Shown here one piece after another: positions 1-64,000 of a stretch of 64,000 nucleotides of DNA (position 1 is the first letter of the stretch; each line of letters begins with the position of its first letter). The stretch lies in contig NZ_CP007028.1 in assembly GCF_000512735.1 (NCBI RefSeq), forward strand, positions 1,426,001-1,490,000, read 5' to 3'. A program made the translations under genes and the position numbers. The DNA comes from Thermocrinis ruber (GTDB lineage Bacteria; Aquificota; Aquificia; Aquificales; Aquificaceae). The notes under the pieces were generated by a model. The model searched no databases, was not told the origin of the DNA, and saw nothing but the letters and a program-made list of their open reading frames with translations.

Positions 1-1456
1 CACCCCTTCCCGCTATCTGCACATGGTACTGCTCTCCATGGACGGTGATTACAAACTCCACCGGGATGTTTTCCCTCTTTTCTTCCTTCTCCTCCAGTTC
101 GGGCACGTAAGGCTCTCCCTTTTCTCTCCACTCAAAGAACTCCTTTGCCACCAATGGGAAGAGGGCATAAGAGAGCACATCCTCTTCGCTCTTTGCTCCC
201 GCCTTTATGGCTTCTTCTCTGATCCTTTCCAGCTCAGGCTCCAAAAGGTCTGCGGGTCTTATGTGATACAAAGGCTCCTCATCACCCAAAACCTTCCTTA
301 GAACCTCCTCCTTTATGGGTGCGGGCGGTCTGCCATAAAGACCTTTCACATAGTCTTTGACTTCCTTAGTAACAACCTTGTATCTTTCTCCATGGAGCAC
401 ATTCAGGAAGGCTTGAGAGCCCACGATCTGGCTGGTGGGCGTTACCAAAGGTGGATAGCCAAGGTCCTCCCGAACCCGGACCACCTCCTCCAAAACATCT
501 GGGAGTTTTTCTTCCATTCCCTGTTCCCTAAGCTGGCTTATGAAATTGGTGATCATACCGCCCGGAATTTGATGCAAAAGAACACCCACATCTGGGTATG
601 GTGGCAAAACATCAAACTTTTTGTATTTCTTCCTTACTTGAACAAATAGGTCTCCAGCCTTTTGGTACAGCTTTTCATCCACATCCACTTGGTAGCCAAA
701 CTCCCTTAGCACATATATCATGATCTCTCCCGCAGGGTGGGAGGTCTGGGAAGAGAGGGAGTAAAAGGCAGTGTCTATCATGTCTGCGCCAGCCTCTATG
801 CCTTTCAGCTGTGCCATCTCTGCCAAGTTGGCACTGGTTTGGGTATGAAGGTGAACCGGATATTTGGGAAATTCAGATTTCAGGGCTTTCACAAGTTCAT
901 AAGAGACCTTTGGAGATAAAATCCCCGCCTGGTCCTTTATGGATATTATGTCTATGCCCATATCTACCAACTGCCGGGCTATCTCCACATAGTATTCCAC
1001 CGTATGCACAGGGCTTATGGTATAAGAGAGAACCCCCTTAACAATGGCACCCACCTTCTTGGCAGTTTCTATTGCCTTCCTTAGGTTTCTGGTATCGTTA
1101 AGGGCATCAAAAATCCTAAAAACTTCTATACCATTGTCGTAAGCTTTTTTCACAAAGGCTTCCACCACGTCATCCGGATAGTGTCTGTAGCCTACCAAAT
1201 TTTGACCTCTCAAAAGCATTTCCAGTTTAGTGTTTTTAGCCCTCTCTTTGAACTTCCTGAGCCTTTCCCAAGGGTCTTCCTTTAGAAACCTCAAGCACAC
1301 ATCAAAGGTGGCTCCACCCCAAACCTCTAAGGAGTAAAAACCGCACTTATCAAGGATTTCAACGATATCCAGCATATCCTCCGTCCTTACCCTTGTGGCA
1401 AGGAGGGACTGAATGCCATCTCTTAGGGATACATCGGTGATTTCTATCTTCCTCAT
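1..1456 (-). CDS. Biotin-dependent carboxylase, carboxyltransferase subunit (PycB/OadA/CfiA group), 3' end off window
   Basis: Carboxyltransferase subunit of a two-part biotin enzyme acting on a 2-oxo acid. 485 codons are visible and the frame is still open at the left edge, so the C-terminal biotinyl domain is not seen. The start is the ATG at 1454-1456, giving MRKIEITDVSLRDG with the usual early Asp. Metal-site residues are present: carbamylated-Lys motif SIKDQAG (about K174) and HLH (H202/H204). The residues after HLH read TQTSAN where pyruvate carboxylases usually have THDTSG. Family knowledge: Aquificaceae own both a pyruvate carboxylase and a 2-oxoglutarate carboxylase (CfiAB, reductive TCA cycle), and this subunit could belong to either. 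It lies divergently from efp with 19 bp between starts. Confidence 0.85.
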   Translation of the reverse strand, partial: MRKIEITDVSLRDGIQSLLATRVRTEDMLDIVEILDKCGFYSLEVWGGATFDVCLRFLKEDPWERLRKFKERAKNTKLEMLLRGQNLVGYRHYPDDVVEAFVKKAYDNGIEVFRIFDALNDTRNLRKAIETAKKVGAIVKGVLSYTISPVHTVEYYVEIARQLVDMGIDIISIKDQAGILSPKVSYELVKALKSEFPKYPVHLHTQTSANLAEMAQLKGIEAGADMIDTAFYSLSSQTSHPAGEIMIYVLREFGYQVDVDEKLYQKAGDLFVQVRKKYKKFDVLPPYPDVGVLLHQIPGGMITNFISQLREQGMEEKLPDVLEEVVRVREDLGYPPLVTPTSQIVGSQAFLNVLHGERYKVVTKEVKDYVKGLYGRPPAPIKEEVLRKVLGDEEPLYHIRPADLLEPELERIREEAIKAGAKSEEDVLSYALFPLVAKEFFEWREKGEPYVPELEEKEEKRENIPVEFVITVHGEQYHVQIAGRG

Positions 1457-1460
1457 GTGG

Positions 1461-1470
1461 TAAAATTATA
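1461..1470. promoter_or_regulatory. Overlapping divergent -10 elements between the carboxylase gene and efp
   Basis: The 19-bp gap holds TAAAAT on the plus strand (1461-1466, 9 nt before the efp ATG) and TATAAT on the minus strand (1465-1470, 8 nt before the carboxylase ATG). Neither gene has room for a Shine-Dalgarno leader if these are used, so both mRNAs would be leaderless or nearly so. No convincing -35 is seen for either. This is inference from spacing only. Confidence 0.5.
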
Positions 1471-1475
1471 AAGCC

Positions 1476-2045
1476 ATGGGAGTTAAGATAGACATAAACA
1501 GCATACAGAGGGATATGTTTATTGAGCATAACGGACAACCCCACAGAGTTTTGGACTATGAACACGTGAAGCCGGGCAAAGGACAAGCCTTTGTGCGGGT
1601 AAAGGCAAAGAACATGAGCACGGGCAATGTGATTGAAATAACCTACAAGGCCTCCGACAGCATAGAACTGGCGGACTTTGAGCAGGTGTTTGCGGAATAC
1701 TCATACAACGACGGTGATTATTACTACTTTGTAAGCAAGACCACCTACGAGATGCTTGCTGTTCCCGCCAAGAACATAGAAAACGAAATAAAGTTCCTGA
1801 AAGAGGGCATGGAGGTTGTAGTGTTTATATATAAGGGTCAGCCCATAGGTATAGAGTTGCCAAGACATGTGGAACTAAAGGTGGTGGAAACGGAGCCCGC
1901 CTTTAAGGGAGATACCGCTGCGGGTGGTTCTAAGCCCGCCAAGTTGGAAACCGGCGCGGTGGTGCAAGTACCATTCTTTGTGGAAGAGGGGGACATAATA
2001 AAGGTGGATACAAGGACGGGCACTTACATAGAAAGGGTCAAGTGA
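1476..2045 (+). CDS. efp: Elongation factor P
   Basis: EF-P enters the ribosome E/P sites and relieves stalling at proline stretches. At 189 residues it has the family's normal three-domain length. The N-terminal KOW-like domain carries the loop PGKGQAFVR, whose Lys is the usual modification site, and the C-terminal OB domains end in DTRTGTYIERV, which matches the EF-P signature. The ATG at 1476 is the only sensible start. It is followed by accB with a one-base stop/start overlap. No modification enzyme (EpmA or YmfI type) is seen in the window. Confidence 0.97.
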   Translation: MGVKIDINSIQRDMFIEHNGQPHRVLDYEHVKPGKGQAFVRVKAKNMSTGNVIEITYKASDSIELADFEQVFAEYSYNDGDYYYFVSKTTYEMLAVPAKNIENEIKFLKEGMEVVVFIYKGQPIGIELPRHVELKVVETEPAFKGDTAAGGSKPAKLETGAVVQVPFFVEEGDIIKVDTRTGTYIERVK

Positions 2046-2482
2046 TGGACAAAGATTTTATAAGGGAGCTTATAAACCTTATAAAAAACAGCGATATAAA
2101 ACTGTTTGAGATAGAGCATCAAGATTTTAGGCTTAGGATAGAGACCCATCAGAGGGAGTTAGTGCACAAAGTAGAAACACCACGGGAGGTAAAACATATT
2201 GAGGTGGTTCCTCCCTCCGAAGATTTGGAAGAGAATAAGCTACACGTGATTAGGAGCCCTCTGGTGGGAACCTTCTACAGGGCACCCTCTCCCGGAGCAC
2301 CTCCCTTCGTGGAGGTAGGCGACATTGTATCCCCCGGTCAAGTGCTGTGCATAATAGAAGCCCTAAAGGTGATGAACGAGATAGAAAGTGATGTTAGGGG
2401 CAAGGTGGTAAAGATCCTTGTAGAAAACGGAGAGACGGTAGAATACAACCAGCCACTTTTTCTAATAGACACAAACGTTTGA
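2045..2482 (+). CDS. accB: Acetyl-CoA carboxylase biotin carboxyl carrier protein
   Basis: Carries the biotin that shuttles carboxyl groups in acetyl-CoA carboxylase, the first step of fatty acid synthesis. The C-terminal lipoyl/biotinyl domain has EALKVMNEI, with the biotinylated Lys near residue 108. The N-terminal helix and the Pro-rich linker are typical of AccB. The ATG at 2045 overlaps the efp stop (TGATG); an in-frame GTG at 2042 is an alternative. accC is not adjacent. The efp-accB pairing is common in bacteria. The divergent carboxylase gene upstream is likely to have its own biotin domain beyond the window, so no shared carrier need be assumed. Confidence 0.95.
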   Translation: MDKDFIRELINLIKNSDIKLFEIEHQDFRLRIETHQRELVHKVETPREVKHIEVVPPSEDLEENKLHVIRSPLVGTFYRAPSPGAPPFVEVGDIVSPGQVLCIIEALKVMNEIESDVRGKVVKILVENGETVEYNQPLFLIDTNV

Positions 2483-3267
2483 AGAAGCTTTTGCTCTACA
2501 GAAGGGGTGGGCTTGGAGATACATTGCTCACTTTCCCCATCTTAGAGATCTTCAAAGGGCAGGGCTTTCACATAACCACAGTAGGGAATACCGATTACTT
2601 TGAGATAGCCAAAGAGGTGGGTTGGGCAGACAGAGTTTTATCGGAAATGCCCAAGGAGGACTTTGACAAAAGGATAATAATCGGAACTGACGGAATAGAC
2701 CCCTTTCCAAATGAAAGGGTGTGGGTTTTGGAATACTATCTAAAAATCTTAGGTCTTCCTTCTCACTATTCCCAAACACTGCCCCTTGATGCAGACCCAA
2801 ACTCACCCTTTAGGGGAAAGGTGGTTTTGCATCCATCCAGCGGTTCTCCAAAGAAAAACCCACCCATTGAGTTGTTTTTTGAGATTGAAAACTTTCTCAC
2901 AGGGCTTGGTTACCAATGTGTGTACTTAGTTGGAGAGGCAGACCAGTGGCTAAAGGCGCATGTAAAGAACTTTGTGGAGATGTACCAACCTTTGCAAATC
3001 GCCAAAGCTTTGAAGTCTGCCCTGTTTTTTGTGGGTAATGATAGCGGACTTTCGCACCTCTCTGCCTACCTTGATTTGCCAACTTTTATCTTCTATGGAC
3101 CTACGGACCCAGTAGTGTGGAAACCTATAGGAAAGAGTGTTTTTCAGATAAGCTTAAACCTCAGATGTAGCCCATGTTTTCCAAACACTTGCCAAGAAAG
3201 AGTCTGTTTTGATGTTAAGGCGCTTTTTGAGAGATTTTTAAACTACTTTAGAGGCATGAGCCTGTAG
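2479..3267 (+). CDS. Glycosyltransferase family 9 (heptosyltransferase-like)
   Basis: Likely transfers a sugar onto lipopolysaccharide core or a related glycan. The N-terminus LLYRRGGLGDTLLTFPIL is the family 9 nucleotide-binding opening, and the C-terminal GNDSGLSHLSAYLDLP with FYGPTDP matches the ADP-heptose transferase donor site. At 262 residues it is short compared with WaaC/WaaF (about 320-350). It starts with TTG at 2479, overlapping the accB stop by four bases, which suggests translational coupling. Its 3' end overlaps the convergent truB by 25 bp. The acceptor cannot be deduced. Confidence 0.8.
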   Translation: MKKLLLYRRGGLGDTLLTFPILEIFKGQGFHITTVGNTDYFEIAKEVGWADRVLSEMPKEDFDKRIIIGTDGIDPFPNERVWVLEYYLKILGLPSHYSQTLPLDADPNSPFRGKVVLHPSSGSPKKNPPIELFFEIENFLTGLGYQCVYLVGEADQWLKAHVKNFVEMYQPLQIAKALKSALFFVGNDSGLSHLSAYLDLPTFIFYGPTDPVVWKPIGKSVFQISLNLRCSPCFPNTCQERVCFDVKALFERFLNYFRGMSL

Positions 3268-4106
3268 GGCTTTAAAAAACCGCCCTCCAATAGACCTACC
3301 CCAAGAAACTCCTCATCCCAAAAGACTCTAACATAGCCATAGTGCTTTGCCTCTGCCCTTATCTTTGCACCGTTTCTAAAAAGCCTGGCTTCTTTTGTCC
3401 GCAAGCTGACCGCCGGCAAAAAGCTCATAGCTTCCCATATGGGAATTATTACGCCCCAGAGGTCTTCAAGGCTGTTTAGCCTCTCATAAGAGAGAGCCAT
3501 ACTGACGCTAAAGTCTCCTATCTTTGTTCTTCTTAGCTCCGACACATAGGCTCCGCATCTAAGGGCTAAACCTATATCGTGCGCCAAGCTTCTTATGTAA
3601 GTTCCTCCGGAAACTTCAAATTCAAGGACCACCTGTGGAAGGTTGCACTCCAAAAGCTTGGCACTGTAAACCTCCACCTCTACGGGCTTTAGAGGTACTT
3701 CTAAACCTTTTCTTGCCAACTCGTAAGCCCTAACTCCCCCTACTTTCTTTGCGGAGTAGGGTGGGGGCTTTTGGAGAATTCTGCCGGTAAAATTGGGCAG
3801 TAATTTTGCCACATCCTCACAGGATACGTTCACATCCCTCCTTTCTAAGATGGTTCCTTCCGCGTCGTAGGTGTCCGTTATGGCACCGAGAACTATTTTT
3901 GTGATGTAAGTTTTTGGAAGTCTAACAAAGAACTCCGCAAAACGTGTTGCCTCCTCAAGTAAGAGGATTAAAAGTCCCGTGGCAATTGGGTCTAAGGTGC
4001 CAGTATGTCCTACTTTGTTCAGCTTAAACTTCCTTTTAACCGTATCCACCAACTGAAAGGAGGTAAGCCCCCTGGGCTTATCCAAAAGCAAGATAGAGGG
4101 GATCAT
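3243..4106 (-). CDS. truB: tRNA pseudouridine(55) synthase
   Basis: Makes pseudouridine 55 in the T-loop of tRNAs. The motif GHTGTLDPIATGLL contains the catalytic Asp (about D39), and KPPPYSAKKVGGVRAYELAR and SGGTYIRSLAHDIG are conserved TruB blocks. A C-terminal PUA-like segment completes the 287 residues. Its ATG overlaps the stop of the upstream sigma-factor gene by four bases (ATGA), so the two are translationally coupled. Confidence 0.96.
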   Translation of the reverse strand: MIPSILLLDKPRGLTSFQLVDTVKRKFKLNKVGHTGTLDPIATGLLILLLEEATRFAEFFVRLPKTYITKIVLGAITDTYDAEGTILERRDVNVSCEDVAKLLPNFTGRILQKPPPYSAKKVGGVRAYELARKGLEVPLKPVEVEVYSAKLLECNLPQVVLEFEVSGGTYIRSLAHDIGLALRCGAYVSELRRTKIGDFSVSMALSYERLNSLEDLWGVIIPIWEAMSFLPAVSLRTKEARLFRNGAKIRAEAKHYGYVRVFWDEEFLGVGLLEGGFLKPYRLMPLK

Positions 4107-5038
4107 CCGCTTAGAAAGTCTTTTAGATGTTTTTTTATTGCCATGTTTCTTAGTTTTCTTAGAGCCCTTGTTTCCAACTGCCTGACCCTTTCCCTTGAAA
4201 TGTTTAATATCTCTCCTATCTCCCGCAATGTTTTTGGCTCTTCTCCCCTCAATCCAAACCTGAGCTCTATCACTCGCCTTTCCTTTTCCGGCAGTTTATC
4301 CAGCATTTCCTCTATTTCTTTGCTCAGAATTTCGTTCATTACCTTTTCTTCCACATCGGCAGTGCCATGCTTACTGAGAAAATCCACAAAGAAAGTATCC
4401 TCCTCCTCTCCAACGGGTGCATCAAGGGACAAGGGCATTTTGGATATTTGCAGAATCCTCTCCACCTCCGCAGGATCAATCTTGTAGCCCTCTTTTTCTA
4501 TTCTCCTTTGGATTTCCTCCTCTGTGGGTCTCCTTCCCAGTTCCCTTTCCATTTCCTTTTGCAAGATCTCCTTGGTGTATTCCTCTGCTACCTCCTCCGC
4601 TGTTGGTTCCCTCTCGTATTCCTTGTATAGCTTGCTGTATATACTGTTGATCTTATTGATCAGATGGGACTGTTTTAGAGGTATGCGCACCGCACCAGTC
4701 TGTTGAGATAGGGCTTGCATTATAGCTTGCCTGATCCACCAAACTGCGTAAGATATGAACTTAACACCCTTGTCGGGGTCAAACCTCTTTGCCGCTTCCA
4801 TAAGCCCATAATTACCCGCTGCTATCAACTCTGAAAGACGAAGTCCATAACCCAGATACTGCTTTGCTATGCTTATAACAAAACGCAGGTTTGATTCTAC
4901 TAGCTTTCTGTAAGCCTCCTTGTCTCCCTCCTTTGCCCTTCTTGCCAGCTCCTTTTCCTCCTCGGGCTTTAGGAGGGGTATTTTTGAAACCTTCTTTAAG
5001 TATTGGGCTATAAGTTCTTGTTCGCTGTCCGGAATCAT
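4103..5038 (-). CDS. Sigma-70 family RNA polymerase sigma factor, group 2 type
   Basis: A sigma factor directing RNA polymerase to promoters. At 311 residues it lacks region 1.1, so it is not the full-length housekeeping sigma; it fits group 2 (RpoS/SigA-like). Regions seen are 1.2 (DSEQELIAQYLKKV), 2 (NLRFVISIAKQYLGYG; KFISYAVWWIRQAIMQ), a 3.2 finger segment (PVGEEEDTFFVDFL) and 4.2 (LREIGEILNISRERVRQLE). Region 3 is unusual: two PT-x-EE motifs (EREPTAEEVAEEY and GRRPTEEEIQRRI) occur in tandem where one is normal. It is probably co-transcribed with truB. Confidence 0.9.
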   Translation of the reverse strand: MIPDSEQELIAQYLKKVSKIPLLKPEEEKELARRAKEGDKEAYRKLVESNLRFVISIAKQYLGYGLRLSELIAAGNYGLMEAAKRFDPDKGVKFISYAVWWIRQAIMQALSQQTGAVRIPLKQSHLINKINSIYSKLYKEYEREPTAEEVAEEYTKEILQKEMERELGRRPTEEEIQRRIEKEGYKIDPAEVERILQISKMPLSLDAPVGEEEDTFFVDFLSKHGTADVEEKVMNEILSKEIEEMLDKLPEKERRVIELRFGLRGEEPKTLREIGEILNISRERVRQLETRALRKLRNMAIKKHLKDFLSG

Positions 5039-5042
5039 CGCT

Positions 5043-6470
5043 TTACCTCAAATAAAGTACTACATATAGGTTGTTTCCGCCTCTCCTTATCAAAAGGAGC
5101 ACCCTCGTCCTCTGCTCGTTCCTTGCCCTGTCTATCTTCTCATTAAACTGAGAGAGACTCTCCACGGGCTCATTATTAACCGCAAGGATTATGTCTCCCC
5201 TCCTTAAACCGCTCCTTTGGGCTAAACTACCGGGTGCCACACCCTCCACAAAGACACCCTTTACTCCAAACCTACTTACCTCCTCCGGCGATAGATCCCT
5301 GAGGAACAGACCCAGATCTCCCGCTTGTTCCCGTGGTTTCCCAAAGCTAACTTCCTCCGGCATTTCGCCCACCTTTGCCTTAATGGTCTGTTCCTTTCCT
5401 CCCCTTATGATGGTTAAGGTTACCTCAGTACCAGGGGGTGTTTTCATGATCTTAAACTGTAGATCCCTAACCTCTCTGACCTTTTCACCGTCAACGGCGA
5501 CTATTATGTCTCCAACTTTGAGCCCAGCCTTCTCCGCAGGGCTACCCGGTGCGATCTGGGCTACGAGTATGCCCTCCTTCACTCCTATGGTTTCGGCGAT
5601 CTCCGGCGTGATCTCCTGAATAACCACACCAAGCCACCCTCTAACCACTCTACCCTTAGCCATAAGCTGGTCTGCCACCCATTTGGCAAGGTTTATGGGT
5701 ATGGCAAAGCCCAAACCCTGACCCTCCGCCACTATGGCAGTGTTTATACCTATAACTTCACCTTTTATGTTTATTAGAGGTCCTCCCGAGTTGCCCGGGT
5801 TTATGGGTGCGTCCGTTTGAATAAAGCTCTCATACTGGGTTATCCCTATGGACCTGCGCAGAGCGGAGATCACTCCAAAGGTCACAGTTCTTTCAAGACC
5901 GTAAGGGTTTCCTATGGCGATCACCAACTGACCCACCTTCAAATTGTCCGAATCTCCCAGCTTTGCCACTCTACCCTCAGGGTTTTCTATGCCCTTAGCA
6001 TCCACCTCCACCACTGCCACATCCGTTTTGGGGTCTCCTCCCACCAGCCTTCCGTCCTTTTCTGTATGCGGGTCAAACCTTACCCTTATTCTCTTTGCCC
6101 CTTGAACCACATGATTGTTGGTCAGGATGTAAAACTTTCCGTTCTTATAGGCCATGATCACACCCGAGCCTAAGGACCTCCTCTCCTGTGGAATTTGGAA
6201 TGGGAAGAAGAAAGGAAAATCCTCGCCAAAACCCCTTGAAACCTCTTGGGTAGAGTATATGGCTACCACAGATGGGGAGACCCTTTCCACAAGTTCCGTC
6301 AGTTCCTTTTCAAACTGTGCCAGAAGTCCAGACCTAACGGATACCTCTTGCGCTTGAGGTTGTGGCGCAGTCCCAGAAGAAGAGGTCGTTTTTTGCGCTT
6401 TACAACCTTCTATGCTAAAAAGTAGTAGCAAGAATAACAAGGATAGAAAGGTCATGGCTACCCTCCTCAC
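5043..6470 (-). CDS. htrA: Periplasmic Do-family serine protease, lipoprotein
   Basis: An envelope protease/chaperone of the HtrA/DegP family. The trypsin-like domain has the triad H120 (TNNHVV), D150 (PKTDVAVV) and S228 (NPGNSGGP), followed by two PDZ domains. The N-terminus is a lipoprotein signal with lipobox IEGC (Cys23), so it is probably membrane-anchored. The GTG at 6470 overlaps the bioC stop (GTGA), has GAGG upstream and gives a positively charged n-region. An ATG at 6455 with AGGAGG before it is an alternative that would lose the Arg pair. Confidence 0.95.
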   Translation of the reverse strand: MRRVAMTFLSLLFLLLLFSIEGCKAQKTTSSSGTAPQPQAQEVSVRSGLLAQFEKELTELVERVSPSVVAIYSTQEVSRGFGEDFPFFFPFQIPQERRSLGSGVIMAYKNGKFYILTNNHVVQGAKRIRVRFDPHTEKDGRLVGGDPKTDVAVVEVDAKGIENPEGRVAKLGDSDNLKVGQLVIAIGNPYGLERTVTFGVISALRRSIGITQYESFIQTDAPINPGNSGGPLINIKGEVIGINTAIVAEGQGLGFAIPINLAKWVADQLMAKGRVVRGWLGVVIQEITPEIAETIGVKEGILVAQIAPGSPAEKAGLKVGDIIVAVDGEKVREVRDLQFKIMKTPPGTEVTLTIIRGGKEQTIKAKVGEMPEEVSFGKPREQAGDLGLFLRDLSPEEVSRFGVKGVFVEGVAPGSLAQRSGLRRGDIILAVNNEPVESLSQFNEKIDRARNEQRTRVLLLIRRGGNNLYVVLYLR

Positions 6471-7126
6471 TGCGGAACCTCGCAGGAAAAGAATAACACC
6501 AAAAAGCTAGGATTGTCAATGGAAAGGATGAGTCTTTCAACGCTCTTTTTGGTTCTGAGAATATCCCCTTTTGAAGGATTGTAAGAAGAACCCGTGTAAT
6601 GAAAGAACCTTAAAAGGTCCCAACCTTTGAAGGGAATTTCCAACTCTCTCAGCTCCACCTTTCTCAGCTTTCCTCCAAGATGGCGAAGCCTTTCAAGGAT
6701 ATCCTCTGGAGAAAGGAAGGGGAAGTCCAAAGGCTCAAGACTTCCCTTAACGGGCATGGCACAGAGGAATTTCTTTCTGCAAACCCGGAATATTTCCCTA
6801 AAGCTCTGGTCTATGGAAGTCCAGTGCAGGGCAAAGTTGCTTACCACACAGTCAAAGCTCTTGTCCTTAAAGGGCATTGCCTCAGCCATAGCACAAATAC
6901 CCAAAAAACCTTTCTGTCTGTACGTCCTCAGCATGCTCTGAGATATGTCAATACCCACCACTTTTTCCAAACCTTCACTACAAAAGCCTGTGCCACAACC
7001 CACATCAAGGACCGAACCCTCAATTGTGTCTAAGCGCTTTAAAATCTCCGCACTCTGCCTTTGGGGAATAGCCCAATCCTCATAGGTACTTGAGGCCCTT
7101 GAAAACCTTAAGGATAATAGCTTCAT
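6467..7126 (-). CDS. bioC: Malonyl-ACP O-methyltransferase
   Basis: Methylates malonyl-ACP so that it can prime pimelate synthesis for biotin. The SAM-binding motif is VLDVGCGTGF, followed by VVGIDISQSML and NFALHW. The opening FSRASSTYEDWAIPQRQ resembles the BioC N-terminus (F-x-R-A-x-x-Y). Its placement straight after a BioH-like esterase gives functional support. The ATG at 7126 lies inside the 3' end of bioH, with GGAGG about 14 nt upstream; an upstream TTG at 7150 is less likely. 219 residues is slightly short for BioC. Confidence 0.8.
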   Translation of the reverse strand: MKLLSLRFSRASSTYEDWAIPQRQSAEILKRLDTIEGSVLDVGCGTGFCSEGLEKVVGIDISQSMLRTYRQKGFLGICAMAEAMPFKDKSFDCVVSNFALHWTSIDQSFREIFRVCRKKFLCAMPVKGSLEPLDFPFLSPEDILERLRHLGGKLRKVELRELEIPFKGWDLLRFFHYTGSSYNPSKGDILRTKKSVERLILSIDNPSFLVLFFSCEVPQ

Positions 7127-7706
7127 TTTCCGGGAAGTGTCCTCCAGCAAAGGTTATTAATTTAGCCCTCCTGCTCAGATTGTAAAGCTCAAGGGCACCT
7201 CTGAGAGGAACGATAGGGTCCTCTGTGCCATGAAGTAAGAGAACGGGTTTATTTATATGAGGGATATAGCTTCTTAGGTCTGTGGAAAAGTAATCCTCCA
7301 AAAGCTCAAGGGCTCCATCCAGTTCCACCCTTGCATCAAAAGGCTTTGGGTATGCCCTCTCTCTGAACTCCTTTAAAAACTCCTCCCTTTCCTTCCTGAG
7401 CCTTAGCAAAAAGCCCTTTAGGTTTTTCCTATCCCAAAGGCAAGGAAAGCATGCGGTGGCACCTATTAAAAGTAGGGCTTTTACCTTAAAGGGAAAGAGC
7501 AGAGCCAAAAGCAAAGCTAAGGTGCCACCCATAGACCAACCTACCACCGTAGAGTTGTTGGGAATTCTAACGGCAATCTCTTGGGCTAAAGCCCTAAGGC
7601 TTTTGCTTTTTAGCTTAGAATTTCCGTGAAAGGGCAGGTCTATCTTTACACCGGGGAAGGTTTTAAAGACCTCTGAGGAAAAGCCAAAGCCATGAATAAA
7701 AACAAG
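7080..7706 (-). CDS. bioH: Pimeloyl-ACP methyl ester esterase-like alpha/beta hydrolase with no standard start codon
   Basis: BioH-type hydrolase that would remove the methyl group once pimeloyl-ACP is made. The oxyanion strand LVFIHGFGF, nucleophile GWSMGG, acid GTEDPIVPL and base GGHFP are all present. The reading frame continues upstream through two tRNA genes, so that part cannot be coding. Homologues normally begin a residue or so before LVFIHG. Here the codon for that Leu (CTT, 7704-7706) is the first after the tRNA-Arg discriminator base. There is no in-frame ATG, GTG or TTG before the nucleophile region; ATT at 7695-7697 is the only near-start. It overlaps bioC by 47 nt. Confidence 0.75.
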   Translation of the reverse strand, partial: LVFIHGFGFSSEVFKTFPGVKIDLPFHGNSKLKSKSLRALAQEIAVRIPNNSTVVGWSMGGTLALLLALLFPFKVKALLLIGATACFPCLWDRKNLKGFLLRLRKEREEFLKEFRERAYPKPFDARVELDGALELLEDYFSTDLRSYIPHINKPVLLLHGTEDPIVPLRGALELYNLSRRAKLITFAGGHFPENEAIILKVFKGLKYL

Positions 7707-7780
7707 CGGGCCCGGAGGGACTCGAACCCCCGACCTAGGGATTAGAAATCCCTTGCTCTGTCCAGCTGAGCTACGGGCCC
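7707..7780 (-). tRNA. tRNA-Arg (anticodon TCT)
   Basis: A full cloverleaf can be folded: acceptor GGGCCCG pairs with CGGGCCC, the anticodon loop has TCT flanked by AGGGAT/ATCCCT pairing, and the T-arm contains GGTTCGAGTCC. The discriminator is G and CCA is not encoded. Its 5' end directly abuts the 3' end of tRNA-Pro with no spacer, and bioH begins right after it. Confidence 0.95.
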
Positions 7781-7853
7781 TCGGGGCGACAGGACTTGAA
7801 CCTGCGACCTCTGGCTCCCAAAGCCAGCGCTCTACCACCTGAGCTACACCCCG
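7781..7853 (-). tRNA. tRNA-Pro (anticodon TGG)
   Basis: Cloverleaf with acceptor CGGGGTG/CGCCCCG, D-arm GCTC/GAGC, anticodon stem CTGGC/GCCAG enclosing TTTGGGA (anticodon TGG), and T-arm GCAGG/CCTGT. The discriminator is A and CCA is not encoded. It is the first gene of a tRNA-Pro, tRNA-Arg, bioH, bioC, htrA run. Confidence 0.95.
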
Positions 7854-7862
7854 TGATAATAT

Positions 7863-7891
7863 ATTTTATTCAATGAAAATCCTACTTGCAA
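7863..7891 (-). promoter_or_regulatory. Probable promoter of the tRNA-Pro/tRNA-Arg/bio run
   Basis: On the minus strand TTGCAA (7886-7891) is followed after 17 bp by TAAAAT (7863-7868), which would start transcription a few bases before the tRNA-Pro 5' end. It lies in the first codons of the divergent rdgB. Confidence 0.45.
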
Positions 7892-8484
7892 CCCAAAACT
7901 TGGGAAAATACAGAGAAATTAAGCGAATGTTAGAACCTCTCGGAGTAGAAGTTATTCTGCCAGAGGAAAAGTTGAACGTGGAAGAGAAGGGAAATTCCTT
8001 TATGGAAAACGCATACATAAAGGCAATGGCATACTTTGAGAAATACCGTATTCCCACCTTGGCAGATGATTCAGGGCTTGTGGTTCCATCCCTTGGGGGC
8101 TATCCAGGTGTCTTTTCCAGTCGGTTCTACTCCATAGATTGGGGCGGAAGGGAGGAGGTTCAAACTTCGGAGGATGAGGCAAACATAAGAAAACTTCTCA
8201 GGCTTATGAAGGATGTTTCCGACAGGAGGGCGTACTTTAAGGCGGTCCTGTGCCTTGTTTTGGAAGAGGGGCTGTGCATCTTTTCCGAGGGCACCTGTGA
8301 AGGGGAGATTGTACACAGTCCTAGGGGATCAGGGGGCTTTGGCTACGACCCTATTTTCAAGCCAAAGTCCTATGAAAAAACCATGGCAGAACTAGCTCCA
8401 GAGGAAAAGGATCTTATCTCTCACAGAGGCAAGGCACTGAGAAAGTTAAAGGAGTTTTTGGAGCTTTGGAAAAAGTGCAGGTAG
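7873..8484 (+). CDS. rdgB: XTP/dITP pyrophosphatase (HAM1/RdgB family)
   Basis: Hydrolyses non-canonical purine triphosphates (XTP, dITP, ITP), keeping them out of DNA and RNA. The N-terminal MKILLATQNLGKYREIK matches the family's substrate-binding opening. LADDSGLVV, GYPGVFSSRF and GSGGFGYDPIFKP are the other conserved blocks, and SHRGKALRKL closes the 203 residues. The start is the ATG at 7873, with an AT-rich -10-like TATTTT five bases upstream and no Shine-Dalgarno. hemA follows after about 10 bases. Confidence 0.95.
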   Translation: MKILLATQNLGKYREIKRMLEPLGVEVILPEEKLNVEEKGNSFMENAYIKAMAYFEKYRIPTLADDSGLVVPSLGGYPGVFSSRFYSIDWGGREEVQTSEDEANIRKLLRLMKDVSDRRAYFKAVLCLVLEEGLCIFSEGTCEGEIVHSPRGSGGFGYDPIFKPKSYEKTMAELAPEEKDLISHRGKALRKLKEFLELWKKCR

Positions 8485-8493
8485 GAGTTATAT

Positions 8494-9738
8494 TTGTATA
8501 TGATGGATCGCATATTTGCATGGGGCTACAACTTTAAAACCGCCCCAGTGGAGATAAGGGAGCTTTTAGCCTGTAGTAAGGAGGAACTTTGCGACCTTTT
8601 GACTGCGGTAAAATCTTACTCCGGGGTAAGGGAGCTTGTAATTTTAAATACCTGTAATAGGGTGGAAGCCTACGCAGTGGCAGAAGACTACTATCAGATG
8701 CACCTTTTGGTGTCCGCCTTTTTGGAGCTAAAGAAGGTAAGCCCCAGATATAAAAAGTACTCTTTCTTTTTGGAAGGGAAGGAAGCCGTAGCGCACATAT
8801 TCAAGGTTGCCAGTGGTCTTGATTCCATGGTGGTGGGAGAGAGTCAGATAGTACACCAGTTTAAAGAGGCCTTTAGGTTAGCCAAGGAGTGTGGAGGACT
8901 TGGAAAGATCCTAAACCGGGTCTTTGAAAAGGCCCTGAGAACTGCCAAAAAGGTGCGCACGGAGACGGGCATAGGCAAGAACGCAGTGTCCGTTAGCTAT
9001 GTGGCGGTAGAGTTGGCAAAGCAGATCTTTGGAAATCTAAGCAAGGCGCAGGTGCTTTTGATAGGTGCGGGAGAGATGGCGGAGCTTGCTTCAAAGTACT
9101 TTAAAAAGCTAAAGGCAAGCATATTTATTGCCAACAGAACATACCAGAGGGCTTTGGAACTGGCAAGGGAGCTGGAGGGCAACGTGCTAAGATACGAGGA
9201 ACTGGCAGACCATCTTCATAAGTTTGACATAGTTCTTGTATCCACAGGTGCAAAGGGCTATGTACTCACCAAGGAGATGGTAGAAAACGCAATGAAAAAG
9301 AGAGACTATCGCCCCATGTTTATCATAGACATCTCTGTACCCAGGAACGCAGACCCAGACATAGAAAGCATAGACCAAGCCTTCCTGTATAACATTGACG
9401 ACCTTAAGGGTATAGCCCAAGAGAACCTAAAGGGTAGGCTCAGGGAAAAGGAGAAGGGTGAGATCATCGTCTGGGACGAGGTGGAAAAGTTCTTCCGTTG
9501 GCTTGAGCTTCTTCCAATAGAGGAAAAGATCGTGAAAATCAAAAGTTATTGGGCGGATGTGGAAAAAAGGGAGCCAAAGTTTAGGAGGTTTTTGCACCTT
9601 GCCCTTGAGGAGATAAAAAGGAATCCTTCAGATGGTGAAAAGTTGATTAAAATACTCCTTGAGGAGGTTAAAGAAGATGGAAACAAGGCCAGAGAGCTAT
9701 CCTATGTCCATAACCGAGTTGATGGAGCTGGAGTCTGA
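8494..9738 (+). CDS. hemA: Glutamyl-tRNA reductase
   Basis: Reduces glutamyl-tRNA to glutamate-1-semialdehyde, the entry to C5-pathway tetrapyrrole synthesis. The catalytic Cys lies in ILNTCNRVEAY, and GESQIVHQFKEA is the conserved block after it. The NADP-binding domain has LIGAGEMAEL and the C-terminal dimerisation helix is present; 414 residues is normal. AGGAG at 8483-8487 suits the TTG at 8494 (6-nt gap) better than the ATGs at 8500 and 8503, although MDRIFAWGYN looks like a natural N-terminus. The 3' end overlaps the next gene by 62 nt. Confidence 0.95.
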   Translation: MYMMDRIFAWGYNFKTAPVEIRELLACSKEELCDLLTAVKSYSGVRELVILNTCNRVEAYAVAEDYYQMHLLVSAFLELKKVSPRYKKYSFFLEGKEAVAHIFKVASGLDSMVVGESQIVHQFKEAFRLAKECGGLGKILNRVFEKALRTAKKVRTETGIGKNAVSVSYVAVELAKQIFGNLSKAQVLLIGAGEMAELASKYFKKLKASIFIANRTYQRALELARELEGNVLRYEELADHLHKFDIVLVSTGAKGYVLTKEMVENAMKKRDYRPMFIIDISVPRNADPDIESIDQAFLYNIDDLKGIAQENLKGRLREKEKGEIIVWDEVEKFFRWLELLPIEEKIVKIKSYWADVEKREPKFRRFLHLALEEIKRNPSDGEKLIKILLEEVKEDGNKARELSYVHNRVDGAGV

Positions 9739-9976
9739 ATACTCCATAAAGGCGTACATACTCATAAAGGCAGACCCAAGGGAGATCCCGTCAATAATGC
9801 TTGCCCTTTCCACCTTTGAAGGCGTCAGAACCGCGGATGTGGTAACAGGTCCTTACGACATTATCGTCTTTGTGGAGGTAAAAAATCAAGACGAACTGGG
9901 AAGGCTCGTTATAAACAAGATCCACTCCTTGGAGGGAGTGAAGGAGGCTCTCACCTGCGTAGTGGTGAGAATATGA
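9677..9976 (+). CDS. Stand-alone Lrp/AsnC-type ligand-binding (RAM) domain protein
   Basis: 99 residues equal to the C-terminal effector domain of Lrp/AsnC regulators (IKAYILIKADPREIPSIM, VVTGPYDIIVFVEV, LVINKIHSLEGV) with no helix-turn-helix domain. Such single-domain proteins assemble as dimers or higher oligomers and are thought to bind amino acids; the role here is unknown. GAGGAGG at 9661-9667 lies 9 nt before the ATG at 9677, which fixes the start inside hemA. It is followed by a four-base overlap with a small ORF. Confidence 0.85.
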   Translation: METRPESYPMSITELMELESEYSIKAYILIKADPREIPSIMLALSTFEGVRTADVVTGPYDIIVFVEVKNQDELGRLVINKIHSLEGVKEALTCVVVRI

Positions 9977-10146
9977 ACTACCCAAAGGTTGTGGAGGAAG
10001 AGGACAGGATAATCGTTATATACTCGGAGGAGCCCCACCACTACGTGGAGGAGGATGACGGCGTTTTGATATATTACTCCAAGCTCTGGGAAGTGGTTAA
10101 AATAGTTATCAAGAAGGATGAAAAGCATCACATCATTAAGCTCTGA
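9973..10146 (+). CDS. Small acidic/charged hypothetical protein (57 aa)
   Basis: A 57-residue ORF beginning MNYPKVVEEEDRIIVIYSEE and ending HHIIKL, rich in Glu, Lys, Tyr and His. It starts on an ATG overlapping the previous stop (ATGA) and runs 29 nt into murA, so its position is consistent with a coupled gene filling an otherwise empty 141-bp gap. It looks like a small beta-rich fold (alternating IIVIY and VLIYY strands). I do not recognise a family. It may be real because it keeps the gap coding in a compact operon; no other proof is seen. Confidence 0.55.
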   Translation: MNYPKVVEEEDRIIVIYSEEPHHYVEEDDGVLIYYSKLWEVVKIVIKKDEKHHIIKL

Positions 10147-11410
10147 CTTTCTTGTGATAAGGGGAGGCAGGAGGTTAAGGGGAAGGGTAAAGGTCTCCGG
10201 TTCAAAAAACGCAAGCCTTCCCATACTCATAGCAAGCCTTTTAACCGAAGAGCCCTGCATTGTAAAAAGGGTGCCCAATCTTTTGGATGTTAAAACTACC
10301 TTTGAGCTCTTGAACACCCTTGGGGCACAGGTGCATTTTGAAGAGGGGAAGGCTTTTGTCCATGCACAGGCGTTGAACTCTTATCTTGCACCAGACCATA
10401 TAGTCAGAAGGATGAGGGCTTCTATCCTTGTGGCTGGCCCCCTTTTGGCACGGTTTGGTCGCGCGGTGGTAGGCATGCCCGGCGGCTGTTCCATAGGGGC
10501 AAGGCTCATCGACCAACATCTAAAAGTCTTTGAAAGGGGGGGGGCAATTATAAACGTGAAAGAGGGCTACCTTCATATGGAGGTTCAAAAAATAAAACCG
10601 GTGGAGTATACCTTTGAGGTTATAACTGTTACGGGCACAGAGAATGCCCTTATGTTTTTGAGTAGATGTCCAAAGAGAAGCGTTCTCAGAAACGTTGCCC
10701 TGGAGCCAGAGGTGATGGACCTGGTGGAGGTTCTTAGAAAGATGGGTGTGGAGATAGAGGTGGAAGGAAGGACTATGGTTATAAGGGGAAGGGAGGATTT
10801 GGCGGGCTTTGAGCATGAGGTAATACCGGATAGAATTGAGGCGGGCACCTTGGCGGTGGCGGGCTTTTTGACGGGTGGAGAGGTGCTCTTAGAGGGTGTT
10901 AGGATAGACCACATGGGTGCCCAGATAGAAAAGTTAAAGGAGGCGGGTGCGAAGGTGGAAATCTTGGGCATAGACCGGGTTAAGGTCTGTGGGGACGGGA
11001 GACCGGAACCTTTGGAAATATCCACCGCAGAGTATCCGGGCTTTCCCACAGACATGCAAGCCCAGTTTATGGTACTGTGCACAGTGGCAAAGGGTATCTC
11101 TCACATAACGGAAAACATCTTTGAAAATCGCTTTCAGCATGTAAATGAGCTTCAAAGAATGGGGGCAAACATAAGCCTTAGGGGTAGAACTGCCATCGTG
11201 CACGGTGTAGAAAGATTGAGCGGGGCAGAGGTCTTTTCCACAGACCTGAGGGCAAGCGCCAGTTTAGTTTTGGCGGGGCTCATTGCGGAGGGAACGACCA
11301 CAGTCAGGGACATATACCACTTAGACAGAGGTTACGAAGGCTTAGAGGAAAAGTTAAACCAACTTGGTGCAGACATAGAGAGGGTAAAGGATGCAAACAC
11401 TGCTGGATAG
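10118..11410 (+). CDS. murA: UDP-N-acetylglucosamine 1-carboxyvinyltransferase
   Basis: First committed step of peptidoglycan synthesis: transfers enolpyruvate from PEP to UDP-GlcNAc in the cytoplasm. The catalytic-loop Cys is in MPGGCSIGAR, the N-terminus has VSGSKNASLPIL, and the C-terminal part contains DLRASASLVLAGL. 430 residues is normal. The ATG at 10118 overlaps the preceding small ORF by 29 nt; a GTG at 10154 (VIRGGRRLRG) is also possible. The 3' end overlaps argB by 20 nt. Confidence 0.96.
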   Translation: MKSITSLSSDFLVIRGGRRLRGRVKVSGSKNASLPILIASLLTEEPCIVKRVPNLLDVKTTFELLNTLGAQVHFEEGKAFVHAQALNSYLAPDHIVRRMRASILVAGPLLARFGRAVVGMPGGCSIGARLIDQHLKVFERGGAIINVKEGYLHMEVQKIKPVEYTFEVITVTGTENALMFLSRCPKRSVLRNVALEPEVMDLVEVLRKMGVEIEVEGRTMVIRGREDLAGFEHEVIPDRIEAGTLAVAGFLTGGEVLLEGVRIDHMGAQIEKLKEAGAKVEILGIDRVKVCGDGRPEPLEISTAEYPGFPTDMQAQFMVLCTVAKGISHITENIFENRFQHVNELQRMGANISLRGRTAIVHGVERLSGAEVFSTDLRASASLVLAGLIAEGTTTVRDIYHLDRGYEGLEEKLNQLGADIERVKDANTAG

Positions 11411-12284
11411 GGCAAAGATTTTACAGTCTGCGCTTCCTTACATCAGGGAATTTTACGGAAAGGTCTTTGTCATAAAGTATGGCGGTTCCGCTATGATAAA
11501 CGAACAACTAAGGGACAGCTTTGCCCGCGATGTGGTGCTCTTGGCTTATGTGGGTATAAAGGTGGTGGTGGTACATGGGGGAGGTCCTCAGATAAGCCAA
11601 ACCCTGGAAAAGTTTGGTCTAAAGGCGCATTTTGTGGGTGGTGTCAGAAAGACGGACGCAGAAACCATGCATGTGGTGGAGATGGTTCTCTCGGGGGACA
11701 TAAACAAGGACATAGTTGCCCTTATAAACACCCACACCAAAAAACCTATATACGCGGTGGGGCTCTCCGGAAGGGATGGGGAGCTATTGAGGGCAAAAAA
11801 GCTTGACAAGGAAAGCTACTTTAAAGAGCTTGGTTTAGAAGTGCCAGAGGAAGACCTTGGCTTTGTGGGGGAAGTGGAGGAGGTGAACGTGGAGCTCCTG
11901 CAGGCACTCCTAGAAAGAAACTACATCCCAGTTATTGCACCGGTGGGTGTAGGAGAGGGTGGTCAGGCTTACAACATAAACGCAGACCTCTGCGCGTCAA
12001 AGATAGCACAAGCCCTGAAGGCGGAGAAGGTGATCTTTTTAACGGACACGGAGGGTGTAAAAGACAAAGATGGTTCGCTCATATCCACCTTGCATGCACG
12101 TGATATTCCAAGGCTTATCTCTGAGGGTGTGGTAAAGGGAGGCATGATCCCAAAACTCAAGAGTTGTATGTCCGCCTTAAAGGAAGGAGTAAAGAAGGTG
12201 CATATAATAGACGGACGTGTGCCCCACTCCATACTTTTGGAAGTTTTCACCGACGAAGGGATAGGAACGCAGATAGTTCCGTAG
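11391..12284 (+). CDS. argB: Acetylglutamate kinase
   Basis: Phosphorylates N-acetylglutamate in arginine synthesis. Nucleotide-binding blocks VIKYGGSAM and VVVHGGGPQI are present, together with GEGGQAYNINADLCASKIA and the C-terminal GGMIPKLKSCMSALK. 297 residues is normal. The last eleven codons plus stop (12249-12284) recur at 13760-13795 beyond the restriction-modification genes, with four differences that are all synonymous or stop-to-stop. The start overlaps murA. Confidence 0.96.
   Translation: MQTLLDRAKILQSALPYIREFYGKVFVIKYGGSAMINEQLRDSFARDVVLLAYVGIKVVVVHGGGPQISQTLEKFGLKAHFVGGVRKTDAETMHVVEMVLSGDINKDIVALINTHTKKPIYAVGLSGRDGELLRAKKLDKESYFKELGLEVPEEDLGFVGEVEEVNVELLQALLERNYIPVIAPVGVGEGGQAYNINADLCASKIAQALKAEKVIFLTDTEGVKDKDGSLISTLHARDIPRLISEGVVKGGMIPKLKSCMSALKEGVKKVHIIDGRVPHSILLEVFTDEGIGTQIVP
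12249..12284 (+). repeat. Direct repeat, copy 1: argB 3' tail
   Basis: The last 36 bases of argB, encoding TDEGIGTQIVP and the stop. They match 13760-13795 at 32 of 36 positions. All four mismatches fall in third codon positions (GGG/GGA, GTT/GTC, CCG/CCT, TAG/TAA). Confidence 0.95.
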
Positions 12285-12285
12285 T

Positions 12286-13098
12286 CTAAGCCCTTTTGTT
12301 CCAAAATCCTCTCTCTTTCCTCTCTTTGAAGGTTAGTTCTATACTGTGAAGGGAAAGTTCTTTTAGAACCCTTGCCTTTTCCTTTTCCGCTTTCTCAAGC
12401 CTTCTTTTTGCATACTCCACATACTCCTCGGAGATATCTATCCCTATGTATTTCTTTCCCAAAAGCTTAGCAGCTACAAGGGTTGTTCCAGTTCCACAGA
12501 AAGGGTCTATAACAATTCCATCCTCTTCCTCAAGCAGGCTTGCTATGATCCGTGTGGGAAGTTCTATGGGAAATACTGCGGGATGTTCTTTATGTCCTTG
12601 CTCCGGGCGGATCTCCCATATGGATGTTAATTTGGCGTGCTTGGGTTTTAACTCTTTTGGCTTTCCTTTCACAAGCCAATAAATTCTTTCTTCAACTTGC
12701 CAAAACCTCCATCCTCTTATGTTGCCCGCAATTTTCCTGTTCCAAATGATCTCCTGCCATATGTTCCACTTGGTTTTAAGTAGCCACTGTAAGGGATGGA
12801 TCATTTTTCCGTCCTCGTAGCGCACTTTGTGATTGTAGAAAAAGGAGCCTCCTTCCTTTATCACTCTGTAGAGTTCATTTAAAACCTCCACCTGCCAGCT
12901 TTGATACTCCTCCTCTGGCATAACATCCCTGTAGCCCTTGTATCGGACTTTATCCACCAACCAACCACCGTGCTTTTCTTTTTTGTTATATGGTGGAGAG
13001 GTTATACCCAAATCTATACTTTCATCTGGCATTTTCCTTAAAACTTCCAGGGCATCACCACATATAACTTGGTTGATAAACTTTTCTAAACCTTCCAT
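12286..13098 (-). CDS. Type II DNA methyltransferase (N4-cytosine/N6-adenine, beta-class order)
   Basis: Transfers methyl from SAM to an exocyclic amino group in DNA. The catalytic motif TSPPYN comes before the SAM motif DPFCGTGTTLVAAKLL, the order typical of beta-class enzymes. GKKYIGIDISEEYVEYAKRRL follows. 270 residues and no target-recognition insert suggest a short palindromic site, but specificity cannot be read. It overlaps the upstream endonuclease candidate by 13 nt, and its stop lies one base beyond the argB stop (convergent). Confidence 0.88.
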   Translation of the reverse strand: MEGLEKFINQVICGDALEVLRKMPDESIDLGITSPPYNKKEKHGGWLVDKVRYKGYRDVMPEEEYQSWQVEVLNELYRVIKEGGSFFYNHKVRYEDGKMIHPLQWLLKTKWNIWQEIIWNRKIAGNIRGWRFWQVEERIYWLVKGKPKELKPKHAKLTSIWEIRPEQGHKEHPAVFPIELPTRIIASLLEEEDGIVIDPFCGTGTTLVAAKLLGKKYIGIDISEEYVEYAKRRLEKAEKEKARVLKELSLHSIELTFKERKERGFWNKRA

Positions 13099-13742
13099 CT
13101 CCTAAATTCCTCAAAGTATTTTGTCAGGTCCCTTGAGAGGTAATCCTTAAAACTGTACCAATCATCCCTTAAATAGGCAAGTTTCAAAGAAGGACAATCT
13201 TTATAATCCCTAAAGGAAAATCCGGCTGAACGTAAGTATTCTCCCTCTCTTCTTTGTCCCTCCGGAAACCTGCGTTCAAGCAAACCCTTAAGCTTTTCCT
13301 TTAAACACTCAAACCTAAACTCAAAGATGTATATAAGCTTCCCTCCCACAAAACCGCTAACCAAAATTATAGGATTATTTTCCAAATCCCTACTAAACCT
13401 TTCTAAGGTGTAGTCGTTAAAACTTCCACCGCCGTTTAGTTTTTTCCTAGGGTCATCCGTATTTTGAGGCTTGACCTCACAATCAACCCTTCCTCCAGCA
13501 TCCACATCCATTCTGTATCCATTGTATCCGAGCTTTTCCGAGTTTGGTTGAAAGCCACAAATCCACAAAGTGGTTAGTTCTCTGAGCCTTGATGAGTTTT
13601 TGTCATTAAAGTAAAGGGTCAAAAGGTCTATACAAAGGGCTATCAAGGATGGTTTTGAAAGCCCATTCAAAAACTGAACAAGCTCTTCAGAGGGCCTCGT
13701 TGAATATAGCTCAATGGTCTTTCTTAGGTTAGGATTTGTCAT
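13086..13742 (-). CDS. Probable type II restriction endonuclease
   Basis: A 218-residue protein without a recognised family, but paired and overlapping with a DNA methyltransferase. A PD-(D/E)xK-like signature is visible: MDVDAGGRVDCEVKP, with Asp followed by E-V-K, near residues 78-92. The surrounding positions are compatible with a beta-sheet nuclease core. GFSFRDYKDCPSLKLAYLRDDWYSF near the C-terminus may contact DNA. Being first in the operon, it would be expressed with the methylase. TATAAT lies 9 nt before the ATG. Its role is inferred mainly from position and motif. Confidence 0.65.
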   Translation of the reverse strand: MTNPNLRKTIELYSTRPSEELVQFLNGLSKPSLIALCIDLLTLYFNDKNSSRLRELTTLWICGFQPNSEKLGYNGYRMDVDAGGRVDCEVKPQNTDDPRKKLNGGGSFNDYTLERFSRDLENNPIILVSGFVGGKLIYIFEFRFECLKEKLKGLLERRFPEGQRREGEYLRSAGFSFRDYKDCPSLKLAYLRDDWYSFKDYLSRDLTKYFEEFRRWKV

Positions 13743-13751
13743 GTAAGCTTA

Positions 13752-13757
13752 ATTATA
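13752..13757 (-). promoter_or_regulatory. -10 element of the restriction-modification operon
   Basis: Minus-strand TATAAT, 9 nt before the endonuclease ATG. Any -35 would fall inside the duplicated argB tail (13760-13795); no good match to TTGACA is seen there. Confidence 0.45.
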
Positions 13758-13759
13758 AT

Positions 13760-13795
13760 ACCGACGAAGGAATAGGAACGCAGATAGTCCCTTAA
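13760..13795 (+). repeat. Direct repeat, copy 2: orphan argB tail
   Basis: Reads TDEGIGTQIVP and a TAA stop in one frame, the same peptide as the argB C-terminus, but with no upstream argB sequence. It also encodes, on the other strand, the last residues of the broken membrane-protein gene. This suggests that before the insertion argB and that gene overlapped tail to tail here. Confidence 0.93.
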
Positions 13796-14908
13796 GAAAG
13801 GTTAGCTTGGCAAAGTATAGCAGTAAAATTAGGTATATCACCGAGGAAACTAAGCTCGCTGGGTGTGGGAGTAAGCTAAGTAGCAAAAATAAAAGGTAAA
13901 AGACTATAGAGAACTTAAAGAATGTTGGAAAGGCAGGTTCGTCCACTAAGTCGCTGATAGAAACGCCCTGCACGCCAGAAAATCTCCAAGTGTAAAGTAT
14001 CCTTGGTAGCAAGTGGGCTACTCCTCCGAACACAGTAAAGACGGTAAAGCCGTATATGAGCAAACCGTAGTGTATGCCCACAAAGAATGGGATCAATGCC
14101 CTCTCAAAGGACATTGCAACGCCCACCAACATACCAAGGGGCAAAAGTCCCATACCAAAGAGGAAAAACTTAACCACAATAGGCAATGGAACCTTTATCC
14201 TTCTCTGTCTTAAGAGCCTGTAAATCTGAAGTAAAAACAGAAGAGAGAGGACAAATTCCACAAAAGAGGCAAAGGCTAATAGGTTAATGGTAGTTATGTA
14301 AAAGGAGAGTAGCATAAGTAATGTGGAAAATTGCTTTGCGTAGAAAAACCTTAAGGCATCCTTGAAATTTAACGTGGTCATTGTTAGCATGGGGATCCAA
14401 GCTAACTCTACCCCATAGACAGCATTGAGCAGGGAACCTACTGTAAGGCTATGCACCGCCAACTGAAAGGGAACGATCTCAAACTGGGATAAAAGCAAAA
14501 ACAAAGCGGAGAGAATAAGAAAAAACCAGGAGGAAAGAAGAAACTTAACTGTTATGGGTTACCTGTTCTTTACGGTGGGAAGAATACTTACAGAAAAAAG
14601 AATGTAAGAAAACAACAAAAATACAGAGCCCAAAAGCTTTTGGGACATGAGAAAAAGAAGGAGGGCAGCAATGTTCAAAAAGAAGGTAAGATAGGAAAGC
14701 TGGGGCAAAAACAGCTTCCTGTTTTGGGAGTTGGGCACAATTTGATACATAGCACCAACGAGCATTGACCCAACAAAGCCATATATCAAAAGCAGTACAA
14801 AAAGAGTCCAGTCTTGGCTATGCCTTAAAAAAAGAGAAAGTCCAAGAAAAACAAAGGCTTTAACAAAGAAAAAGGGTGTTATTTTTGAAAGGTAGTACAT
14901 GGATAGTA

Positions 14909-14914
14909 ATTATA
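14909..14914 (-). promoter_or_regulatory. -10 element of the interrupted membrane-protein gene
   Basis: Minus-strand TATAAT, 8 nt before the ATG at 14900. The rest of the 102-bp gap to cimA (14901-15002) shows no clear -35, Shine-Dalgarno or hairpin; TTGAGA at 14953-14958 with CTATTA 18 bp later is a weak candidate for cimA. Confidence 0.4.
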
Positions 14915-15002
14915 TACTTACTAAACCTGTACGGCAACCCTCACGGGCGCTCTTGAGAAGTATTGCCTTTTGCAAACTATTAGCTTAAACTTTCTTATGA
15001 AT

Positions 15003-16586
15003 ATGAGTGAGAAAGTTTATATTTACGACACCACTTTAAGGGATGGTTCCCAAGCAGAAGGAGTAAACTTTTCCATAGAGGATAAGCTCAGGATCATAAA
15101 AAAGCTTGACGAGTTTGGTATAGATTACATTGAGTGCGGTTGGCCAGGCTCAAACCCAAAGGATACACTGCTCTTTGAAAAACTCAAAAATATCAAACTA
15201 AACCACTCAAAGATTGTGGCCTTTGGTGCCACAAGGAGACCGGGAAAAAGGCCAGAAGAGGACCCTCAGCTTGAAAACCTGATAAAAGCCCAACCACAGG
15301 CAATAACCATCTTTGGAAAAAGCTGGGACCTGCATGTGTTAGAAGCCCTCAGAACAACCTTAGAAGAGAACTTGGACATGGTGGCTGGAAGCATAGCCTA
15401 TCTAAAAAGGTATGTGCCGGAAGTGATCTTTGATGCGGAGCATTTTTTTGATGGATACAAGAGAAATCCCGAGTATGCCCTAAAGGTAATCCAGTATGCC
15501 ATTGAGGGTGGGGCGGATTGGATAGTTTTGTGCGATACCAACGGGGGATGTCTGCCCCACGAAGTCTATGAGATCACAAAAAAAGTGGTGGAGACCTTTC
15601 CTGAGGCAAAGATAGGCATACATGCCCACAACGATTCAGACACCGCTGTTGCAAATTCTATAATGGCAGTTTTGGCTGGAGCAAGGCAGGTACATGGTAC
15701 CATAAACGGCATAGGTGAAAGGACGGGCAACGCCAACCTTTGCTCCATAATACCCAACCTTCAGTTAAAGCTTGGCTTTAAGGTGGTGCCCGAGGAAAAC
15801 CTCAAAAAGCTCACCGAACTTTCCCACTTCGTGGCAGAAATATCCAACATGCCCGTACCCAGAAACATGCCCTACGTGGGAGAAAGTGCCTTTGCCCACA
15901 AGGCTGGAGTGCATGCATCAGCGGTAATGAAAAGGAGCGATACCTACGAACACATAGACCCATCTTTGGTAGGCAACAGAAGAAAGATCACCGTCTCGGA
16001 CCTCTCCGGAAAGAGCAACATAGTCTATAAGCTAAGAGAAATGGGTATAGAGGTGGATGAGAGATCTCCGGAGGTTCTAAAGCTGGTGGAAAAGATCAAG
16101 GAGTTAGAAAAGGAAGGCTATCACTTTGAGGCGGCAGAGGCATCCTTTGAACTGCTCTGCAAAAGGCACTTTGGACTTGTTAGAAACTACTTTGATTTGG
16201 ATGCCTACAGGGTCCTAATAGCCAAAAGGAGCACCGACGAGCTACCAGTTTCCGAGGCAACGGTGAGGCTCTCTGTGGGTGGTGTGAAAGAACATACCGC
16301 ATCTTTGGGCAACGGTCCAGTCAGTGCCCTAGACAGTGCTCTTAGGAAAGCCTTGGAGGAGTTCTATCCAAACCTAAAAGAGGTGCAACTTATAGACTAT
16401 AAGGTTCGCATTGTCAATGAATCTGAGGGCACGTCCGCCAAGGTGAGGGTCCTTATAGAATCCACCGACGGCAAAAGAAAGTGGGGCACGGTGGGTGTCT
16501 CGGAGAACATCATAGAAGCCTCTTGGATTGCCCTAACAGACAGCATCGTGTACAAGCTTATGAAAGACGAGGAGGAAATGGAGTGA
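15003..16586 (+). CDS. cimA: (R)-citramalate synthase
   Basis: Condenses pyruvate and acetyl-CoA to citramalate, the threonine-independent route to isoleucine. The DRE-TIM barrel motif is [15 protein letters not shown], with [13 protein letters not shown] and GERTGNANL; the C-terminal LeuA-type allosteric domain is present. The family choice over isopropylmalate synthase rests on length (about 527 residues), the SQAEG wording and the early [11 protein letters not shown]. ATGs at 14997 and 15003 are both possible; no Shine-Dalgarno is evident. Confidence 0.92.
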
Positions 16587-17461
16587 AGTGGGTAAGGCTA
16601 AAAAGGTCAAAGATAAAGGTCTTTGGTAAAAAAGGTAAAACTCTACCAAAGGGCTTTCAGGAGGAGCACACCTCCTTCTTACACAGCCTGCTAACCAACG
16701 ATATAAAGGGTCTAAAGCCCTTTAGCTTTAACTACAACCTTTGGCTCAGACAAAACGGTTCTCCTATAGAGGATTTCTTCGTGTATAAGCTGGAGGACGC
16801 ATACCTTTTGGACACAGAGGGAGACGCAAAAAAGATCATAGAGGAGTTTGAAAGGTTAAAGCTCTCTCTGAAGGTATATTTTGAAGACCTAACTACATTT
16901 GGGCACGTTTTTGTCTTTGGAGAATCTGCCAAAGATTGGGTGGAGAAGACCTTTGGTATGGTGCCAGAAGAGGGCAAGTTCTTTGAAAAGGATGGTGTTT
17001 TTGTGGCAAACAATCCTTTAAGGATCAGAGAAGAAGGATTTGATGTTTTTGGCGAGCTGGATGGACTTGAACTTCCAAAGGAAGAAGAGATCACTGAAGA
17101 GGACTTTGAAGACCTAAGGATAGAGAGAAAGGTCCCGAGGATAAGGAAGGAGTTGAGAGAGGGCTACTCACCCCTTGAGGCTGGGCTTTTGAACGTTGCC
17201 ATAAGCCTAACAAAAGGCTGTTATGTGGGACAGGAGGTTATAGCAAGAATTCACTACAAGGGCAGGCTTCCCAGAACTTTGGTTCTTTTTAAAGGAGAAA
17301 ACCTTCAGGAGGAGCAAAAAGTCTTTGACGGAGAAAAGGAGGTAGGTCTGATAACATCTGTGTCAAGGAAAGGCTTGGCGTTAGGCTATATCCTTACTAC
17401 CAAGCTGGAAGAGAAAAGGGAATTCTCCACGACTACTGGAAAGGTTGTTGTTTTAGATTAA
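16583..17461 (+). CDS. ygfZ: YgfZ/GcvT-like folate-binding protein
   Basis: A tetrahydrofolate-binding protein that supports iron-sulphur cluster assembly or repair. The diagnostic motif is [17 protein letters not shown] (KGC-Y-x-GQE with the reactive Cys). It has 292 residues from a GTG at 16583, which overlaps the cimA stop (GTGA); GGAGG at 16571-16575 gives a 7-nt spacing and fixes this start. The opening is [10 protein letters not shown]. The 3' end overlaps the convergent reductase gene by 9 bp. Confidence 0.9.
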
Positions 17462-18508
17462 ATGAAGCCAAGCCTTAAAAAACAGCTTTTTGTAGCTTTC
17501 CTCTCCCCTTAAAAGCCTGTAGTAAGCCTTCAGTGCTCCTTTCTTTCCCCAATTGTAAGAAAATCTCTGAAAGCGGTAGGCTATCTTTGCGATCCTTCCT
17601 GCATACACAAGCTCTTCTATCATGGGCTTTGAAAGTCTAAAATACTCCTCCACCGGATTATTTGGGCAGTTAAGGATTGCTTGCACTGCATTTTTTGCCC
17701 CCCAAAGGGCATAGTATATACCCTCCCCTAAAAGCGGGTCCACCGAGTTGGACGCATCACCCACCAGGAGAATTCTACCCCTTCCAGCGTGAAAGTCCTT
17801 TTTATTTTCTAAATAGGGTATGTGCCAGCCATAGACCTTGCCCTCCACCTTCAGACCCAGCTTAGTTGAATAATCCTTAAGTAGCTCCAGAAGGTTTTCT
17901 TTCCCTGTGGAGGCGATGCCCACATTGGTGGGAAAAACCCATGCGTAACCTCTTTCCACAAGCCCCACATCTATGCGCACACCCTCTTTGAGGTTTGTAA
18001 GGCATTGGAATTCTAAGGACCGAAAGAACTTCTTCTTTTTGTAGCCCAAAAGGTCGGCGGTCTTTGAATAAAAGCCGTCCGCACCTATTAGAAAGTCCGC
18101 CTCCACTTCCCCTTTGGAAGTGTAAACCTTTATCCTTTCTCCCTCTTCAAAGCCCAAAAGTTCGCACTCTTGCCAAAGCTCCACGCCTACCCGCTGAGCA
18201 TTTTGCACCAAAAAGTAGTCAAACTCCGCCCTGTCTACTATGTATGCCAATGGCTTTTCACTTGAAAGACTAAAGCTTTCCTCTCCACGGCAGCCAAGGG
18301 TTCCCTCTCTTATCACTGCCTTTATCAAACCCTGCCAGCCTTCCGGCAGGAGAGAGACCACCCTTGCAGAAAGACAACCTCCGCAAAGCTTGAACCTGGG
18401 AAGTCTCTTCTTTTCCAAAAGCAAAACCTTTAAGCCGTTTTTTGCAAGCCAGTAAGCACTGAATGCACCACCCGGACCTGCACCCACAACCACCGCATCA
18501 AAGCTCAT
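17453..18508 (-). CDS. Geranylgeranyl reductase family FAD-dependent oxidoreductase
   Basis: A flavoprotein of the geranylgeranyl reductase/PHBH group. The N-terminal dinucleotide motif is VVGAGPGGAFSAYWLA, followed by LLEKKRLPRFKLCGGCLS, whose Cys pair is typical of the family, and VGDASNSVDPLLGEGIYYA binds the FAD ribityl chain. The substrate is probably an isoprenoid chain (quinone side chain or lipid), but the sequence does not decide. 351 residues. It follows the hypothetical gene upstream with a four-base overlap. Confidence 0.85.
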   Translation of the reverse strand: MSFDAVVVGAGPGGAFSAYWLAKNGLKVLLLEKKRLPRFKLCGGCLSARVVSLLPEGWQGLIKAVIREGTLGCRGEESFSLSSEKPLAYIVDRAEFDYFLVQNAQRVGVELWQECELLGFEEGERIKVYTSKGEVEADFLIGADGFYSKTADLLGYKKKKFFRSLEFQCLTNLKEGVRIDVGLVERGYAWVFPTNVGIASTGKENLLELLKDYSTKLGLKVEGKVYGWHIPYLENKKDFHAGRGRILLVGDASNSVDPLLGEGIYYALWGAKNAVQAILNCPNNPVEEYFRLSKPMIEELVYAGRIAKIAYRFQRFSYNWGKKGALKAYYRLLRGEESYKKLFFKAWLHLI

Positions 18509-19047
18509 CTTTCCTCCACAAAAAGGGAGAACACACCAAGCCCAAACTTCTTTCTAAGCTCACCTTTTATCATAAAACTAAGGGCGGTTTTATCCTGCTT
18601 AAATTGGGCGTACTTTTTAAGAAGGGCTTTCTTTTCTTCCTCTGGCAAGTTATCCCAGAGGTGTTTGTATAGTTTGCTCTCCAGGTCCGCTAAAATTTCC
18701 TCTGCGGACATTTTGTCTTTGGGTTCCACCTTTGGCACCTCAATATACTCTCCCAGCTTTTCCAAAAGACTCTTGAACCTTTCCCTCCAGTTATCCTCTT
18801 TCCCTGCGGAGTTTTTTATTGCTTTTTTTCTTAACCTTTCAATCTCACCAAGGGCAAAAAAGGCGGGGGTCTTTTTTCGTCTCTCCGGTGGAAGCTTGGC
18901 GTAAAACCTCTTTATCCCTTCCTCCACCAAATGCCAAGGGTAGGCGGACTCTTCCAACCTCTTCAGAAACCACCTTTCCCTCGGAGACAAAAAGAGCTCT
19001 CCCTTTAACTTAAGGATTAGTTCTGCTACCTCTCTGTATGAACTCAT
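18505..19047 (-). CDS. Hypothetical charged helical protein (180 aa)
   Basis: Not recognised. A soluble, highly charged, mostly helical protein with an opening LSPRERWFLKRLEESAYPWHLVEEGIKRFY that looks like a helical-bundle domain, then a Lys/Glu-rich linker and a C-terminal helix region NLPEEEKKALLKKYAQF. It overlaps the trm1 3' end by 38 nt and the reductase start by 4 nt, so it sits within a hemE-trm1-this-reductase operon. The context does not reveal its role. Confidence 0.7.
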   Translation of the reverse strand: MSSYREVAELILKLKGELFLSPRERWFLKRLEESAYPWHLVEEGIKRFYAKLPPERRKKTPAFFALGEIERLRKKAIKNSAGKEDNWRERFKSLLEKLGEYIEVPKVEPKDKMSAEEILADLESKLYKHLWDNLPEEEKKALLKKYAQFKQDKTALSFMIKGELRKKFGLGVFSLFVEER

Positions 19048-20146
19048 GCAATCTCCTTAAAAACTCTCCATGCTCAAGGGATGTTCTAAAGCCCTCTGGG
19101 CTAAAGTGGGTGGGTTTGCCCTCAAAGAATTTTAAGAAAAATTCCTTTGGTGGTAGTTGGGCAAGTTTGAAAGCCCTTGCTATGTAGGAGGGACTGTAAA
19201 AACCAAGGCTGTTGACCTCTGATTCTCGCCTGATCTTTTTTAATAGCTTGGCGGTCTCTTCCGAAAGTTCTATGGCACCCCTCAAACTCCAAACCCTCTC
19301 CACTGTTTCCTTCTCCCAAAGCTCTCCAAGCCAAAGGGGACCAGCTAGCAAAAGTTTATGCCCGCAGTGGGGACACTGCCCTTTTACGCCTTCAAGGGAA
19401 ACGCCCTCTCTGTATAAACAATGGGTGCAGTAAAGCAGGTAGCCTATTTTTTCAATGAGCTTGTCTGTTCTCCTTGCTCCTATGTCCTTTCTGAAAAAGA
19501 CCTTAAAGTGATGCTTGTAAGAGTATGAAAAGATAGGCTTTAGGGCATAATCGTGCTTGGCACCTTCCTCTACCACCTTCTTTATAAGGATCCTTATACC
19601 CACCTCGTGGTAAAACTCACACTCCAACAGAGGCTTGCTAGAGTATCTCCTCTGGCACGTGCTGGGGTAAGTTCCAGAGAGCACCGCAGTATCCGTTGCG
19701 GTAACAGACAGAACGCCACCCCTCCTGACAGGAAATACCGCAGAATCCAAAAAAGGAATGGGTGAGCCATAGGGGTCTATATCCACATAATGGCAATTTC
19801 TTAGCCTCCTTAAAAGCAGGCTGGCGTCTTCAGAGTATATCTCCACCTTCTCCTCTGGCACTTGGTTGATCTGCAAATGCTCCTTGAAGCTTTCCACCGC
19901 CCTTTGGTCTATGTCGTTGTATATGACCTTTTTTACCTTTGGCACCTCCAACAAAAACCTCAAAGACCTAACACCGCTTGCACCCATAGGATCACAGACC
20001 ACAAGCTCCTCACCTTCCATAGCCCAAACGATGAGTAGGCTTATGTCTCTGTTTACAATCATAGTTGGGTTGTAAAAAACGGGCATTTCTGAGGAGACAA
20101 CTTTGGGAACTTCCACCTTGAGAAGGACCTTCCCCTCTCTTATCAT
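19010..20146 (-). CDS. trm1: tRNA (guanine26-N2)-dimethyltransferase
   Basis: Methylates N2 of G26 (in Aquifex also G27) in tRNA, using SAM. The SAM site is CDPMGASGVRSLRFL, the catalytic motif is DIDPYGSPIPFLDSA, and a zinc site CTHC...CPHC lies near residues 235-265. C-terminal SPSYIARAFKLAQLPP matches Trm1. The enzyme is characteristic of archaea and eukaryotes and rare in bacteria; its presence in Aquificales is established. 378 residues. The start overlaps the hemE stop by four bases. Confidence 0.93.
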   Translation of the reverse strand: MIREGKVLLKVEVPKVVSSEMPVFYNPTMIVNRDISLLIVWAMEGEELVVCDPMGASGVRSLRFLLEVPKVKKVIYNDIDQRAVESFKEHLQINQVPEEKVEIYSEDASLLLRRLRNCHYVDIDPYGSPIPFLDSAVFPVRRGGVLSVTATDTAVLSGTYPSTCQRRYSSKPLLECEFYHEVGIRILIKKVVEEGAKHDYALKPIFSYSYKHHFKVFFRKDIGARRTDKLIEKIGYLLYCTHCLYREGVSLEGVKGQCPHCGHKLLLAGPLWLGELWEKETVERVWSLRGAIELSEETAKLLKKIRRESEVNSLGFYSPSYIARAFKLAQLPPKEFFLKFFEGKPTHFSPEGFRTSLEHGEFLRRLHEFIQRGSRTNP

Positions 20147-21144
20147 CCTACCTTGTAGCCTTTAACCGTATCCACCAAAAGCTTTACCTTTTTTAGTTCC
20201 ATATCGGGCGAAAGCCCATGTCCCAAATTGAATACGTATTTGGTTTTCCTTGGCACCCTCTTTAAAAACTCCAAAACCTTACGCTGGATAACATCCTCCG
20301 TGCAGTAAAGAATGGATGGGTCCATGTTTCCCTGAAAAGCCATGTCCTCCTTTTCCATCCAAGAGAACATATCCACCGTCCAATCTACAGAAAAGGCATC
20401 CACGGGTACATGTCTGAGCAGTTTCAAATACTCTCCAGAACCTCTGTAAAAGTATATAACGGGTACTCCAAGTTCCCTCTTTAGCCTCTCAAAGAAAGCC
20501 TTCAGTAGGATTGCATACTCTTTTAAATCTTCGTAGGGCATATGCATGAGCCAGCTGTCAAAAACCTGTACCAAGTCCGCACCCGCTTTAACCTGCCCTT
20601 TTAAGTACTCCACTAAGTTTTCCGACAGCAACCCAAGAAACTCAAGGTATTCTTCCCTTCTTTCCCACATAAAGAGTTTGGCTCTTTTGAAGTCCGCCTT
20701 TCCTTTGCCCTCCACCGCGTAGGCAAAAAGGGTCCACGGTGCTCCGCAAAAGCCAATAACAGGCACCCGATCTTGTGTTCTTTTAACTTCTCTTATTATT
20801 TCATTAATGAACTCTGTGTCCTTGCTTGTGATCTTCCTAAGCGCCTTAACGTTTCCATCCCACTCCAAATGGGGACCTTCCCCCTCTTCAAAACGCACGT
20901 TTATGCCCATAGGCTCAAGGGGAACCAAAATGTCTGAAAAGATGATAACAGCATCCACATCCAAAAGCTCCAAGGGAAGCAAAGACACCTTTACCGCAAG
21001 CTCCACATTTTTACAAAAGCTCAAAAAATCCTTCTCCTTTGCTCTAAGCTCCCTGTATTGAGGCATATACCTGCCCGCTTGACGCATAAGCCAAACGGGA
21101 AATCTCTCTATCTTTTCGCCCGATAGACTTTTGAGAAGAAGCAT
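20143..21144 (-). CDS. hemE: Uroporphyrinogen decarboxylase
   Basis: Decarboxylates the four acetate side chains of uroporphyrinogen III to coproporphyrinogen. The signature PVWLMRQAGRYMPQYR is near the N-terminus, GFCGAPWTLFAYAVEG is the second conserved block, and NLGHGLSPDMELK ends the barrel. 333 residues is normal. It is first in the minus-strand hemE-trm1 operon; hemA and hemG lie elsewhere in the window. Confidence 0.96.
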   Translation of the reverse strand: MLLLKSLSGEKIERFPVWLMRQAGRYMPQYRELRAKEKDFLSFCKNVELAVKVSLLPLELLDVDAVIIFSDILVPLEPMGINVRFEEGEGPHLEWDGNVKALRKITSKDTEFINEIIREVKRTQDRVPVIGFCGAPWTLFAYAVEGKGKADFKRAKLFMWERREEYLEFLGLLSENLVEYLKGQVKAGADLVQVFDSWLMHMPYEDLKEYAILLKAFFERLKRELGVPVIYFYRGSGEYLKLLRHVPVDAFSVDWTVDMFSWMEKEDMAFQGNMDPSILYCTEDVIQRKVLEFLKRVPRKTKYVFNLGHGLSPDMELKKVKLLVDTVKGYKVG

Positions 21145-21160
21145 TTTGAGTATTTTACCA

Positions 21161-21703
21161 CTAAGGCTGTGATGTTTCCGTGCTCTCCCTTATCTCCTCA
21201 CGCCAGGGCTTGTATTCCATCACCTGTTCAAAGGTGTACGGGTAATCCTTTGAAAAGTCCTCCTCTGTGGGAGGTCTGCCAAAGTATTTTTTAGCTAAGT
21301 CTTTATTTTCGTCTTCATCAAACCAAACAATTAACCTACGAACTGCCCTTTTCCAAGCCTTGCTCAAACTTTCCTTTTCTTGGGCAACCCCCCTCAAGGA
21401 AGGATTATCATCAAAAAGGTCTGCGATTTGCATTCTTGCAGTATTTATACTTTTCTTCCAATGGTCACCCACGTATTCATTCTCTCTGAACTTCTCCCAC
21501 TTGTAAAGATGTTCCATAATGACTGCCATATAGCTGATCATACTTTCATAATGCCTTCTGACCATATCCTCTATTTCATCTAAGAGGTTTTCCCAATCCA
21601 CAAACTCAAACTCTTTATTTTTGAGAAGTTTTAGGTTCTCCAACACCCACAGATAAAAGTCCTTTTCATAAAGTTCTTTTAGGCTTTGGGTTTTTAGCTT
21701 CAT
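21161..21703 (-). CDS. DUF29 family protein, tandem copy 1
   Basis: DUF29 proteins are about 150-180 residues, of unknown function, and common in cyanobacteria. The family blocks are present: LKELYEKDFYLWVLENLKLL, DWENLLDEIEDM, MAVIMEHLYKWEKF and FEQVMEYKPW. The ATG at 21703 aligns with copies 2 and 3. An in-frame TTG at 21745 would add MANYSQTAGLYLKL, but that stretch corresponds to the conserved upstream DNA element and is out of frame in the remnant copy. No Shine-Dalgarno is seen. Confidence 0.85.
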   Translation of the reverse strand: MKLKTQSLKELYEKDFYLWVLENLKLLKNKEFEFVDWENLLDEIEDMVRRHYESMISYMAVIMEHLYKWEKFRENEYVGDHWKKSINTARMQIADLFDDNPSLRGVAQEKESLSKAWKRAVRRLIVWFDEDENKDLAKKYFGRPPTEEDFSKDYPYTFEQVMEYKPWREEIRESTETSQP

Positions 21704-21789
21704 CAGTTTTAAATATAAGCCAGCGGTTTGGCTATAATTCGCCAAGTTTCTTAGCTTGTGGTTAAAGCTCTAAATAAGGTTCTAAGCTC

Positions 21790-22308
21790 TCAATGATTTA
21801 TTTTTTTCTCAATCCAAGGTTCGTATTCCATAATTTGTTCAAAGGTATAGGGACATTCCTTTGGAAAATCTTCTTTTGTGGGAAACCTGCCAAAGTATTT
21901 TTGGGCTAAATCCTCCTCCTCTTTAAACCAAGTAATGAGACTATTAACCGCCCTTCTCCAAGCCTTATTCAAGCTCTCCTTTTCTTGGGCTATCCTTTTC
22001 AACGATGGCATTTCATCAAAGAGGTCTATTAGTTCCTTTCTTGCGTTGAGGATGCTCTTTTTCCAACTGCTACCCATATAAGCGGATTCCCTGTAGTTTT
22101 CCCACTTGTAGAGGTGTTCCATTATGACCGCCATAAGGCTTATTACACTTCTCAGTTCTTTCCTTGCCATATACTCTATCTCCTCTAAAAGGTTCTCCCA
22201 ATCTACAAGCTCAAACTCTTTATTTTTGAGAAGCTTTAGGTTCTCCAGCACCCACAGGTAAAAGTCTTTTTCATAGAGTTCCTTTAGACTTTGTGTTTTT
22301 AGCTCCAT
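21790..22308 (-). CDS. DUF29 family protein, tandem copy 2
   Basis: The closest match to copy 1 across the whole length (for example LKELYEKDFYLWVLENLKLLKN is shared), with the C-terminal motif FEQIMEYEPWIEKK. The chosen ATG at 22308 gives MELKTQSLKELYEK. About 30 bp upstream are also conserved with copy 1, showing that the duplication unit includes flanking DNA. The function is unknown; the helical, acidic composition gives no catalytic residue pattern. Confidence 0.85.
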   Translation of the reverse strand: MELKTQSLKELYEKDFYLWVLENLKLLKNKEFELVDWENLLEEIEYMARKELRSVISLMAVIMEHLYKWENYRESAYMGSSWKKSILNARKELIDLFDEMPSLKRIAQEKESLNKAWRRAVNSLITWFKEEEDLAQKYFGRFPTKEDFPKECPYTFEQIMEYEPWIEKKINH

Positions 22309-22336
22309 GAGTTTTAAATATAAACCGGTGGTTTGG

Positions 22337-22849
22337 TTATAACTTAACCCAAGGTTCGTATTCCATAACCTGCTGAAAGGTATAGGGGCATTCTTGCGGG
22401 AAATCCTTTTCTGTTGGCAACTTTCCAAAGTATTTTTTAGCAAGGTCTTGGTTTTTAGGTTCTTTAAACCAGTCAATCAGACTATAAACTGCCAACTCCC
22501 ATGCGGTTTGTATATTTTCCTTTTCCTGAGCTTTTACCTCTACGGACGGATGTCTTTTAAATATTGTTCTCAGCTCCTTCCTTGCATTGTTTATGCTCTT
22601 TATCCAGCCGTGTCCTGCATACTCCTTGTATCTGAAGTGTTCCCACTTGTAGAGGTGTTCCATAATTACCGCCATCAGGCTAACCACACTGTCCAGATAT
22701 CTCCGTCCCATATCCTCTATCTCCTCTAAAAGGTTCTCCCAATCTACAAGCTCATACTCTTTGTTTTTGAGAAGCCTTAGGTTCTCCTGAACCCATAGGT
22801 AAAAGTCTTTCTCGTAAAGCTCCTTTAGGCTTTTTACCTTTAGCTCCAT
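22337..22849 (-). CDS. DUF29 family protein, tandem copy 3
   Basis: Third copy, first in the direction of transcription. The ATG at 22849 gives MELKVKSLKELYEKDFYLW. It is more diverged than copies 1 and 2 in the middle (HFRYKEYAGHGW, IFKRHPSVEVKAQEKEN) but keeps the C-terminal FQQVMEYEPWVKL. Its upstream sequence GCTTAAACTTAAATTCT is a looser form of the element seen before the other copies. Confidence 0.83.
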   Translation of the reverse strand: MELKVKSLKELYEKDFYLWVQENLRLLKNKEYELVDWENLLEEIEDMGRRYLDSVVSLMAVIMEHLYKWEHFRYKEYAGHGWIKSINNARKELRTIFKRHPSVEVKAQEKENIQTAWELAVYSLIDWFKEPKNQDLAKKYFGKLPTEKDFPQECPYTFQQVMEYEPWVKL

Positions 22850-22894
22850 AGAATTTAAGTTTAAGCACAAAAGGGTAAAAAGCTTGGCTATCGT

Positions 22895-23980
22895 TTAATA
22901 TACCTTCACCGCCACGATCCTTTTGTACAGATTGGTAAGTCCATCCCTTTCCAAAAGGTTTTTAACCACCGCCTTTGGATAAACCATTTTTCCATCGTCC
23001 CTTTTTATGGCATAGACCGCATGATAGATCACCGGGTCCTCTCCCTCGAAGCCTCCAAAGATCATTATGTGCCCTTTCATGTATAACACTGTCCGGTAAG
23101 GTGGAAATGTTTTCAAGAGTTCCTTCAGCTCTTGGTAGCTGTTAAAAGTTCTCTCCACACCCCTTCCGACGGTAGCTTGCTGGCTGGAGTTTCTTGGAAG
23201 TTCTATACCAAAAACACCAAAGAAGGCACGCACCACTGCGGAGCAATCATAAAAGCCTCCCCACTCGTAAGGCATACCAAGAAGACTATCAAGGAGAAGC
23301 TTTGCCTTATCTTCTGAAAATTGCCAGTAGCCTTCTATAACGCCCTCACCCTTTATCCACTCCACACTCCCATCGGGCATCAAAACCAAGTATCTGTCCT
23401 TTTCCTTTGAAAGATAGGGAATTTTTGCGGACATTGAGTATTCAAGCCCTCCTATCTTAAGCTTGGGCTTTATAACCACCAAAAAGGGAAGGTCAAGAAG
23501 TCTAAAAAATTCCTCCTCATTCAACTCCCTCACGTCCTCAACCTTGAGCCATCCCCTCATTATAGGACTTTGAACATAGAGCCATCTTCCATCCTTGGAC
23601 CGGTGGAGCACTGCCAAAGGCGTAAGAGGGTCAAGGGCGGTGTACTGATTGTAATCTATCTCCGGGTTTCCCTTATGGACCGTCAACTCTGTGGGAAGGA
23701 GCTTTAGGTCTGCCCTCCTTAGGGTTATGCCGTACTTTACATCCACCTGTTGAGGCACTGCGTCTAAATTAGCATTTTCAAGGAGTTTTTTCATAAGCCC
23801 TTCAGTTAATGGCACATTGCCCAGGTAGAGCCTAGTTTTTGGATAGCTATCCTCCGAGAGCCAAGACTTGAGCTTTTCTCCTTCCAACTGACGAGGAAAG
23901 CTTCTCAGGTTTGCCATCTGAGGGAAAAGCTCAAGGGAAAAGGCAAAGGAAAGGCTTAAAAGAAGGATCAAAAGCCTCAT
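22895..23980 (-). CDS. Secreted NlpC/P60 peptidoglycan peptidase with SH3-like domains
   Basis: A predicted periplasmic D,L-endopeptidase. A signal peptide ([15 protein letters not shown]) is followed by two SH3b-like segments (TPLAVLHRSKDGRWLYVQSP; KDRYLVLMPDGSVEWI). The NlpC/P60 domain has the catalytic Cys in GGFYDCSAVVRAFF and a His in KGHIMIFGG. 361 residues. Its ATG overlaps the stop of the small coiled-coil gene by four bases, in an lgt-containing envelope operon. Confidence 0.85.
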   Translation of the reverse strand: MRLLILLLSLSFAFSLELFPQMANLRSFPRQLEGEKLKSWLSEDSYPKTRLYLGNVPLTEGLMKKLLENANLDAVPQQVDVKYGITLRRADLKLLPTELTVHKGNPEIDYNQYTALDPLTPLAVLHRSKDGRWLYVQSPIMRGWLKVEDVRELNEEEFFRLLDLPFLVVIKPKLKIGGLEYSMSAKIPYLSKEKDRYLVLMPDGSVEWIKGEGVIEGYWQFSEDKAKLLLDSLLGMPYEWGGFYDCSAVVRAFFGVFGIELPRNSSQQATVGRGVERTFNSYQELKELLKTFPPYRTVLYMKGHIMIFGGFEGEDPVIYHAVYAIKRDDGKMVYPKAVVKNLLERDGLTNLYKRIVAVKVY

Positions 23981-24213
23981 ACCTTCCGTTCAAACTTAAT
24001 CTTTTTGGGAAGTTCTTCCAGCCAGCCTAAGGCAATGTGAAAGTTTCTTTCCAAAATTCCCTTTATCTTTGTCATCTCCTCCTCCAACTCCAAGAGCTCC
24101 TCCCTCTTCATCTGAGGAATTTCCTTTAAAAGCTCTTCCAACTCCTTTAACACCTCTTCCGGTTTAAAGGGGTCTGTTAGTAACTGCTTAAGCCTTTTTA
24201 ACCTTTCCCTCAT
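23977..24213 (-). CDS. Small coiled-coil hypothetical protein (78 aa)
   Basis: A 78-residue, very charged, helical protein ([36 protein letters not shown]) predicted to form coiled coil. No family is recognised. It overlaps the lgt 3' end by 26 nt and the NlpC/P60 start by 4 nt, so it is translated within the envelope operon; that is the only clue to its role. Confidence 0.65.
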
Positions 24214-24994
24214 GTCTCAAAACAAACATCAGGGCAAAGGAAGATAAAACCATAAGAAGAGATACAATTTGATTCCACGTTAGCCCTATGGGTTCTATGA
24301 GTGGAGTAACACCCCTGTAAAACTCCAAAAAGAACCTGAGGGCACCGTAAAGAAGAAGGTAAAGGCTAAAAACCGCACCATCAAAGGGTTTTCTCCTGTA
24401 AAAGAAAAGCAGAATAAAAAAGATCACCAACAGTCCGAAGAACTCCACAAGCTGAGTGGGATAGAGGGGCATGTAGGGAGGTGCCACAGCACCCTCCGGA
24501 AACACTACATAGAAAAAGGGAAACTTGCTTGAAAGATGTATGCCGGGTGTAACGTCTTCCGCAAGGAAGGGTTTTCCATAACAGCATCCTGCGGAGGTGC
24601 ATCCGAGCCTCCCTATGCTGTGGGCTATGGCTATGGCTATGGCGCTGAGGTCTGCTGTCTTCCAAAGGGGTAGTTTGTATCTGTGTATGCTAAAGAGGGC
24701 ACCCAAAAGACCGCCAATCAGGCCACCAAAGAAGGAAAGCCCTCCCTGCCATATGGCAAATATGTCAAATATTTTCCCTACCTGTTCCGGATGTTCCAAG
24801 ATATAGGCGATCCTTGCGAAAACTATACCAAAAAACAGTGTAATGAGTAGGGCATTTTCTAAATGGGTTGTATTTAAACCCTCTTTTTTGCCAAGTCTTA
24901 AAAGCAAAAAGTAGCCCACAAAAACACCAAGGGCAACCAAAACTCCGTAGGTGTATATCTTTATACCAAAAAATTCAAAGAGCACTGGGAACAT
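24188..24994 (-). CDS. lgt: Prolipoprotein diacylglyceryl transferase
   Basis: An inner-membrane enzyme that attaches diacylglycerol to the lipobox Cys of prolipoproteins. Seven or so membrane helices; the conserved motif is [19 protein letters not shown], and [10 protein letters not shown] and FFLEFYRG are later conserved blocks. 268 residues is normal. Its ATG overlaps the stop of the lipoprotein gene upstream (TAATG), a probable substrate next to its enzyme. Confidence 0.96.
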
Positions 24995-25548
24995 TAAAAC
25001 TTAACCTCCTCCACGTTTATAGTAAAGGTAAGATCTTCCCAATTGACTTTGACCCTTCTGTAGTAGCCCTCGGGTGCCTTCTGTCCGTAGGTAAGGGTTA
25101 TCAGTCTATCCTTTTTTTTGTCAAAAACTTCCACCTTGGCAAGTTGGTTATTCACAAAGTAGTGTTTAACCAGGTAAGCATCCGCATCCCTACTCAATAT
25201 TAGCGCCTCAGAGGTGCAACTGGGTTTTTCTTCACCCGTTAGCGTTTTTCCAAAGATGATACCGTCGGGGCTAAAGGGCAGGTCAATGCATACAACGTTT
25301 AAACATAGACCCTTTTTGTCAAAGCTAAACCCTCCAAACCTTGCAGATTCCACCCTGTATTTATCTTTGTCTTTTTCTACCTTTACGGGCACCTTTAAAA
25401 CACCGTAGGATATGAGCAGTTGGCTTGTGTATTTTTCTGGCGCTCGGTCTTCCAAATGGTTAAGAAGCAGGGTTTGATCTGGTCTGCATAGCAAAGGAGC
25501 ACAGGATAAGACAAAACCAAAAGCCAACAACAGAGCAAGCTTCTTCAT
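24994..25548 (-). CDS. Putative outer-membrane/periplasmic lipoprotein
   Basis: 184 residues with a lipoprotein signal: [16 protein letters not shown], lipobox FVLSC. The mature part is predicted beta-rich ([41 protein letters not shown]), an architecture resembling LolB/DUF4292-type lipid-handling lipoproteins, but no signature settles it. It contains several extra Cys residues (CAPLLC, LCLNVVC). It lies between hisD and lgt with overlaps at both ends. Confidence 0.7.
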
Positions 25549-26825
25549 TGCTTCCTCCTAACCTCTACTGCCCCATAGTGGGCTATAAGCCCCTCCGCCT
25601 TTGCTATATGCTGGGCATACTCCGCCACCCTTTCAAAACCCTCCTTTGACACATACATCAAAGAGCTCCTTTTTATAAAGTCATAAACTCCAAGGGGTGA
25701 GAAAAATCTGGCAGTGCGTCCTGTGGGTAGTGTATGATTTGGTCCAAGGAGATAATCTCCCAAAGGTTCTGTGGTGTATTTACCCACGAATACTGCGCCC
25801 GCGTGTTTAATCTTTGGTAGGAGGGCAAAGGGCTCCTCCACCATCAACTCCAAGTGCTCTGGTGCTATGTAGTTGGCAACCACACAAGCCTGCTCCAAGT
25901 CCTCCACCAAGAATATGGTGCCAAACCGCTCAAGGGATTTTTGGGCTATGTCCTTTCGGGGGAAGTTATCAAGGATCTCTTCTAGTTTTAGCTTAACCTC
26001 TTGGGCGTGCTTGGGGTCTGTGGTGATCAGAAAAGCTCCCGCAAGTTCATCGTGCTCCGCCTGAGAGAGCAAATCCCAAGCCACCCAACTGGGATCTACG
26101 GAGCCATCAGAGATCACAAGAACCTCAGAGGGTCCGGCAATCATATCAATGTCCACCACTCCAAAGAGTAGTTTTTTTGCGAGGGTTACGTATATGTTGC
26201 CCGGTCCCACCACCTTATCCACCTTTGGCACCCTCTCGGTCCCATAAGCCAATGCTGCAACCGCCTGAGCACCGCCTACCCTAAAAACCCGACTAACGCC
26301 CGCAATGAAGGCAGACGCCAAGGTGTATTTGTTGGGTCTTGGAGAAACCATAATCACCTCTTCCACACCAGCCACAACTGCCGGCACTGCGTTCATAAGG
26401 ACGGTGGAAGGGTAAGATGCCTTGCCTCCGGGCACGTATATACCAACCCTTTCTAAGGGAAATACCCTCATTCCCAAAAGGATCCCATCCTCTTCCACCA
26501 AAAAGGACCTCTCCAGTTGTTTTTCGTGAAATCTCTTTATTCTCTCGTGGGCTACCTCCAAAGCGGTTCTTACCTCTGGCTCAATCTCCTCGTAGGCTCT
26601 TTCCAGTTCCTGGTAGGGAACCTCCAAGTCCTCTTCCGTTAGCTCTTCTCCATCAAATCTTTTTGTGTACTCCAAAAGAGCAGTGTCTCCCTTCTCCCTT
26701 ACCTGCTTTATGATCTCCTTGACCACAGGCTCGTACTCTTCCGCCATTACCTCCCCCCTTGCCATAACAAACCTCAACCTACTGTTAAAACGCCATGCAG
26801 AGTTTCTAAGGTCCTCTATTTGCAT
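25545..26825 (-). CDS. hisD: Histidinol dehydrogenase
   Basis: Catalyses the last two oxidations to L-histidine, using NAD and Zn. Conserved blocks: YVPGGKASYPSTVLMNAVPA, GGAQAVAALAYGTE, VGPGNIYVTLAK, SQAEHDELAGA (catalytic Glu/His region) and APEHLELM. The ATG at 26825 gives 426 residues, the usual length; the open frame continues 69 nt further without homology. A -10-like TAATAT lies 7 nt upstream. It is followed by the lipoprotein gene with a 4-nt overlap; no other his genes are in the window. Confidence 0.96.
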   Translation of the reverse strand: MQIEDLRNSAWRFNSRLRFVMARGEVMAEEYEPVVKEIIKQVREKGDTALLEYTKRFDGEELTEEDLEVPYQELERAYEEIEPEVRTALEVAHERIKRFHEKQLERSFLVEEDGILLGMRVFPLERVGIYVPGGKASYPSTVLMNAVPAVVAGVEEVIMVSPRPNKYTLASAFIAGVSRVFRVGGAQAVAALAYGTERVPKVDKVVGPGNIYVTLAKKLLFGVVDIDMIAGPSEVLVISDGSVDPSWVAWDLLSQAEHDELAGAFLITTDPKHAQEVKLKLEEILDNFPRKDIAQKSLERFGTIFLVEDLEQACVVANYIAPEHLELMVEEPFALLPKIKHAGAVFVGKYTTEPLGDYLLGPNHTLPTGRTARFFSPLGVYDFIKRSSLMYVSKEGFERVAEYAQHIAKAEGLIAHYGAVEVRRKQ

Positions 26826-26832
26826 GGTTAAT

Positions 26833-26861
26833 ATATTAAACCATTTAGGATGTGTTATAAT
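26833..26861. promoter_or_regulatory. Divergent promoters of hisD and the CsgG-like gene
   Basis: Plus-strand TATAAT at 26856-26861 lies 35 nt before the CsgG-like start and 20 nt before its Shine-Dalgarno. A minus-strand TAATAT at 26833-26838 lies 7 nt before the hisD ATG. No strong -35 is seen for either. Confidence 0.5.
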
Positions 26862-26896
26862 GTCCTGTTCAAAAAAAACCAAAGGAGGTGTCAATC

Positions 26897-27691
26897 GTGC
26901 TTAAAAGAGCCCTGGCTTTAGGGTTAACTATAGGCATGATTGGTGTGGGTGGTGCCATCTCCTCTGCAAATGAAACAAAAACTACGGAGAGGCAAATACC
27001 TGTTGTGAAGTGCTCTGAGCCCGCATATTCTGTAATGGTAATGGACTTTGATTGCAAGGCGGCCGCTTGCCAACAGCCAAATAACCCTAAACTTCTTCCC
27101 ATATTTGAGGTTCTTACCACAGGAAGCGGAGTTCAAGGGTTAGGGAAGGGTGTATCTACCATGCTGACAAATGCCCTAAAGGCCACCAATTGCTTTAAGA
27201 TAGTGGATTTGGAACAATACGAGAAGATGAAAAAACTCCTTGAGGTTACTGGACAAAAGGTCCAACCTCCCAAAGTGGATTACATGATAAGCGGTTCTAT
27301 AACCGCTTTGGAGCTTGAAAGGAGTGGCGGACCTCTTGGTGGTGGTGTTGTTCCACTTTTGGGTGCCATAAGCATCAAAAAGGACAAGGCGAAGCTGGCG
27401 GTAGATGTGAATGTAATAAAGCCTGAGACATTAGAGGTAGCTTATTCTAAGTCTTTTGAAGCAAACTCGGAGAAGACCTCTTGGAGTCTATTTGGTGCGG
27501 GTGCTGGCGGTGGTGCCTTTGGCGGAGCTGGTTGGAGTATAAGCAAAAACCTTTCCCTTGATATGGTAGCAAGAGATGTGGTAGTTCAGGTGGCAAATGC
27601 TTTAGCGGAGAGCCTCGCCAAAGACAAAATAGTTGAAAGACCAAAGCCACCAGAGAAAAAAGAAGAGAAGGAAGAAAAAGATCGGGAATAA
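26897..27691 (+). CDS. CsgG-like secreted protein
   Basis: 264 residues with an N-terminal signal/membrane segment (LKRALALGLTIGMIGVGG) and a central CsgG/curli-assembly-like domain: VMVMDFDCKA, GKGVSTMLTNALKATNCFKIVDL, VDYMISGSITAL and AKLAVDVNVIKPETLEVAYSKSF. The C-terminus is a Lys/Glu/Pro-rich tail. Related proteins form outer-membrane secretion pores or periplasmic components of unknown role; no csgA/B/E/F partners are nearby. Start: AAAGGAGGTG (26881-26890), a near-perfect Shine-Dalgarno, precedes the GTG at 26897; the upstream GTG at 26888 lies within it. Confidence 0.75.
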   Translation: MLKRALALGLTIGMIGVGGAISSANETKTTERQIPVVKCSEPAYSVMVMDFDCKAAACQQPNNPKLLPIFEVLTTGSGVQGLGKGVSTMLTNALKATNCFKIVDLEQYEKMKKLLEVTGQKVQPPKVDYMISGSITALELERSGGPLGGGVVPLLGAISIKKDKAKLAVDVNVIKPETLEVAYSKSFEANSEKTSWSLFGAGAGGGAFGGAGWSISKNLSLDMVARDVVVQVANALAESLAKDKIVERPKPPEKKEEKEEKDRE

Positions 27692-27810
27692 TAGTTCCGA
27701 ACCTATTGATTTAAGTTTAAAGCGAGCTCTCAAGGGAGGGATTTTTTCTTTTCAATCTCTTTCCTTTTGAGACTATCTTTATATTTTTATAAGATCAGGA
27801 GGTTACGGAG
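27692..27810 (+). promoter_or_regulatory. Gap before thiG: weak stem-loop and AGGAGG ribosome site
   Basis: 119 bp between the CsgG-like gene and thiG. TCTCAAGGGA and TCCTTTTGAGA can pair around a T-rich loop and are followed by T-rich DNA, a possible weak terminator. TTATATTTTTATAAG near 27780 is promoter-like. AGGAGG (27797-27802) lies 8 nt before the thiG ATG. Nothing resembling a TPP riboswitch is seen. Confidence 0.35.
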
Positions 27811-28614
27811 ATGTTAGACTGGGAAAAGCTGCTAGAAGATGATGTTTTTGAGATTGCGGGCAGGCGCTTTAGATCTCGGTTGATCATAGGCTCGGGTAAG
27901 TTCAAGAGCTTCCAGGAAACCAAGGAGGTTCTTGAGGCGAGCGGAGCGGAGATGATTACCGTAGCGGTCCGGAGGGTCAACATCACAGACCCAACCAAAG
28001 AAAACCTTTTGGATTACATAGATCCCAAAAAATATTTGATCCTTCCAAACACTGCTGGCTGTTATACTGCAGAAGAAGCCATAAAAACTGCCATGCTGGC
28101 GAGGGAGGCTACGGGCATAAACTGGGTTAAGCTGGAGGTGATCGGAGACCAAAAGACCCTCTTGCCAGACATGGAGGAGACCTTAAAGGCGGCAAAGTTT
28201 TTGGTAAAGGAGGGCTTTGTGGTACTTCCTTACATCTTTGATGATCCTGTCTACGCCAAAAAGTTTGAGGATGTGGGCTGTGCGGCGGTGATGCCCTTGG
28301 CAGCGCCCATAGGCTCTGGGCTTGGGCTTCAAAACCCTTACAACCTAATGTTTATAAAGGAGGCGGTTTCTGTGCCCGTCATAGTAGACGCGGGTATAGG
28401 TAGCGCCGCAGACATTCCGCCAGTTATGGAGCTGGGAGTGGACGGTATTTTAACAAACACCGCTTTGGCAGAGGCTAAGGACCCAATAAGGATGGCAGTA
28501 GCCATGAAGTATGCGGTCATAGCGGGCAGGCTCTCTTACTTGGCGGGTAGGATGCCCAAGAGAACCTATGCGGTGCCCTCTTCACCTTTGAAGGGTGTTC
28601 CATATAAGTCATGA
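27811..28614 (+). CDS. thiG: Thiazole synthase
   Basis: Forms the thiazole phosphate of thiamine from deoxyxylulose phosphate, dehydroglycine and ThiS thiocarboxylate. Family blocks: [21 protein letters not shown]-type ([15 protein letters not shown]), the catalytic Lys in [10 protein letters not shown], and [18 protein letters not shown]. 267 residues is normal. thiS/thiF are not adjacent. It overlaps hemG by four bases (ATGA). Confidence 0.95.
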
Positions 28615-29897
28615 TTGATGTGGCAGTAGTGGGGGCGGGTATATCGGGGCTTTCGGTAGCCCTACGCCTTCAAAAGGCCGGGGTTAATGTAAAGGTCTTT
28701 GAGAAGGAAGAAAAGGTCGGTGGAAACATACAAACGGAGGAAATAGAGGGATTTTTGTGCGAGTTGGGACCTCAGACCATTTTGGCGGATAAAAAGGTGG
28801 AAGAATTCCTCTCCTTGGCGGGTATAAAGCCCTTGTATGCAAAGGAAGAGGCTAAAATAAGATACATCTACAAAAAGGGCAAGCTTGTGCCCTTGCCCAT
28901 GTCTCCCTTGAGCTTTTTAACCTCTCCCTTACTTTCCCTGAGTGCAAAGCTTAGAGTTCTAAAGGAGCCCTTTATTCCCAAGTCTATAAAGAAGGAAGAG
29001 AGCATCGCAGAGTTTGTTAAAAGACGCCTTGGGCAGGAGTTCCTTGACTACATTGTGGAACCCTTTGTCAGCGGTGTGTATGCAGGGGATGTTAATAAGC
29101 TGTCGGTGAAGTATGCGGTCAGAAGGGTCTATGAACTGGAACAAAGGTTTGGTAGTCTCATAAAGGGTGCAATAAAGCTAAAAGCCCTTGGTCCGGGCGG
29201 AAGGCTCATATCCTTTGAGGGTGGGAACCATACCTTACCCTCCCATCTAGCCAAGGCTTTGGATGTGGATGTGGAAAACGTGGTGCTAAAGATCAGAAGA
29301 AAGGATGATCATTTTGTGATAGATAGTAGAAAGGGTAAGTTTTCTGCAAGGGCGGTGGTGATTTCTGCACCGGCAACCTCCGCAGGATACCTACTGAGGG
29401 AACTCTCTTGGAGCGCAGCCCAGGAGTTTGACAGTATATACTACGCACCTGTGGTTGTTGTTCATGCACACACAAGGGACTCTATCCCACCCGGCTTTGG
29501 TTTTTTGGTGCCAAGGAAGGAGGGCAAAAGGATCCTTGGCGTGCTTTTTTCCTCTAACATCTTTGAAGGAAGAAAAGGAAACCTATTAACCATCTACTTG
29601 GGCGGTGCCACAGACCCACAGGTGGTAGAAGAGGACGATGACCTAATAAGCGCTACCGTGGAGAAGGAACTTAAGGAAATTTTGGGCGTAGATGTAAACA
29701 TTTTGAAGATCACCAAGTGGAAAAAAGCCATCCCACAGTATAATTTGGGCTACGGCAAATTTTACGAATTGGCGGAGACCTTGGAAAAGGAACACCCTGG
29801 GCTTTTTTTAACAGGAAACTATCTGAAAGGTGTCTCTGTAGCAGACTGCATCAGAAATTCGGAGGATTTAGCAAACAGAGTTTTGGAGTTTCTCTAA
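28611..29897 (+). CDS. hemG: Protoporphyrinogen/coproporphyrinogen oxidase (HemY type)
   Basis: An FAD enzyme oxidising a porphyrinogen late in haem synthesis. FAD motif [24 protein letters not shown] and [18 protein letters not shown] are typical of HemY-type oxidases; C-terminal [19 protein letters not shown] completes the FAD site. 428 residues. Which porphyrinogen it uses (proto- or copro-) cannot be told from sequence alone. Coupled to thiG upstream and to the siroheme gene downstream (1-nt overlap). Confidence 0.92.
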
Positions 29898-30448
29898 TGC
29901 CTCTGTTTCCAGCCTTTATAGACTTGAAGGACAAAAGAATTTTGGTGGTGGGTGGCGGAAAGGTTGCCACCAGAAAGGTCCAGAAGCTTTTACCCTTTGG
30001 TGCTAAGATAGAGGTGGTATCACCAAGGATCACAAAGGAACTGCAAAGGCTTTTCTTAGCTGGAAAGATATCTTGGAAGAAAAGAAAGTTCCTCATAAAG
30101 GACCTGAGGTCCGCTTACATGGTGGTGGTAGCAGTGGATAGCATAGGGCTCCAAAGGATGGTGTTTAACTACTGTAGCAAGAGAAAAATTCTATGCAACG
30201 CCGTAGATAGTCCAGATTACTGCAATTTTATATTCCCTGCCTTGGTCCATAAAGGGGATGTGGTGATAGGTATATCAACCTCGGGTAAGGTGCCAGCCCT
30301 GTCTGCCCTGCTAAGGGAAAAAATAGAAGAGTGCATACCAAAGGATGTTGATAAACTTTTAGAGGAGGCGTACAGGCTAAGGTCCTCTATGAAGAAGGGA
30401 AAGAGGAGGCAAAGGGTCTTAAAGGAATTTTTAGAGAAAAGGATGTAA
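29897..30448 (+). CDS. Precorrin-2 dehydrogenase / sirohydrochlorin ferrochelatase (CysG N-terminal/Met8 type)
   Basis: Makes sirohydrochlorin and siroheme from precorrin-2. NAD-binding opening FIDLKDKRILVVGGGKVATRKVQ, then AVDSPDYCNFIFPALVHKGDVVIGISTSGKVPA (conserved in CysG/Met8). 183 residues: the methyltransferase domain of full CysG is absent, so uroporphyrinogen methylation must be done by another protein. Siroheme is expected for sulphite or nitrite reductase. Confidence 0.9.
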   Translation: MPLFPAFIDLKDKRILVVGGGKVATRKVQKLLPFGAKIEVVSPRITKELQRLFLAGKISWKKRKFLIKDLRSAYMVVVAVDSIGLQRMVFNYCSKRKILCNAVDSPDYCNFIFPALVHKGDVVIGISTSGKVPALSALLREKIEECIPKDVDKLLEEAYRLRSSMKKGKRRQRVLKEFLEKRM

Positions 30449-30450
30449 GG

Positions 30451-31384
30451 ATGCGATACAGAGTAAGCTTAAAGCTGTGGGAAATGAACGAAATGGAAGA
30501 TCTGGAATACGAGGAATCAGAACAGTTTGCTGGCTTTGAAGAAGACCCAACGGATGCATACAAAGGGTATGTGCCAGAAGAGTTTACCATAGCCTTTGTG
30601 GATGGAATAAGGCGCATAGACCACAGTGCTTATGTGTGGGACGAGTCAAAAAACTCATCTTACGAGGCAGTCTTTGCCACTCTGTCTGCTGGCGCTATCA
30701 TTCTCAAGCCAAAAAGCATAAACCTTATAGAGCAGTCTTTTCGCATGCAAAGGGTCAGAAAGGTCTTTTTGGTAAAGGGTGATATAGAGGAGTCCGCTTT
30801 CTCCGGACTGGAATACGAGGTTAAAAAACTTTTAGAGGATAAAGAGCTATCCCTTGAGTTATTAAGGCTACTTAGAAGGGAGGAAGTAAATACCGCAAGG
30901 GAAGTCTGGGAAAAGGTAAAGCCTCAGCTGTTGGTTTGCGATGGCACTTTGACCAGTGAGCACAGGGGTATCACCTGCGTGGGCTTTGTAAAAACCATAA
31001 AAAGACTCTTTATAAGCAGAGAGTATGCCAACCTTCTTCAAAACCTAAAAAAGGGCTACCGCACACCTCTTATAAGGGTGCACTCCCAAAGAAAGATAGA
31101 GGAGCAGGCAAAGGTTGATAAATACACCTGGTATGTGAAATTGGCAGAGGGAGAGGGAATTGGCACCTTGGCAAGGCTAGAAGCCTTTGGCAATTTGCCA
31201 AAAGAAAAGGTTAAAGAACTTGCCGATTTAACCGCGGGCGTCCTGCCTATGTTTGCCAGTGCGCCCTTTCAGGACCCAAGGTCACCACAGAATTTACTAC
31301 CCATAAAGGTTTTGGAAAACACCCTCAGAAAACATCTTGGAGCACCAGACATAGCAAGAAAGAGACTTCAGGAAATCTTTTTAA

Positions 31385-31392
<8 letters not shown>
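30451..31392 (+). CDS. NurA-domain nuclease-like protein
   Basis: 313 residues matching the NurA nuclease layout: early FVDGIRRID (metal Asp in a strand), central LLVCDGTLT, GFVKTIKRLF, and the C-terminal APFQDPRSPQNLLPIKVLENTLRKHLG block. NurA works with the HerA ATPase in DNA end resection in archaea; no herA is in this window. It lies in an operon with siroheme synthase and a permease, which does not inform its role. The N-terminus carries an acidic stretch (MEDLEYEESEQFAGFEED). Confidence 0.75.
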
Positions 31393-32312
<920 letters not shown>

Positions 32313-32322
32313 TATATAAATA

Positions 32323-33390
32323 TTATAACTCAATCAAGTCAAGGGACACCTCAGAGAGCACTTCACCCACACCCTTCACAACTGCCACCATGTTTTCAAG
32401 CCTCACTCCAAACTTGCCCGGTAGGTATATACCCGGCTCAATGGTAAAGACCATTCCTTCCTCTATGGGTTCTTCTGAGCCCTTTCCTTTGTAATAGAGC
32501 CTTGGATGTTCGTGAATTTCTATACCCACACCGTGTCCCGTGCTGTGGGTAAAGTATTTGCCAAAGCCCTTCTTTTTTATATACTCCCTTGCGGTTCTGT
32601 CTATTTCACCTATGGGAGTTCCCACCTTCACCTTCTCCAAGGCAAAGAGGTGGGCATCTTTGACCACTTGATAGACCTTTTTAAATTCATCGTCTGCCTT
32701 TCCCAAGTAGATCGTTCTGGTAAAATCCGTGCAGTAGTTTTTGTATAGAATGCCCATATCTATCAGCAGAGGTCCCTTTTGTTCTATCCTTCTCTGGGAA
32801 GTTTCCCAATGAGGAACTGCAGAACCCTCTGCAAAGGCAACTATGGCGGGAAAGCTCTCGCCCATTGCACCCATTTCAAAGGCCCTTCTAACTATAAAAC
32901 CCCTCAGGTCCAACTCAGTCATCCCCGGCTTTACAAACTCAAGGAGTTCCCTGTAAATTTGGTCTGCCTTCAAAACTCCCTCTTTCATTATCTTTATTTC
33001 CTCAGTACTTTTTATAGCCCTCAGTTTTCCAAGAAAGTTGCTAAAGCCCACCCATTGTATGTCCCTTGAACGTAGAGATTTTCTAAAGGCACAGCTTACC
33101 CTGTCCTCCTCGTACCCTACCCTTTTTATTCCCAGCTTTTTTATAGTTTGCTTTATAGTCCTGTGCATGGAGGATTTTACCAAAACAGCCTGCCATCCCT
33201 CCCCCAAAGTTCCCTTTGCCCTCTCGTAATATCGTGCGTCTGTAAAAAGGTAAAAGCCCTCCTTAGTGGCAAGCACGTAGGCGTTGGAGGACCTAAAACC
33301 AGAAAGGTAAAGCACGTTTGCCTGAAAGCTAAAAAGGAATCCGTCTAAACCCCTTTCCTCAAGCAGCCCTATAACCTTCTTTTCCCTCAT
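32323..33390 (-). CDS. M24-family Xaa-Pro aminopeptidase
   Basis: Cytoplasmic metallopeptidase removing N-terminal residues before proline. Creatinase-like N-domain (ERGLDGFLF, VLYLSGFRSSN), then metal ligands in LIDMGILYKNYCTDFTRT, HSTGHGVGIEIHE and FTIEPGIYLPG. 355 residues. The start ATG at 33390 overlaps the rpoN stop (ATGA); the frame upstream is rpoN sequence. Confidence 0.92.
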   Translation of the reverse strand: MREKKVIGLLEERGLDGFLFSFQANVLYLSGFRSSNAYVLATKEGFYLFTDARYYERAKGTLGEGWQAVLVKSSMHRTIKQTIKKLGIKRVGYEEDRVSCAFRKSLRSRDIQWVGFSNFLGKLRAIKSTEEIKIMKEGVLKADQIYRELLEFVKPGMTELDLRGFIVRRAFEMGAMGESFPAIVAFAEGSAVPHWETSQRRIEQKGPLLIDMGILYKNYCTDFTRTIYLGKADDEFKKVYQVVKDAHLFALEKVKVGTPIGEIDRTAREYIKKKGFGKYFTHSTGHGVGIEIHEHPRLYYKGKGSEEPIEEGMVFTIEPGIYLPGKFGVRLENMVAVVKGVGEVLSEVSLDLIEL

Positions 33391-34496
33391 AGCATTCTCC
33401 TGTACTTGCATACGGTCCTACGGGAAAGCTCTATGCCCTTTTCCCTCAAAAGCTCCGCCACTTTGGCATCGCTGAGCTTACCGTGTTTTTGAAGGATCTC
33501 CTTCATTGCCCTAAGGACCTGCTCCCTGCTGTAGCCCCCCTTGGACCTCCTTTGAAAGAAGAACCTAAGAGGATAGATCCCGGTGGGTGTTTTTACGTAT
33601 TTGTTGGAAATAAGTCTGCTTATAACGGAGACGCTAACGCCAAGCTTTTGTGCAACCTCTGTTAGCTCCAAAGCCTTAAGAGGACCAATACCCAACAGAA
33701 AGTCCTCCTGCCTTTCTACCACCAAGTTTATGCACCCTCTTAGAAGTTTTCTCCTTAAGTCCAGCAGTTTTTTCCACCGGAGGGCTCTTTCCTTTTCTTC
33801 CCTTTCTCCCTCTCGGACCTCAAAGTCTATAAAATCCTCCATCAAAAGCACCAGCCAACCGTCCTGATCCCTCTCAAGGATCACATCCACACTGCCCACC
33901 TTGTAAGGGCTCTGCTCTCCTTCAAAGGGCGTTAGCCTCAGCCGGGTAGCGATGTCCTTTACCCTTTGATCTCCTACACCTGTCTTTAAAAACTCCAACA
34001 CCTTTTGACAGAGCTCCGGCTCCTCTGGATAAAGTTCCCTCAGTTGGACGCAGAAGAATTCTTCATAGTTCTTGGAAGCGATGCCCACGGGCTCAAGCTC
34101 GGTCATTATAAACTCTCTGAGATCCTCTACGAATTCTTTGGAAGTTCCAAACTCTTTGGCTATCTGGGCTTCATCGCCCACAAAAAAGCCCCTGTGGTCC
34201 AACTGATGGAGAATTGCCAAGGCAACTTCCAGTTCTTCCTCATCAAGCTCAACCTTTAGTTGATTCATTATGCTTTCCCATTGGCTTTGGCTAAAGGGTA
34301 TCTCCCTCTGTGGAACCTCCTCAGAAAAGAAGAACCTTGGCTTTCTTCTAACAAAGTGCGTTATGCATCTATTCTTTTGGGCTTCTTCTTCCAACTGCTC
34401 TAAAAGGCTTTCGGTGGACTTTTCCAAAAGACCCACAAAGGGACCAAGCACAACGCTTAAGCTTGGCTTGGTTTTGATGGTAGTTTTTAGTTTCAT
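33387..34496 (-). CDS. rpoN: RNA polymerase sigma-54 factor
   Basis: Alternative sigma factor that needs AAA+ activators. At 369 residues it is short. The core-binding region, the HTH block (LTEVAQKLGVSVSVISRLISNKYV), and a C-terminal RpoN box SRRTVCKYR (usual ARRTVAKYR) are present. Region I is brief and lacks the usual Gln-rich stretch (MKLKTTIKTKPSLSVVLGP). No bacterial enhancer-binding protein is encoded in the window. It lies between cdaA and the M24 peptidase. Confidence 0.93.
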   Translation of the reverse strand: MKLKTTIKTKPSLSVVLGPFVGLLEKSTESLLEQLEEEAQKNRCITHFVRRKPRFFFSEEVPQREIPFSQSQWESIMNQLKVELDEEELEVALAILHQLDHRGFFVGDEAQIAKEFGTSKEFVEDLREFIMTELEPVGIASKNYEEFFCVQLRELYPEEPELCQKVLEFLKTGVGDQRVKDIATRLRLTPFEGEQSPYKVGSVDVILERDQDGWLVLLMEDFIDFEVREGEREEKERALRWKKLLDLRRKLLRGCINLVVERQEDFLLGIGPLKALELTEVAQKLGVSVSVISRLISNKYVKTPTGIYPLRFFFQRRSKGGYSREQVLRAMKEILQKHGKLSDAKVAELLREKGIELSRRTVCKYRRML

Positions 34497-34500
34497 AGCT

Positions 34501-35253
34501 TTATAGATTAATGCCCAGTTCCTTTAAAAGCAAGCTCTTTAAAAGTTCTTGATCCAAGTTCCTGTGAAACTTACCACCCACTGCTACGGATATTTCTCCC
34601 GTCTCTTCGGAGACTATAACCGCTATGGCGTCAGATTCTTCCGATATTCCCAGTCCAGCCCTATGCCTTGTGCCATACTTTCTGGGAATTTCCGAAGACT
34701 TGGATAAGGGTAGCACGCAGGATGCGTAGGCTATCCTATCTCCCCTTATTACAACCGCACCGTCGTGCAAAGGAGTAAGAGGGTCAAATATGGTGATAAG
34801 AAGCTCCACTGAGACCACTGCGTCAATGGTCACACAGCCCTCCAAAAGAGGTTCCAAGTTCTGATTTCTCTCTATCACTATCAGGGCACCTATCTGCCTT
34901 TCGGACATAAAAGCACAGGCACGCACTATTCTTTCTACAACCCTTTCCTCCAAAGGTTTAGAGGAGGTTAGCTTGGTAGCCTGACCCAGTTTGCTAAGGG
35001 CTTTTCTGATCTCCGGCTGAAAGATCACCACCAAAGAAAAGAGTCCCACCGTCCAGAGTTTTTCAAAGATGGTGGAAACCGTCTTCAGGTCCAGAAGGCT
35101 GGCAAGAGCCCATATTAGCGCCAAAAAAATCAAACCCTTGAGTATTTGAATACCCTTTGTGATCCTAAGAAAGTAAAGCACAGCATACACAAACAGAGAA
35201 GTCCCCAGTATATCCAGAAGGTCCTTGTAGGATATAAACTCAAAAATCTCCAT
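34501..35253 (-). CDS. cdaA: Diadenylate cyclase (CdaA type)
   Basis: Makes cyclic di-AMP from two ATP. Three N-terminal membrane helices (LLDILGTSLFVYAVLYFLR; ILKGLIFLALIWALASLL; WTVGLFSLVVIF) precede a DAC domain with the two signature motifs DGAVVIRGD and GTRHRAGLG. 250 residues is close to Firmicute CdaA. No CdaR or GlmM is adjacent; instead it overlaps folP by 14 nt and precedes rpoN. Confidence 0.95.
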   Translation of the reverse strand: MEIFEFISYKDLLDILGTSLFVYAVLYFLRITKGIQILKGLIFLALIWALASLLDLKTVSTIFEKLWTVGLFSLVVIFQPEIRKALSKLGQATKLTSSKPLEERVVERIVRACAFMSERQIGALIVIERNQNLEPLLEGCVTIDAVVSVELLITIFDPLTPLHDGAVVIRGDRIAYASCVLPLSKSSEIPRKYGTRHRAGLGISEESDAIAVIVSEETGEISVAVGGKFHRNLDQELLKSLLLKELGINL

Positions 35254-36427
35254 AGGTCCTCACCGTGTCCAAAAGGGCTAAAAACTCCCTCGTCTCTTTT
35301 ACGTCGTGCACCCTGACGATGTGGGCACCTTTCACCACTGCGTAGGCAAGGGCACCAAGGCTTCCGTATAGCCTCTCTTTAGGCTCCGTTTTTTTCCTCA
35401 AAAGCCCCTCCAACACAAGACCAATAAAGGATTTCCTTGAGACTCCCACCAGTATAGGTGCCCCAAAGATTTTGTATTCGTTTAAGCGCTTGAGAATTTC
35501 CACGTTGTGCTCTGGAAGTTTCCCAAAGCCTATGCCTGGGTCTATTATAACCTGCCCTTTGTAGCCCAATGCCTTCAGCCTACCGAGCCTTTCCCACAGC
35601 CACCCAATAGACTCATGAACCACATCCTCATAGACTATGGTCATACTTTTCCAATCCTCCGGTCTTCCCTTTATGTGGTTGAGAACATAAGGGCATTGAT
35701 ACTGAGAAACCACTTCAAACATCTTTGGGTCAAAGGTCCCTCCGCTTATGTCGTTTATGATATCTGCGCCCTCTTCAAGGCATGCCTTAGCAACCTCCGC
35801 CTTGTATGTATCCACCGAGATCCAGACCTTTGGAAGCTCTTTTCTCACCTCCTTTAGAACGGGCAGAACCCTTTTTAGCTCTTCCTCCGCACTGATCCTC
35901 TGAGAACCAGGCCTCGTAGATTCTCCCCCAATGTCTATGATCTCCGCCCCCTCTTCCGCCATCTGCACCGCCCTTTTTACCGCAGAGCTTGTCTCTAAGT
36001 AAAGCCCACCGTCGGAGAAAGAGTCAGGAGTTACGTTAAGAACGCCCATTATGGCAGTCTTTATGCCCAAGGGCAGAATTTTGTAGTTGAACTGAAGCTT
36101 AAAGGACTTTTTCCGATAATTTATCAACGCTTGCAGAATTTCAAGGGCTAAATCCTTGTGAAATTGGGAAAGACACCGGCAGAATTCTTTTATCTGGGCT
36201 TCTGTGCCCGAAAGGGCAAACCGGTTTTCGCTTTGGTATGCGTGCAAACAGCCCTGCCTTGCACACTCAAAGAAAACCTGAGGGTTTATCTGTCTGTTTT
36301 CAAAATACAGCACCCTGTGGACTCCTTCGTGGCTCCTCTGCTCCGCCTCCCTAAAAAAAACGCCCACCTTGTCCTTTAAAAACCTATAAAAGTGGTCCTT
36401 GTCTCCAAATTCTTTTAGAACCAACAT
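35240..36427 (-). CDS. folP: Dihydropteroate synthase with N-terminal extension
   Basis: Joins p-aminobenzoate to the pterin in folate synthesis. The DHPS barrel begins near residue 125 (MGVLNVTPDSFSDGG, EIIDIGGESTRPGSQ, NDISGG, DPGIGFGK, GVSRKSF). The first 120 or so residues form an extra domain not found in the 280-residue bacterial enzyme; similar extensions occur in some thermophile homologues. Overlaps secF by one base and cdaA by 14. pabB lies 24 kb away in the window. Confidence 0.93.
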   Translation of the reverse strand: MLVLKEFGDKDHFYRFLKDKVGVFFREAEQRSHEGVHRVLYFENRQINPQVFFECARQGCLHAYQSENRFALSGTEAQIKEFCRCLSQFHKDLALEILQALINYRKKSFKLQFNYKILPLGIKTAIMGVLNVTPDSFSDGGLYLETSSAVKRAVQMAEEGAEIIDIGGESTRPGSQRISAEEELKRVLPVLKEVRKELPKVWISVDTYKAEVAKACLEEGADIINDISGGTFDPKMFEVVSQYQCPYVLNHIKGRPEDWKSMTIVYEDVVHESIGWLWERLGRLKALGYKGQVIIDPGIGFGKLPEHNVEILKRLNEYKIFGAPILVGVSRKSFIGLVLEGLLRKKTEPKERLYGSLGALAYAVVKGAHIVRVHDVKETREFLALLDTVRTYGDF

Positions 36428-37281
36428 CAGGCTGGCACTTCCTTTAGGAAAAATCTCTTTATATCCAACACGAGGGCACTTGCCACAAAGATGGAAGACA
36501 GAGTCCCCACCACCACACCAACCACAAAGGCAAACATAATGTTAGACAGGGCTGGTCCCCCAAGCACAAAGAGGACAAGGGATACCACAAAGGTCGTTAG
36601 GGAGGTCATCAAGGTCCTTGAAAGGGTTTGGTTTATGGAGATGTTTATCAGACTTTCAAAGTCTGTGCCCTTTCTGATCCTTAGGTTTTCCCTTATCCTG
36701 TCAAAGACTACCACCGTATCCGTCACTGAATATCCCGCCACAATAAGGAGAGAAGCTATAACATCCAAGCCCACCTCAAACTGGGTGAGAGAGTATGCCC
36801 CCACCACTATCAAAACATCGTGGGCTAAGGCAAGGATGGCACCCAAGCCCCAGATGGGTTCAAAGCGGTAGGCCAAGTATAGGAGTATGCCCAAAAGGGC
36901 TGTTATTATTGACCAAAAGGCTTTGTTTCTCAGCTCCTTGCTGACAATACCTCCTATAGTCTCCATCCTCAGAAGCTGATAGTCTCCTAAAGTTTTTAAG
37001 GCGTTAAGTGCCTTATCCCTTGGCTCATCCACCCTCAACCTTACGATCACGGTCCCCTGGGCAGTATCTTGCACCCGAAATGCGCGCAATCCCGCAGTTT
37101 CCATAGCTTTCCTAACATCCCCCAAGGACACTTTCCTTTCAAACCGAACCTCCATAAGGGTGCCACCGGTAAAGTCCAGTCCCAAGTTCAAACCCTTCCA
37201 AAAAAGTAAAAACACAGAAAGTCCAATAAGAAGCAGAGAAACCCCGTAGGCATAATACCTGAACCTCATAAACTCAATCAT
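36427..37281 (-). CDS. secF: Protein translocase subunit SecF
   Basis: Membrane subunit that with SecD uses the proton gradient to pull exported proteins. Six membrane helices; [18 protein letters not shown] is the classic first-periplasmic-domain motif, then [16 protein letters not shown]. 284 residues. secD is not adjacent, which is unusual because secDF are normally together. The start ATG at 37281 has TATACT 5 nt upstream and no Shine-Dalgarno. Confidence 0.95.
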
Positions 37282-37286
37282 TGCAG

Positions 37287-37292
37287 AGTATA
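37287..37292 (-). promoter_or_regulatory. -10 element of secF
   Basis: Minus-strand TATACT, 5 nt before the secF ATG, in the 38-bp gap after amrS. No -35 match; supports a leaderless secF message if real. Confidence 0.4.
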
Positions 37293-37319
37293 GTTTATCA
37301 TTTTTATCATTAAAAGGCT

Positions 37320-38339
37320 TTAGCCCCAAACCCCCGCTATCTCAAAACCACAAACCTCACACTTACCTTCCCTGAGTTTTACCTTTACCCGTTCTCCCAA
37401 GTATCCGCTCCTTTCTATAACTATGTGCCCACAGGATGGACAGTAAGTGGAGGTTAAGCTTTGGTCTGCATAGTTCCCCACATACACATACCTAAGCCCC
37501 TCCTCCTTTCCTATCTCATAAGCCCTTTTAAGGGTGGACACAGGTGTGGGTGGTAGGTCTCCCATTAGATAGGCTGGGAAAAACCTGGATATGTGCCAGG
37601 GAATGTCCGGAGAAAGCTCTCTTATGAACCTTGTTATTGCCCTAATTTCACCTTCTGAATCGTTGTAGCCGGGTATCAGAAGGGTGGTGATCTCTATCCA
37701 TATGCCCAGCTTATAAGCCTTCTCTATGGTTTTTAGAACGGGTTTTAACCTTGCCCCGCATATCCTTTGATAAAAATCATCGGAGAAGGACTTTAGGTCT
37801 ATGTTCATTGCGGAAAGGAATGGCACAGACCTTTCAAGCACCTCCTCCGTCTCATAACCACTGGAAACGAATATGTTCTTTATGCCCCTCTCATAAGCAA
37901 GCTTCATAATATCGTAGGCAAACTCAAAGAATATCACGGGCTCGTTGTAGGTGTAAGATATGGAGGGTATATTAAACCTTTCCGCAATGCTCACAATCTC
38001 CTGAGGAGAGTATTCCTCTCCAAAGACCCTGTAATTGTTCAGTTGGGGATACTGGGATATCTCCCAGTTTTGGCAAAACTTACAGGACAGGTTGCATCCT
38101 ACGGTGCCCAGAGAAAGGGTGGCAGTTCCGGGAAGAAAGTGATAAAGAGGCTTTTTCTCCACAGGGTCTATGTTCAAGGCTGAGACTAAACCATAAACAG
38201 TAAGATAGAGCTCTCCTCCTCTGTTTAGCCTCACTCCGCATTTGCCATACTCTCCCTCCTTTAAAACGCACCTTTGCATACACGCCTTACAAAGCACCTT
38301 TTGGTCCTTCTTCTCCGACATCCAAGCTATCCTCATCAT
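37320..38339 (-). CDS. amrS: AmmeMemoRadiSam-system radical SAM enzyme
   Basis: Radical SAM protein related to pyruvate formate-lyase activases; the CX3CX2C cluster motif is in [12 protein letters not shown]. Extra Cys pairs at the N-terminus (CKACMQRC) and C-terminus (CPSCGH; CEVC) may bind metal. 339 residues. Known as one partner of the conserved AMMECR1-Memo-radical SAM trio; the Memo gene lies divergently next to it, with 19 bp between starts. The start is ATG at 38337-38339 or 38319-38321. Confidence 0.9.
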
Positions 38340-38345
38340 CTGAAT

Positions 38346-38353
38346 TAAATTTA
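38346..38353. promoter_or_regulatory. Palindromic -10 core TAAATTTA shared by amrS and the Memo gene
   Basis: The perfect 8-bp palindrome TAAATTTA sits in the middle of the 19-bp gap. It offers TAAATT to each gene: 7 nt before the Memo GTG and 8 nt before the amrS ATG. Neither gene has a Shine-Dalgarno. Confidence 0.5.
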
Positions 38354-38358
38354 TCCCT

Positions 38359-39132
38359 GTGAAGGTAAGAAAACCTGCAGTAGCAGGAAGTTTTTATCCA
38401 AAGGATCCAGAAACTCTGAAAAGCTTGGTGGATAAGCTGTTGGAAAAGAACACCAAAGAAGAGCCTGTCGGGGTCATATCTCCCCATGCGGGATATGTAT
38501 ACAGTGGCAAAGTGGCGGGAAAGGTCCTTGGGCTTTTGGGTGGAAAGGAGCTAAAGGTACTGCTGATTGGACCATCGCACTTTGTGGATTTTGAAGGTAT
38601 ATCCTTCGGTGATTACCAATTTTTTGAAACACCCTTGGGAAGGGTAAAGGTAGATTGGGAAAGAATTGAAGAGTTTTTGAGGCTATACCGGTTACCTCAT
38701 GCTTTGGACAATAGACCCCATATGTGGGAACATTCTTTGGAAGTTCAACTGCCCTTCCTGCAGAGACTATCTCCAAACTTAACCATAGTGCCCATTGTTT
38801 ATGGTAGGATTGACCCGGAAACTTTAGCGGAGTTTATGGAATTCTTCTTAGAGGATGACACACACTTCGTGGTAAGCTCTGACCTAAGCCACTATTACCC
38901 GGAGGAGATCGCAAGGTGGATAGACGAACACTGCCACAGGGGTATTGTTGAAGGAGATAGAGAAAGCCTAAAAACATGCGAAGCTTGTGGTAAGGTTGGC
39001 ATCCTTGCATCCCTCATAATAGCCCAAAGGAAAAAGCTAAAGCCCAAGCTGATAGCTTACGACACCTCCGCCTCCGCCTTTGGAGATAAAAAGGCAGTGG
39101 TAGGCTACGGAGGTTATGCTTTTTTCCAATAG
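38359..39132 (+). CDS. amrB: AmmeMemoRadiSam-system protein B (Memo-like)
   Basis: A Memo-family protein, structurally like extradiol dioxygenases, with metal-site residues in ISPHAGYVYSGKVAG (His), WEHSLEVQLPFLQ (His) and SSDLSHYYP (His). 257 residues, starting GTG at 38359 (VKVRKPAVAGSFYP is the standard Memo opening). The biochemical function is unsettled; eukaryotic Memo binds redox metal. AMMECR1, the third member, is not in the window. Confidence 0.92.
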   Translation: MKVRKPAVAGSFYPKDPETLKSLVDKLLEKNTKEEPVGVISPHAGYVYSGKVAGKVLGLLGGKELKVLLIGPSHFVDFEGISFGDYQFFETPLGRVKVDWERIEEFLRLYRLPHALDNRPHMWEHSLEVQLPFLQRLSPNLTIVPIVYGRIDPETLAEFMEFFLEDDTHFVVSSDLSHYYPEEIARWIDEHCHRGIVEGDRESLKTCEACGKVGILASLIIAQRKKLKPKLIAYDTSASAFGDKKAVVGYGGYAFFQ

Positions 39133-39148
39133 GCTTATATTTAAACCC

Positions 39149-39464
39149 ATGGAACTAAAAATCCAACAACTCAAGGAGCTCTACGAAAAAGACTTTCTAC
39201 TTTTGTTGGAAGAGAATTTAAAGCTTTTGGAAAACAAAGAATACGACCTCGTAGATTGGGATAACCTTTTGGAGGAGATAAGGCACATAGGACAAAGGCA
39301 TTTGGATGCGGTCATAAGCCAAATGGTTTGAAAAGCCCAAAAACCACGACCTTGCCCAAAAATACTTTGGGAGCATTCCCACCGAGAAAGACTTTCCTAA
39401 AGACTGCCCTTACACCTTTAAACAGATACTTGAATACAAACCCTGGTTAAAGGATAAAACTTAG
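39149..39464 (+). pseudogene. DUF29 gene remnant with internal deletion
   Basis: The N-terminal part (MELKIQQLKELYEKDF through DAVISQM) is followed directly by the C-terminal part in another frame (WFEKPKNHDLAQKYFG through ILEYKPWLKDKT). Compared with the tandem copies at 21-23 kb about 70 codons from MAVIMEHLYKW to the LIDWF region are missing. The junction is at about 39323-39326, where ATGG serves both sides (M of the first part, W of the second). The same upstream element GGCTTATATTTAAA is kept. Confidence 0.9.
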
Positions 39465-39484
39465 CCTTAAAATATTTCCTTCCC

Positions 39485-41764
39485 ATGAAGGCACCTCTAA
39501 GCTGGCTTGCGGAGTTCGTGGATTTAAAAGGACTATCCCCGGAGGACATAGCCCAAGGGCTCACCCTGAGGAGCGTGGAAACCTCCGTGGAAGTGTGGGA
39601 GCAATCGGTAGATGGAGTGGTCTTTGGGAAGGTTCTAAAGGTAGAAAACCATCCACAAAAGCAAGAACTAAAGGTTTGCAAGGTGGATGTGGGAGATGTG
39701 GTGCAGGTGGTCACAAGGGACCAAGAAATAAAGGAGGGGGATGGTGTGCTGGTGGCACTACCGGGGGCAAGGGTAGGCGATAGGGTTATTTCTAAGAGAG
39801 ACTTCTCTGGTGTGGTTTCTGAGGGTATGCTTCTTTCTGCACAGGAACTTGGTTTGGAGGATAGTAGTCAGGGAGTTCTTGTGATTGAAGAAAAGTTCAG
39901 TCCCGGAACGCCCGCCAAGGATGTCCTTGGTTTTGGTGAGTATGTCTTGGAGGTGGAAATTACTCCAAACAGAGGAGACCTGCTGAGCATCCTAGGTCTT
40001 GCCAGAGAGATCTCTGCCCTGTTTGATTTACCCTTAAAAGAGCCACAAGACAAAACCTTTGAGGACTTTGGTTCGGTGGAAGTACGCATAGAAGACCCAG
40101 ACTGCAAAAGATACAGGGCGGTGTTGATAGAAGGAGTGCAGGTAAAGCCCTCTCCCCTCTGGCTCAGACGTAGGCTCTGGCAGTGCGGAATAAGGAGCAT
40201 AAACAATGTGGTGGATATAACCAACTATGTGATGTTAGAGAGGGGACAGCCCTTGCACGCCTTTGACTGGGAAAAAATAGAGGGTCCAGTGGTAATAAGG
40301 AGGGCAAAAAAGGGAGAAAAGATCAACACCCTCATGGGTGTAGAAAAGGAGCTCTCGGAGGAAAACTTGGTCATAGCGGACAGTGAAAAGATCCTTGCCT
40401 TAGGGGGTGTTGTGGGAGGTTTGGAGAGTGGTGTGAGGGAGCATACAAAAAGCATTCTCCTTGAGGGTGCGTACTTTGAACCTTTTAGAATCAGGAGGTC
40501 TGCCAGGTCCTTGGGTGTGCAAACGGAGAGCTCTTACCGATTTGAGAGGAATGTGGATATTCAGTCTTTAAAGAAACATCAAGACAGGGCGGTAGGTTTG
40601 ATCCTCCAACTGACGGGCGGTGAAGTGAGGGCGGTAAAGGATATATACCCTAAACCTTACGAACCCAAGAGAATCTTTCTCTCCTTTGGAAAGTTCAAGA
40701 GGTACGCAGGGGAAGAGTTGGACCCAGAGGGTGGGCTAAAGGTTCTGCAAAAACTTGGTTTTGATGTGAGGGTGCAGAATTGTGGCTTTGAGGTGCTGGT
40801 TCCAGCCTTCAGAAGCTTTGACGTGCAGGGAGATGCGGATATAGTGGAGGAACTTTTGAGGGTAAAGGGCTACGACAATCTTCGGGCGGAGCGTCTTCTT
40901 GTCCCCTCCAAGCCAAAGGTAAAGGATAAGTTGGAGAGGGAGATAAAAAATTTCCTGAAGGCAAGGGGCTTTTTTGAAGTGCTCAACTTTTCCTTTGAGG
41001 GAAAAAGGCTCTATGAAACCTTAGGTCTAAAAAGCCCAACCCTTGAGATCATCAACCCCCTGGTAAAAGAGGAAAGGTTCCTGCGCACATCCCTGGTCCC
41101 ATCCTTGATCAACTCATACCTAAGAAACAGAAGGAAATTTATCCAACAGATAGCCCTCTTTGAGGTGGGTAAAGTATTTTTTGAAGAGGGAGAAGGTAGA
41201 AGGCTTGGTATCCTTTCCAACATGCATACTCTGCAGGAGTTTAGGAGCTTGGTTTCAGACCTCCTGCACTCGATGGAGGTGTTGCACACCTCTCAGGGGT
41301 CCAAATTTTCCTTTTTACATCCAAACCTACAGGTTAGCCTTTGGGTGGAAGGGGAGGAAATTGGCTTTTTGGGACTTTTGAACCCCCTCTTGGAAAGAGA
41401 GTTAGACCTAAAGGAAAAGGTCCTGATAGCGGAGTTGGACCTTGATAGGCTCAAACCCAAGAGGGCTCAGTATATGCCCTTTTCCAACTATCCGCCGGTG
41501 GTCAGGGACATTACCCTGGTTATGGACAAAGGGCTACCGGTGGATAAATTAATTATGCATATAAGGAAGCTGGAAGAGGTGGAAGATTTGAAGGTGGTTA
41601 GTGTTTGGACAGATGAGCGCGTACTCGGGGAAGGCAAGAAAAGCGTTAGCTTTAGGCTCTTTCTGAGGAGCTTGAAAGGTAGTTTATCTGACGAAGAAGC
41701 CAACCAATTGGTCTTTGGGTTGGTGGAGGATTTAAAGAAAGAGTTTGGTGTGAGCTTAAGGTAA
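39485..41764 (+). CDS. pheT: Phenylalanyl-tRNA synthetase beta subunit
   Basis: Tetramer partner of PheS; carries the tRNA-binding and editing domains. The N-terminal tRNA-binding OB domain is VDGVVFGKVLKVENHPQ..., the B3/B4 editing domain follows (EITPNRGDLLSILGLARE), then B5 and the catalytic-like core. The C-terminal anticodon-binding (ferredoxin-like) domain is YPPVVRDITLVMDK onward. 759 residues; pheS is not adjacent. An AT-rich TTAAAATATTTCC lies just upstream of the ATG at 39485. Confidence 0.96.
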   Translation: MKAPLSWLAEFVDLKGLSPEDIAQGLTLRSVETSVEVWEQSVDGVVFGKVLKVENHPQKQELKVCKVDVGDVVQVVTRDQEIKEGDGVLVALPGARVGDRVISKRDFSGVVSEGMLLSAQELGLEDSSQGVLVIEEKFSPGTPAKDVLGFGEYVLEVEITPNRGDLLSILGLAREISALFDLPLKEPQDKTFEDFGSVEVRIEDPDCKRYRAVLIEGVQVKPSPLWLRRRLWQCGIRSINNVVDITNYVMLERGQPLHAFDWEKIEGPVVIRRAKKGEKINTLMGVEKELSEENLVIADSEKILALGGVVGGLESGVREHTKSILLEGAYFEPFRIRRSARSLGVQTESSYRFERNVDIQSLKKHQDRAVGLILQLTGGEVRAVKDIYPKPYEPKRIFLSFGKFKRYAGEELDPEGGLKVLQKLGFDVRVQNCGFEVLVPAFRSFDVQGDADIVEELLRVKGYDNLRAERLLVPSKPKVKDKLEREIKNFLKARGFFEVLNFSFEGKRLYETLGLKSPTLEIINPLVKEERFLRTSLVPSLINSYLRNRRKFIQQIALFEVGKVFFEEGEGRRLGILSNMHTLQEFRSLVSDLLHSMEVLHTSQGSKFSFLHPNLQVSLWVEGEEIGFLGLLNPLLERELDLKEKVLIAELDLDRLKPKRAQYMPFSNYPPVVRDITLVMDKGLPVDKLIMHIRKLEEVEDLKVVSVWTDERVLGEGKKSVSFRLFLRSLKGSLSDEEANQLVFGLVEDLKKEFGVSLR

Positions 41765-41767
41765 AAC

Positions 41768-41932
41768 AAGCCTGCCCTGCTCGTAGGTGGAGAGGACTAA
41801 ATTGGGGTCCACAAGGTGAGGCAATAGGGAGTCCGGGCTCCGGGGCTGTCCCACCGAGGACGTCCCGGGAGGACACCCACCTAATGGAACTGGGGCCCAC
41901 CGAAGCCTCTCCCTCTACGGCCGGGTGGGTTT
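41768..41932 (+). ncRNA. ssrS: Probable 6S RNA
   Basis: The 202-bp gap between pheT and ygfA folds as one long rod. CCTGCCC (41771-41777) pairs with GGGTGGG (41923-41929), and 41782-41795 pairs with 41906-41919 over 13 of 14 positions, including a G-U. GC-rich inner helices (near GTCCGGG and CCCGGGAGGAC) leave an open middle. 6S RNA regulates sigma-70 polymerase by mimicking an open promoter, and in many bacteria its gene lies just before ygfA, as here. It lacks the SRP RNA loop motif. Exact ends are not known. Confidence 0.72.
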
Positions 41933-41966
41933 TCTTGCCTTCCCCTCCTCAAAAGGAGGCGGAAGA

Positions 41967-42527
41967 ATGAAAGTTCTGAGCAAAAAAGAATTAAGGCATA
42001 GAATAAGAAACCTACGGAGGAGTCTGCCCACTCAGGAATACCAACAGCTCTCAAGGGCTATAGTGGAAAACATAAGGAGTTTGGAGCCTTTTAAGTCTGC
42101 AAGAGTGATCTTAGCCTTTTGCCCCTTTGACGGAGAACCGGACATATCACCTCTTTTGGAGGAAATCCTCAGAGAAGGCAAAGACCTTTTAATCCCAAAA
42201 GTAGAGCACGATAGTATGAAGCTGTGCAAGCTCAGATCTCTTGAGAACTTAGCCCCTGGCAGTTTTTGCCTTCTTGAGCCTACCCAGTGTGAAGAGGTGG
42301 AACCGGAACTGGTGGAGCTTGCCCTTGTGCCCGGGGTAGCCTTTGACCTTAAGGGCTGTAGGCTTGGGATGGGTAAAGGCTTTTACGACAAGATTTTGGG
42401 GAGGATAAGAGGGTTCAAGGTGGGAGTAGCCTTTAGCTTTCAGGTTTTTGAAGAAATTCCCTGCGATCCTTGGGACCAAAGGGTGGATGCCATAGCCACC
42501 GAAGAAACCATAATCTACAGGAGGTAG
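41967..42527 (+). CDS. ygfA: 5-formyltetrahydrofolate cyclo-ligase
   Basis: Converts 5-formyl-THF to methenyl-THF, using ATP. Conserved LVPGVAFDLKGCRLGMGKGFYDK is the family signature; DGEPDISPLL and IPKV precede it. 186 residues from the ATG at 41967, preceded by AAAGGAGG. Sits straight after the 6S RNA candidate. Confidence 0.93.
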   Translation: MKVLSKKELRHRIRNLRRSLPTQEYQQLSRAIVENIRSLEPFKSARVILAFCPFDGEPDISPLLEEILREGKDLLIPKVEHDSMKLCKLRSLENLAPGSFCLLEPTQCEEVEPELVELALVPGVAFDLKGCRLGMGKGFYDKILGRIRGFKVGVAFSFQVFEEIPCDPWDQRVDAIATEETIIYRR

Positions 42528-42532
42528 GAGCG

Positions 42533-44203
42533 ATGAACGAGATTGTGTTGGCAGTCATTTTAGCTTTTTTTGCCCTGCTTGGAGGCTTGGGCGCGAGTGC
42601 TTTCCTTTTTAGAAGGAAAGAAAAAGAATCTACCAAGACCTTTGAGGAGGACGTGCAAAGAATTTTAGAGAATGCCCAAAGAGAAGCGGAAAGGATCATA
42701 AACCTTGCCAAGGAAGAAGCCCAAAGGGCAAGGCAGGAGGCGGAGGAGAAGAAAAGAGAAGTGGAAAGCCTTCTATCTCAAAAGCGTGCGGAGCTTGAAA
42801 AGAAGGAGCAAGAACTTGAGCGCAAAATAAGGGAAGTAGAGCAGAGCTTAAGCCAAAAAGAACAGGCTTTAACCCAAAAGGAGCAAATGGTAGAAAGAAG
42901 GTTTGAAGCCCTTGAAAGAAGAGAGGAGGAGCTATACAGAAGGGAAAAGGAACTCAAGGAATTGGAAAGGCAGGTGGAAAGAGCCCAGAAGGATATAGAA
43001 AATAAGCTAAAAGAGATTCAAGAAAAAGAAAGGGAAGTGGAACAACTAAGGGAAAGGGAACTCTTAGAACTTCAGAGGATCGCATCCCTAACCATGGAAG
43101 AAGCTAGGGCGGAAGTGCTCAAAAGGGCAGAGGAGAACGCGAGGATTGAGGCTATAAGGCTCGCTAAGAAGATAGAAGATGAAGCAAGAGAAATGGCAGA
43201 GTTAAGGGCAAAAAGGGTAATAACCACCGCAGTCCAAAGGCTCGCCCCAGAAATCGCCATAAACTACACCACCACTACTGTGGAGCTTCCCTCCAACGAG
43301 TTTAAGGGCAGGATCATAGGAAGGGAAGGTAGGAACATAAGGACCTTTGAGCTTTTGACGGGAGTGGATCTGATCATAGATGATACACCCGATTTGGTAA
43401 CCATATCATCCTTTGACCCTCTTAGGAGAGAGATTGCCAAGATTGCCTTAGAGAGACTCATAGAGGACGGTAGGATCCATCCTGCACGCATAGAAGAGGT
43501 GGTCAATGAGGTAAAAAAGGAAATGGACGAAAGGATCAGGAAGATTGGAGAGGAAGCCTGCCTTGAGCTTGGGCTATACGACATAAACCCAGGGCTCTAC
43601 TACTACATAGGCAAGCTTTACTTTAGAACCAGCTACTCCCAAAATGTACTTTTGCACTCCAAAGAGGTAGCATACCTTGCAGGCTTGCTGGCGGAAGAGT
43701 TAAACTTGGATGCTAAAATGGCAAGAAGGGCTGGGCTACTTCACGACATCGGCAAAGCTATATCCCACGAGCTTGGTGGTTCTCATACGGATATAGGTGT
43801 TGAACTTTGCAAGCGCTACGGAGAGCCAGAGCCCGTCCTCAACGCCATAAAAGCCCATCACAATGAAGAGCCAGTGAAGTTCCCAGAGGTTGCCCTTGTG
43901 TGCGCTGCAGACGCCCTATCCGCCGCCAGACCCGGTGCTAGAAGGGAAACCTTGGAGGCATACCTAAAGCGCTTAGAAAAGCTTGAAAACATAGTGAAAT
44001 CCTTTAAGGGAGTTGCCAACGCATACGCAGTGCAGGCAGGAAGGGAGGTTAGGGTCATAGTCAATCCAGAGGAGATCAGCGACGAGGAAGCCTACCAGCT
44101 TTCAAAGGATATCGCCAGAAAGATAGAAGAGGAGCTTGAGTTCCCGGGTCAAATAAAGGTTGTGGTGATAAGGGAAACAAGGCATGTGGAATACGCCAAG
44201 TGA
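42533..44203 (+). CDS. rny: Ribonuclease Y
   Basis: A membrane-anchored endoribonuclease that starts mRNA decay. One N-terminal membrane helix ([15 protein letters not shown]), a long charged coiled coil to about residue 230, a KH domain ([17 protein letters not shown]) and an HD domain with [11 protein letters not shown] and AHHNEEP. 556 residues is the usual length. GAGGTAGGAG precedes the ATG at 42533. The last bases overlap mutS by 20 nt. Confidence 0.96.
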
Positions 44204-46736
44204 AGACTTAACACCTATGCTTGCCCAGTATCACGCCCTAAAGAGGGAGTACTCTGACTGCCTGCTTTTCTTCCGCCTTGGGGACTTTTACGAGCTCTTT
44301 TATGAGGATGCCCAAATAGGTTCCAAAGAGCTCGGCTTGGTGCTAACCTCAAGGCCCGCCGGAAAGGGCAAAGAACGCATTCCTATGTGCGGAGTGCCCT
44401 ATCATTCTTCCCAGTCTTACATAGCCAAACTGGTAAGCAAAGGCTACAAAGTTGCCATATGTGAGCAGTTGGAGGATGCCTCCCAAGCTAAGGGAATCGT
44501 AAAGAGGGATGTAATAAGGGTCATAACACCCGGCACATACTTTGAGAGAGACTTAACTGGTTTAGCTTGCATATATCCAAAGGGAAACAAGTACTACCTT
44601 TCTTACCTTTGCCCATCCACTGGAGAGTTTTTGGCGGGTACCTTTAGGGGTGAAGACTATTTGGAGTTTCTGCTGAGGTTCCAACCCAAAGAGATTCTGG
44701 TTCCCAAGGGTTTTGAGGAAGATCTGGGTAAACTCCTTAAGTGCTTTTTCACCTACTACGGGCAGGAGGAGGTCCAAGAGGGTCTAAGACTTTTAAAGGA
44801 GGACTTTGACATATTCCGTGCCATAGCCTTAGGTTTTGAGGAGGAAGATTGTCTAATTCCATGCGGTGTGGCTTATCTTTACCTAAAGAGAACTCAAAAG
44901 TCTTACACACCCTTTTTGAAAAAGCCCAAGCCCTACTCGGGAGAGGGCTACCTTAGAATAGATTACCGCACCCGGAGGGGGCTTGAACTTTTAGAAAGCT
45001 ACGAAGGAAGGGAGGACCTTTCCCTCTTCGGAACAATAAACAGAACATTAACGGGTATGGGAAGACGCCTGCTAAAGTTTCGCATAGCCCATCCCTTCTT
45101 GAGAGAAGAGGACATACTAAGGGTGCAGGAGGGAGTAGATGAACTAACAAAAAACAGGGAGCTTCTCAGGGAAATAAGAACATGCCTTGAAAAAATGCCA
45201 GACTTGGAGAGACTTGCATCACGCATCAGCGGAAACTTAGCCACACCCAGAGACTTTTCCCTGTTAAGGAAAGCCCTGCTCTCCTTGAAGGAGTTGAGGG
45301 AAGCGCTAAAGGATGCCAGATCTTCTATCATGGTGGAACTACTAAACCAAATGGTGGATTTGGAGGAGCTATACTTGGAATTGGAGAGTGTTTTGGTGGA
45401 AGACCCACCCATCCATCTGAAGGAGGGAGGACTTATAAAGGATGGTGTAGACCCTCAACTTGACGAGCTAAGAAGCATAAAAGCCAAAGGGGAGACACTT
45501 TTGAGGGAGTACGAGGAAAAACTCAGAAAGGAAACAGGTATTCAAAGTTTAAAAGTAGGCTACAACAGGGTGATGGGCTATTACATAGAGGTTACAAAAC
45601 CAAACCTACGATACGTGCCCAGCTATTTCAAGAGAAGACAGACCCTTTCTAATGCAGAGAGATTTACCACCGAAGAGTTGCAAAGGTTGGAAGAGAAAAT
45701 CCTATCCGCAGACAGCAGAATTAAGGAGTTGGAGTATGAGCTCTTCTTAGCCCTGAAGGAAAAGGTCCTGCAAAGCATAGACAAAGTCTACAAAAACGCA
45801 CAGATTGTGGCGGAGATAGACTACCTTCAGGGTTTGGCACAGATAGCCATAGAGGGGGGCTGGGTAAAGCCAAAGCTCTCAAAGGAAAAGGTCTTATACA
45901 TAGAGGAAGGTAGGCATCCAGTCATAGAGAGTTTTTGCAAGGATTTTGTGCCCAACAGTACCTATATGGATGAAAAACAACTGGTTCATATAATTACCGG
46001 TCCCAACATGGCGGGAAAGTCCAGCTACATAAGGCAAGTGGGCATTTTAGTTTTGCTTGCCCACATGGGCAGTTTTCTGCCCTGCAAAAGTGCAGAGATA
46101 GGCTTAACATCTTCCATTCACGGAAGGATAGGCTCTGGGGATGTACTCGCCTTGGGCATTTCCACCTTTATGAACGAGATGATGGAGGTATCTGCCATAC
46201 TGAACTCTGCCGACGAGAGAAGTTTGATAATCCTTGATGAAATAGGAAGAGGCACATCCACCTACGACGGCATTGCTCTATCAAAGGCCATTGTGGAATA
46301 CATAGCCAAGAACATAAAGGCTCGCATACTTGTTGCCACCCATTACTTAGAGCTAACACACCTAGAAGAAGAACTACCCATGGTCAAAAACTATCATATG
46401 GCAGTCTCAAAAGGTGATGAAGGCATTAACTTTCTTTACACCCTCAAAAGGGGAAGGGCAGAAGGTAGCTTTGGCATATATGTAGCCAAGAAGGCAGGCT
46501 TGCCCGAAGAGGTGATCCAAAGAAGCCAGGAAATTTTAGCAAGCTTTGACAAGCAGGTTCCTATACTGGAAAAGGTTTATCAAGAATCCGAGAAACTGGA
46601 GTGGGAAAAGGCTTTCAGGGAACTGCAAGAATTCTTGGAAGGCATAGACATAGCCCAGACTACGCCCTTGCAGGCACTTCTTCTTTTGGCAGAGATAAAG
46701 GAAAAGGTTAGAGAAAAGAGCAAAACTATCTGTTAG
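44184..46736 (+). CDS. mutS: DNA mismatch repair protein MutS
   Basis: Recognises mismatches. The N-terminal mismatch-binding motif is [15 protein letters not shown] (Phe wedge and Glu); the C-terminal ATPase has [15 protein letters not shown] (Walker A) and [16 protein letters not shown] (Walker B). This is MutS1-like rather than MutS2, since the Phe-x-Glu motif is present. 850 residues. It begins within rny. Confidence 0.95.
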
Positions 46737-47334
46737 TTTCCCTTTCTATAATTTCAGCTATAGGGTCTGTCTTTTCCTCCCCTTTAGCCTCTATAACCCT
46801 TTTTGCGAACAAGAACCTCTGTCTGTAATAGGGCTCATGTATGCTACTGATCATTACTCGCCCGCCCCTCGTGGCAGCGTGGACCATCTTGCCTTCTCCT
46901 ATGTATATACCCACATGGGACACGTCCTGCTTGTAGGTCTTAAAAAAGAGCAGATCTCCAGGTTTTAGTTCCGAGAGACTAACCTTATATCCATACTTAG
47001 CCTGTGCCCTTGAGTCTCTTGGAAGCTCTATACCGTTTGCCCTGAAGACCTTTTGAACAAAAGCGGAGCAGTCAAGGGCGTTGGAGCTATTACCTCCAAA
47101 CCTATAGGGAGTGCCGTAAAAGAGCAAGGAAGACAGCCTTATGGCATCAGGGTCTCCCTCAAAGGTTGGTCCATCTCCATACCTTGAGGCTATCTCCCTT
47201 AGGCTTACTGGTTTGGATTTAATATGAGTCTTTTTGTGGCTTATGCTGTGTTTTTTCTGAGCTTTGGATTGAGTGGCAAATACCAATCCGCTAGCTGTAA
47301 ATAAACACAGGATCGCAATGATCAGCCTTCCCAT
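46726..47334 (-). CDS. Secreted NlpC/P60 peptidoglycan hydrolase
   Basis: Predicted periplasmic D,L-endopeptidase of 202 residues. Signal peptide [20 protein letters not shown], a basic linker, then the NlpC/P60 domain with catalytic Cys (ALDCSAFVQ), His (VSHVGIYIG) and a second His (MVHAATRGG). Unlike the 361-residue homologue at 23 kb it has no SH3 domain. Its 3' end overlaps convergent mutS by 11 bp. Confidence 0.9.
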
Positions 47335-47338
47335 CCTT

Positions 47339-47917
47339 TCACCCCCCTTGGGAGAGTTTCATAAAAGTATAAACCCTCTGTATGAGGGTCAAAAAGGAAC
47401 CTACTGCTAAAATGATCAAAGCCAAAAATATCTGCTGTAAAAGAACGCCCGCTAAAAGAACAATCCACCTTTCTGTTCTTTCAAAAAAACCAACCTTTAA
47501 CTCAAAGCCCAATCCCTCCGCCCTTGCCCTTGCATAGCTAACACCAAAAGAAAAGATCAACGCCAAAAGTGAGAGAAAAGGCAAAACTTTATCTTGGGAG
47601 GATAGAGCTATGGCTATGAAGGGCAAGGCATCGGAAAATCTGTCGGTTAGAGAGTCCAGAAATGCACCAAATGGGCTATTCTGTTTGGTTTTTCTGGCTA
47701 TGGCACCATCCAAAGCATCACAGAGGGCTCCCAAGAGCAAGAATACAAAGCTAAGAAGATGAGCCTTAAGGTAAAGGAAGTAGGAGCCCACCGCTACGAG
47801 AAATAAGCCAAAGACTGTTAAAAAATTGGGATGCACCTTAGCCTTGCTGATGGCATCAATCAAAGGCATAAAGCTCTTTTCAAAGTAAGGTTTTAGCTCC
47901 CTCGTCAAATAACTCAT
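47339..47917 (-). CDS. CDP-alcohol phosphatidyltransferase (PgsA-like)
   Basis: A membrane enzyme of phospholipid synthesis that swaps CMP for an alcohol. The class signature is complete: D-x2-D-G-x2-A-R...G-x3-D-x3-D in CDALDGAIARKTKQNSPFGAFLDSLTD. Five or so membrane helices; 192 residues. The start ATG at 47917 lies 14 nt after tRNA-Ser on the same strand, and the longer frame upstream is tRNA sequence. Whether the product is glycerol- or inositol-phosphate is not determined. Confidence 0.88.
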   Translation of the reverse strand: MSYLTRELKPYFEKSFMPLIDAISKAKVHPNFLTVFGLFLVAVGSYFLYLKAHLLSFVFLLLGALCDALDGAIARKTKQNSPFGAFLDSLTDRFSDALPFIAIALSSQDKVLPFLSLLALIFSFGVSYARARAEGLGFELKVGFFERTERWIVLLAGVLLQQIFLALIILAVGSFLTLIQRVYTFMKLSQGG

Positions 47918-47931
47918 GGTTAAACCTTTTA

Positions 47932-48019
47932 CGGCGAGGGAGGGATTCGAACCCCCGGTGGGCTTTGAACCCACAGCGATTTTCGAAACCGCCCCGTTCG
48001 GCCACTCCGGCACCTCGCC
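47932..48019 (-). tRNA. tRNA-Ser (anticodon CGA)
   Basis: A class II tRNA with a long variable arm (CTGTGGGTTCAAAGCCCAC). Acceptor GGCGAGG pairs with CCTCGCC; the anticodon loop contains CGA; discriminator G. CCA is not encoded. It lies 14 nt before the PgsA-like gene. Confidence 0.95.
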
Positions 48020-48175
48020 TACAGGAGAGTATTATAATATTAGCAAACCTTGGGTAAGAAATCCAAAAAGCTGGAAATCTATTAAAGAAGGGAAGGTATC
48101 GATAGGTGCAATTTACCGTCCGAATTAGTTGCGAATTACTTTTATTTGATTTATATTTATATTATTAAACTTGCT
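48020..48175. promoter_or_regulatory. Gap between tRNA-Ser and fur: -10 elements, AT-rich operator-like DNA
   Basis: Minus-strand TATAAT at 48031-48036 can serve tRNA-Ser (TTCTTA 18 bp upstream). The plus side before fur is AT-rich (TTATATTTATATTATTAA near 48150-48168), a plausible place for self-regulation, but no clear Fur or PerR palindrome is seen. The middle part holds nothing recognised. Confidence 0.4.
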
Positions 48176-48607
48176 ATGACGGCGCACCAAAAGGAACGGC
48201 TTGAAGAGTTTGTGAAGGTTTGCAAGGAGAAGGGGTTAAAGATCACCCCTCAAAGGTTGGCGGTTTATGAGATACTTCTGCGCAGAAAGGACCACCCCAC
48301 CGTTGAAGAAATTTACGAAGAGGTTAAGGAAATATATCCCTTTGTCTCTCTGGCTACCGTGTACAGAACGGTGGAGACTTTGGAGGAGCTGGGTTTTATA
48401 AAAAGGGTTGCCTACTGGGGAAGTTCAGTAAGGTATGACGCCAACATTCAAGAACACGACCACCTGGTCTGCGTAATGTGTGGAGCCATACTGGACCTAA
48501 AAGCAGATGCTGGATGCCGGGTGCCCGAGGAGGTAAACGGCTTTAAGGTATTATCCCGCTCCCTTTATATTTATGGGGTGTGTCCCTCATGTCAGAAGAA
48601 AGACTAA
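48176..48607 (+). CDS. fur: Fur-family metal/peroxide regulator
   Basis: A DNA-binding metal-responsive repressor of 143 residues. N-terminal winged helix (KGLKITPQRLAVYEILL, LATVYRTVETLEELGFI), then the metal site EHDHLVCVMCG and a second CxxC (CPSC) that completes a structural Zn site. The Fur, PerR or Zur type is not decided by sequence alone. The ATG at 48176 gives MTAHQKERLEEF; overlaps the next gene by 19 nt. Confidence 0.9.
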   Translation: MTAHQKERLEEFVKVCKEKGLKITPQRLAVYEILLRRKDHPTVEEIYEEVKEIYPFVSLATVYRTVETLEELGFIKRVAYWGSSVRYDANIQEHDHLVCVMCGAILDLKADAGCRVPEEVNGFKVLSRSLYIYGVCPSCQKKD

Positions 48608-48897
48608 AGCACTACAGTCCTGAGGAGATCCTTCAAAAAATACAGGACGAAATTCCCCAATGGAAATACGAGGATGGATACATCTGCAGAGAGATCAACA
48701 CCAAGAACTGGAAGGAAACTGTCATGCTTTTTAACGCCATAGCCTACCTGGCTGAAAGCCTATGGCATCATCCGGATGTAGAGCTGGGTTTTAAAAGGCT
48801 AAAGATAAAGCTAATGACCCACGACGCAAAAGCAATTACAGACAAGGATTTTAACCTTGCCAAGTTGATTGAAAGGCTCATCAGTTTATCTTTTTAG
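48589..48897 (+). CDS. Pterin-4a-carbinolamine dehydratase
   Basis: Dehydrates pterin carbinolamine, a recycling step after aromatic hydroxylation or molybdopterin-related chemistry. Active-site LAESLWHHPDVELGF and THDAKAITDKDFNLAKLI match the family. 102 residues from the ATG at 48589, inside the fur stop region. No phenylalanine hydroxylase gene is nearby, so the role may be moonlighting. Overlaps the convergent methyltransferase by 17 nt. Confidence 0.9.
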   Translation: MSEERLKHYSPEEILQKIQDEIPQWKYEDGYICREINTKNWKETVMLFNAIAYLAESLWHHPDVELGFKRLKIKLMTHDAKAITDKDFNLAKLIERLISLSF

Positions 48898-49525
48898 CAC
48901 CTACGCAGAAGAACCCTCCCTCTCTCCAAAAGCCCTCCCTTATTTCTTGATTTTTCACAGGCTCTTGGTCTTGTGGTTCTTCAAAGAGGGTAGTGCATAC
49001 CCTTTCAACCCTGAAGCTTGCCCGGGCTAAAATGGATGAAAGCTCTCCGAAGGAATAAAATCTTGCGTGAGAGTAAATAGGATGTCCCCTCTTTGCCTTT
49101 TCTTTGTAAAAGTCCGCCCAAGGGCTGTCCGAAAGAACAAGCCCCAGCACTAAATATCCGTCGTTCTTTAAAACTCTGTGGGCTTCCTTAAAAGCGCGCA
49201 ATGGTTCTTCAAAAAAGCACACAGAGACCACCATAAGAACCAAGTCAAAGCTTGAACTTTTAAAGGGTAAAGTCTCCGCCCTTCCTAGGACTCCACGGAT
49301 ACCCCTTTGTCTTGCCAACTTTAAAAGCTCTATTGAAGGATCCAATCCGTATTGAATCCCTAAGGCTTGAGCAAACCTACCGCTCCCCACCCCCACCTCA
49401 AGGGATAAAGAAAAGGGACTTATAACTCTCTTAAGGCAAGCTACCTCAAGCCCAAAGGCAGAACTTCCAAAAGGTCTTTCGTACCACTGATCGTAGTTTT
49501 TGGCGTATTGGTCAAAAATCTCCAT
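48881..49525 (-). CDS. SAM-dependent methyltransferase (type 11)
   Basis: A class I methyltransferase of 214 residues: SAM motif LSLEVGVGSGRFAQAL, then LDPSIELLKLA, and LVLMVVSVCFFEEP. The substrate is unknown. TATTAT lies 7 nt before its ATG at 49525 and overlaps the divergent tRNA-Asp -10. Confidence 0.8.
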   Translation of the reverse strand: MEIFDQYAKNYDQWYERPFGSSAFGLEVACLKRVISPFSLSLEVGVGSGRFAQALGIQYGLDPSIELLKLARQRGIRGVLGRAETLPFKSSSFDLVLMVVSVCFFEEPLRAFKEAHRVLKNDGYLVLGLVLSDSPWADFYKEKAKRGHPIYSHARFYSFGELSSILARASFRVERVCTTLFEEPQDQEPVKNQEIREGFWREGGFFCVGAKKIN

Positions 49526-49538
49526 GTGTGTTATAATA
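49508..49538. promoter_or_regulatory. Divergent promoters of the methyltransferase gene and tRNA-Asp
   Basis: Plus strand: TTGGTC (49508-49513), 18-bp spacer, TATAAT (49532-49537), then tRNA-Asp at 49548. Minus strand: TATTAT (49533-49538), 7 nt from the methyltransferase ATG. The two -10 elements overlap almost fully. Confidence 0.6.
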
Positions 49539-49547
49539 TAACTTTGA

Positions 49548-49622
49548 GGAGCCGTAGTTCAGCCAGGTCAGAACGCCGGCCTGTCAAGCCGGAGGTCGCG
49601 GGTTCAAGTCCCGTCGGCTCCG
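49548..49622 (+). tRNA. tRNA-Asp (anticodon GTC)
   Basis: Acceptor GGAGCCG/CGGCTCC, anticodon stem CCGGC/GCCGG with loop CTGTCAA, T-arm GCGGG/CCCGT. Discriminator G, followed by an encoded CCA (49623-49625), the only one of the five tRNAs here with CCA in the DNA. Confidence 0.97.
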
Positions 49623-49626
49623 CCAC

Positions 49627-49854
49627 TCACTTTCTAAAAAGCCAAAATATAAGGTTAAGGATAAGGGTCAGCAAAAGGCTTATGAGCAGAGAAGTGGCTA
49701 AGGGAAAGTAAAAGGTAAAATTGTCCCTCTTTATGAAGATATCCCCAGGCAGTTTGCCAAAGCCAAAAGGAAGCTTTTCAACCAACAGAAGGACCAAACC
49801 AAAGACTATAAAAAACACACCAAAAAAGATTAGCCACTTTCCAAGGTCCGTCAT
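49627..49854 (-). CDS. DUF2905 family membrane protein
   Basis: 75 residues with two membrane helices and the family core KLPFGFGKLPGDIFIKRDNFTFYFP. The function is unknown. It follows flhB with a four-base overlap at the 3' end of the flagellar export operon. Confidence 0.85.
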   Translation of the reverse strand: MTDLGKWLIFFGVFFIVFGLVLLLVEKLPFGFGKLPGDIFIKRDNFTFYFPLATSLLISLLLTLILNLIFWLFRK

Positions 49855-50897
49855 ACCGCAATCCTCCTCCTGCGAGAGAGAACAAAGGCTATAACCTCTG
49901 CCACCGCCCTGTAGAACTTAGGTGGGATCTCCTCCCCAACCTCCACAACTGGATAGAGGGCTCTGGCTAACTCTTCCCTTCTGACTATTGGAACGCCATG
50001 AACGATGGCAACCTCTACGATCCTCTCCGCTATCTCACCTTTGCCCTTTGCCAAGATGACGGGTGCTTTATCTCCCTTGCTGGGATCATAACGGAGGGCT
50101 ATGGCTATGTGAGTGGGGTTCGTGATAACAACGCTCGCCTTGGGAACCTCCTGAAGCATCCTACCCTTAGCCAACTGCCTCATCCTCCGCCTGATGGCAC
50201 TTTTAACAAGGGGATTACCCTCGTGCTGTTTGTATTCCTCCTTTACCTCTTCCTTACTCATCCTGATCCTTCTTTCGTAATCCCACCGTTTGTATGCATA
50301 GTCCAAAAGGGCTATAAACAGGGCAATCACCGAGATAAAGACCACCAACTTAAAGGTAAAGTTTAAAAAACTCCTTATTGCGGTTGAGTTCTCACTGGCA
50401 AAGAGGTTAAAGAGTTCCCAAAGCCCAGATTTAACAAAGAAATAGACAACTATCATAAGGAGGAAGACCTTCAGCAGGTTCTTTGTAAGCTCAAAGAGGG
50501 TAGTCATTGAGAAAATTCTCTTTAGACCCTCAAAGGGGTTTAGCCTTTCAAGCTTGGGCTCAAGGGGTTTTATGGTGAAAATAAAACCAAACTGGGCGAT
50601 GTGGGTAAGAACAACCACCAAAAGGCTTAGCAAAAAGAAGGGCAGTATAAGGGGAAATATACCTTCCTTTATTTGAGTGAAAATCCTATGGAAATCAATG
50701 TATGGGTTTAAAGAAACACTCCAAAATAGCTCCAAAACCTTACTAAAAAGCGTGTATCCTGTGAAAAAGATCGCTATACTCCCTAAGAGGACCGTGCTCG
50801 CGGTGGCTATTTCCACACTTTTGGCTACATTACCTTCCTCCCTGAGCTTTCTTCTCCTGTAAGGCGTCGCCCTTTCTGTTTTGTTTTCCTGCGCCAT
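49851..50897 (-). CDS. flhB: Flagellar export switch protein FlhB
   Basis: Controls substrate switching of the flagellar type III export gate. Four membrane helices and a cytoplasmic domain with the autocleavage motif NPTHIAIALRYD. Opening ENKTERATPYRRRKLREEGNVAKS. 348 residues. Last core gene of the fliL-O-P-Q-R-flhB operon. Confidence 0.96.
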   Translation of the reverse strand: MAQENKTERATPYRRRKLREEGNVAKSVEIATASTVLLGSIAIFFTGYTLFSKVLELFWSVSLNPYIDFHRIFTQIKEGIFPLILPFFLLSLLVVVLTHIAQFGFIFTIKPLEPKLERLNPFEGLKRIFSMTTLFELTKNLLKVFLLMIVVYFFVKSGLWELFNLFASENSTAIRSFLNFTFKLVVFISVIALFIALLDYAYKRWDYERRIRMSKEEVKEEYKQHEGNPLVKSAIRRRMRQLAKGRMLQEVPKASVVITNPTHIAIALRYDPSKGDKAPVILAKGKGEIAERIVEVAIVHGVPIVRREELARALYPVVEVGEEIPPKFYRAVAEVIAFVLSRRRRIAV

Positions 50898-50898
50898 A

Positions 50899-51660
50899 CT
50901 AGCCTCCTACAGCCCTGCTGAATTTGATTATATACTCCTTTAGATGGCTTGAGAGCAGATAGGATATTAGTGGAAAGAGGACCACCAAAAGGGCAAAGCC
51001 CAAAAACACCTGCAGAGGCAAACCAACTATAAAGACGTTTATTTGGGGGATAAACCTATTCACTATGGCTAGGGTTAGGTTTAGAAGGAGCATACTCAGA
51101 ACTATGGGCAGGGAAATTCTAAATGCAAGGTTAAAGCTCTCATAGAAAAGCTTTAGGAACACATCCGGGTTTATAGAATAGAGGTCAAAGGTTCCCAAGG
51201 GCACCTTGCTCAGGCTATTGGCAAGGGAGAGGAAGACGATCTCTGGACCCCCCACCGAGAGGAAAAAGGATGTAAAAAGTAGCATAAAAAACACAGAAAA
51301 AACAGAAGCTTGGGGTTGTTGGGGAAGGAAAAGGGTGGCAATGGATAAACCCATGTTTATGCCTATGATCTCTCCCGCCATCACAACCGCATCAAAGATA
51401 AGCCTAAGAAAAAGACCACTGAAAAAACCAAAGATAAACTCCTTTAAAACTGCAAGAAAAAAGTGCCCTGTGGTGGCAAACTCTATAGGTTTTTGGTTTG
51501 TGTATAAAAAGAGCATAAAGGAAAGAGCGGTAGCAAAGAAGACCTTAAAAGTGCTTGGCAACAGTTCTCTACCAAAGAAGGGCACCATAAACAGAAAGGA
51601 AACAACCCTAACATGAAGCAAAAAGAGGGTTAAAAGGCTGTTTAGATCAAGGGAGATCAT
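50899..51660 (-). CDS. fliR: Flagellar export gate protein FliR
   Basis: Membrane protein of the flagellar export gate, 253 residues with about six helices. The conserved FliR pattern is seen (LLTLFLLHVRVVSFLFMVPFF, GEIIGINMGLSIATLFLPQ). One base separates it from flhB; its start overlaps fliQ. Confidence 0.94.
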   Translation of the reverse strand: MISLDLNSLLTLFLLHVRVVSFLFMVPFFGRELLPSTFKVFFATALSFMLFLYTNQKPIEFATTGHFFLAVLKEFIFGFFSGLFLRLIFDAVVMAGEIIGINMGLSIATLFLPQQPQASVFSVFFMLLFTSFFLSVGGPEIVFLSLANSLSKVPLGTFDLYSINPDVFLKLFYESFNLAFRISLPIVLSMLLLNLTLAIVNRFIPQINVFIVGLPLQVFLGFALLVVLFPLISYLLSSHLKEYIIKFSRAVGG

Positions 51661-51926
51661 CGGAGCCAGACGGGAATATTAACTATGAGCTCCTTTGTAA
51701 AGTCCAGCAGTTTGTTTAGCATCCACGCACCCAAAAGGAGAACAACCACATAGGCCGCTATAAGCTTTGGGATATAGCTCAGGGTCATTTCCTGTATTTG
51801 GGTGGCAGATTGAAGAATGCTAACGATAAGTCCCACAAGGAAGGTAACCAAAAGAACGGGCGCCACCAAAATAAAAGCCAGCTCAAGCATCTTCTGTCCC
51901 ATAGAAAGGATCAGGTCCGGGCTCAT
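51657..51926 (-). CDS. fliQ: Flagellar export gate protein FliQ
   Basis: 89 residues and two membrane helices. The family core LVTFLVGLIVSILQSATQIQEMTLSYIPKLIA is clear. The start ATG at 51926 overlaps fliP by four bases. Confidence 0.95.
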   Translation of the reverse strand: MSPDLILSMGQKMLELAFILVAPVLLVTFLVGLIVSILQSATQIQEMTLSYIPKLIAAYVVVLLLGAWMLNKLLDFTKELIVNIPVWLR

Positions 51927-52672
51927 TGGTAGCTCCTTACAAGGGAAAGTATAACAAGTTCCCAACCGTTAGCCAACACGAAGAGCATGAGTTTAAAGGG
52001 CAAGGATATGATCTGGGGCGGAATCATAAGGATGCCCATGGCTATAAGTATGGACGCAACCACCAAATCTATAATCAAAAAGGGTAGGAATAGTAAAAAA
52101 ACTATCTGGAAAGCTACGCTTATTTCGCTTACCATAAAGGCGGGGATCAGCACACTCAAGGGAATATCCTTCGGCGATTTGATCTTTTCCCTTTCTTCTT
52201 TGCTCATACCAGATATGTCCAAAAAGACCTTTATGGTCTCCTTTCTTGTATGCTTAGCCATGAACTCCTTTAAAATGTCCGAGGTTCTTTCAAAGAACAC
52301 CTGATCGGTTATTTCCCCCCTGAGCAGAGGTTGAAGGGCGTTTTGGTTTATGTTTTCAAAAACAGGCTTCATAATAAAAAAGGTCAAAAAGAGGGCAAGG
52401 GATACGATCACCTGATTGGGCGGAACGGTGGGAACACCCAAAGCCTGCCTTATCAAGGATAACACTATAACGATCCTAACAAAAGATGTTGTCATGATTA
52501 GAATAGATGGGGCGAGGGATAGAACAGTTAGAAGAATCAATAGTCTTATGGAAGTATCCAGCTGTCCTGTGCCAACTTTTAGCTCTATGTTTGGCAGTAT
52601 CTGCTCTTGGGCGTAGCAAACACCAATTAACAAAAGGCTAAGGGCTAAGGTCTTTATAAACAACATCCGCAC
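51923..52672 (-). CDS. fliP: Flagellar export gate protein FliP
   Basis: 249 residues with a cleavable signal peptide (ALSLLLIGVCYA) and four helices. MTTSFVRIVIVLSLIRQALGVP and TVPPNQVIVSLALFLTFF are FliP signatures, as is PALMVSEI-like PAFMVSEISVAFQ. It overlaps fliO by 35 nt. Confidence 0.95.
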   Translation of the reverse strand: MRMLFIKTLALSLLLIGVCYAQEQILPNIELKVGTGQLDTSIRLLILLTVLSLAPSILIMTTSFVRIVIVLSLIRQALGVPTVPPNQVIVSLALFLTFFIMKPVFENINQNALQPLLRGEITDQVFFERTSDILKEFMAKHTRKETIKVFLDISGMSKEEREKIKSPKDIPLSVLIPAFMVSEISVAFQIVFLLFLPFLIIDLVVASILIAMGILMIPPQIISLPFKLMLFVLANGWELVILSLVRSYQ

Positions 52673-52901
52673 CCCTTTCGCTTACAAGGATCAACATATA
52701 TACACCCTTCACCTCAAGCTCCACCAAAAAGGCACCCCTCATAAGGGGAACAATGCTTAAAACCTTCACATTCCCCGACTTTCCTTTAAGGCTCAGCTTT
52801 GTTAAAAGAGGATGCAGGTATGGAACCACTAAGAGTATGAGCACCACCACTATAGCTAAAGATAGTAGAACCTTTAAAAGGCTATAAAAGAAATCCATCA
52901 C
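52638..52901 (-). CDS. fliO: FliO-like flagellar protein
   Basis: 87 residues: one membrane helix (LLSLAIVVVLILLVVPYL) and a short beta domain (VKVLSIVPLMRGAFLVELEV). Sequence is weakly conserved in this family; the assignment rests on the position between fliL and fliP. Confidence 0.75.
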   Translation of the reverse strand: MMDFFYSLLKVLLSLAIVVVLILLVVPYLHPLLTKLSLKGKSGNVKVLSIVPLMRGAFLVELEVKGVYMLILVSERGADVVYKDLSP

Positions 52902-53365
52902 GATGTCTGAACTACGAATTCAGTAAAGTATATGTTTCGGACACCACCCTCTACCAAAATGATATTAAGTCTTCTTATAAGCTCTAACCTTAGGGCTTCC
53001 CTTCCTTCGGGCGTCCTTACAAAATCAGAGGTTTTACTACTTATCACATCTATGATTGCATCCTTGATTATGGGCATCCTTTTATCCACCTCCTGTTTTA
53101 CCTTTTCGTTGGAAAGTTCCAAAGTTATGGCTACCCTTGCATAGGCGTCAGTTCCCTTATCTGCCAAATTGACGGTGAATACTCCCAAATCCACCATAAC
53201 TCCCACATGGGAGGGACTAATCTTTTCCTCACCTTCTTTCTTAGGTTTGTTGAGTAGGAAGAAATATACACCTCCGCCTGCAACTGCCAAAACTAATAAG
53301 AGGATAGGTATTAGAAATAATATCTTTCTTCCTCCCTTTTTCTCTTCTACTTTTTCCTCCGCCAT
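52898..53365 (-). CDS. fliL: Flagellar basal body protein FliL
   Basis: A membrane-anchored periplasmic protein that stabilises the stators and helps torque. One helix (ILFLIPILLLVLAVAGGGVYFF) then the FliL domain with GVFTVNLADKGTDAYARVAITLEL. ATG at 53365 is followed by KKGGRK; a start at 53371 is also possible. Divergent from pmbA. Confidence 0.92.
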   Translation of the reverse strand: MAEEKVEEKKGGRKILFLIPILLLVLAVAGGGVYFFLLNKPKKEGEEKISPSHVGVMVDLGVFTVNLADKGTDAYARVAITLELSNEKVKQEVDKRMPIIKDAIIDVISSKTSDFVRTPEGREALRLELIRRLNIILVEGGVRNIYFTEFVVQTS

Positions 53366-53376
53366 AGCCAAAAACT

Positions 53377-53386
53377 ATTATAAAAT
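53377..53386. promoter_or_regulatory. Overlapping -10 elements between fliL and pmbA
   Basis: Plus TAAAAT (53381-53386) is 8 nt before the pmbA ATG; minus TATAAT (53377-53382) is 5 or 11 nt before the possible fliL ATGs. The gap is 23-29 bp. No -35 matches are convincing. Confidence 0.45.
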
Positions 53387-53394
53387 CTTTCACG

Positions 53395-54717
53395 ATGGAA
53401 CAATTAAAGAAGTGGATAGAAGATTCCTTAAAAGGAGAGTATGAATACGAAGCATACATAGAGAGCACGGAAAAACTTTTGGTGGAGACCTCAAGGGAAA
53501 GCTTGGAAAACATTTCCAAGTCGAAGGAGGTTGGCCTGGGCATAAGAGTTCTTAAGAATTTTAAACAGGGATTTGCGTACACTACAGATCTATCCTGGAC
53601 GGCGGTCTCAAACTGTGTAAAGAGGGCAGTGGAATCTTTGGAGCTAACGCCAGAGGATGACGGCTTTGTTCTAAACAAAGGCGAGTTTAAAGGGCAATTG
53701 CAAGCGGATTACGATCAGGAAGGACTTTCTCTTAGTGTTGAGGACAAAGCGGAGTTGCTTATAAACCTTGAAAGGCTCGCAAAGGACCTTGACAGAAGGA
53801 TTGTGGGTACAAGAAAGACAAGCCTGAAGGAATTTAAAGTGGATGTTCGTTGCTTTAACTCTCATGGTCTTGAATACAGCTATACAACCACCTACTTTTC
53901 CTGCCTTACCTCAGCCCTTGCAGTAGAAAACGGGGAAGAGGCTATATCCTACGAATACAGGAGCGGTAGATATTTAAAGGACATAGACCTTGAAGAGATG
54001 GCGAGAGATGTTGCCTTCAAGGCTACTGCCCAGTTGGGGGCGGTTTCTTACGAAACAAAGGTCATTCCTGTTGTCTTCTTCAGAGAAAGTGCGGTATCCC
54101 TTTTGGAGGCCTTCAGTCCGATGTTCCTGGGAGATGCCCTCGTGAAAAACAAAACCTTGCTAAAAGGCAAAGAAGGTCAAGCAATAGCAAGCCCCTTGCT
54201 AACGGTGATAGATGACGGAACCTTAAAGGGGGGTGTGGGTACTCTGGAGTTGGACGCGGAAGGCATTCCATCTAAGAAAAACATAGTAATTGAAAAGGGA
54301 ATTTTTAAAGGTTTCTTGCACAGTGTATACACTGCGGTCAAATGCAATGCAAAACCAACGGGTAATTCGGTAAGACACGGCTATAAAAGCTTGCCCACCT
54401 CCGGCATAAGGAACCTGTACATAGAGAGGGGAACCCATACTTTGGAAGACCTGTTGAGGGCTTACGATGAGGTCTTTTTGATTTTAGATTTAATGGGTCT
54501 GCACACCGTAGACCCTATTTCCGGAGACTTTTCCCTAGGTGCTTCTGGTATAATTTACAAGAGTGGCAAGAAGGAGAAAGCAGTGAAAGGAGTAGTAATA
54601 GGAGGGAACATTCAGGAACTTCTGAAAAATTTGGTGGGAATAGGAGAAGACCTTAGGATGTATGGACATGTGGGTTCTCCATCCTTGCTTGTAGAAGCTA
54701 TAACTGTTGGGGGATAA
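53395..54717 (+). CDS. pmbA: TldD/PmbA family protein PmbA (TldE)
   Basis: A metal-dependent peptidase partner protein; PmbA/TldE lacks the HExxH active site of TldD and forms a heterodimer with it. The fold is evident (LLVETSRESLENISKSKEVGLGIRVL; NSVRHGYKSLPTSGIRNLYIERG; DPISGDFSLGASGIIYKSG). 440 residues. tldD is not in the window. It leads a plus-strand group that includes two unfamiliar genes. Confidence 0.9.
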   Translation: MEQLKKWIEDSLKGEYEYEAYIESTEKLLVETSRESLENISKSKEVGLGIRVLKNFKQGFAYTTDLSWTAVSNCVKRAVESLELTPEDDGFVLNKGEFKGQLQADYDQEGLSLSVEDKAELLINLERLAKDLDRRIVGTRKTSLKEFKVDVRCFNSHGLEYSYTTTYFSCLTSALAVENGEEAISYEYRSGRYLKDIDLEEMARDVAFKATAQLGAVSYETKVIPVVFFRESAVSLLEAFSPMFLGDALVKNKTLLKGKEGQAIASPLLTVIDDGTLKGGVGTLELDAEGIPSKKNIVIEKGIFKGFLHSVYTAVKCNAKPTGNSVRHGYKSLPTSGIRNLYIERGTHTLEDLLRAYDEVFLILDLMGLHTVDPISGDFSLGASGIIYKSGKKEKAVKGVVIGGNIQELLKNLVGIGEDLRMYGHVGSPSLLVEAITVGG

Positions 54718-54719
54718 AA

Positions 54720-55349
54720 GTGAAAAGATTTCTGTCTCTTATGTTCATGATATTGGGTTTATTATTGTTTGGATGGGGAATTTATACATCCTTTGAAATA
54801 TACGCCACAAAAAAGCAGGAAAAAATAAATGCAAATTTTGCCGGCTTCATACTTTCACTACGTGAAAACAAAGAGTTGAAAAATATAGAATATCCAGACC
54901 AAGGATTTTTTATATTTAAAACTGCTGAAGGAAAGGTGTTCACATACGGTCAAGTATTTCAGAATCCTACGGATATCAATATGTATTCGTCCTATCATAA
55001 AATATCGCCAACCAAGGCAGAGGTATATATATACACTAGAAAATACAACCTTGGAGAATACATAGAAGAACTGCTCAGAAACCCAACTTCCTTTGGCATA
55101 GCTTTGGCCGGATTAATACTATTTGCAATAGGTATTGTTTATATGCTAATCCCACAAGCCAAGCAGAAAAGCACTGAAGTAAAAATAGTTGAAAAGATAG
55201 TTGAAAAGACCTACCCACAAGGCTTAGAAAGGAAGCTAAAGGCGCTTAGGCTGGCTATTGCTACACATGAGATAATACCAAAAGAAAGTATTGAAGAAGC
55301 AAAGAGAATACTCGATGATATACTTAAAGAAATGGAGGGGAGAAAATGA
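54720..55349 (+). CDS. Two-helix membrane protein with extracytoplasmic domain and cytoplasmic tail
   Basis: 209 residues. An N-terminal helix (RFLSLMFMILGLLLFGWGIY), an extracytoplasmic DUF3592-like beta domain (DQGFFIFKTAEGKVFTYGQVF), a second helix (FGIALAGLILFAIGIVYML) and a charged cytoplasmic tail (KIVEKIVEKTYPQG, then EAKRILDDILKEME) likely to be helical. No firm family. It starts 2 nt after pmbA and overlaps the next gene by four bases, so the two are coupled. Codon and base use is AT-richer than in neighbouring genes. Confidence 0.7.
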   Translation: MKRFLSLMFMILGLLLFGWGIYTSFEIYATKKQEKINANFAGFILSLRENKELKNIEYPDQGFFIFKTAEGKVFTYGQVFQNPTDINMYSSYHKISPTKAEVYIYTRKYNLGEYIEELLRNPTSFGIALAGLILFAIGIVYMLIPQAKQKSTEVKIVEKIVEKTYPQGLERKLKALRLAIATHEIIPKESIEEAKRILDDILKEMEGRK

Positions 55350-56740
55350 AAGTCCTGATAGTCTCCTTTGACAGAAGCTTAGTAAAACAACTAAAGAATG
55401 TCCTTAGTGAATACGAAGTTATGGACGTTAAAAATGGGGAAGAGGCTCTCAATCTGGCAATTCCCTATTTTGATGTGATCATTTATGACGCAATATCTGG
55501 AGCTCTATCCGAAGAAGATATAAACAACATGTATCAACAGAAATTCAAGGATGCAAAGTTTGTGGTGCTTGTAGATGACCTATTCCCTATAAATGCTCAA
55601 AATCTAAAACCACAAAGAAAGATACTTATACCAAGGGAGAGTACACCTGATCAAATTCTATCTGCTATTACCGCGTCTGTTCAAGAAACAGAGGAATACC
55701 AATTGCCTACTTTAGAGCTTGAAATAGAAACTTACAAACAAACCGTGGAAGAGTTGGAAAAGGTGATAGAGATAGCTCCTTCGGAACAGGAAAGTATAGA
55801 AGCACTATTCTTTGAAAAAGGGCTTAAACCTACAGAGGTACAGCCAGAGTCTAAGGAGGAGGTTTCCCAGTACATCCCCGAAAGCGTTCATCCAAAGAAA
55901 AAAGTTGCAGTTGTGTCCTTTGATAGTACCCTGGTGGATAGTATTACTTCCTTACTATCTGAAAATTTTGAACCGGTTGTGATAAGGTCCTTTAGAAACT
56001 TGGAAAGCCTTTTAAAAGATGTAGATGGAGTTATATTTGATGCAATTTCTGGACTTGCAGCAAAGAAAAGATTAATGGAATTGGCTAAAGACCATGATAT
56101 AGCTCAAAAGCCCTTTTTAGTGTTGATAGACGAACTGTTTAACATAAACATAGATGATGTTCCGCTTAAAAATAAGCACGCAATTTCAAGAGAAAAAAGT
56201 CCAAATGAAATAGTAGAAAAATTTAAAGAAATCTTCGTTCCTTTGAAGGAAGAAGAAACAACACTTATGCAAATGCTTGGAGAACTACTTAAAAAGCAAG
56301 AAGCTGTGCAGGAAAAAGAAAAGGGTACTGAAACTGAGGAATTTCCCGAGATCACTAAAGAACTTGAAATGCCTAAGTTAGAGGAAAGCCCATTGCCTGT
56401 AAAAGAGTTCGTCTTGGAAGAACAAAAGGAAGAACCCATCCCAGTCCCACAAATACATATAGAGGAGGCTGTGCCCACCGTAAGCGCTTCGGAGCGGAAA
56501 ACAGAAAGATTGGAAGATATACTGAAAGGCGTGTCCTTAGAGGATATTAAGAAGGTGGTAGAGGAAACCATTAAAGAGGAAATCAAAAAAGCCTTTCAAG
56601 GTTTTAATCCGAGCGACCTTGTTAGGGAACTCCTTAGGGAGGAACTCAAAAAGAGTATTGAATCAATACCGTTGGAAGGCATAATTAGGGAGATAACCTA
56701 CGAGGTTCTTCGGGAAAGACTCAGAGAGCTTATCACTTGA
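55346..56740 (+). CDS. Double receiver-like domain protein with helical C-terminus
   Basis: 464 residues. Two tandem domains (about 1-110 and 186-295) resemble response-regulator receivers and share motifs: VSFD at strand 1, YDAISG/FDAISG at strand 3 with an Asp (D48, D232) where phosphorylation would fall, VLVDDLF/VLIDELF at strand 4, and REST/REKS-P at strand 5. The strand-4 Thr/Ser and strand-5 Lys of true receivers are replaced. A low-complexity acidic linker (about 300-390) leads to three amphipathic helices (398-461) such as SDLVRELLREELKKSIESI. No effector or enzymatic domain. The 3' end overlaps the convergent ABC binding-protein gene by 8 bp. Confidence 0.7.
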   Translation: MKVLIVSFDRSLVKQLKNVLSEYEVMDVKNGEEALNLAIPYFDVIIYDAISGALSEEDINNMYQQKFKDAKFVVLVDDLFPINAQNLKPQRKILIPRESTPDQILSAITASVQETEEYQLPTLELEIETYKQTVEELEKVIEIAPSEQESIEALFFEKGLKPTEVQPESKEEVSQYIPESVHPKKKVAVVSFDSTLVDSITSLLSENFEPVVIRSFRNLESLLKDVDGVIFDAISGLAAKKRLMELAKDHDIAQKPFLVLIDELFNINIDDVPLKNKHAISREKSPNEIVEKFKEIFVPLKEEETTLMQMLGELLKKQEAVQEKEKGTETEEFPEITKELEMPKLEESPLPVKEFVLEEQKEEPIPVPQIHIEEAVPTVSASERKTERLEDILKGVSLEDIKKVVEETIKEEIKKAFQGFNPSDLVRELLREELKKSIESIPLEGIIREITYEVLRERLRELIT

Positions 56741-58472
56741 AAAACATGTACTCCTCTTCGTATTGACCCCAAACGGTGGGAAAGTAATTTTCAAGCTTAT
56801 CTCTGGCTCCCACCATGCTTTTTGGAGTAGCCAAGAATATGAGGGGTTGCTCTCTGGCTATTATTCTGTAAGCTTGTCTGTATAGCTCAATTCTTTCTCC
56901 TCTGTTTAGCACGGAGGAAGCCCTGTCAAAGAGTTCATCCACTTCTTTCTCCCAAGCTGTGGCTGGCGTTTTTTGCCTTGGGTTCCACATATGCAGAGTA
57001 CCCGAAGAGTGCCACACGTTCCTGCCAAAGTGTGGGTCCAAGGAACCAGTGAGACCTATTATTACAGCCTCCCACTGGTATGGAGGTGTTGTAAGCCTGC
57101 GCACCAAGGCATTAAAGTCTATCGGGTTGAAGATTACTTTTATACCCAACTTCTCCAGGTCTTCCTTTATCATGTTTCCTATGGCTTGTCTTTCTTTGTT
57201 TTCCGCGTTGGTGAGAAGTATGATCTCCAAGGTGTTTCCCTCTGGGTCCTCAAGCCAGCCATCCTTATTTCTGTCTGAGAAGCCAAGCTCCTCTAAAAGC
57301 TTTCTGGCGGTTTTTAGGTCATAAGGGATTTCTGGAAACAGTCCCTCGTAATAGTAAGGTCTGTTGGCGGGTGTGATTGGTCCATAAAGGGGCTGTGCCA
57401 AGCCATTATAGACGAGCAGACTTATTCCGGCGCGGTCTATTGCCATAGAGATTGCCCTTCTGAATTGGGAATTTTGGAACCAACGTAGCTTATACTTGGG
57501 AATGTCCGCCTGCGGGTTTTGGTTAAAAACAAGGAAAGTGGTGGATGGAGTGGGTCCCAGATCAAAAAGGCTGACCCCCTTCAAGCGAACTACAGTCATA
57601 AGGTCTGTGGGTCTGATGCCATGATAGTCTGCTTTGCCAGTGGAGAACATGAGCAGGGCTGTGTCTGGGTCTTGGACTATGTAAGCGACCCTTCTTTTTA
57701 TGTATGGTAGTTTTTTGCCCTCTTCGTCCTTTCTATAATAATAGGGGTTTGCCTCGTATTCCACCAACTGTCCTTTTATGTATCTTTTTAACCTGTAGGG
57801 TCCCGTGCCTACGATTTCCTCTGGGTTTGTGCTCACATTCCAAGCCTGCATAAAGGTCCCTTCTTTGACGAATTTTTCCAGCTTATGCTTGGGTAGGATG
57901 GGACTTGCCAAGATGCCAAGAAAGGGTGCAAAGGGCTTTGGAAGGTTAAACTCAAGGGTGTATGGGTCTATTGCCCTTACAAAGTTCTCCACATCCTTTT
58001 CTTCTTTGAGAATTCCTCTAAGCATGTCTGCAGTAGAGTTAGGAATGTTTTTGTTAAGATAGACATCCCTGTATGTAAAGACCACATCCTCCGCAGTAAA
58101 GGGCTTCCCATCGCTCCACCTAACATCTTTCCTTAGCTTTACCACATACCTTTTTCCATCCTCAAGGGCTAAGATGCTTTCTGCCAGATCAGGTTCATAC
58201 TCCATAGTTTTTAGGTTCAGCCTTGTTAGTCCACTGAAAAGGTCCGAGAGCACTGCGGTAGAACTGGTCTCTTGGGCAAGGGCTGGGTTCAAGGTCTTTG
58301 GGTCTCCCAAAAGTATGTAATAAAGAGTTCCCCCTTCTTTGCCTACCTTTACTTCAAACTTGGATGGGTCCACGCTTTTCATGCTGACCGAGTAAGCCTT
58401 CGGAGAAGATAAAAGATGAAAGGGCAAAAAGGCAAAGAAAACAAAGAGAATAGCGTAAAAGACTTCCCTCAT
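56733..58472 (-). CDS. ABC transporter family 5 substrate-binding protein
   Basis: A periplasmic peptide-, nickel- or opine-binding protein of the DppA/OppA fold. Signal peptide (FYAILFVFFAFLPFHLLS), the family motif YEPDLAESI and KLRKDVRWSDGKPFTAEDVVFTY, and the long C-terminal lobe. 579 residues. No permease or ATPase genes are next to it, so it is an orphan binding protein. Overlaps dxr by 4 nt. Confidence 0.9.
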   Translation of the reverse strand: MREVFYAILFVFFAFLPFHLLSSPKAYSVSMKSVDPSKFEVKVGKEGGTLYYILLGDPKTLNPALAQETSSTAVLSDLFSGLTRLNLKTMEYEPDLAESILALEDGKRYVVKLRKDVRWSDGKPFTAEDVVFTYRDVYLNKNIPNSTADMLRGILKEEKDVENFVRAIDPYTLEFNLPKPFAPFLGILASPILPKHKLEKFVKEGTFMQAWNVSTNPEEIVGTGPYRLKRYIKGQLVEYEANPYYYRKDEEGKKLPYIKRRVAYIVQDPDTALLMFSTGKADYHGIRPTDLMTVVRLKGVSLFDLGPTPSTTFLVFNQNPQADIPKYKLRWFQNSQFRRAISMAIDRAGISLLVYNGLAQPLYGPITPANRPYYYEGLFPEIPYDLKTARKLLEELGFSDRNKDGWLEDPEGNTLEIILLTNAENKERQAIGNMIKEDLEKLGIKVIFNPIDFNALVRRLTTPPYQWEAVIIGLTGSLDPHFGRNVWHSSGTLHMWNPRQKTPATAWEKEVDELFDRASSVLNRGERIELYRQAYRIIAREQPLIFLATPKSMVGARDKLENYFPTVWGQYEEEYMFFK

Positions 58473-59602
58473 AGCACCTTGCCTAACACTTCATCCACCT
58501 TTTTGTAGCCCCACTCTACCGCTTGAATGATCTCCTCTATGGTTTCTGGGTCTCTTATGTTTACAGAAGAGAGCACCTCCTCCACCAGTGGGACTATTTT
58601 ATCAAAGCTTATGCGTTCCTCCAAAAAGAGCTCCACTGCCCTCTCGTCCGCACCCAAAAGCACGGGCACATAAACACCTCCTATTCTTGCGACCCATTCA
58701 CACAGAGACAAAGCCCTGAACTTTTGCCTATCCACCCTTTCAAAAACTATTGGGGAAAGCTCAAAAAGGCTGATATCCCTGAAGTGATATTCTCGCCTTT
58801 CGGGATAAAAGATGGCGTTCATTATAGGAATTTTCATGTCGGGTGGAGAAACCTGAAAGAGAAAACTGCCATCTTTTAACTTTATTGCCCCGTGCACCAG
58901 ACTCTGGGGATGGATCACCACCTCTATAAGGTCTGGGTCCAAACCAAAAAGTGCCTTAGCCTCCAAAAGTTCTATGCCTTTGTTCATCAAAGTGGCAGAA
59001 TCTACTGTGATCTTCTGTCCCATCTGCCAAGTGGGATGGTTTAGGGCTTGGGCGGGTTTTACCTTTGAAAGCTCCTCAATGGGCGTGTCCTTAAAGGGAC
59101 CACCGGAGGCGGTAAGATATACCTTCTTTATTTCTTTCCTATCTGTCATTGAAAGCAATTGAAAAAGGGCGTTGTGTTCGCTATCCACGGGCACCACATT
59201 TTCTGACTTTTCTCTGATAAGCTCTTCCAAACATACCACAGATTCCTTGTTGCTGGCAAGTAATATCTTGTTTTTTGAGAGCACAAAAAAAGTAGGCAAG
59301 AGTCCATCTATGCCGGAGATGGCGTTTAAAACCCTTTCAGATTCCTCCACAACAGCCAACAAACCCTCTTCACCTTTTAAATACACACACTCCTTTGGGA
59401 GACTTTCAAGCCAATCCTTTTCGGGCTCCTGATAGGACACCACATACTTAGGCTTAAACTCCCTTGCCTGATTTAGCAGTTTATCAGATGCCCTCCTTGC
59501 TACCAAACCCACCAGTTCAATATCCTGCCTGTATGCCCTAACCACATCCAGGGCTTGCGTTCCCACCGAGCCAGTAGAACCCAATATGCTCAGTTTTATC
59601 AT
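58469..59602 (-). CDS. dxr: 1-deoxy-D-xylulose 5-phosphate reductoisomerase
   Basis: Makes MEP in the non-mevalonate isoprenoid pathway. NADPH motif LGSTGSVGTQALDVV, metal and substrate motif VPVDSEHNALFQ and ASGGPFKD, then HPTWQMGQKITVDSATLMNKGIE. 377 residues. It is the first gene before the ABC binding protein, with a clear promoter upstream. Confidence 0.96.
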   Translation of the reverse strand: MIKLSILGSTGSVGTQALDVVRAYRQDIELVGLVARRASDKLLNQAREFKPKYVVSYQEPEKDWLESLPKECVYLKGEEGLLAVVEESERVLNAISGIDGLLPTFFVLSKNKILLASNKESVVCLEELIREKSENVVPVDSEHNALFQLLSMTDRKEIKKVYLTASGGPFKDTPIEELSKVKPAQALNHPTWQMGQKITVDSATLMNKGIELLEAKALFGLDPDLIEVVIHPQSLVHGAIKLKDGSFLFQVSPPDMKIPIMNAIFYPERREYHFRDISLFELSPIVFERVDRQKFRALSLCEWVARIGGVYVPVLLGADERAVELFLEERISFDKIVPLVEEVLSSVNIRDPETIEEIIQAVEWGYKKVDEVLGKVL

Positions 59603-59612
59603 TGGGATATTA

Positions 59613-59640
59613 ATTATACGAGCTTACGAAATTCCTTCAA
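59613..59640 (-). promoter_or_regulatory. Promoter of dxr
   Basis: Minus-strand TTGAAG (59635-59640), 16-bp spacer, TATAAT (59613-59618), then 10 nt to the dxr ATG. This is the best -35/-10 pair in the window for a protein gene, and implies a leader only a few nucleotides long. Confidence 0.6.
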
Positions 59641-59648
59641 CTTCGCAT

Positions 59649-60665
59649 TTACATGGACCAAAAGGCCTTTGCTTTGCTTAGGGTTTCCTCCCACTCCTTC
59701 TCTTCATCCGAGTCATACACAATACCCGAGCCCGCGTAATAAGAAAGATCTTGCCCAATGCCGAAGGCTGTTCTAATAAGGACGCACAGGGTAAAGTCTT
59801 CATTCCAAACAAAGCCTGCGCACCCGCAGTAATAGTCCCTTGGATGGGGCTCTAAATCGTCTATTAGTTCCACCGCCTTTTTCTTTGGTGCACCCGTCAC
59901 GGAGGCAGGGGGGAACGTGTTGAGTAAAATCTCCTCAAGGTCTTTGTCCGTTTGTGCCACCACGGTGGAGTGCATTTGGCACAGAGTTGCATATTTTTCC
60001 ACCTTAAAGAGCTCCTCTACCTTTACACTGCCCACCTTTGCCACCCTTGAAAGATCGTTTCTCATCATATCAAGGATCATCAAATTCTCTGCCTTGTCCT
60101 TTTGGCTGTTTTGTAAAACCTCTTCACTCTCGGCGGTTCCCTTTATGGGCTTGCTCTTTATTAAACCTCCCTTTTTCTCCAAAAAGAGCTCCATTGAACC
60201 GCTTAGGATGTAAAAGTCCCTCAGGTCAAGAGAAAAGGCGTAGGGGGTAGGTTGTCTTTCAAAGAATTTCAAGAAAAGGTCTAGTGGAGAGCCTTCAAGT
60301 TTAAAGTCCATCCTCGTTGAAAGGTTAAGCTGATAGACAGTGCCCTTTTCAATCTCCTCTTTTATCCTTCTGATCCTCTCTATGTACACCTCTTTGTTCA
60401 AGGAAAAGCCCTGCAAGCTCAGTTTAAAAGGCTTGGGTCCTATTTCAACCTCAACGGGTTCTCCCACTTCCACAAGCACAATTGGAGGAAAAGAGGATGC
60501 CTTTACCTTTACACCAAGGGTCTCCTCTGAGAGCTTATAAGAGATGACTACAAAACCCTTTCTTTCCCTTAACTCCAAAAGGGAGTTGAAGAATTTCACT
60601 TCCTTAATGGGAAATTTATAAAGTTTGTTAGACTTTCCTAAAAATCCGCCCGATGTTAGGAGCAT
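59649..60665 (-). CDS. pabB: Aminodeoxychorismate synthase component I
   Basis: Makes aminodeoxychorismate, the precursor of p-aminobenzoate. The chorismate-binding domain has SKPIKGTAES, where the Lys favours PabB over TrpE (PIAGT), FPPASVTGAPKKKAVELI and YYAGSGIVYDSDEEKEW. At 338 residues it is shorter than the 450-residue E. coli enzyme. The gene abuts the macro-domain gene with no gap. folP is in the window. Confidence 0.9.
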   Translation of the reverse strand: MLLTSGGFLGKSNKLYKFPIKEVKFFNSLLELRERKGFVVISYKLSEETLGVKVKASSFPPIVLVEVGEPVEVEIGPKPFKLSLQGFSLNKEVYIERIRRIKEEIEKGTVYQLNLSTRMDFKLEGSPLDLFLKFFERQPTPYAFSLDLRDFYILSGSMELFLEKKGGLIKSKPIKGTAESEEVLQNSQKDKAENLMILDMMRNDLSRVAKVGSVKVEELFKVEKYATLCQMHSTVVAQTDKDLEEILLNTFPPASVTGAPKKKAVELIDDLEPHPRDYYCGCAGFVWNEDFTLCVLIRTAFGIGQDLSYYAGSGIVYDSDEEKEWEETLSKAKAFWSM

Positions 60666-61154
60666 TCAAAGATTTTTCTGCCAAGCTTGAACCATCTCCG
60701 GGTCTATATCTACCAGAATGACCTTTTTTAGGCTCTTGGGTTTGAAGTTTTTTATTTCCTCAAGCATTGCCTTTGCGGAGAGTTCCTTGGGAAGTCCGCC
60801 CACACCCGTGCCCATTCCGGGCATCGCCAAGGTCTCAAAGCCCAAACTGTCCGCCAACTCCAAGCTTGCCCTCACCGCCTTCCTCACCTTTTCCTCCGAG
60901 CTTTCCATGGCGGGCTTTTCCATGGTGGGCGCGTGGATTACGCCCTTGAATTTTAGCTTGCCTGCGGTGGTAAGCACTGCAGAGCCAACTGGTATAGGTG
61001 CCTTTTGCACCGCCTCCTTTTCTATCTCCTCTCCTCCAAACCGCTTTATCACACCCGCCACACCACCACCCATAAGTCCCAAGGAGTTGGCAGGATTGAC
61101 GATCACATCCGCATCCACCTCAAGGATGCTACCCTTGATTACTTCTATTTGCAT
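60666..61154 (-). CDS. Macro-domain protein (ADP-ribose/O-acetyl-ADP-ribose binding)
   Basis: 162 residues with the macro-domain core DADVIVNPANSLGLMGGGVAGVIKRFGG and MPGMGTGVGGLPKELSA. Members bind ADP-ribose and some remove it from proteins or nucleic acids. It is transcribed immediately before pabB, an arrangement that may be accidental. Confidence 0.92.
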   Translation of the reverse strand: MQIEVIKGSILEVDADVIVNPANSLGLMGGGVAGVIKRFGGEEIEKEAVQKAPIPVGSAVLTTAGKLKFKGVIHAPTMEKPAMESSEEKVRKAVRASLELADSLGFETLAMPGMGTGVGGLPKELSAKAMLEEIKNFKPKSLKKVILVDIDPEMVQAWQKNL

Positions 61155-61160
61155 GAGATT

Positions 61161-61170
61161 TAAAATTTTA
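61161..61170. promoter_or_regulatory. Palindromic TAAAATTTTA between the macro-domain gene and flhA
   Basis: A perfect 10-bp palindrome in an 18-bp divergent gap. Plus TAAAAT is 6 nt before the flhA ATG; minus TAAAAT is 10 nt before the macro-domain ATG. No Shine-Dalgarno is present for either gene. Confidence 0.5.
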
Positions 61171-61172
61171 GC

Positions 61173-63209
61173 ATGAACATTACCCAGGGATGGGTGCTTT
61201 TGGCTTTTGTGGTGATATTGGGTGCCATAATTTTGCCCATTCCTGCCCTACTTCTTGATGTGCTTTTGGCATTAAGTATAACTTTTTCTTTGACGGTTTT
61301 AACGCTTACCGCCTTTATAAAGGAGCCTTTGGAACTTTCAGCCTTTCCTTCCATACTGCTTTTGGGAACACTCCTTAGGCTATCTTTAAACATTGCCGCA
61401 GCAAGAAGGATTCTGCTTTACGGTCACGAGGGTACCTCTGCCGCGGGGCACATAATAGAAGGTTTTGGTAAGTTTGTTGTGGGTGGGGATGTGGTGGTGG
61501 GTTTGGTGGTGTTTTTGATCTTCATAGTCATAAACTTTGTGGTTATTACAAGGGGTGCGGAGAGGATCTCAGAGGTGGCAGCGAGATTTACCTTGGACGC
61601 CATGCCCGGAAAGCAGATGAGCATAGACGCGGACCTAAACGCCGGCCTGATCTCCGAGGAAGAAGCCCGTAGGAGAAGGGCACAGTTAGAGCAGGAGGCA
61701 TCCTTTTACGGTGCCATGGACGGTGCCAGCAAGTTCATAAGAGGAGACGCCATCGCAGCATTGATAATACTCTTTTTGAGCTTGGTAGGTGGTCTTATAG
61801 TAGGCATAGTCCTTAAAGGCATGCCTTTTTCTGAGGCTATCTCTACCTATACCTTGCTAACGGTGGGCGAAGGTCTTGCAAGCCAAATACCCGCTTTGAT
61901 GCTTTCCACTTCTGCAGGTATAGTGGTAACAAAGTCCTCCTCCAAGGATCCGCTGGGAAATGTTCTGCTTCAGGAGTTTTCCAAAGAGCCCAGGGTGTTC
62001 CTCTTCTCTTCCGCTCTGTTGGTGTTTATAGGACTCATTCCGGGATTTCCTAAGGTTCCCTTCTTCTTCATGGCTGGGCTTTTAGGAGGACTTTACTATC
62101 TGCTGAAAAGGAGCCTTCAGGAAAGGGAGCTAAAAGAGTTGGAAAAGCTTTTGGTGGAACAGAAAAAGCCAACTGAAAAGACCGAGGAGGAGATCATCAC
62201 ACAACCGGAGACCCTTGCCTTTGAGATAGGCTATGGGCTTGTGCCCTTGGTGGATGAGTCTCAGGGCGGAGACCTTCCGGAGAGGATAAAATCCATGAGA
62301 AAGCAGATAGCCCGAGAGTTTGGTGTGGTGGTTCCTTTGGTGCATATAAGGGACAACCTAACCCTCAGACCCTATCAATACAGAATACTCATAAGGGGGC
62401 TTGAAGTCAGTAGCTACGAGGTAATGCCAAACAGATACTTGGCAATAGACTTGGGGAATGTGAAAGGGAGCATTGAGGGTGTGGAAACCCACGAGCCTGC
62501 CTTCAACTTAAAAGCCTACTGGATCACAGAGGACATGAGAGAAAAGGCTCAAAGGCTGGGCTATATGGTGGTGGATGTAAGCACCGCCATAATTACGCAT
62601 CTTTCTGAAGTAATAAAGAGAAACCTTCATGAGATCCTCGGTAGGGGTGAGGTTATAGACCTGGTGGAGAACCTCACCAGGAAGCATCCAAAAGCTATGC
62701 AGGGGCTCGTGCCGGACGTTATACCCATCTCTATCCTACACAGAACATTGCAGAACCTTTTAAGCGAGGGCATCCCAATAAACGACCTTCTAACTATAGT
62801 GGAAACCTTGGCAGACTATGTGGAACAGACAAAGGACCCAGACCTGCTTACTGAATATGTCAGGCAGAGGCTTGCAAAGAGGATCACAAGGCTATATTTA
62901 ACGGACAATGTCCTTTACGCACTGATACTCTCTCCCAGATTGGAGGCAAAGCTCAGTGCATACTTGCAAGAGGGAAAGGAGGAGGAATTCCTTGACCTGC
63001 TTATAAACAAAATATATCCCAAGCTAAACTCAGAAATTTCAAAGTTTGTCCAATACCAAGCCAAACCAGTGTTGATAACCGTCACGAACCTGAGAAGGCA
63101 CATCAAAAAAGTCCTGTCCGCATACCTCCCTCAACTTGCGGTTTTATCTTATAATGAACTTGACAGACAGGTAAACTTAAAAGTTCTGGGTGTCGTAGAT
63201 GAAGATTAA
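61173..63209 (+). CDS. flhA: Flagellar export gate protein FlhA
   Basis: Large export-gate subunit: eight or so N-terminal membrane helices including [18 protein letters not shown], the FHIPEP-family motif [19 protein letters not shown], then a cytoplasmic domain with [19 protein letters not shown]. 678 residues. It lies apart from flhB and the fliP-R genes. flhF overlaps its stop by 11 nt. Confidence 0.97.
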
Positions 63210-64000
63210 AAAATTGGTGGTGAACTCCCTTCAGGAGGCAGTGGAGGAGGTGAGAAATCTCTACGGACCAGATGCTACCATACTATCCACAAGGATCATA
63301 AAGAAAAGGCTTATACCCTTTCTGCCCTTTATCTCCCGTTCTCAATTAGAAGTTACCATAGGCATCCCGGACACAGAAGATTTTTCTAACCATCTCAAAA
63401 GCCAAGAGAGTGTCTATGAAGAGATCAACAAACTAAAAGAAAGCCTAAGGGAAGTGGTTGAATTAGTCAAAAAGCAAAAGGTAGAGCCTCCAGAGGAAAC
63501 AAAACCTATAGAAAGCGAATACTCTCTAAGGGCGCTAAATCTTATGAACAAACTTATAAACAAAGGTGTTGCAAGGGATGTGGCAAAGGCAATCATTGAC
63601 GCAGGGTGTGGGTATGACTACGAGCTAAAGCGTTTGGACCTAAAGGGAGAAACATACGAATCCTTAAAGATGGGTCTTGAAAGCACCCTGAATTTGGTTA
63701 GGGATTTTGAAAGTTCCCTACAGGATTTTAAGATCATAGCCCTGGTGGGTCCAACAGGTGTGGGAAAAACTACCACAGTGGCAAAGCTCGCCTATTACAT
63801 AAAGGAGCTTGGAAAAAAGGTGGGTGTTATAACCATAGACAGCTACAGGGTGGGTGCAGTTCAACAGTTAAAAACATTTATTAGCATTATGGAATTGCCC
63901 TTCAGAACCGCAGACACTCCCCAAAGATTAAGAGAATGCATAGGAGAGCTTTCCTCCATGGATGTTGTACTTGTGGATACCGGTGGAAGGAGCCATTACG
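63199..64000 (+). CDS. flhF: Flagellar biosynthesis GTPase FlhF, 3' part off window
   Basis: An SRP-type GTPase that sets flagellar position and number. 267 codons are visible from the ATG at 63199 inside the flhA end. The N-terminal basic region and N-domain precede the G-domain with the Walker [19 protein letters not shown] and [11 protein letters not shown]. The protein continues beyond the right edge. Its position after flhA is the usual one. Confidence 0.95.

Follow-up and report, generated by a model that had tools for sequence, protein, structure and literature searches.

In the 64,000-nucleotide stretch of the Thermocrinis ruber genome analysed here (hereafter, the window), the divergently oriented genes amrS and Memo are separated by a gap of 19 bp, and this gap probably constitutes one bidirectional core promoter for two leaderless mRNAs. 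Bidirectional leaderless transcription is the best-supported reading of the locus, given the sequence of the gap, its conservation in relatives, the recurrence of the same arrangement at other divergent pairs and the lack of Shine-Dalgarno sequences at both genes.

According to the proposed mechanism, the TAAATT hexamers of the two strands share four bases within TAAATTTA, which would let the housekeeping (sigma-70) RNA polymerase load in either orientation, one molecule at a time. Transcription would begin ~0-3 nt from each start codon, yielding amrS and Memo mRNAs that are leaderless or carry a leader of 1-2 nt, and the promoter would work by its -10 elements only, without a -35 element. Translation would follow the leaderless route at a 5' ATG for amrS and a 5' GTG for Memo, and polymerases engaged in the two directions would mutually exclude each other. 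It may be speculated that high growth temperature favours the melting of such AT-rich cores where a -35 element is lacking.

Genes, start codons and predicted promoter elements

The products of amrS and Memo, which form part of the AmmeMemoRadiSam system, both scored above the curated cut-offs of their protein families (TIGR04337 and TIGR04336, respectively; Table 1). The start codons of both genes, ATG at 38339 on the minus strand and GTG at 38359 on the plus strand, look secure. Neither is preceded in frame by an upstream ATG, GTG or TTG, the N-termini align across relatives (M..AW[ML]SE for amrS and [MV].VRKPAVAG for Memo), and both start positions are kept in the relatives, most of which have ATG at the Memo position. 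Downstream of Memo, a 71-aa open reading frame (window positions 39116-39331, plus strand) that matches just the first 49 of the 138 positions of DUF29 (PF01724) is possibly a truncated gene.

Table 1. Coordinates of genes, predicted promoter elements and short divergent gaps in the window
Feature	Position	Strand	Evidence or remark
amrS, AmmeMemoRadiSam-system radical SAM enzyme	37320..38339	-	NCBIfam TIGR04337, E 5.9e-111, above cutoff
Memo, AmmeMemoRadiSam system protein B	38359..39132	+	TIGR04336, E 8.3e-71; Pfam PF01875
Divergent 19-bp intergenic gap CTGAATTAAATTTATCCCT, predicted whole -10 region for both promoters	38340..38358		Sequence, conservation
TAAATTTA, palindrome of 8 bp in which two opposed -10 hexamers overlap	38346..38353		Exact in 9/10 genomes with the pair
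Predicted Memo -10 hexamer TAAATT	38346..38351	+	Ends 7 nt before GTG
Predicted amrS -10 hexamer TAAATT	38348..38353	-	Ends 8 nt before ATG
Putative Memo transcription start	38358	+	Hexamer first T + 12; leader ~1 nt
Putative amrS transcription start	38341	-	From -10 position; leader ~2 nt
Gap of fliL-like (TTG 53371, -) and tldD/pmbA-like (ATG 53395, +) genes, core CTATTATAAAATCT	53372..53394		Core kept in three genus relatives
Gap of macro-domain gene (ATG 61154, -) and flhA (ATG 61173, +), GAGATTTAAAATTTTAGC	61155..61172		Relatives' gaps

The preliminary description of this locus had placed the two start codons 19 bp apart, around a palindrome that supplies each gene with a -10-like hexamer 7-8 nt from its start, and had noted the lack of a Shine-Dalgarno sequence on both sides; all three statements agree with the coordinates and sequence of the gap. 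No GGAG, GAGG or AGGA was found at positions -17 to -5 before the amrS or the Memo start on either strand. The first T of the -10 hexamer is located at -13 for Memo and at -14 for amrS, which is the leaderless distance for a hexamer of the TAnnnT type. By E. coli standards these elements would be weak, with a 4/6 match to TATAAT and no TGn extension. The positions at which a -35 region would be expected fall inside the coding sequence of the partner gene in each case and hold no recognisable element; a search for TTGACA at 15-19 bp spacing gave best matches of 2/6 and 1/6 at this locus.

Conservation of the core in relatives

Searches of the relatives and of the whole family for the amrS/Memo pair revealed that the two genes are divergent and adjacent in ten Aquificaceae genomes from three genera, with a gap of 18-20 bp. 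Nine of these genomes carry TAAATTTA unchanged as their core, and the tenth (L163; full gap, AGGAGATTAATTTATTTCTC) has TTAATTTA, a single change that alters the Memo-side hexamer and leaves TAAATT on the amrS strand. Mean pairwise identity, computed without the near-identical L002, was 97% in the eight core columns vs 42% in the other gap columns. The underlying alignment was anchored on the core; as both arms are 5-6 nt long in all genomes, it could shift by no more than one base. In amrS and Memo, four-fold degenerate sites whose residues are invariant showed 33-34% identity, and only 0-4% of them were as conserved as the least conserved column of the core. This is the pattern that the preliminary description had anticipated, namely a palindrome that persists while its flanks drift; loss of the palindrome from close relatives, which it had named as evidence against the proposal, was not seen.

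Within this genome alone, the significance of the amrS/Memo core is weak and not beyond chance; what makes it significant is conservation together with genome-wide recurrence. TAAATTTA is expected ~2.4 times per 64-kb window, and ~10% of random AT-rich 19-mers hold a palindrome of at least 8 bp, as would suit a short AT-rich gap without special function. Such a chance origin is already disfavoured by a core that is near-invariant in ten genomes, compared to saturated neutral sites, and the family-wide recurrence of the arrangement at the right spacing (see below) also speaks against it, so that we give it next to no credence.

A further alternative is that the core serves one gene only, the promoter of the other being located within the neighbouring gene and the opposed hexamer being incidental to AT-rich symmetry. 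A single AT-rich 8-mer yields both hexamers cheaply, and in 53% of shuffles of the amrS/Memo gap each strand has a -10-like hexamer. The substitution in L163 likewise touches the Memo side with the amrS side intact, and the minus strand has a weak 9/12 promoter match, which is at shuffle level and whose hexamer overlaps the amrS start codon. However, all eight positions of the core are conserved next to gap positions and four-fold sites that are near saturation, and both genes lack the Shine-Dalgarno sequence expected with a longer leader. A natural separation of the two genes also bears on this alternative. In G033, a congener of L163 (in which the pair is intact), amrS and Memo are far apart; amrS is preceded by GTAAATTAATTCTT-ATG and Memo by ATTAATTTATTCCT-ATG. 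Both separated genes thus retain a -10-like core with its spacing to the respective start codon unchanged, suggesting that each direction matters independently. We consider it unlikely that the core serves a single gene.

In some relatives the palindrome is longer, at 12 or 16 bp (GGTTTAAATTTAAACC in G035), and perfect symmetry of this kind would also be compatible with an operator for a dimeric regulator, instead of or besides a polymerase core. Yet the outer arms are unconserved in most genomes, neither remnant in G033 is a perfect palindrome of that core, and the cores of other short divergent gaps differ and are mostly non-palindromic, with only the opposed -10 pattern common to all. An operator therefore seems very improbable to us.

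Recurrence of short divergent gaps in Aquificaceae

Divergent pairs were surveyed in 400-kb samples of four Aquificaceae genomes (G000, together with the window, G002, G016 and G009) and of the outgroup G054. Family f1 is presumed to be Aquificaceae and family f3, which includes G054, to be Hydrogenothermaceae; the statistics are independent of these names. Gene calling relied on a simple codon model, with the start placed at the 5'-most compatible codon. Divergent pairs with gaps of 11-25 bp accounted for 42 of 230 in the four Aquificaceae samples vs 0 of 52 in G054 (Fisher p = 1.4e-4); the 5'-most start rule may bias single genes, and the outgroup, treated identically, has no short-gap class.

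Opposed -10-like hexamers at positions -17 to -11 were present in 52 of the 55 gaps of 8-32 bp, and codirectional gaps of the same length had -10 hexamers on the two strands in 66 of 235 cases. The short divergent gaps are richer in AT than these codirectional controls (73-83% vs 62-65%), and composition thus accounts for part of the two-strand signal, although composition-preserving dinucleotide shuffles of the same gaps reach just 29 of 55. A Shine-Dalgarno-like motif was detected before 7 of the 138 genes that flank divergent gaps of 5-40 bp, compared to 416 of the 889 operon-internal genes. When the transcription start is placed 12 nt after the first T of the hexamer, the implied leaders in the short-gap class concentrate at 0-3 nt. 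The implied start-site separations, determined for 37 strong pairs, included 15 bp (nine pairs), 16 bp (nine), 18 bp (three) and 23 bp (six). No -35 signal was detectable in the pooled class (2.86 vs 2.81 in the control). In a separate alignment of pooled Aquificaceae promoters on their -10 elements, no -35 consensus emerged ahead of leaderless-type genes, among them those with long upstream gaps, though variable spacing may blur it.

Perfect palindromes were also considered as a hallmark of short divergent gaps and were rejected, their numbers in the 42 gaps being near expectation (22 vs 18.7 for palindromes of at least 6 bp; 7 vs 5.5 for those of at least 8 bp). Because palindromes are not enriched, the shared unit is an overlapping pair of opposed -10 hexamers, and the palindrome at amrS/Memo is one among several ways of overlapping two -10 elements. 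The terminal AT or AATT of the hexamer is self-complementary, which allows both strands to keep near-consensus hexamers.

These results narrow what had been proposed from amrS/Memo for the genome at large. The idea of a single palindromic core as the unit has to be given up, and one fixed symmetric core is replaced by preferred implied start-site spacings of 15-16 bp and 23 bp. Opposed -10 elements at leaderless distance do form a recurring architecture for the short-gap divergent pairs of Aquificaceae; the stronger claim of a genome-wide standard fails, since about half of the operon-internal genes are led by a Shine-Dalgarno sequence and the leaderless design is therefore not standard for every gene.

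A sample-to-sample comparison of orthologous short divergent pairs gave one match only. This pair (sample positions 260786 in G000 and 306169 in G002) has gaps of just 11 and 12 bp, and its opposed -10 hexamers reach the start codons or run into them. Divergent gaps cluster most tightly in G016, which belongs to another genus (L101-L120); of its 45 pairs, 13 have gaps of 14-23 bp, ten of these falling at 14-18 bp.

Other divergent pairs in the window

Two further gaps in the window, between a fliL-like and a tldD/pmbA-like gene and between a macro-domain gene and flhA, have the same architecture (Table 1); these gene names are presumptive. Both pairs were traced in relatives by genome search. 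The fliL/tldD gap measures 22-29 bp in three relatives of the genus, and a TAAAAT-like hexamer is found ~7-9 nt before the tldD start in most other Aquificaceae genomes, whatever the neighbouring gene. The macro-domain/flhA gap is identical in two close relatives, and opposed TTAAAATTCTA is retained in G002.

A different arrangement upstream of the macro-domain gene was observed at L183, L184, L188 and L193 (around position 1490-1501), where the gene starts ~5-10 nt past the 3' end of tRNA-Arg(CCT). This junction, seen in four Aquificaceae relatives, has no Shine-Dalgarno sequence outside the tRNA, and 3' processing of the tRNA would produce a nearly leaderless macro-domain mRNA.

Comparison with known systems

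Warman et al. reportedly described, in 2021, promoters that work in both directions from a common, symmetric -10 element. Divergent transcription from a shared -10 element in E. coli proceeds from start sites most often separated by 18 bp, in other cases by 10 or 23 bp (PMC12825309; Warman et al., 2026). As in those promoters, the opposed -10 elements of Aquificaceae overlap, and a single short sequence could thereby serve both strands. The implied start-site spacings (17 bp at amrS/Memo; 15-16, 18 and 23 bp genome-wide) coincide in part with the published values of 18 and 23 bp (PMC12825309). The Aquificaceae units differ from the E. coli promoters in that 15-16 bp, and not 18 bp, is the most frequent implied spacing, in that no -35 signal is seen, and in that both products are predicted mRNAs of protein genes and would be essentially leaderless (PMC12825309). 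Without leaders on either mRNA, the two start codons would themselves mark the start-site spacing.

Leaderless genes have been predicted to make up 20.7-32.4% of genes in two Aquificae, with Aquifex aeolicus as an example, in the study by Zheng et al., 2011 (PMC3160421). The TA-led leaderless genes presented there resemble the genes analysed here in their TAnnnT/TAtaaT hexamer, its fixed short distance to the start codon and the lack of a Shine-Dalgarno sequence; that study takes genes one by one and, as far as its text was searched, does not describe divergent pairs with a common core. Leaderless starts are reportedly also common in the genomes of mycobacteria, which belong to the Actinobacteria (PMC3898074; PMC4633059). 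A dRNA-seq study of Aquifex reports ncRNAs and motifs (PMC4227106). Leaderless genes of Aquificae and bidirectional promoters have thus each been described already, and what may be new is their combination. No report combining the two was found in a full-text literature search, which had subscription papers mostly outside its reach, and the absence of an earlier report is for that reason not proven.

Biological implications

On balance, we think it likely that Aquificaceae use ultra-compact divergent units as a regular design, in which one overlapping pair of -10 elements, without a -35 element, would set both the promoter and the translation start for two leaderless mRNAs. In these units, which would comprise about one-fifth of divergent pairs, the spacing of the polymerases would fix the distance between the start codons (peak gap, ~15-20 bp). 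Two ideas known separately, divergent transcription from symmetric -10 elements and leaderless mRNAs, would thereby be joined in one minimal unit. Because the spacing of start codons would report the spacing of start sites, the unit is recognisable from sequence; each genome offers dozens of gene pairs at which to test the prediction, which also aids the correct calling of start codons in Aquificaceae. If the proposal is true, ~20 bp of non-coding DNA would run two genes, errors of a few bases in the choice of transcription start would directly affect the translation of both, and promoters of hyperthermophiles may work without a -35 element.
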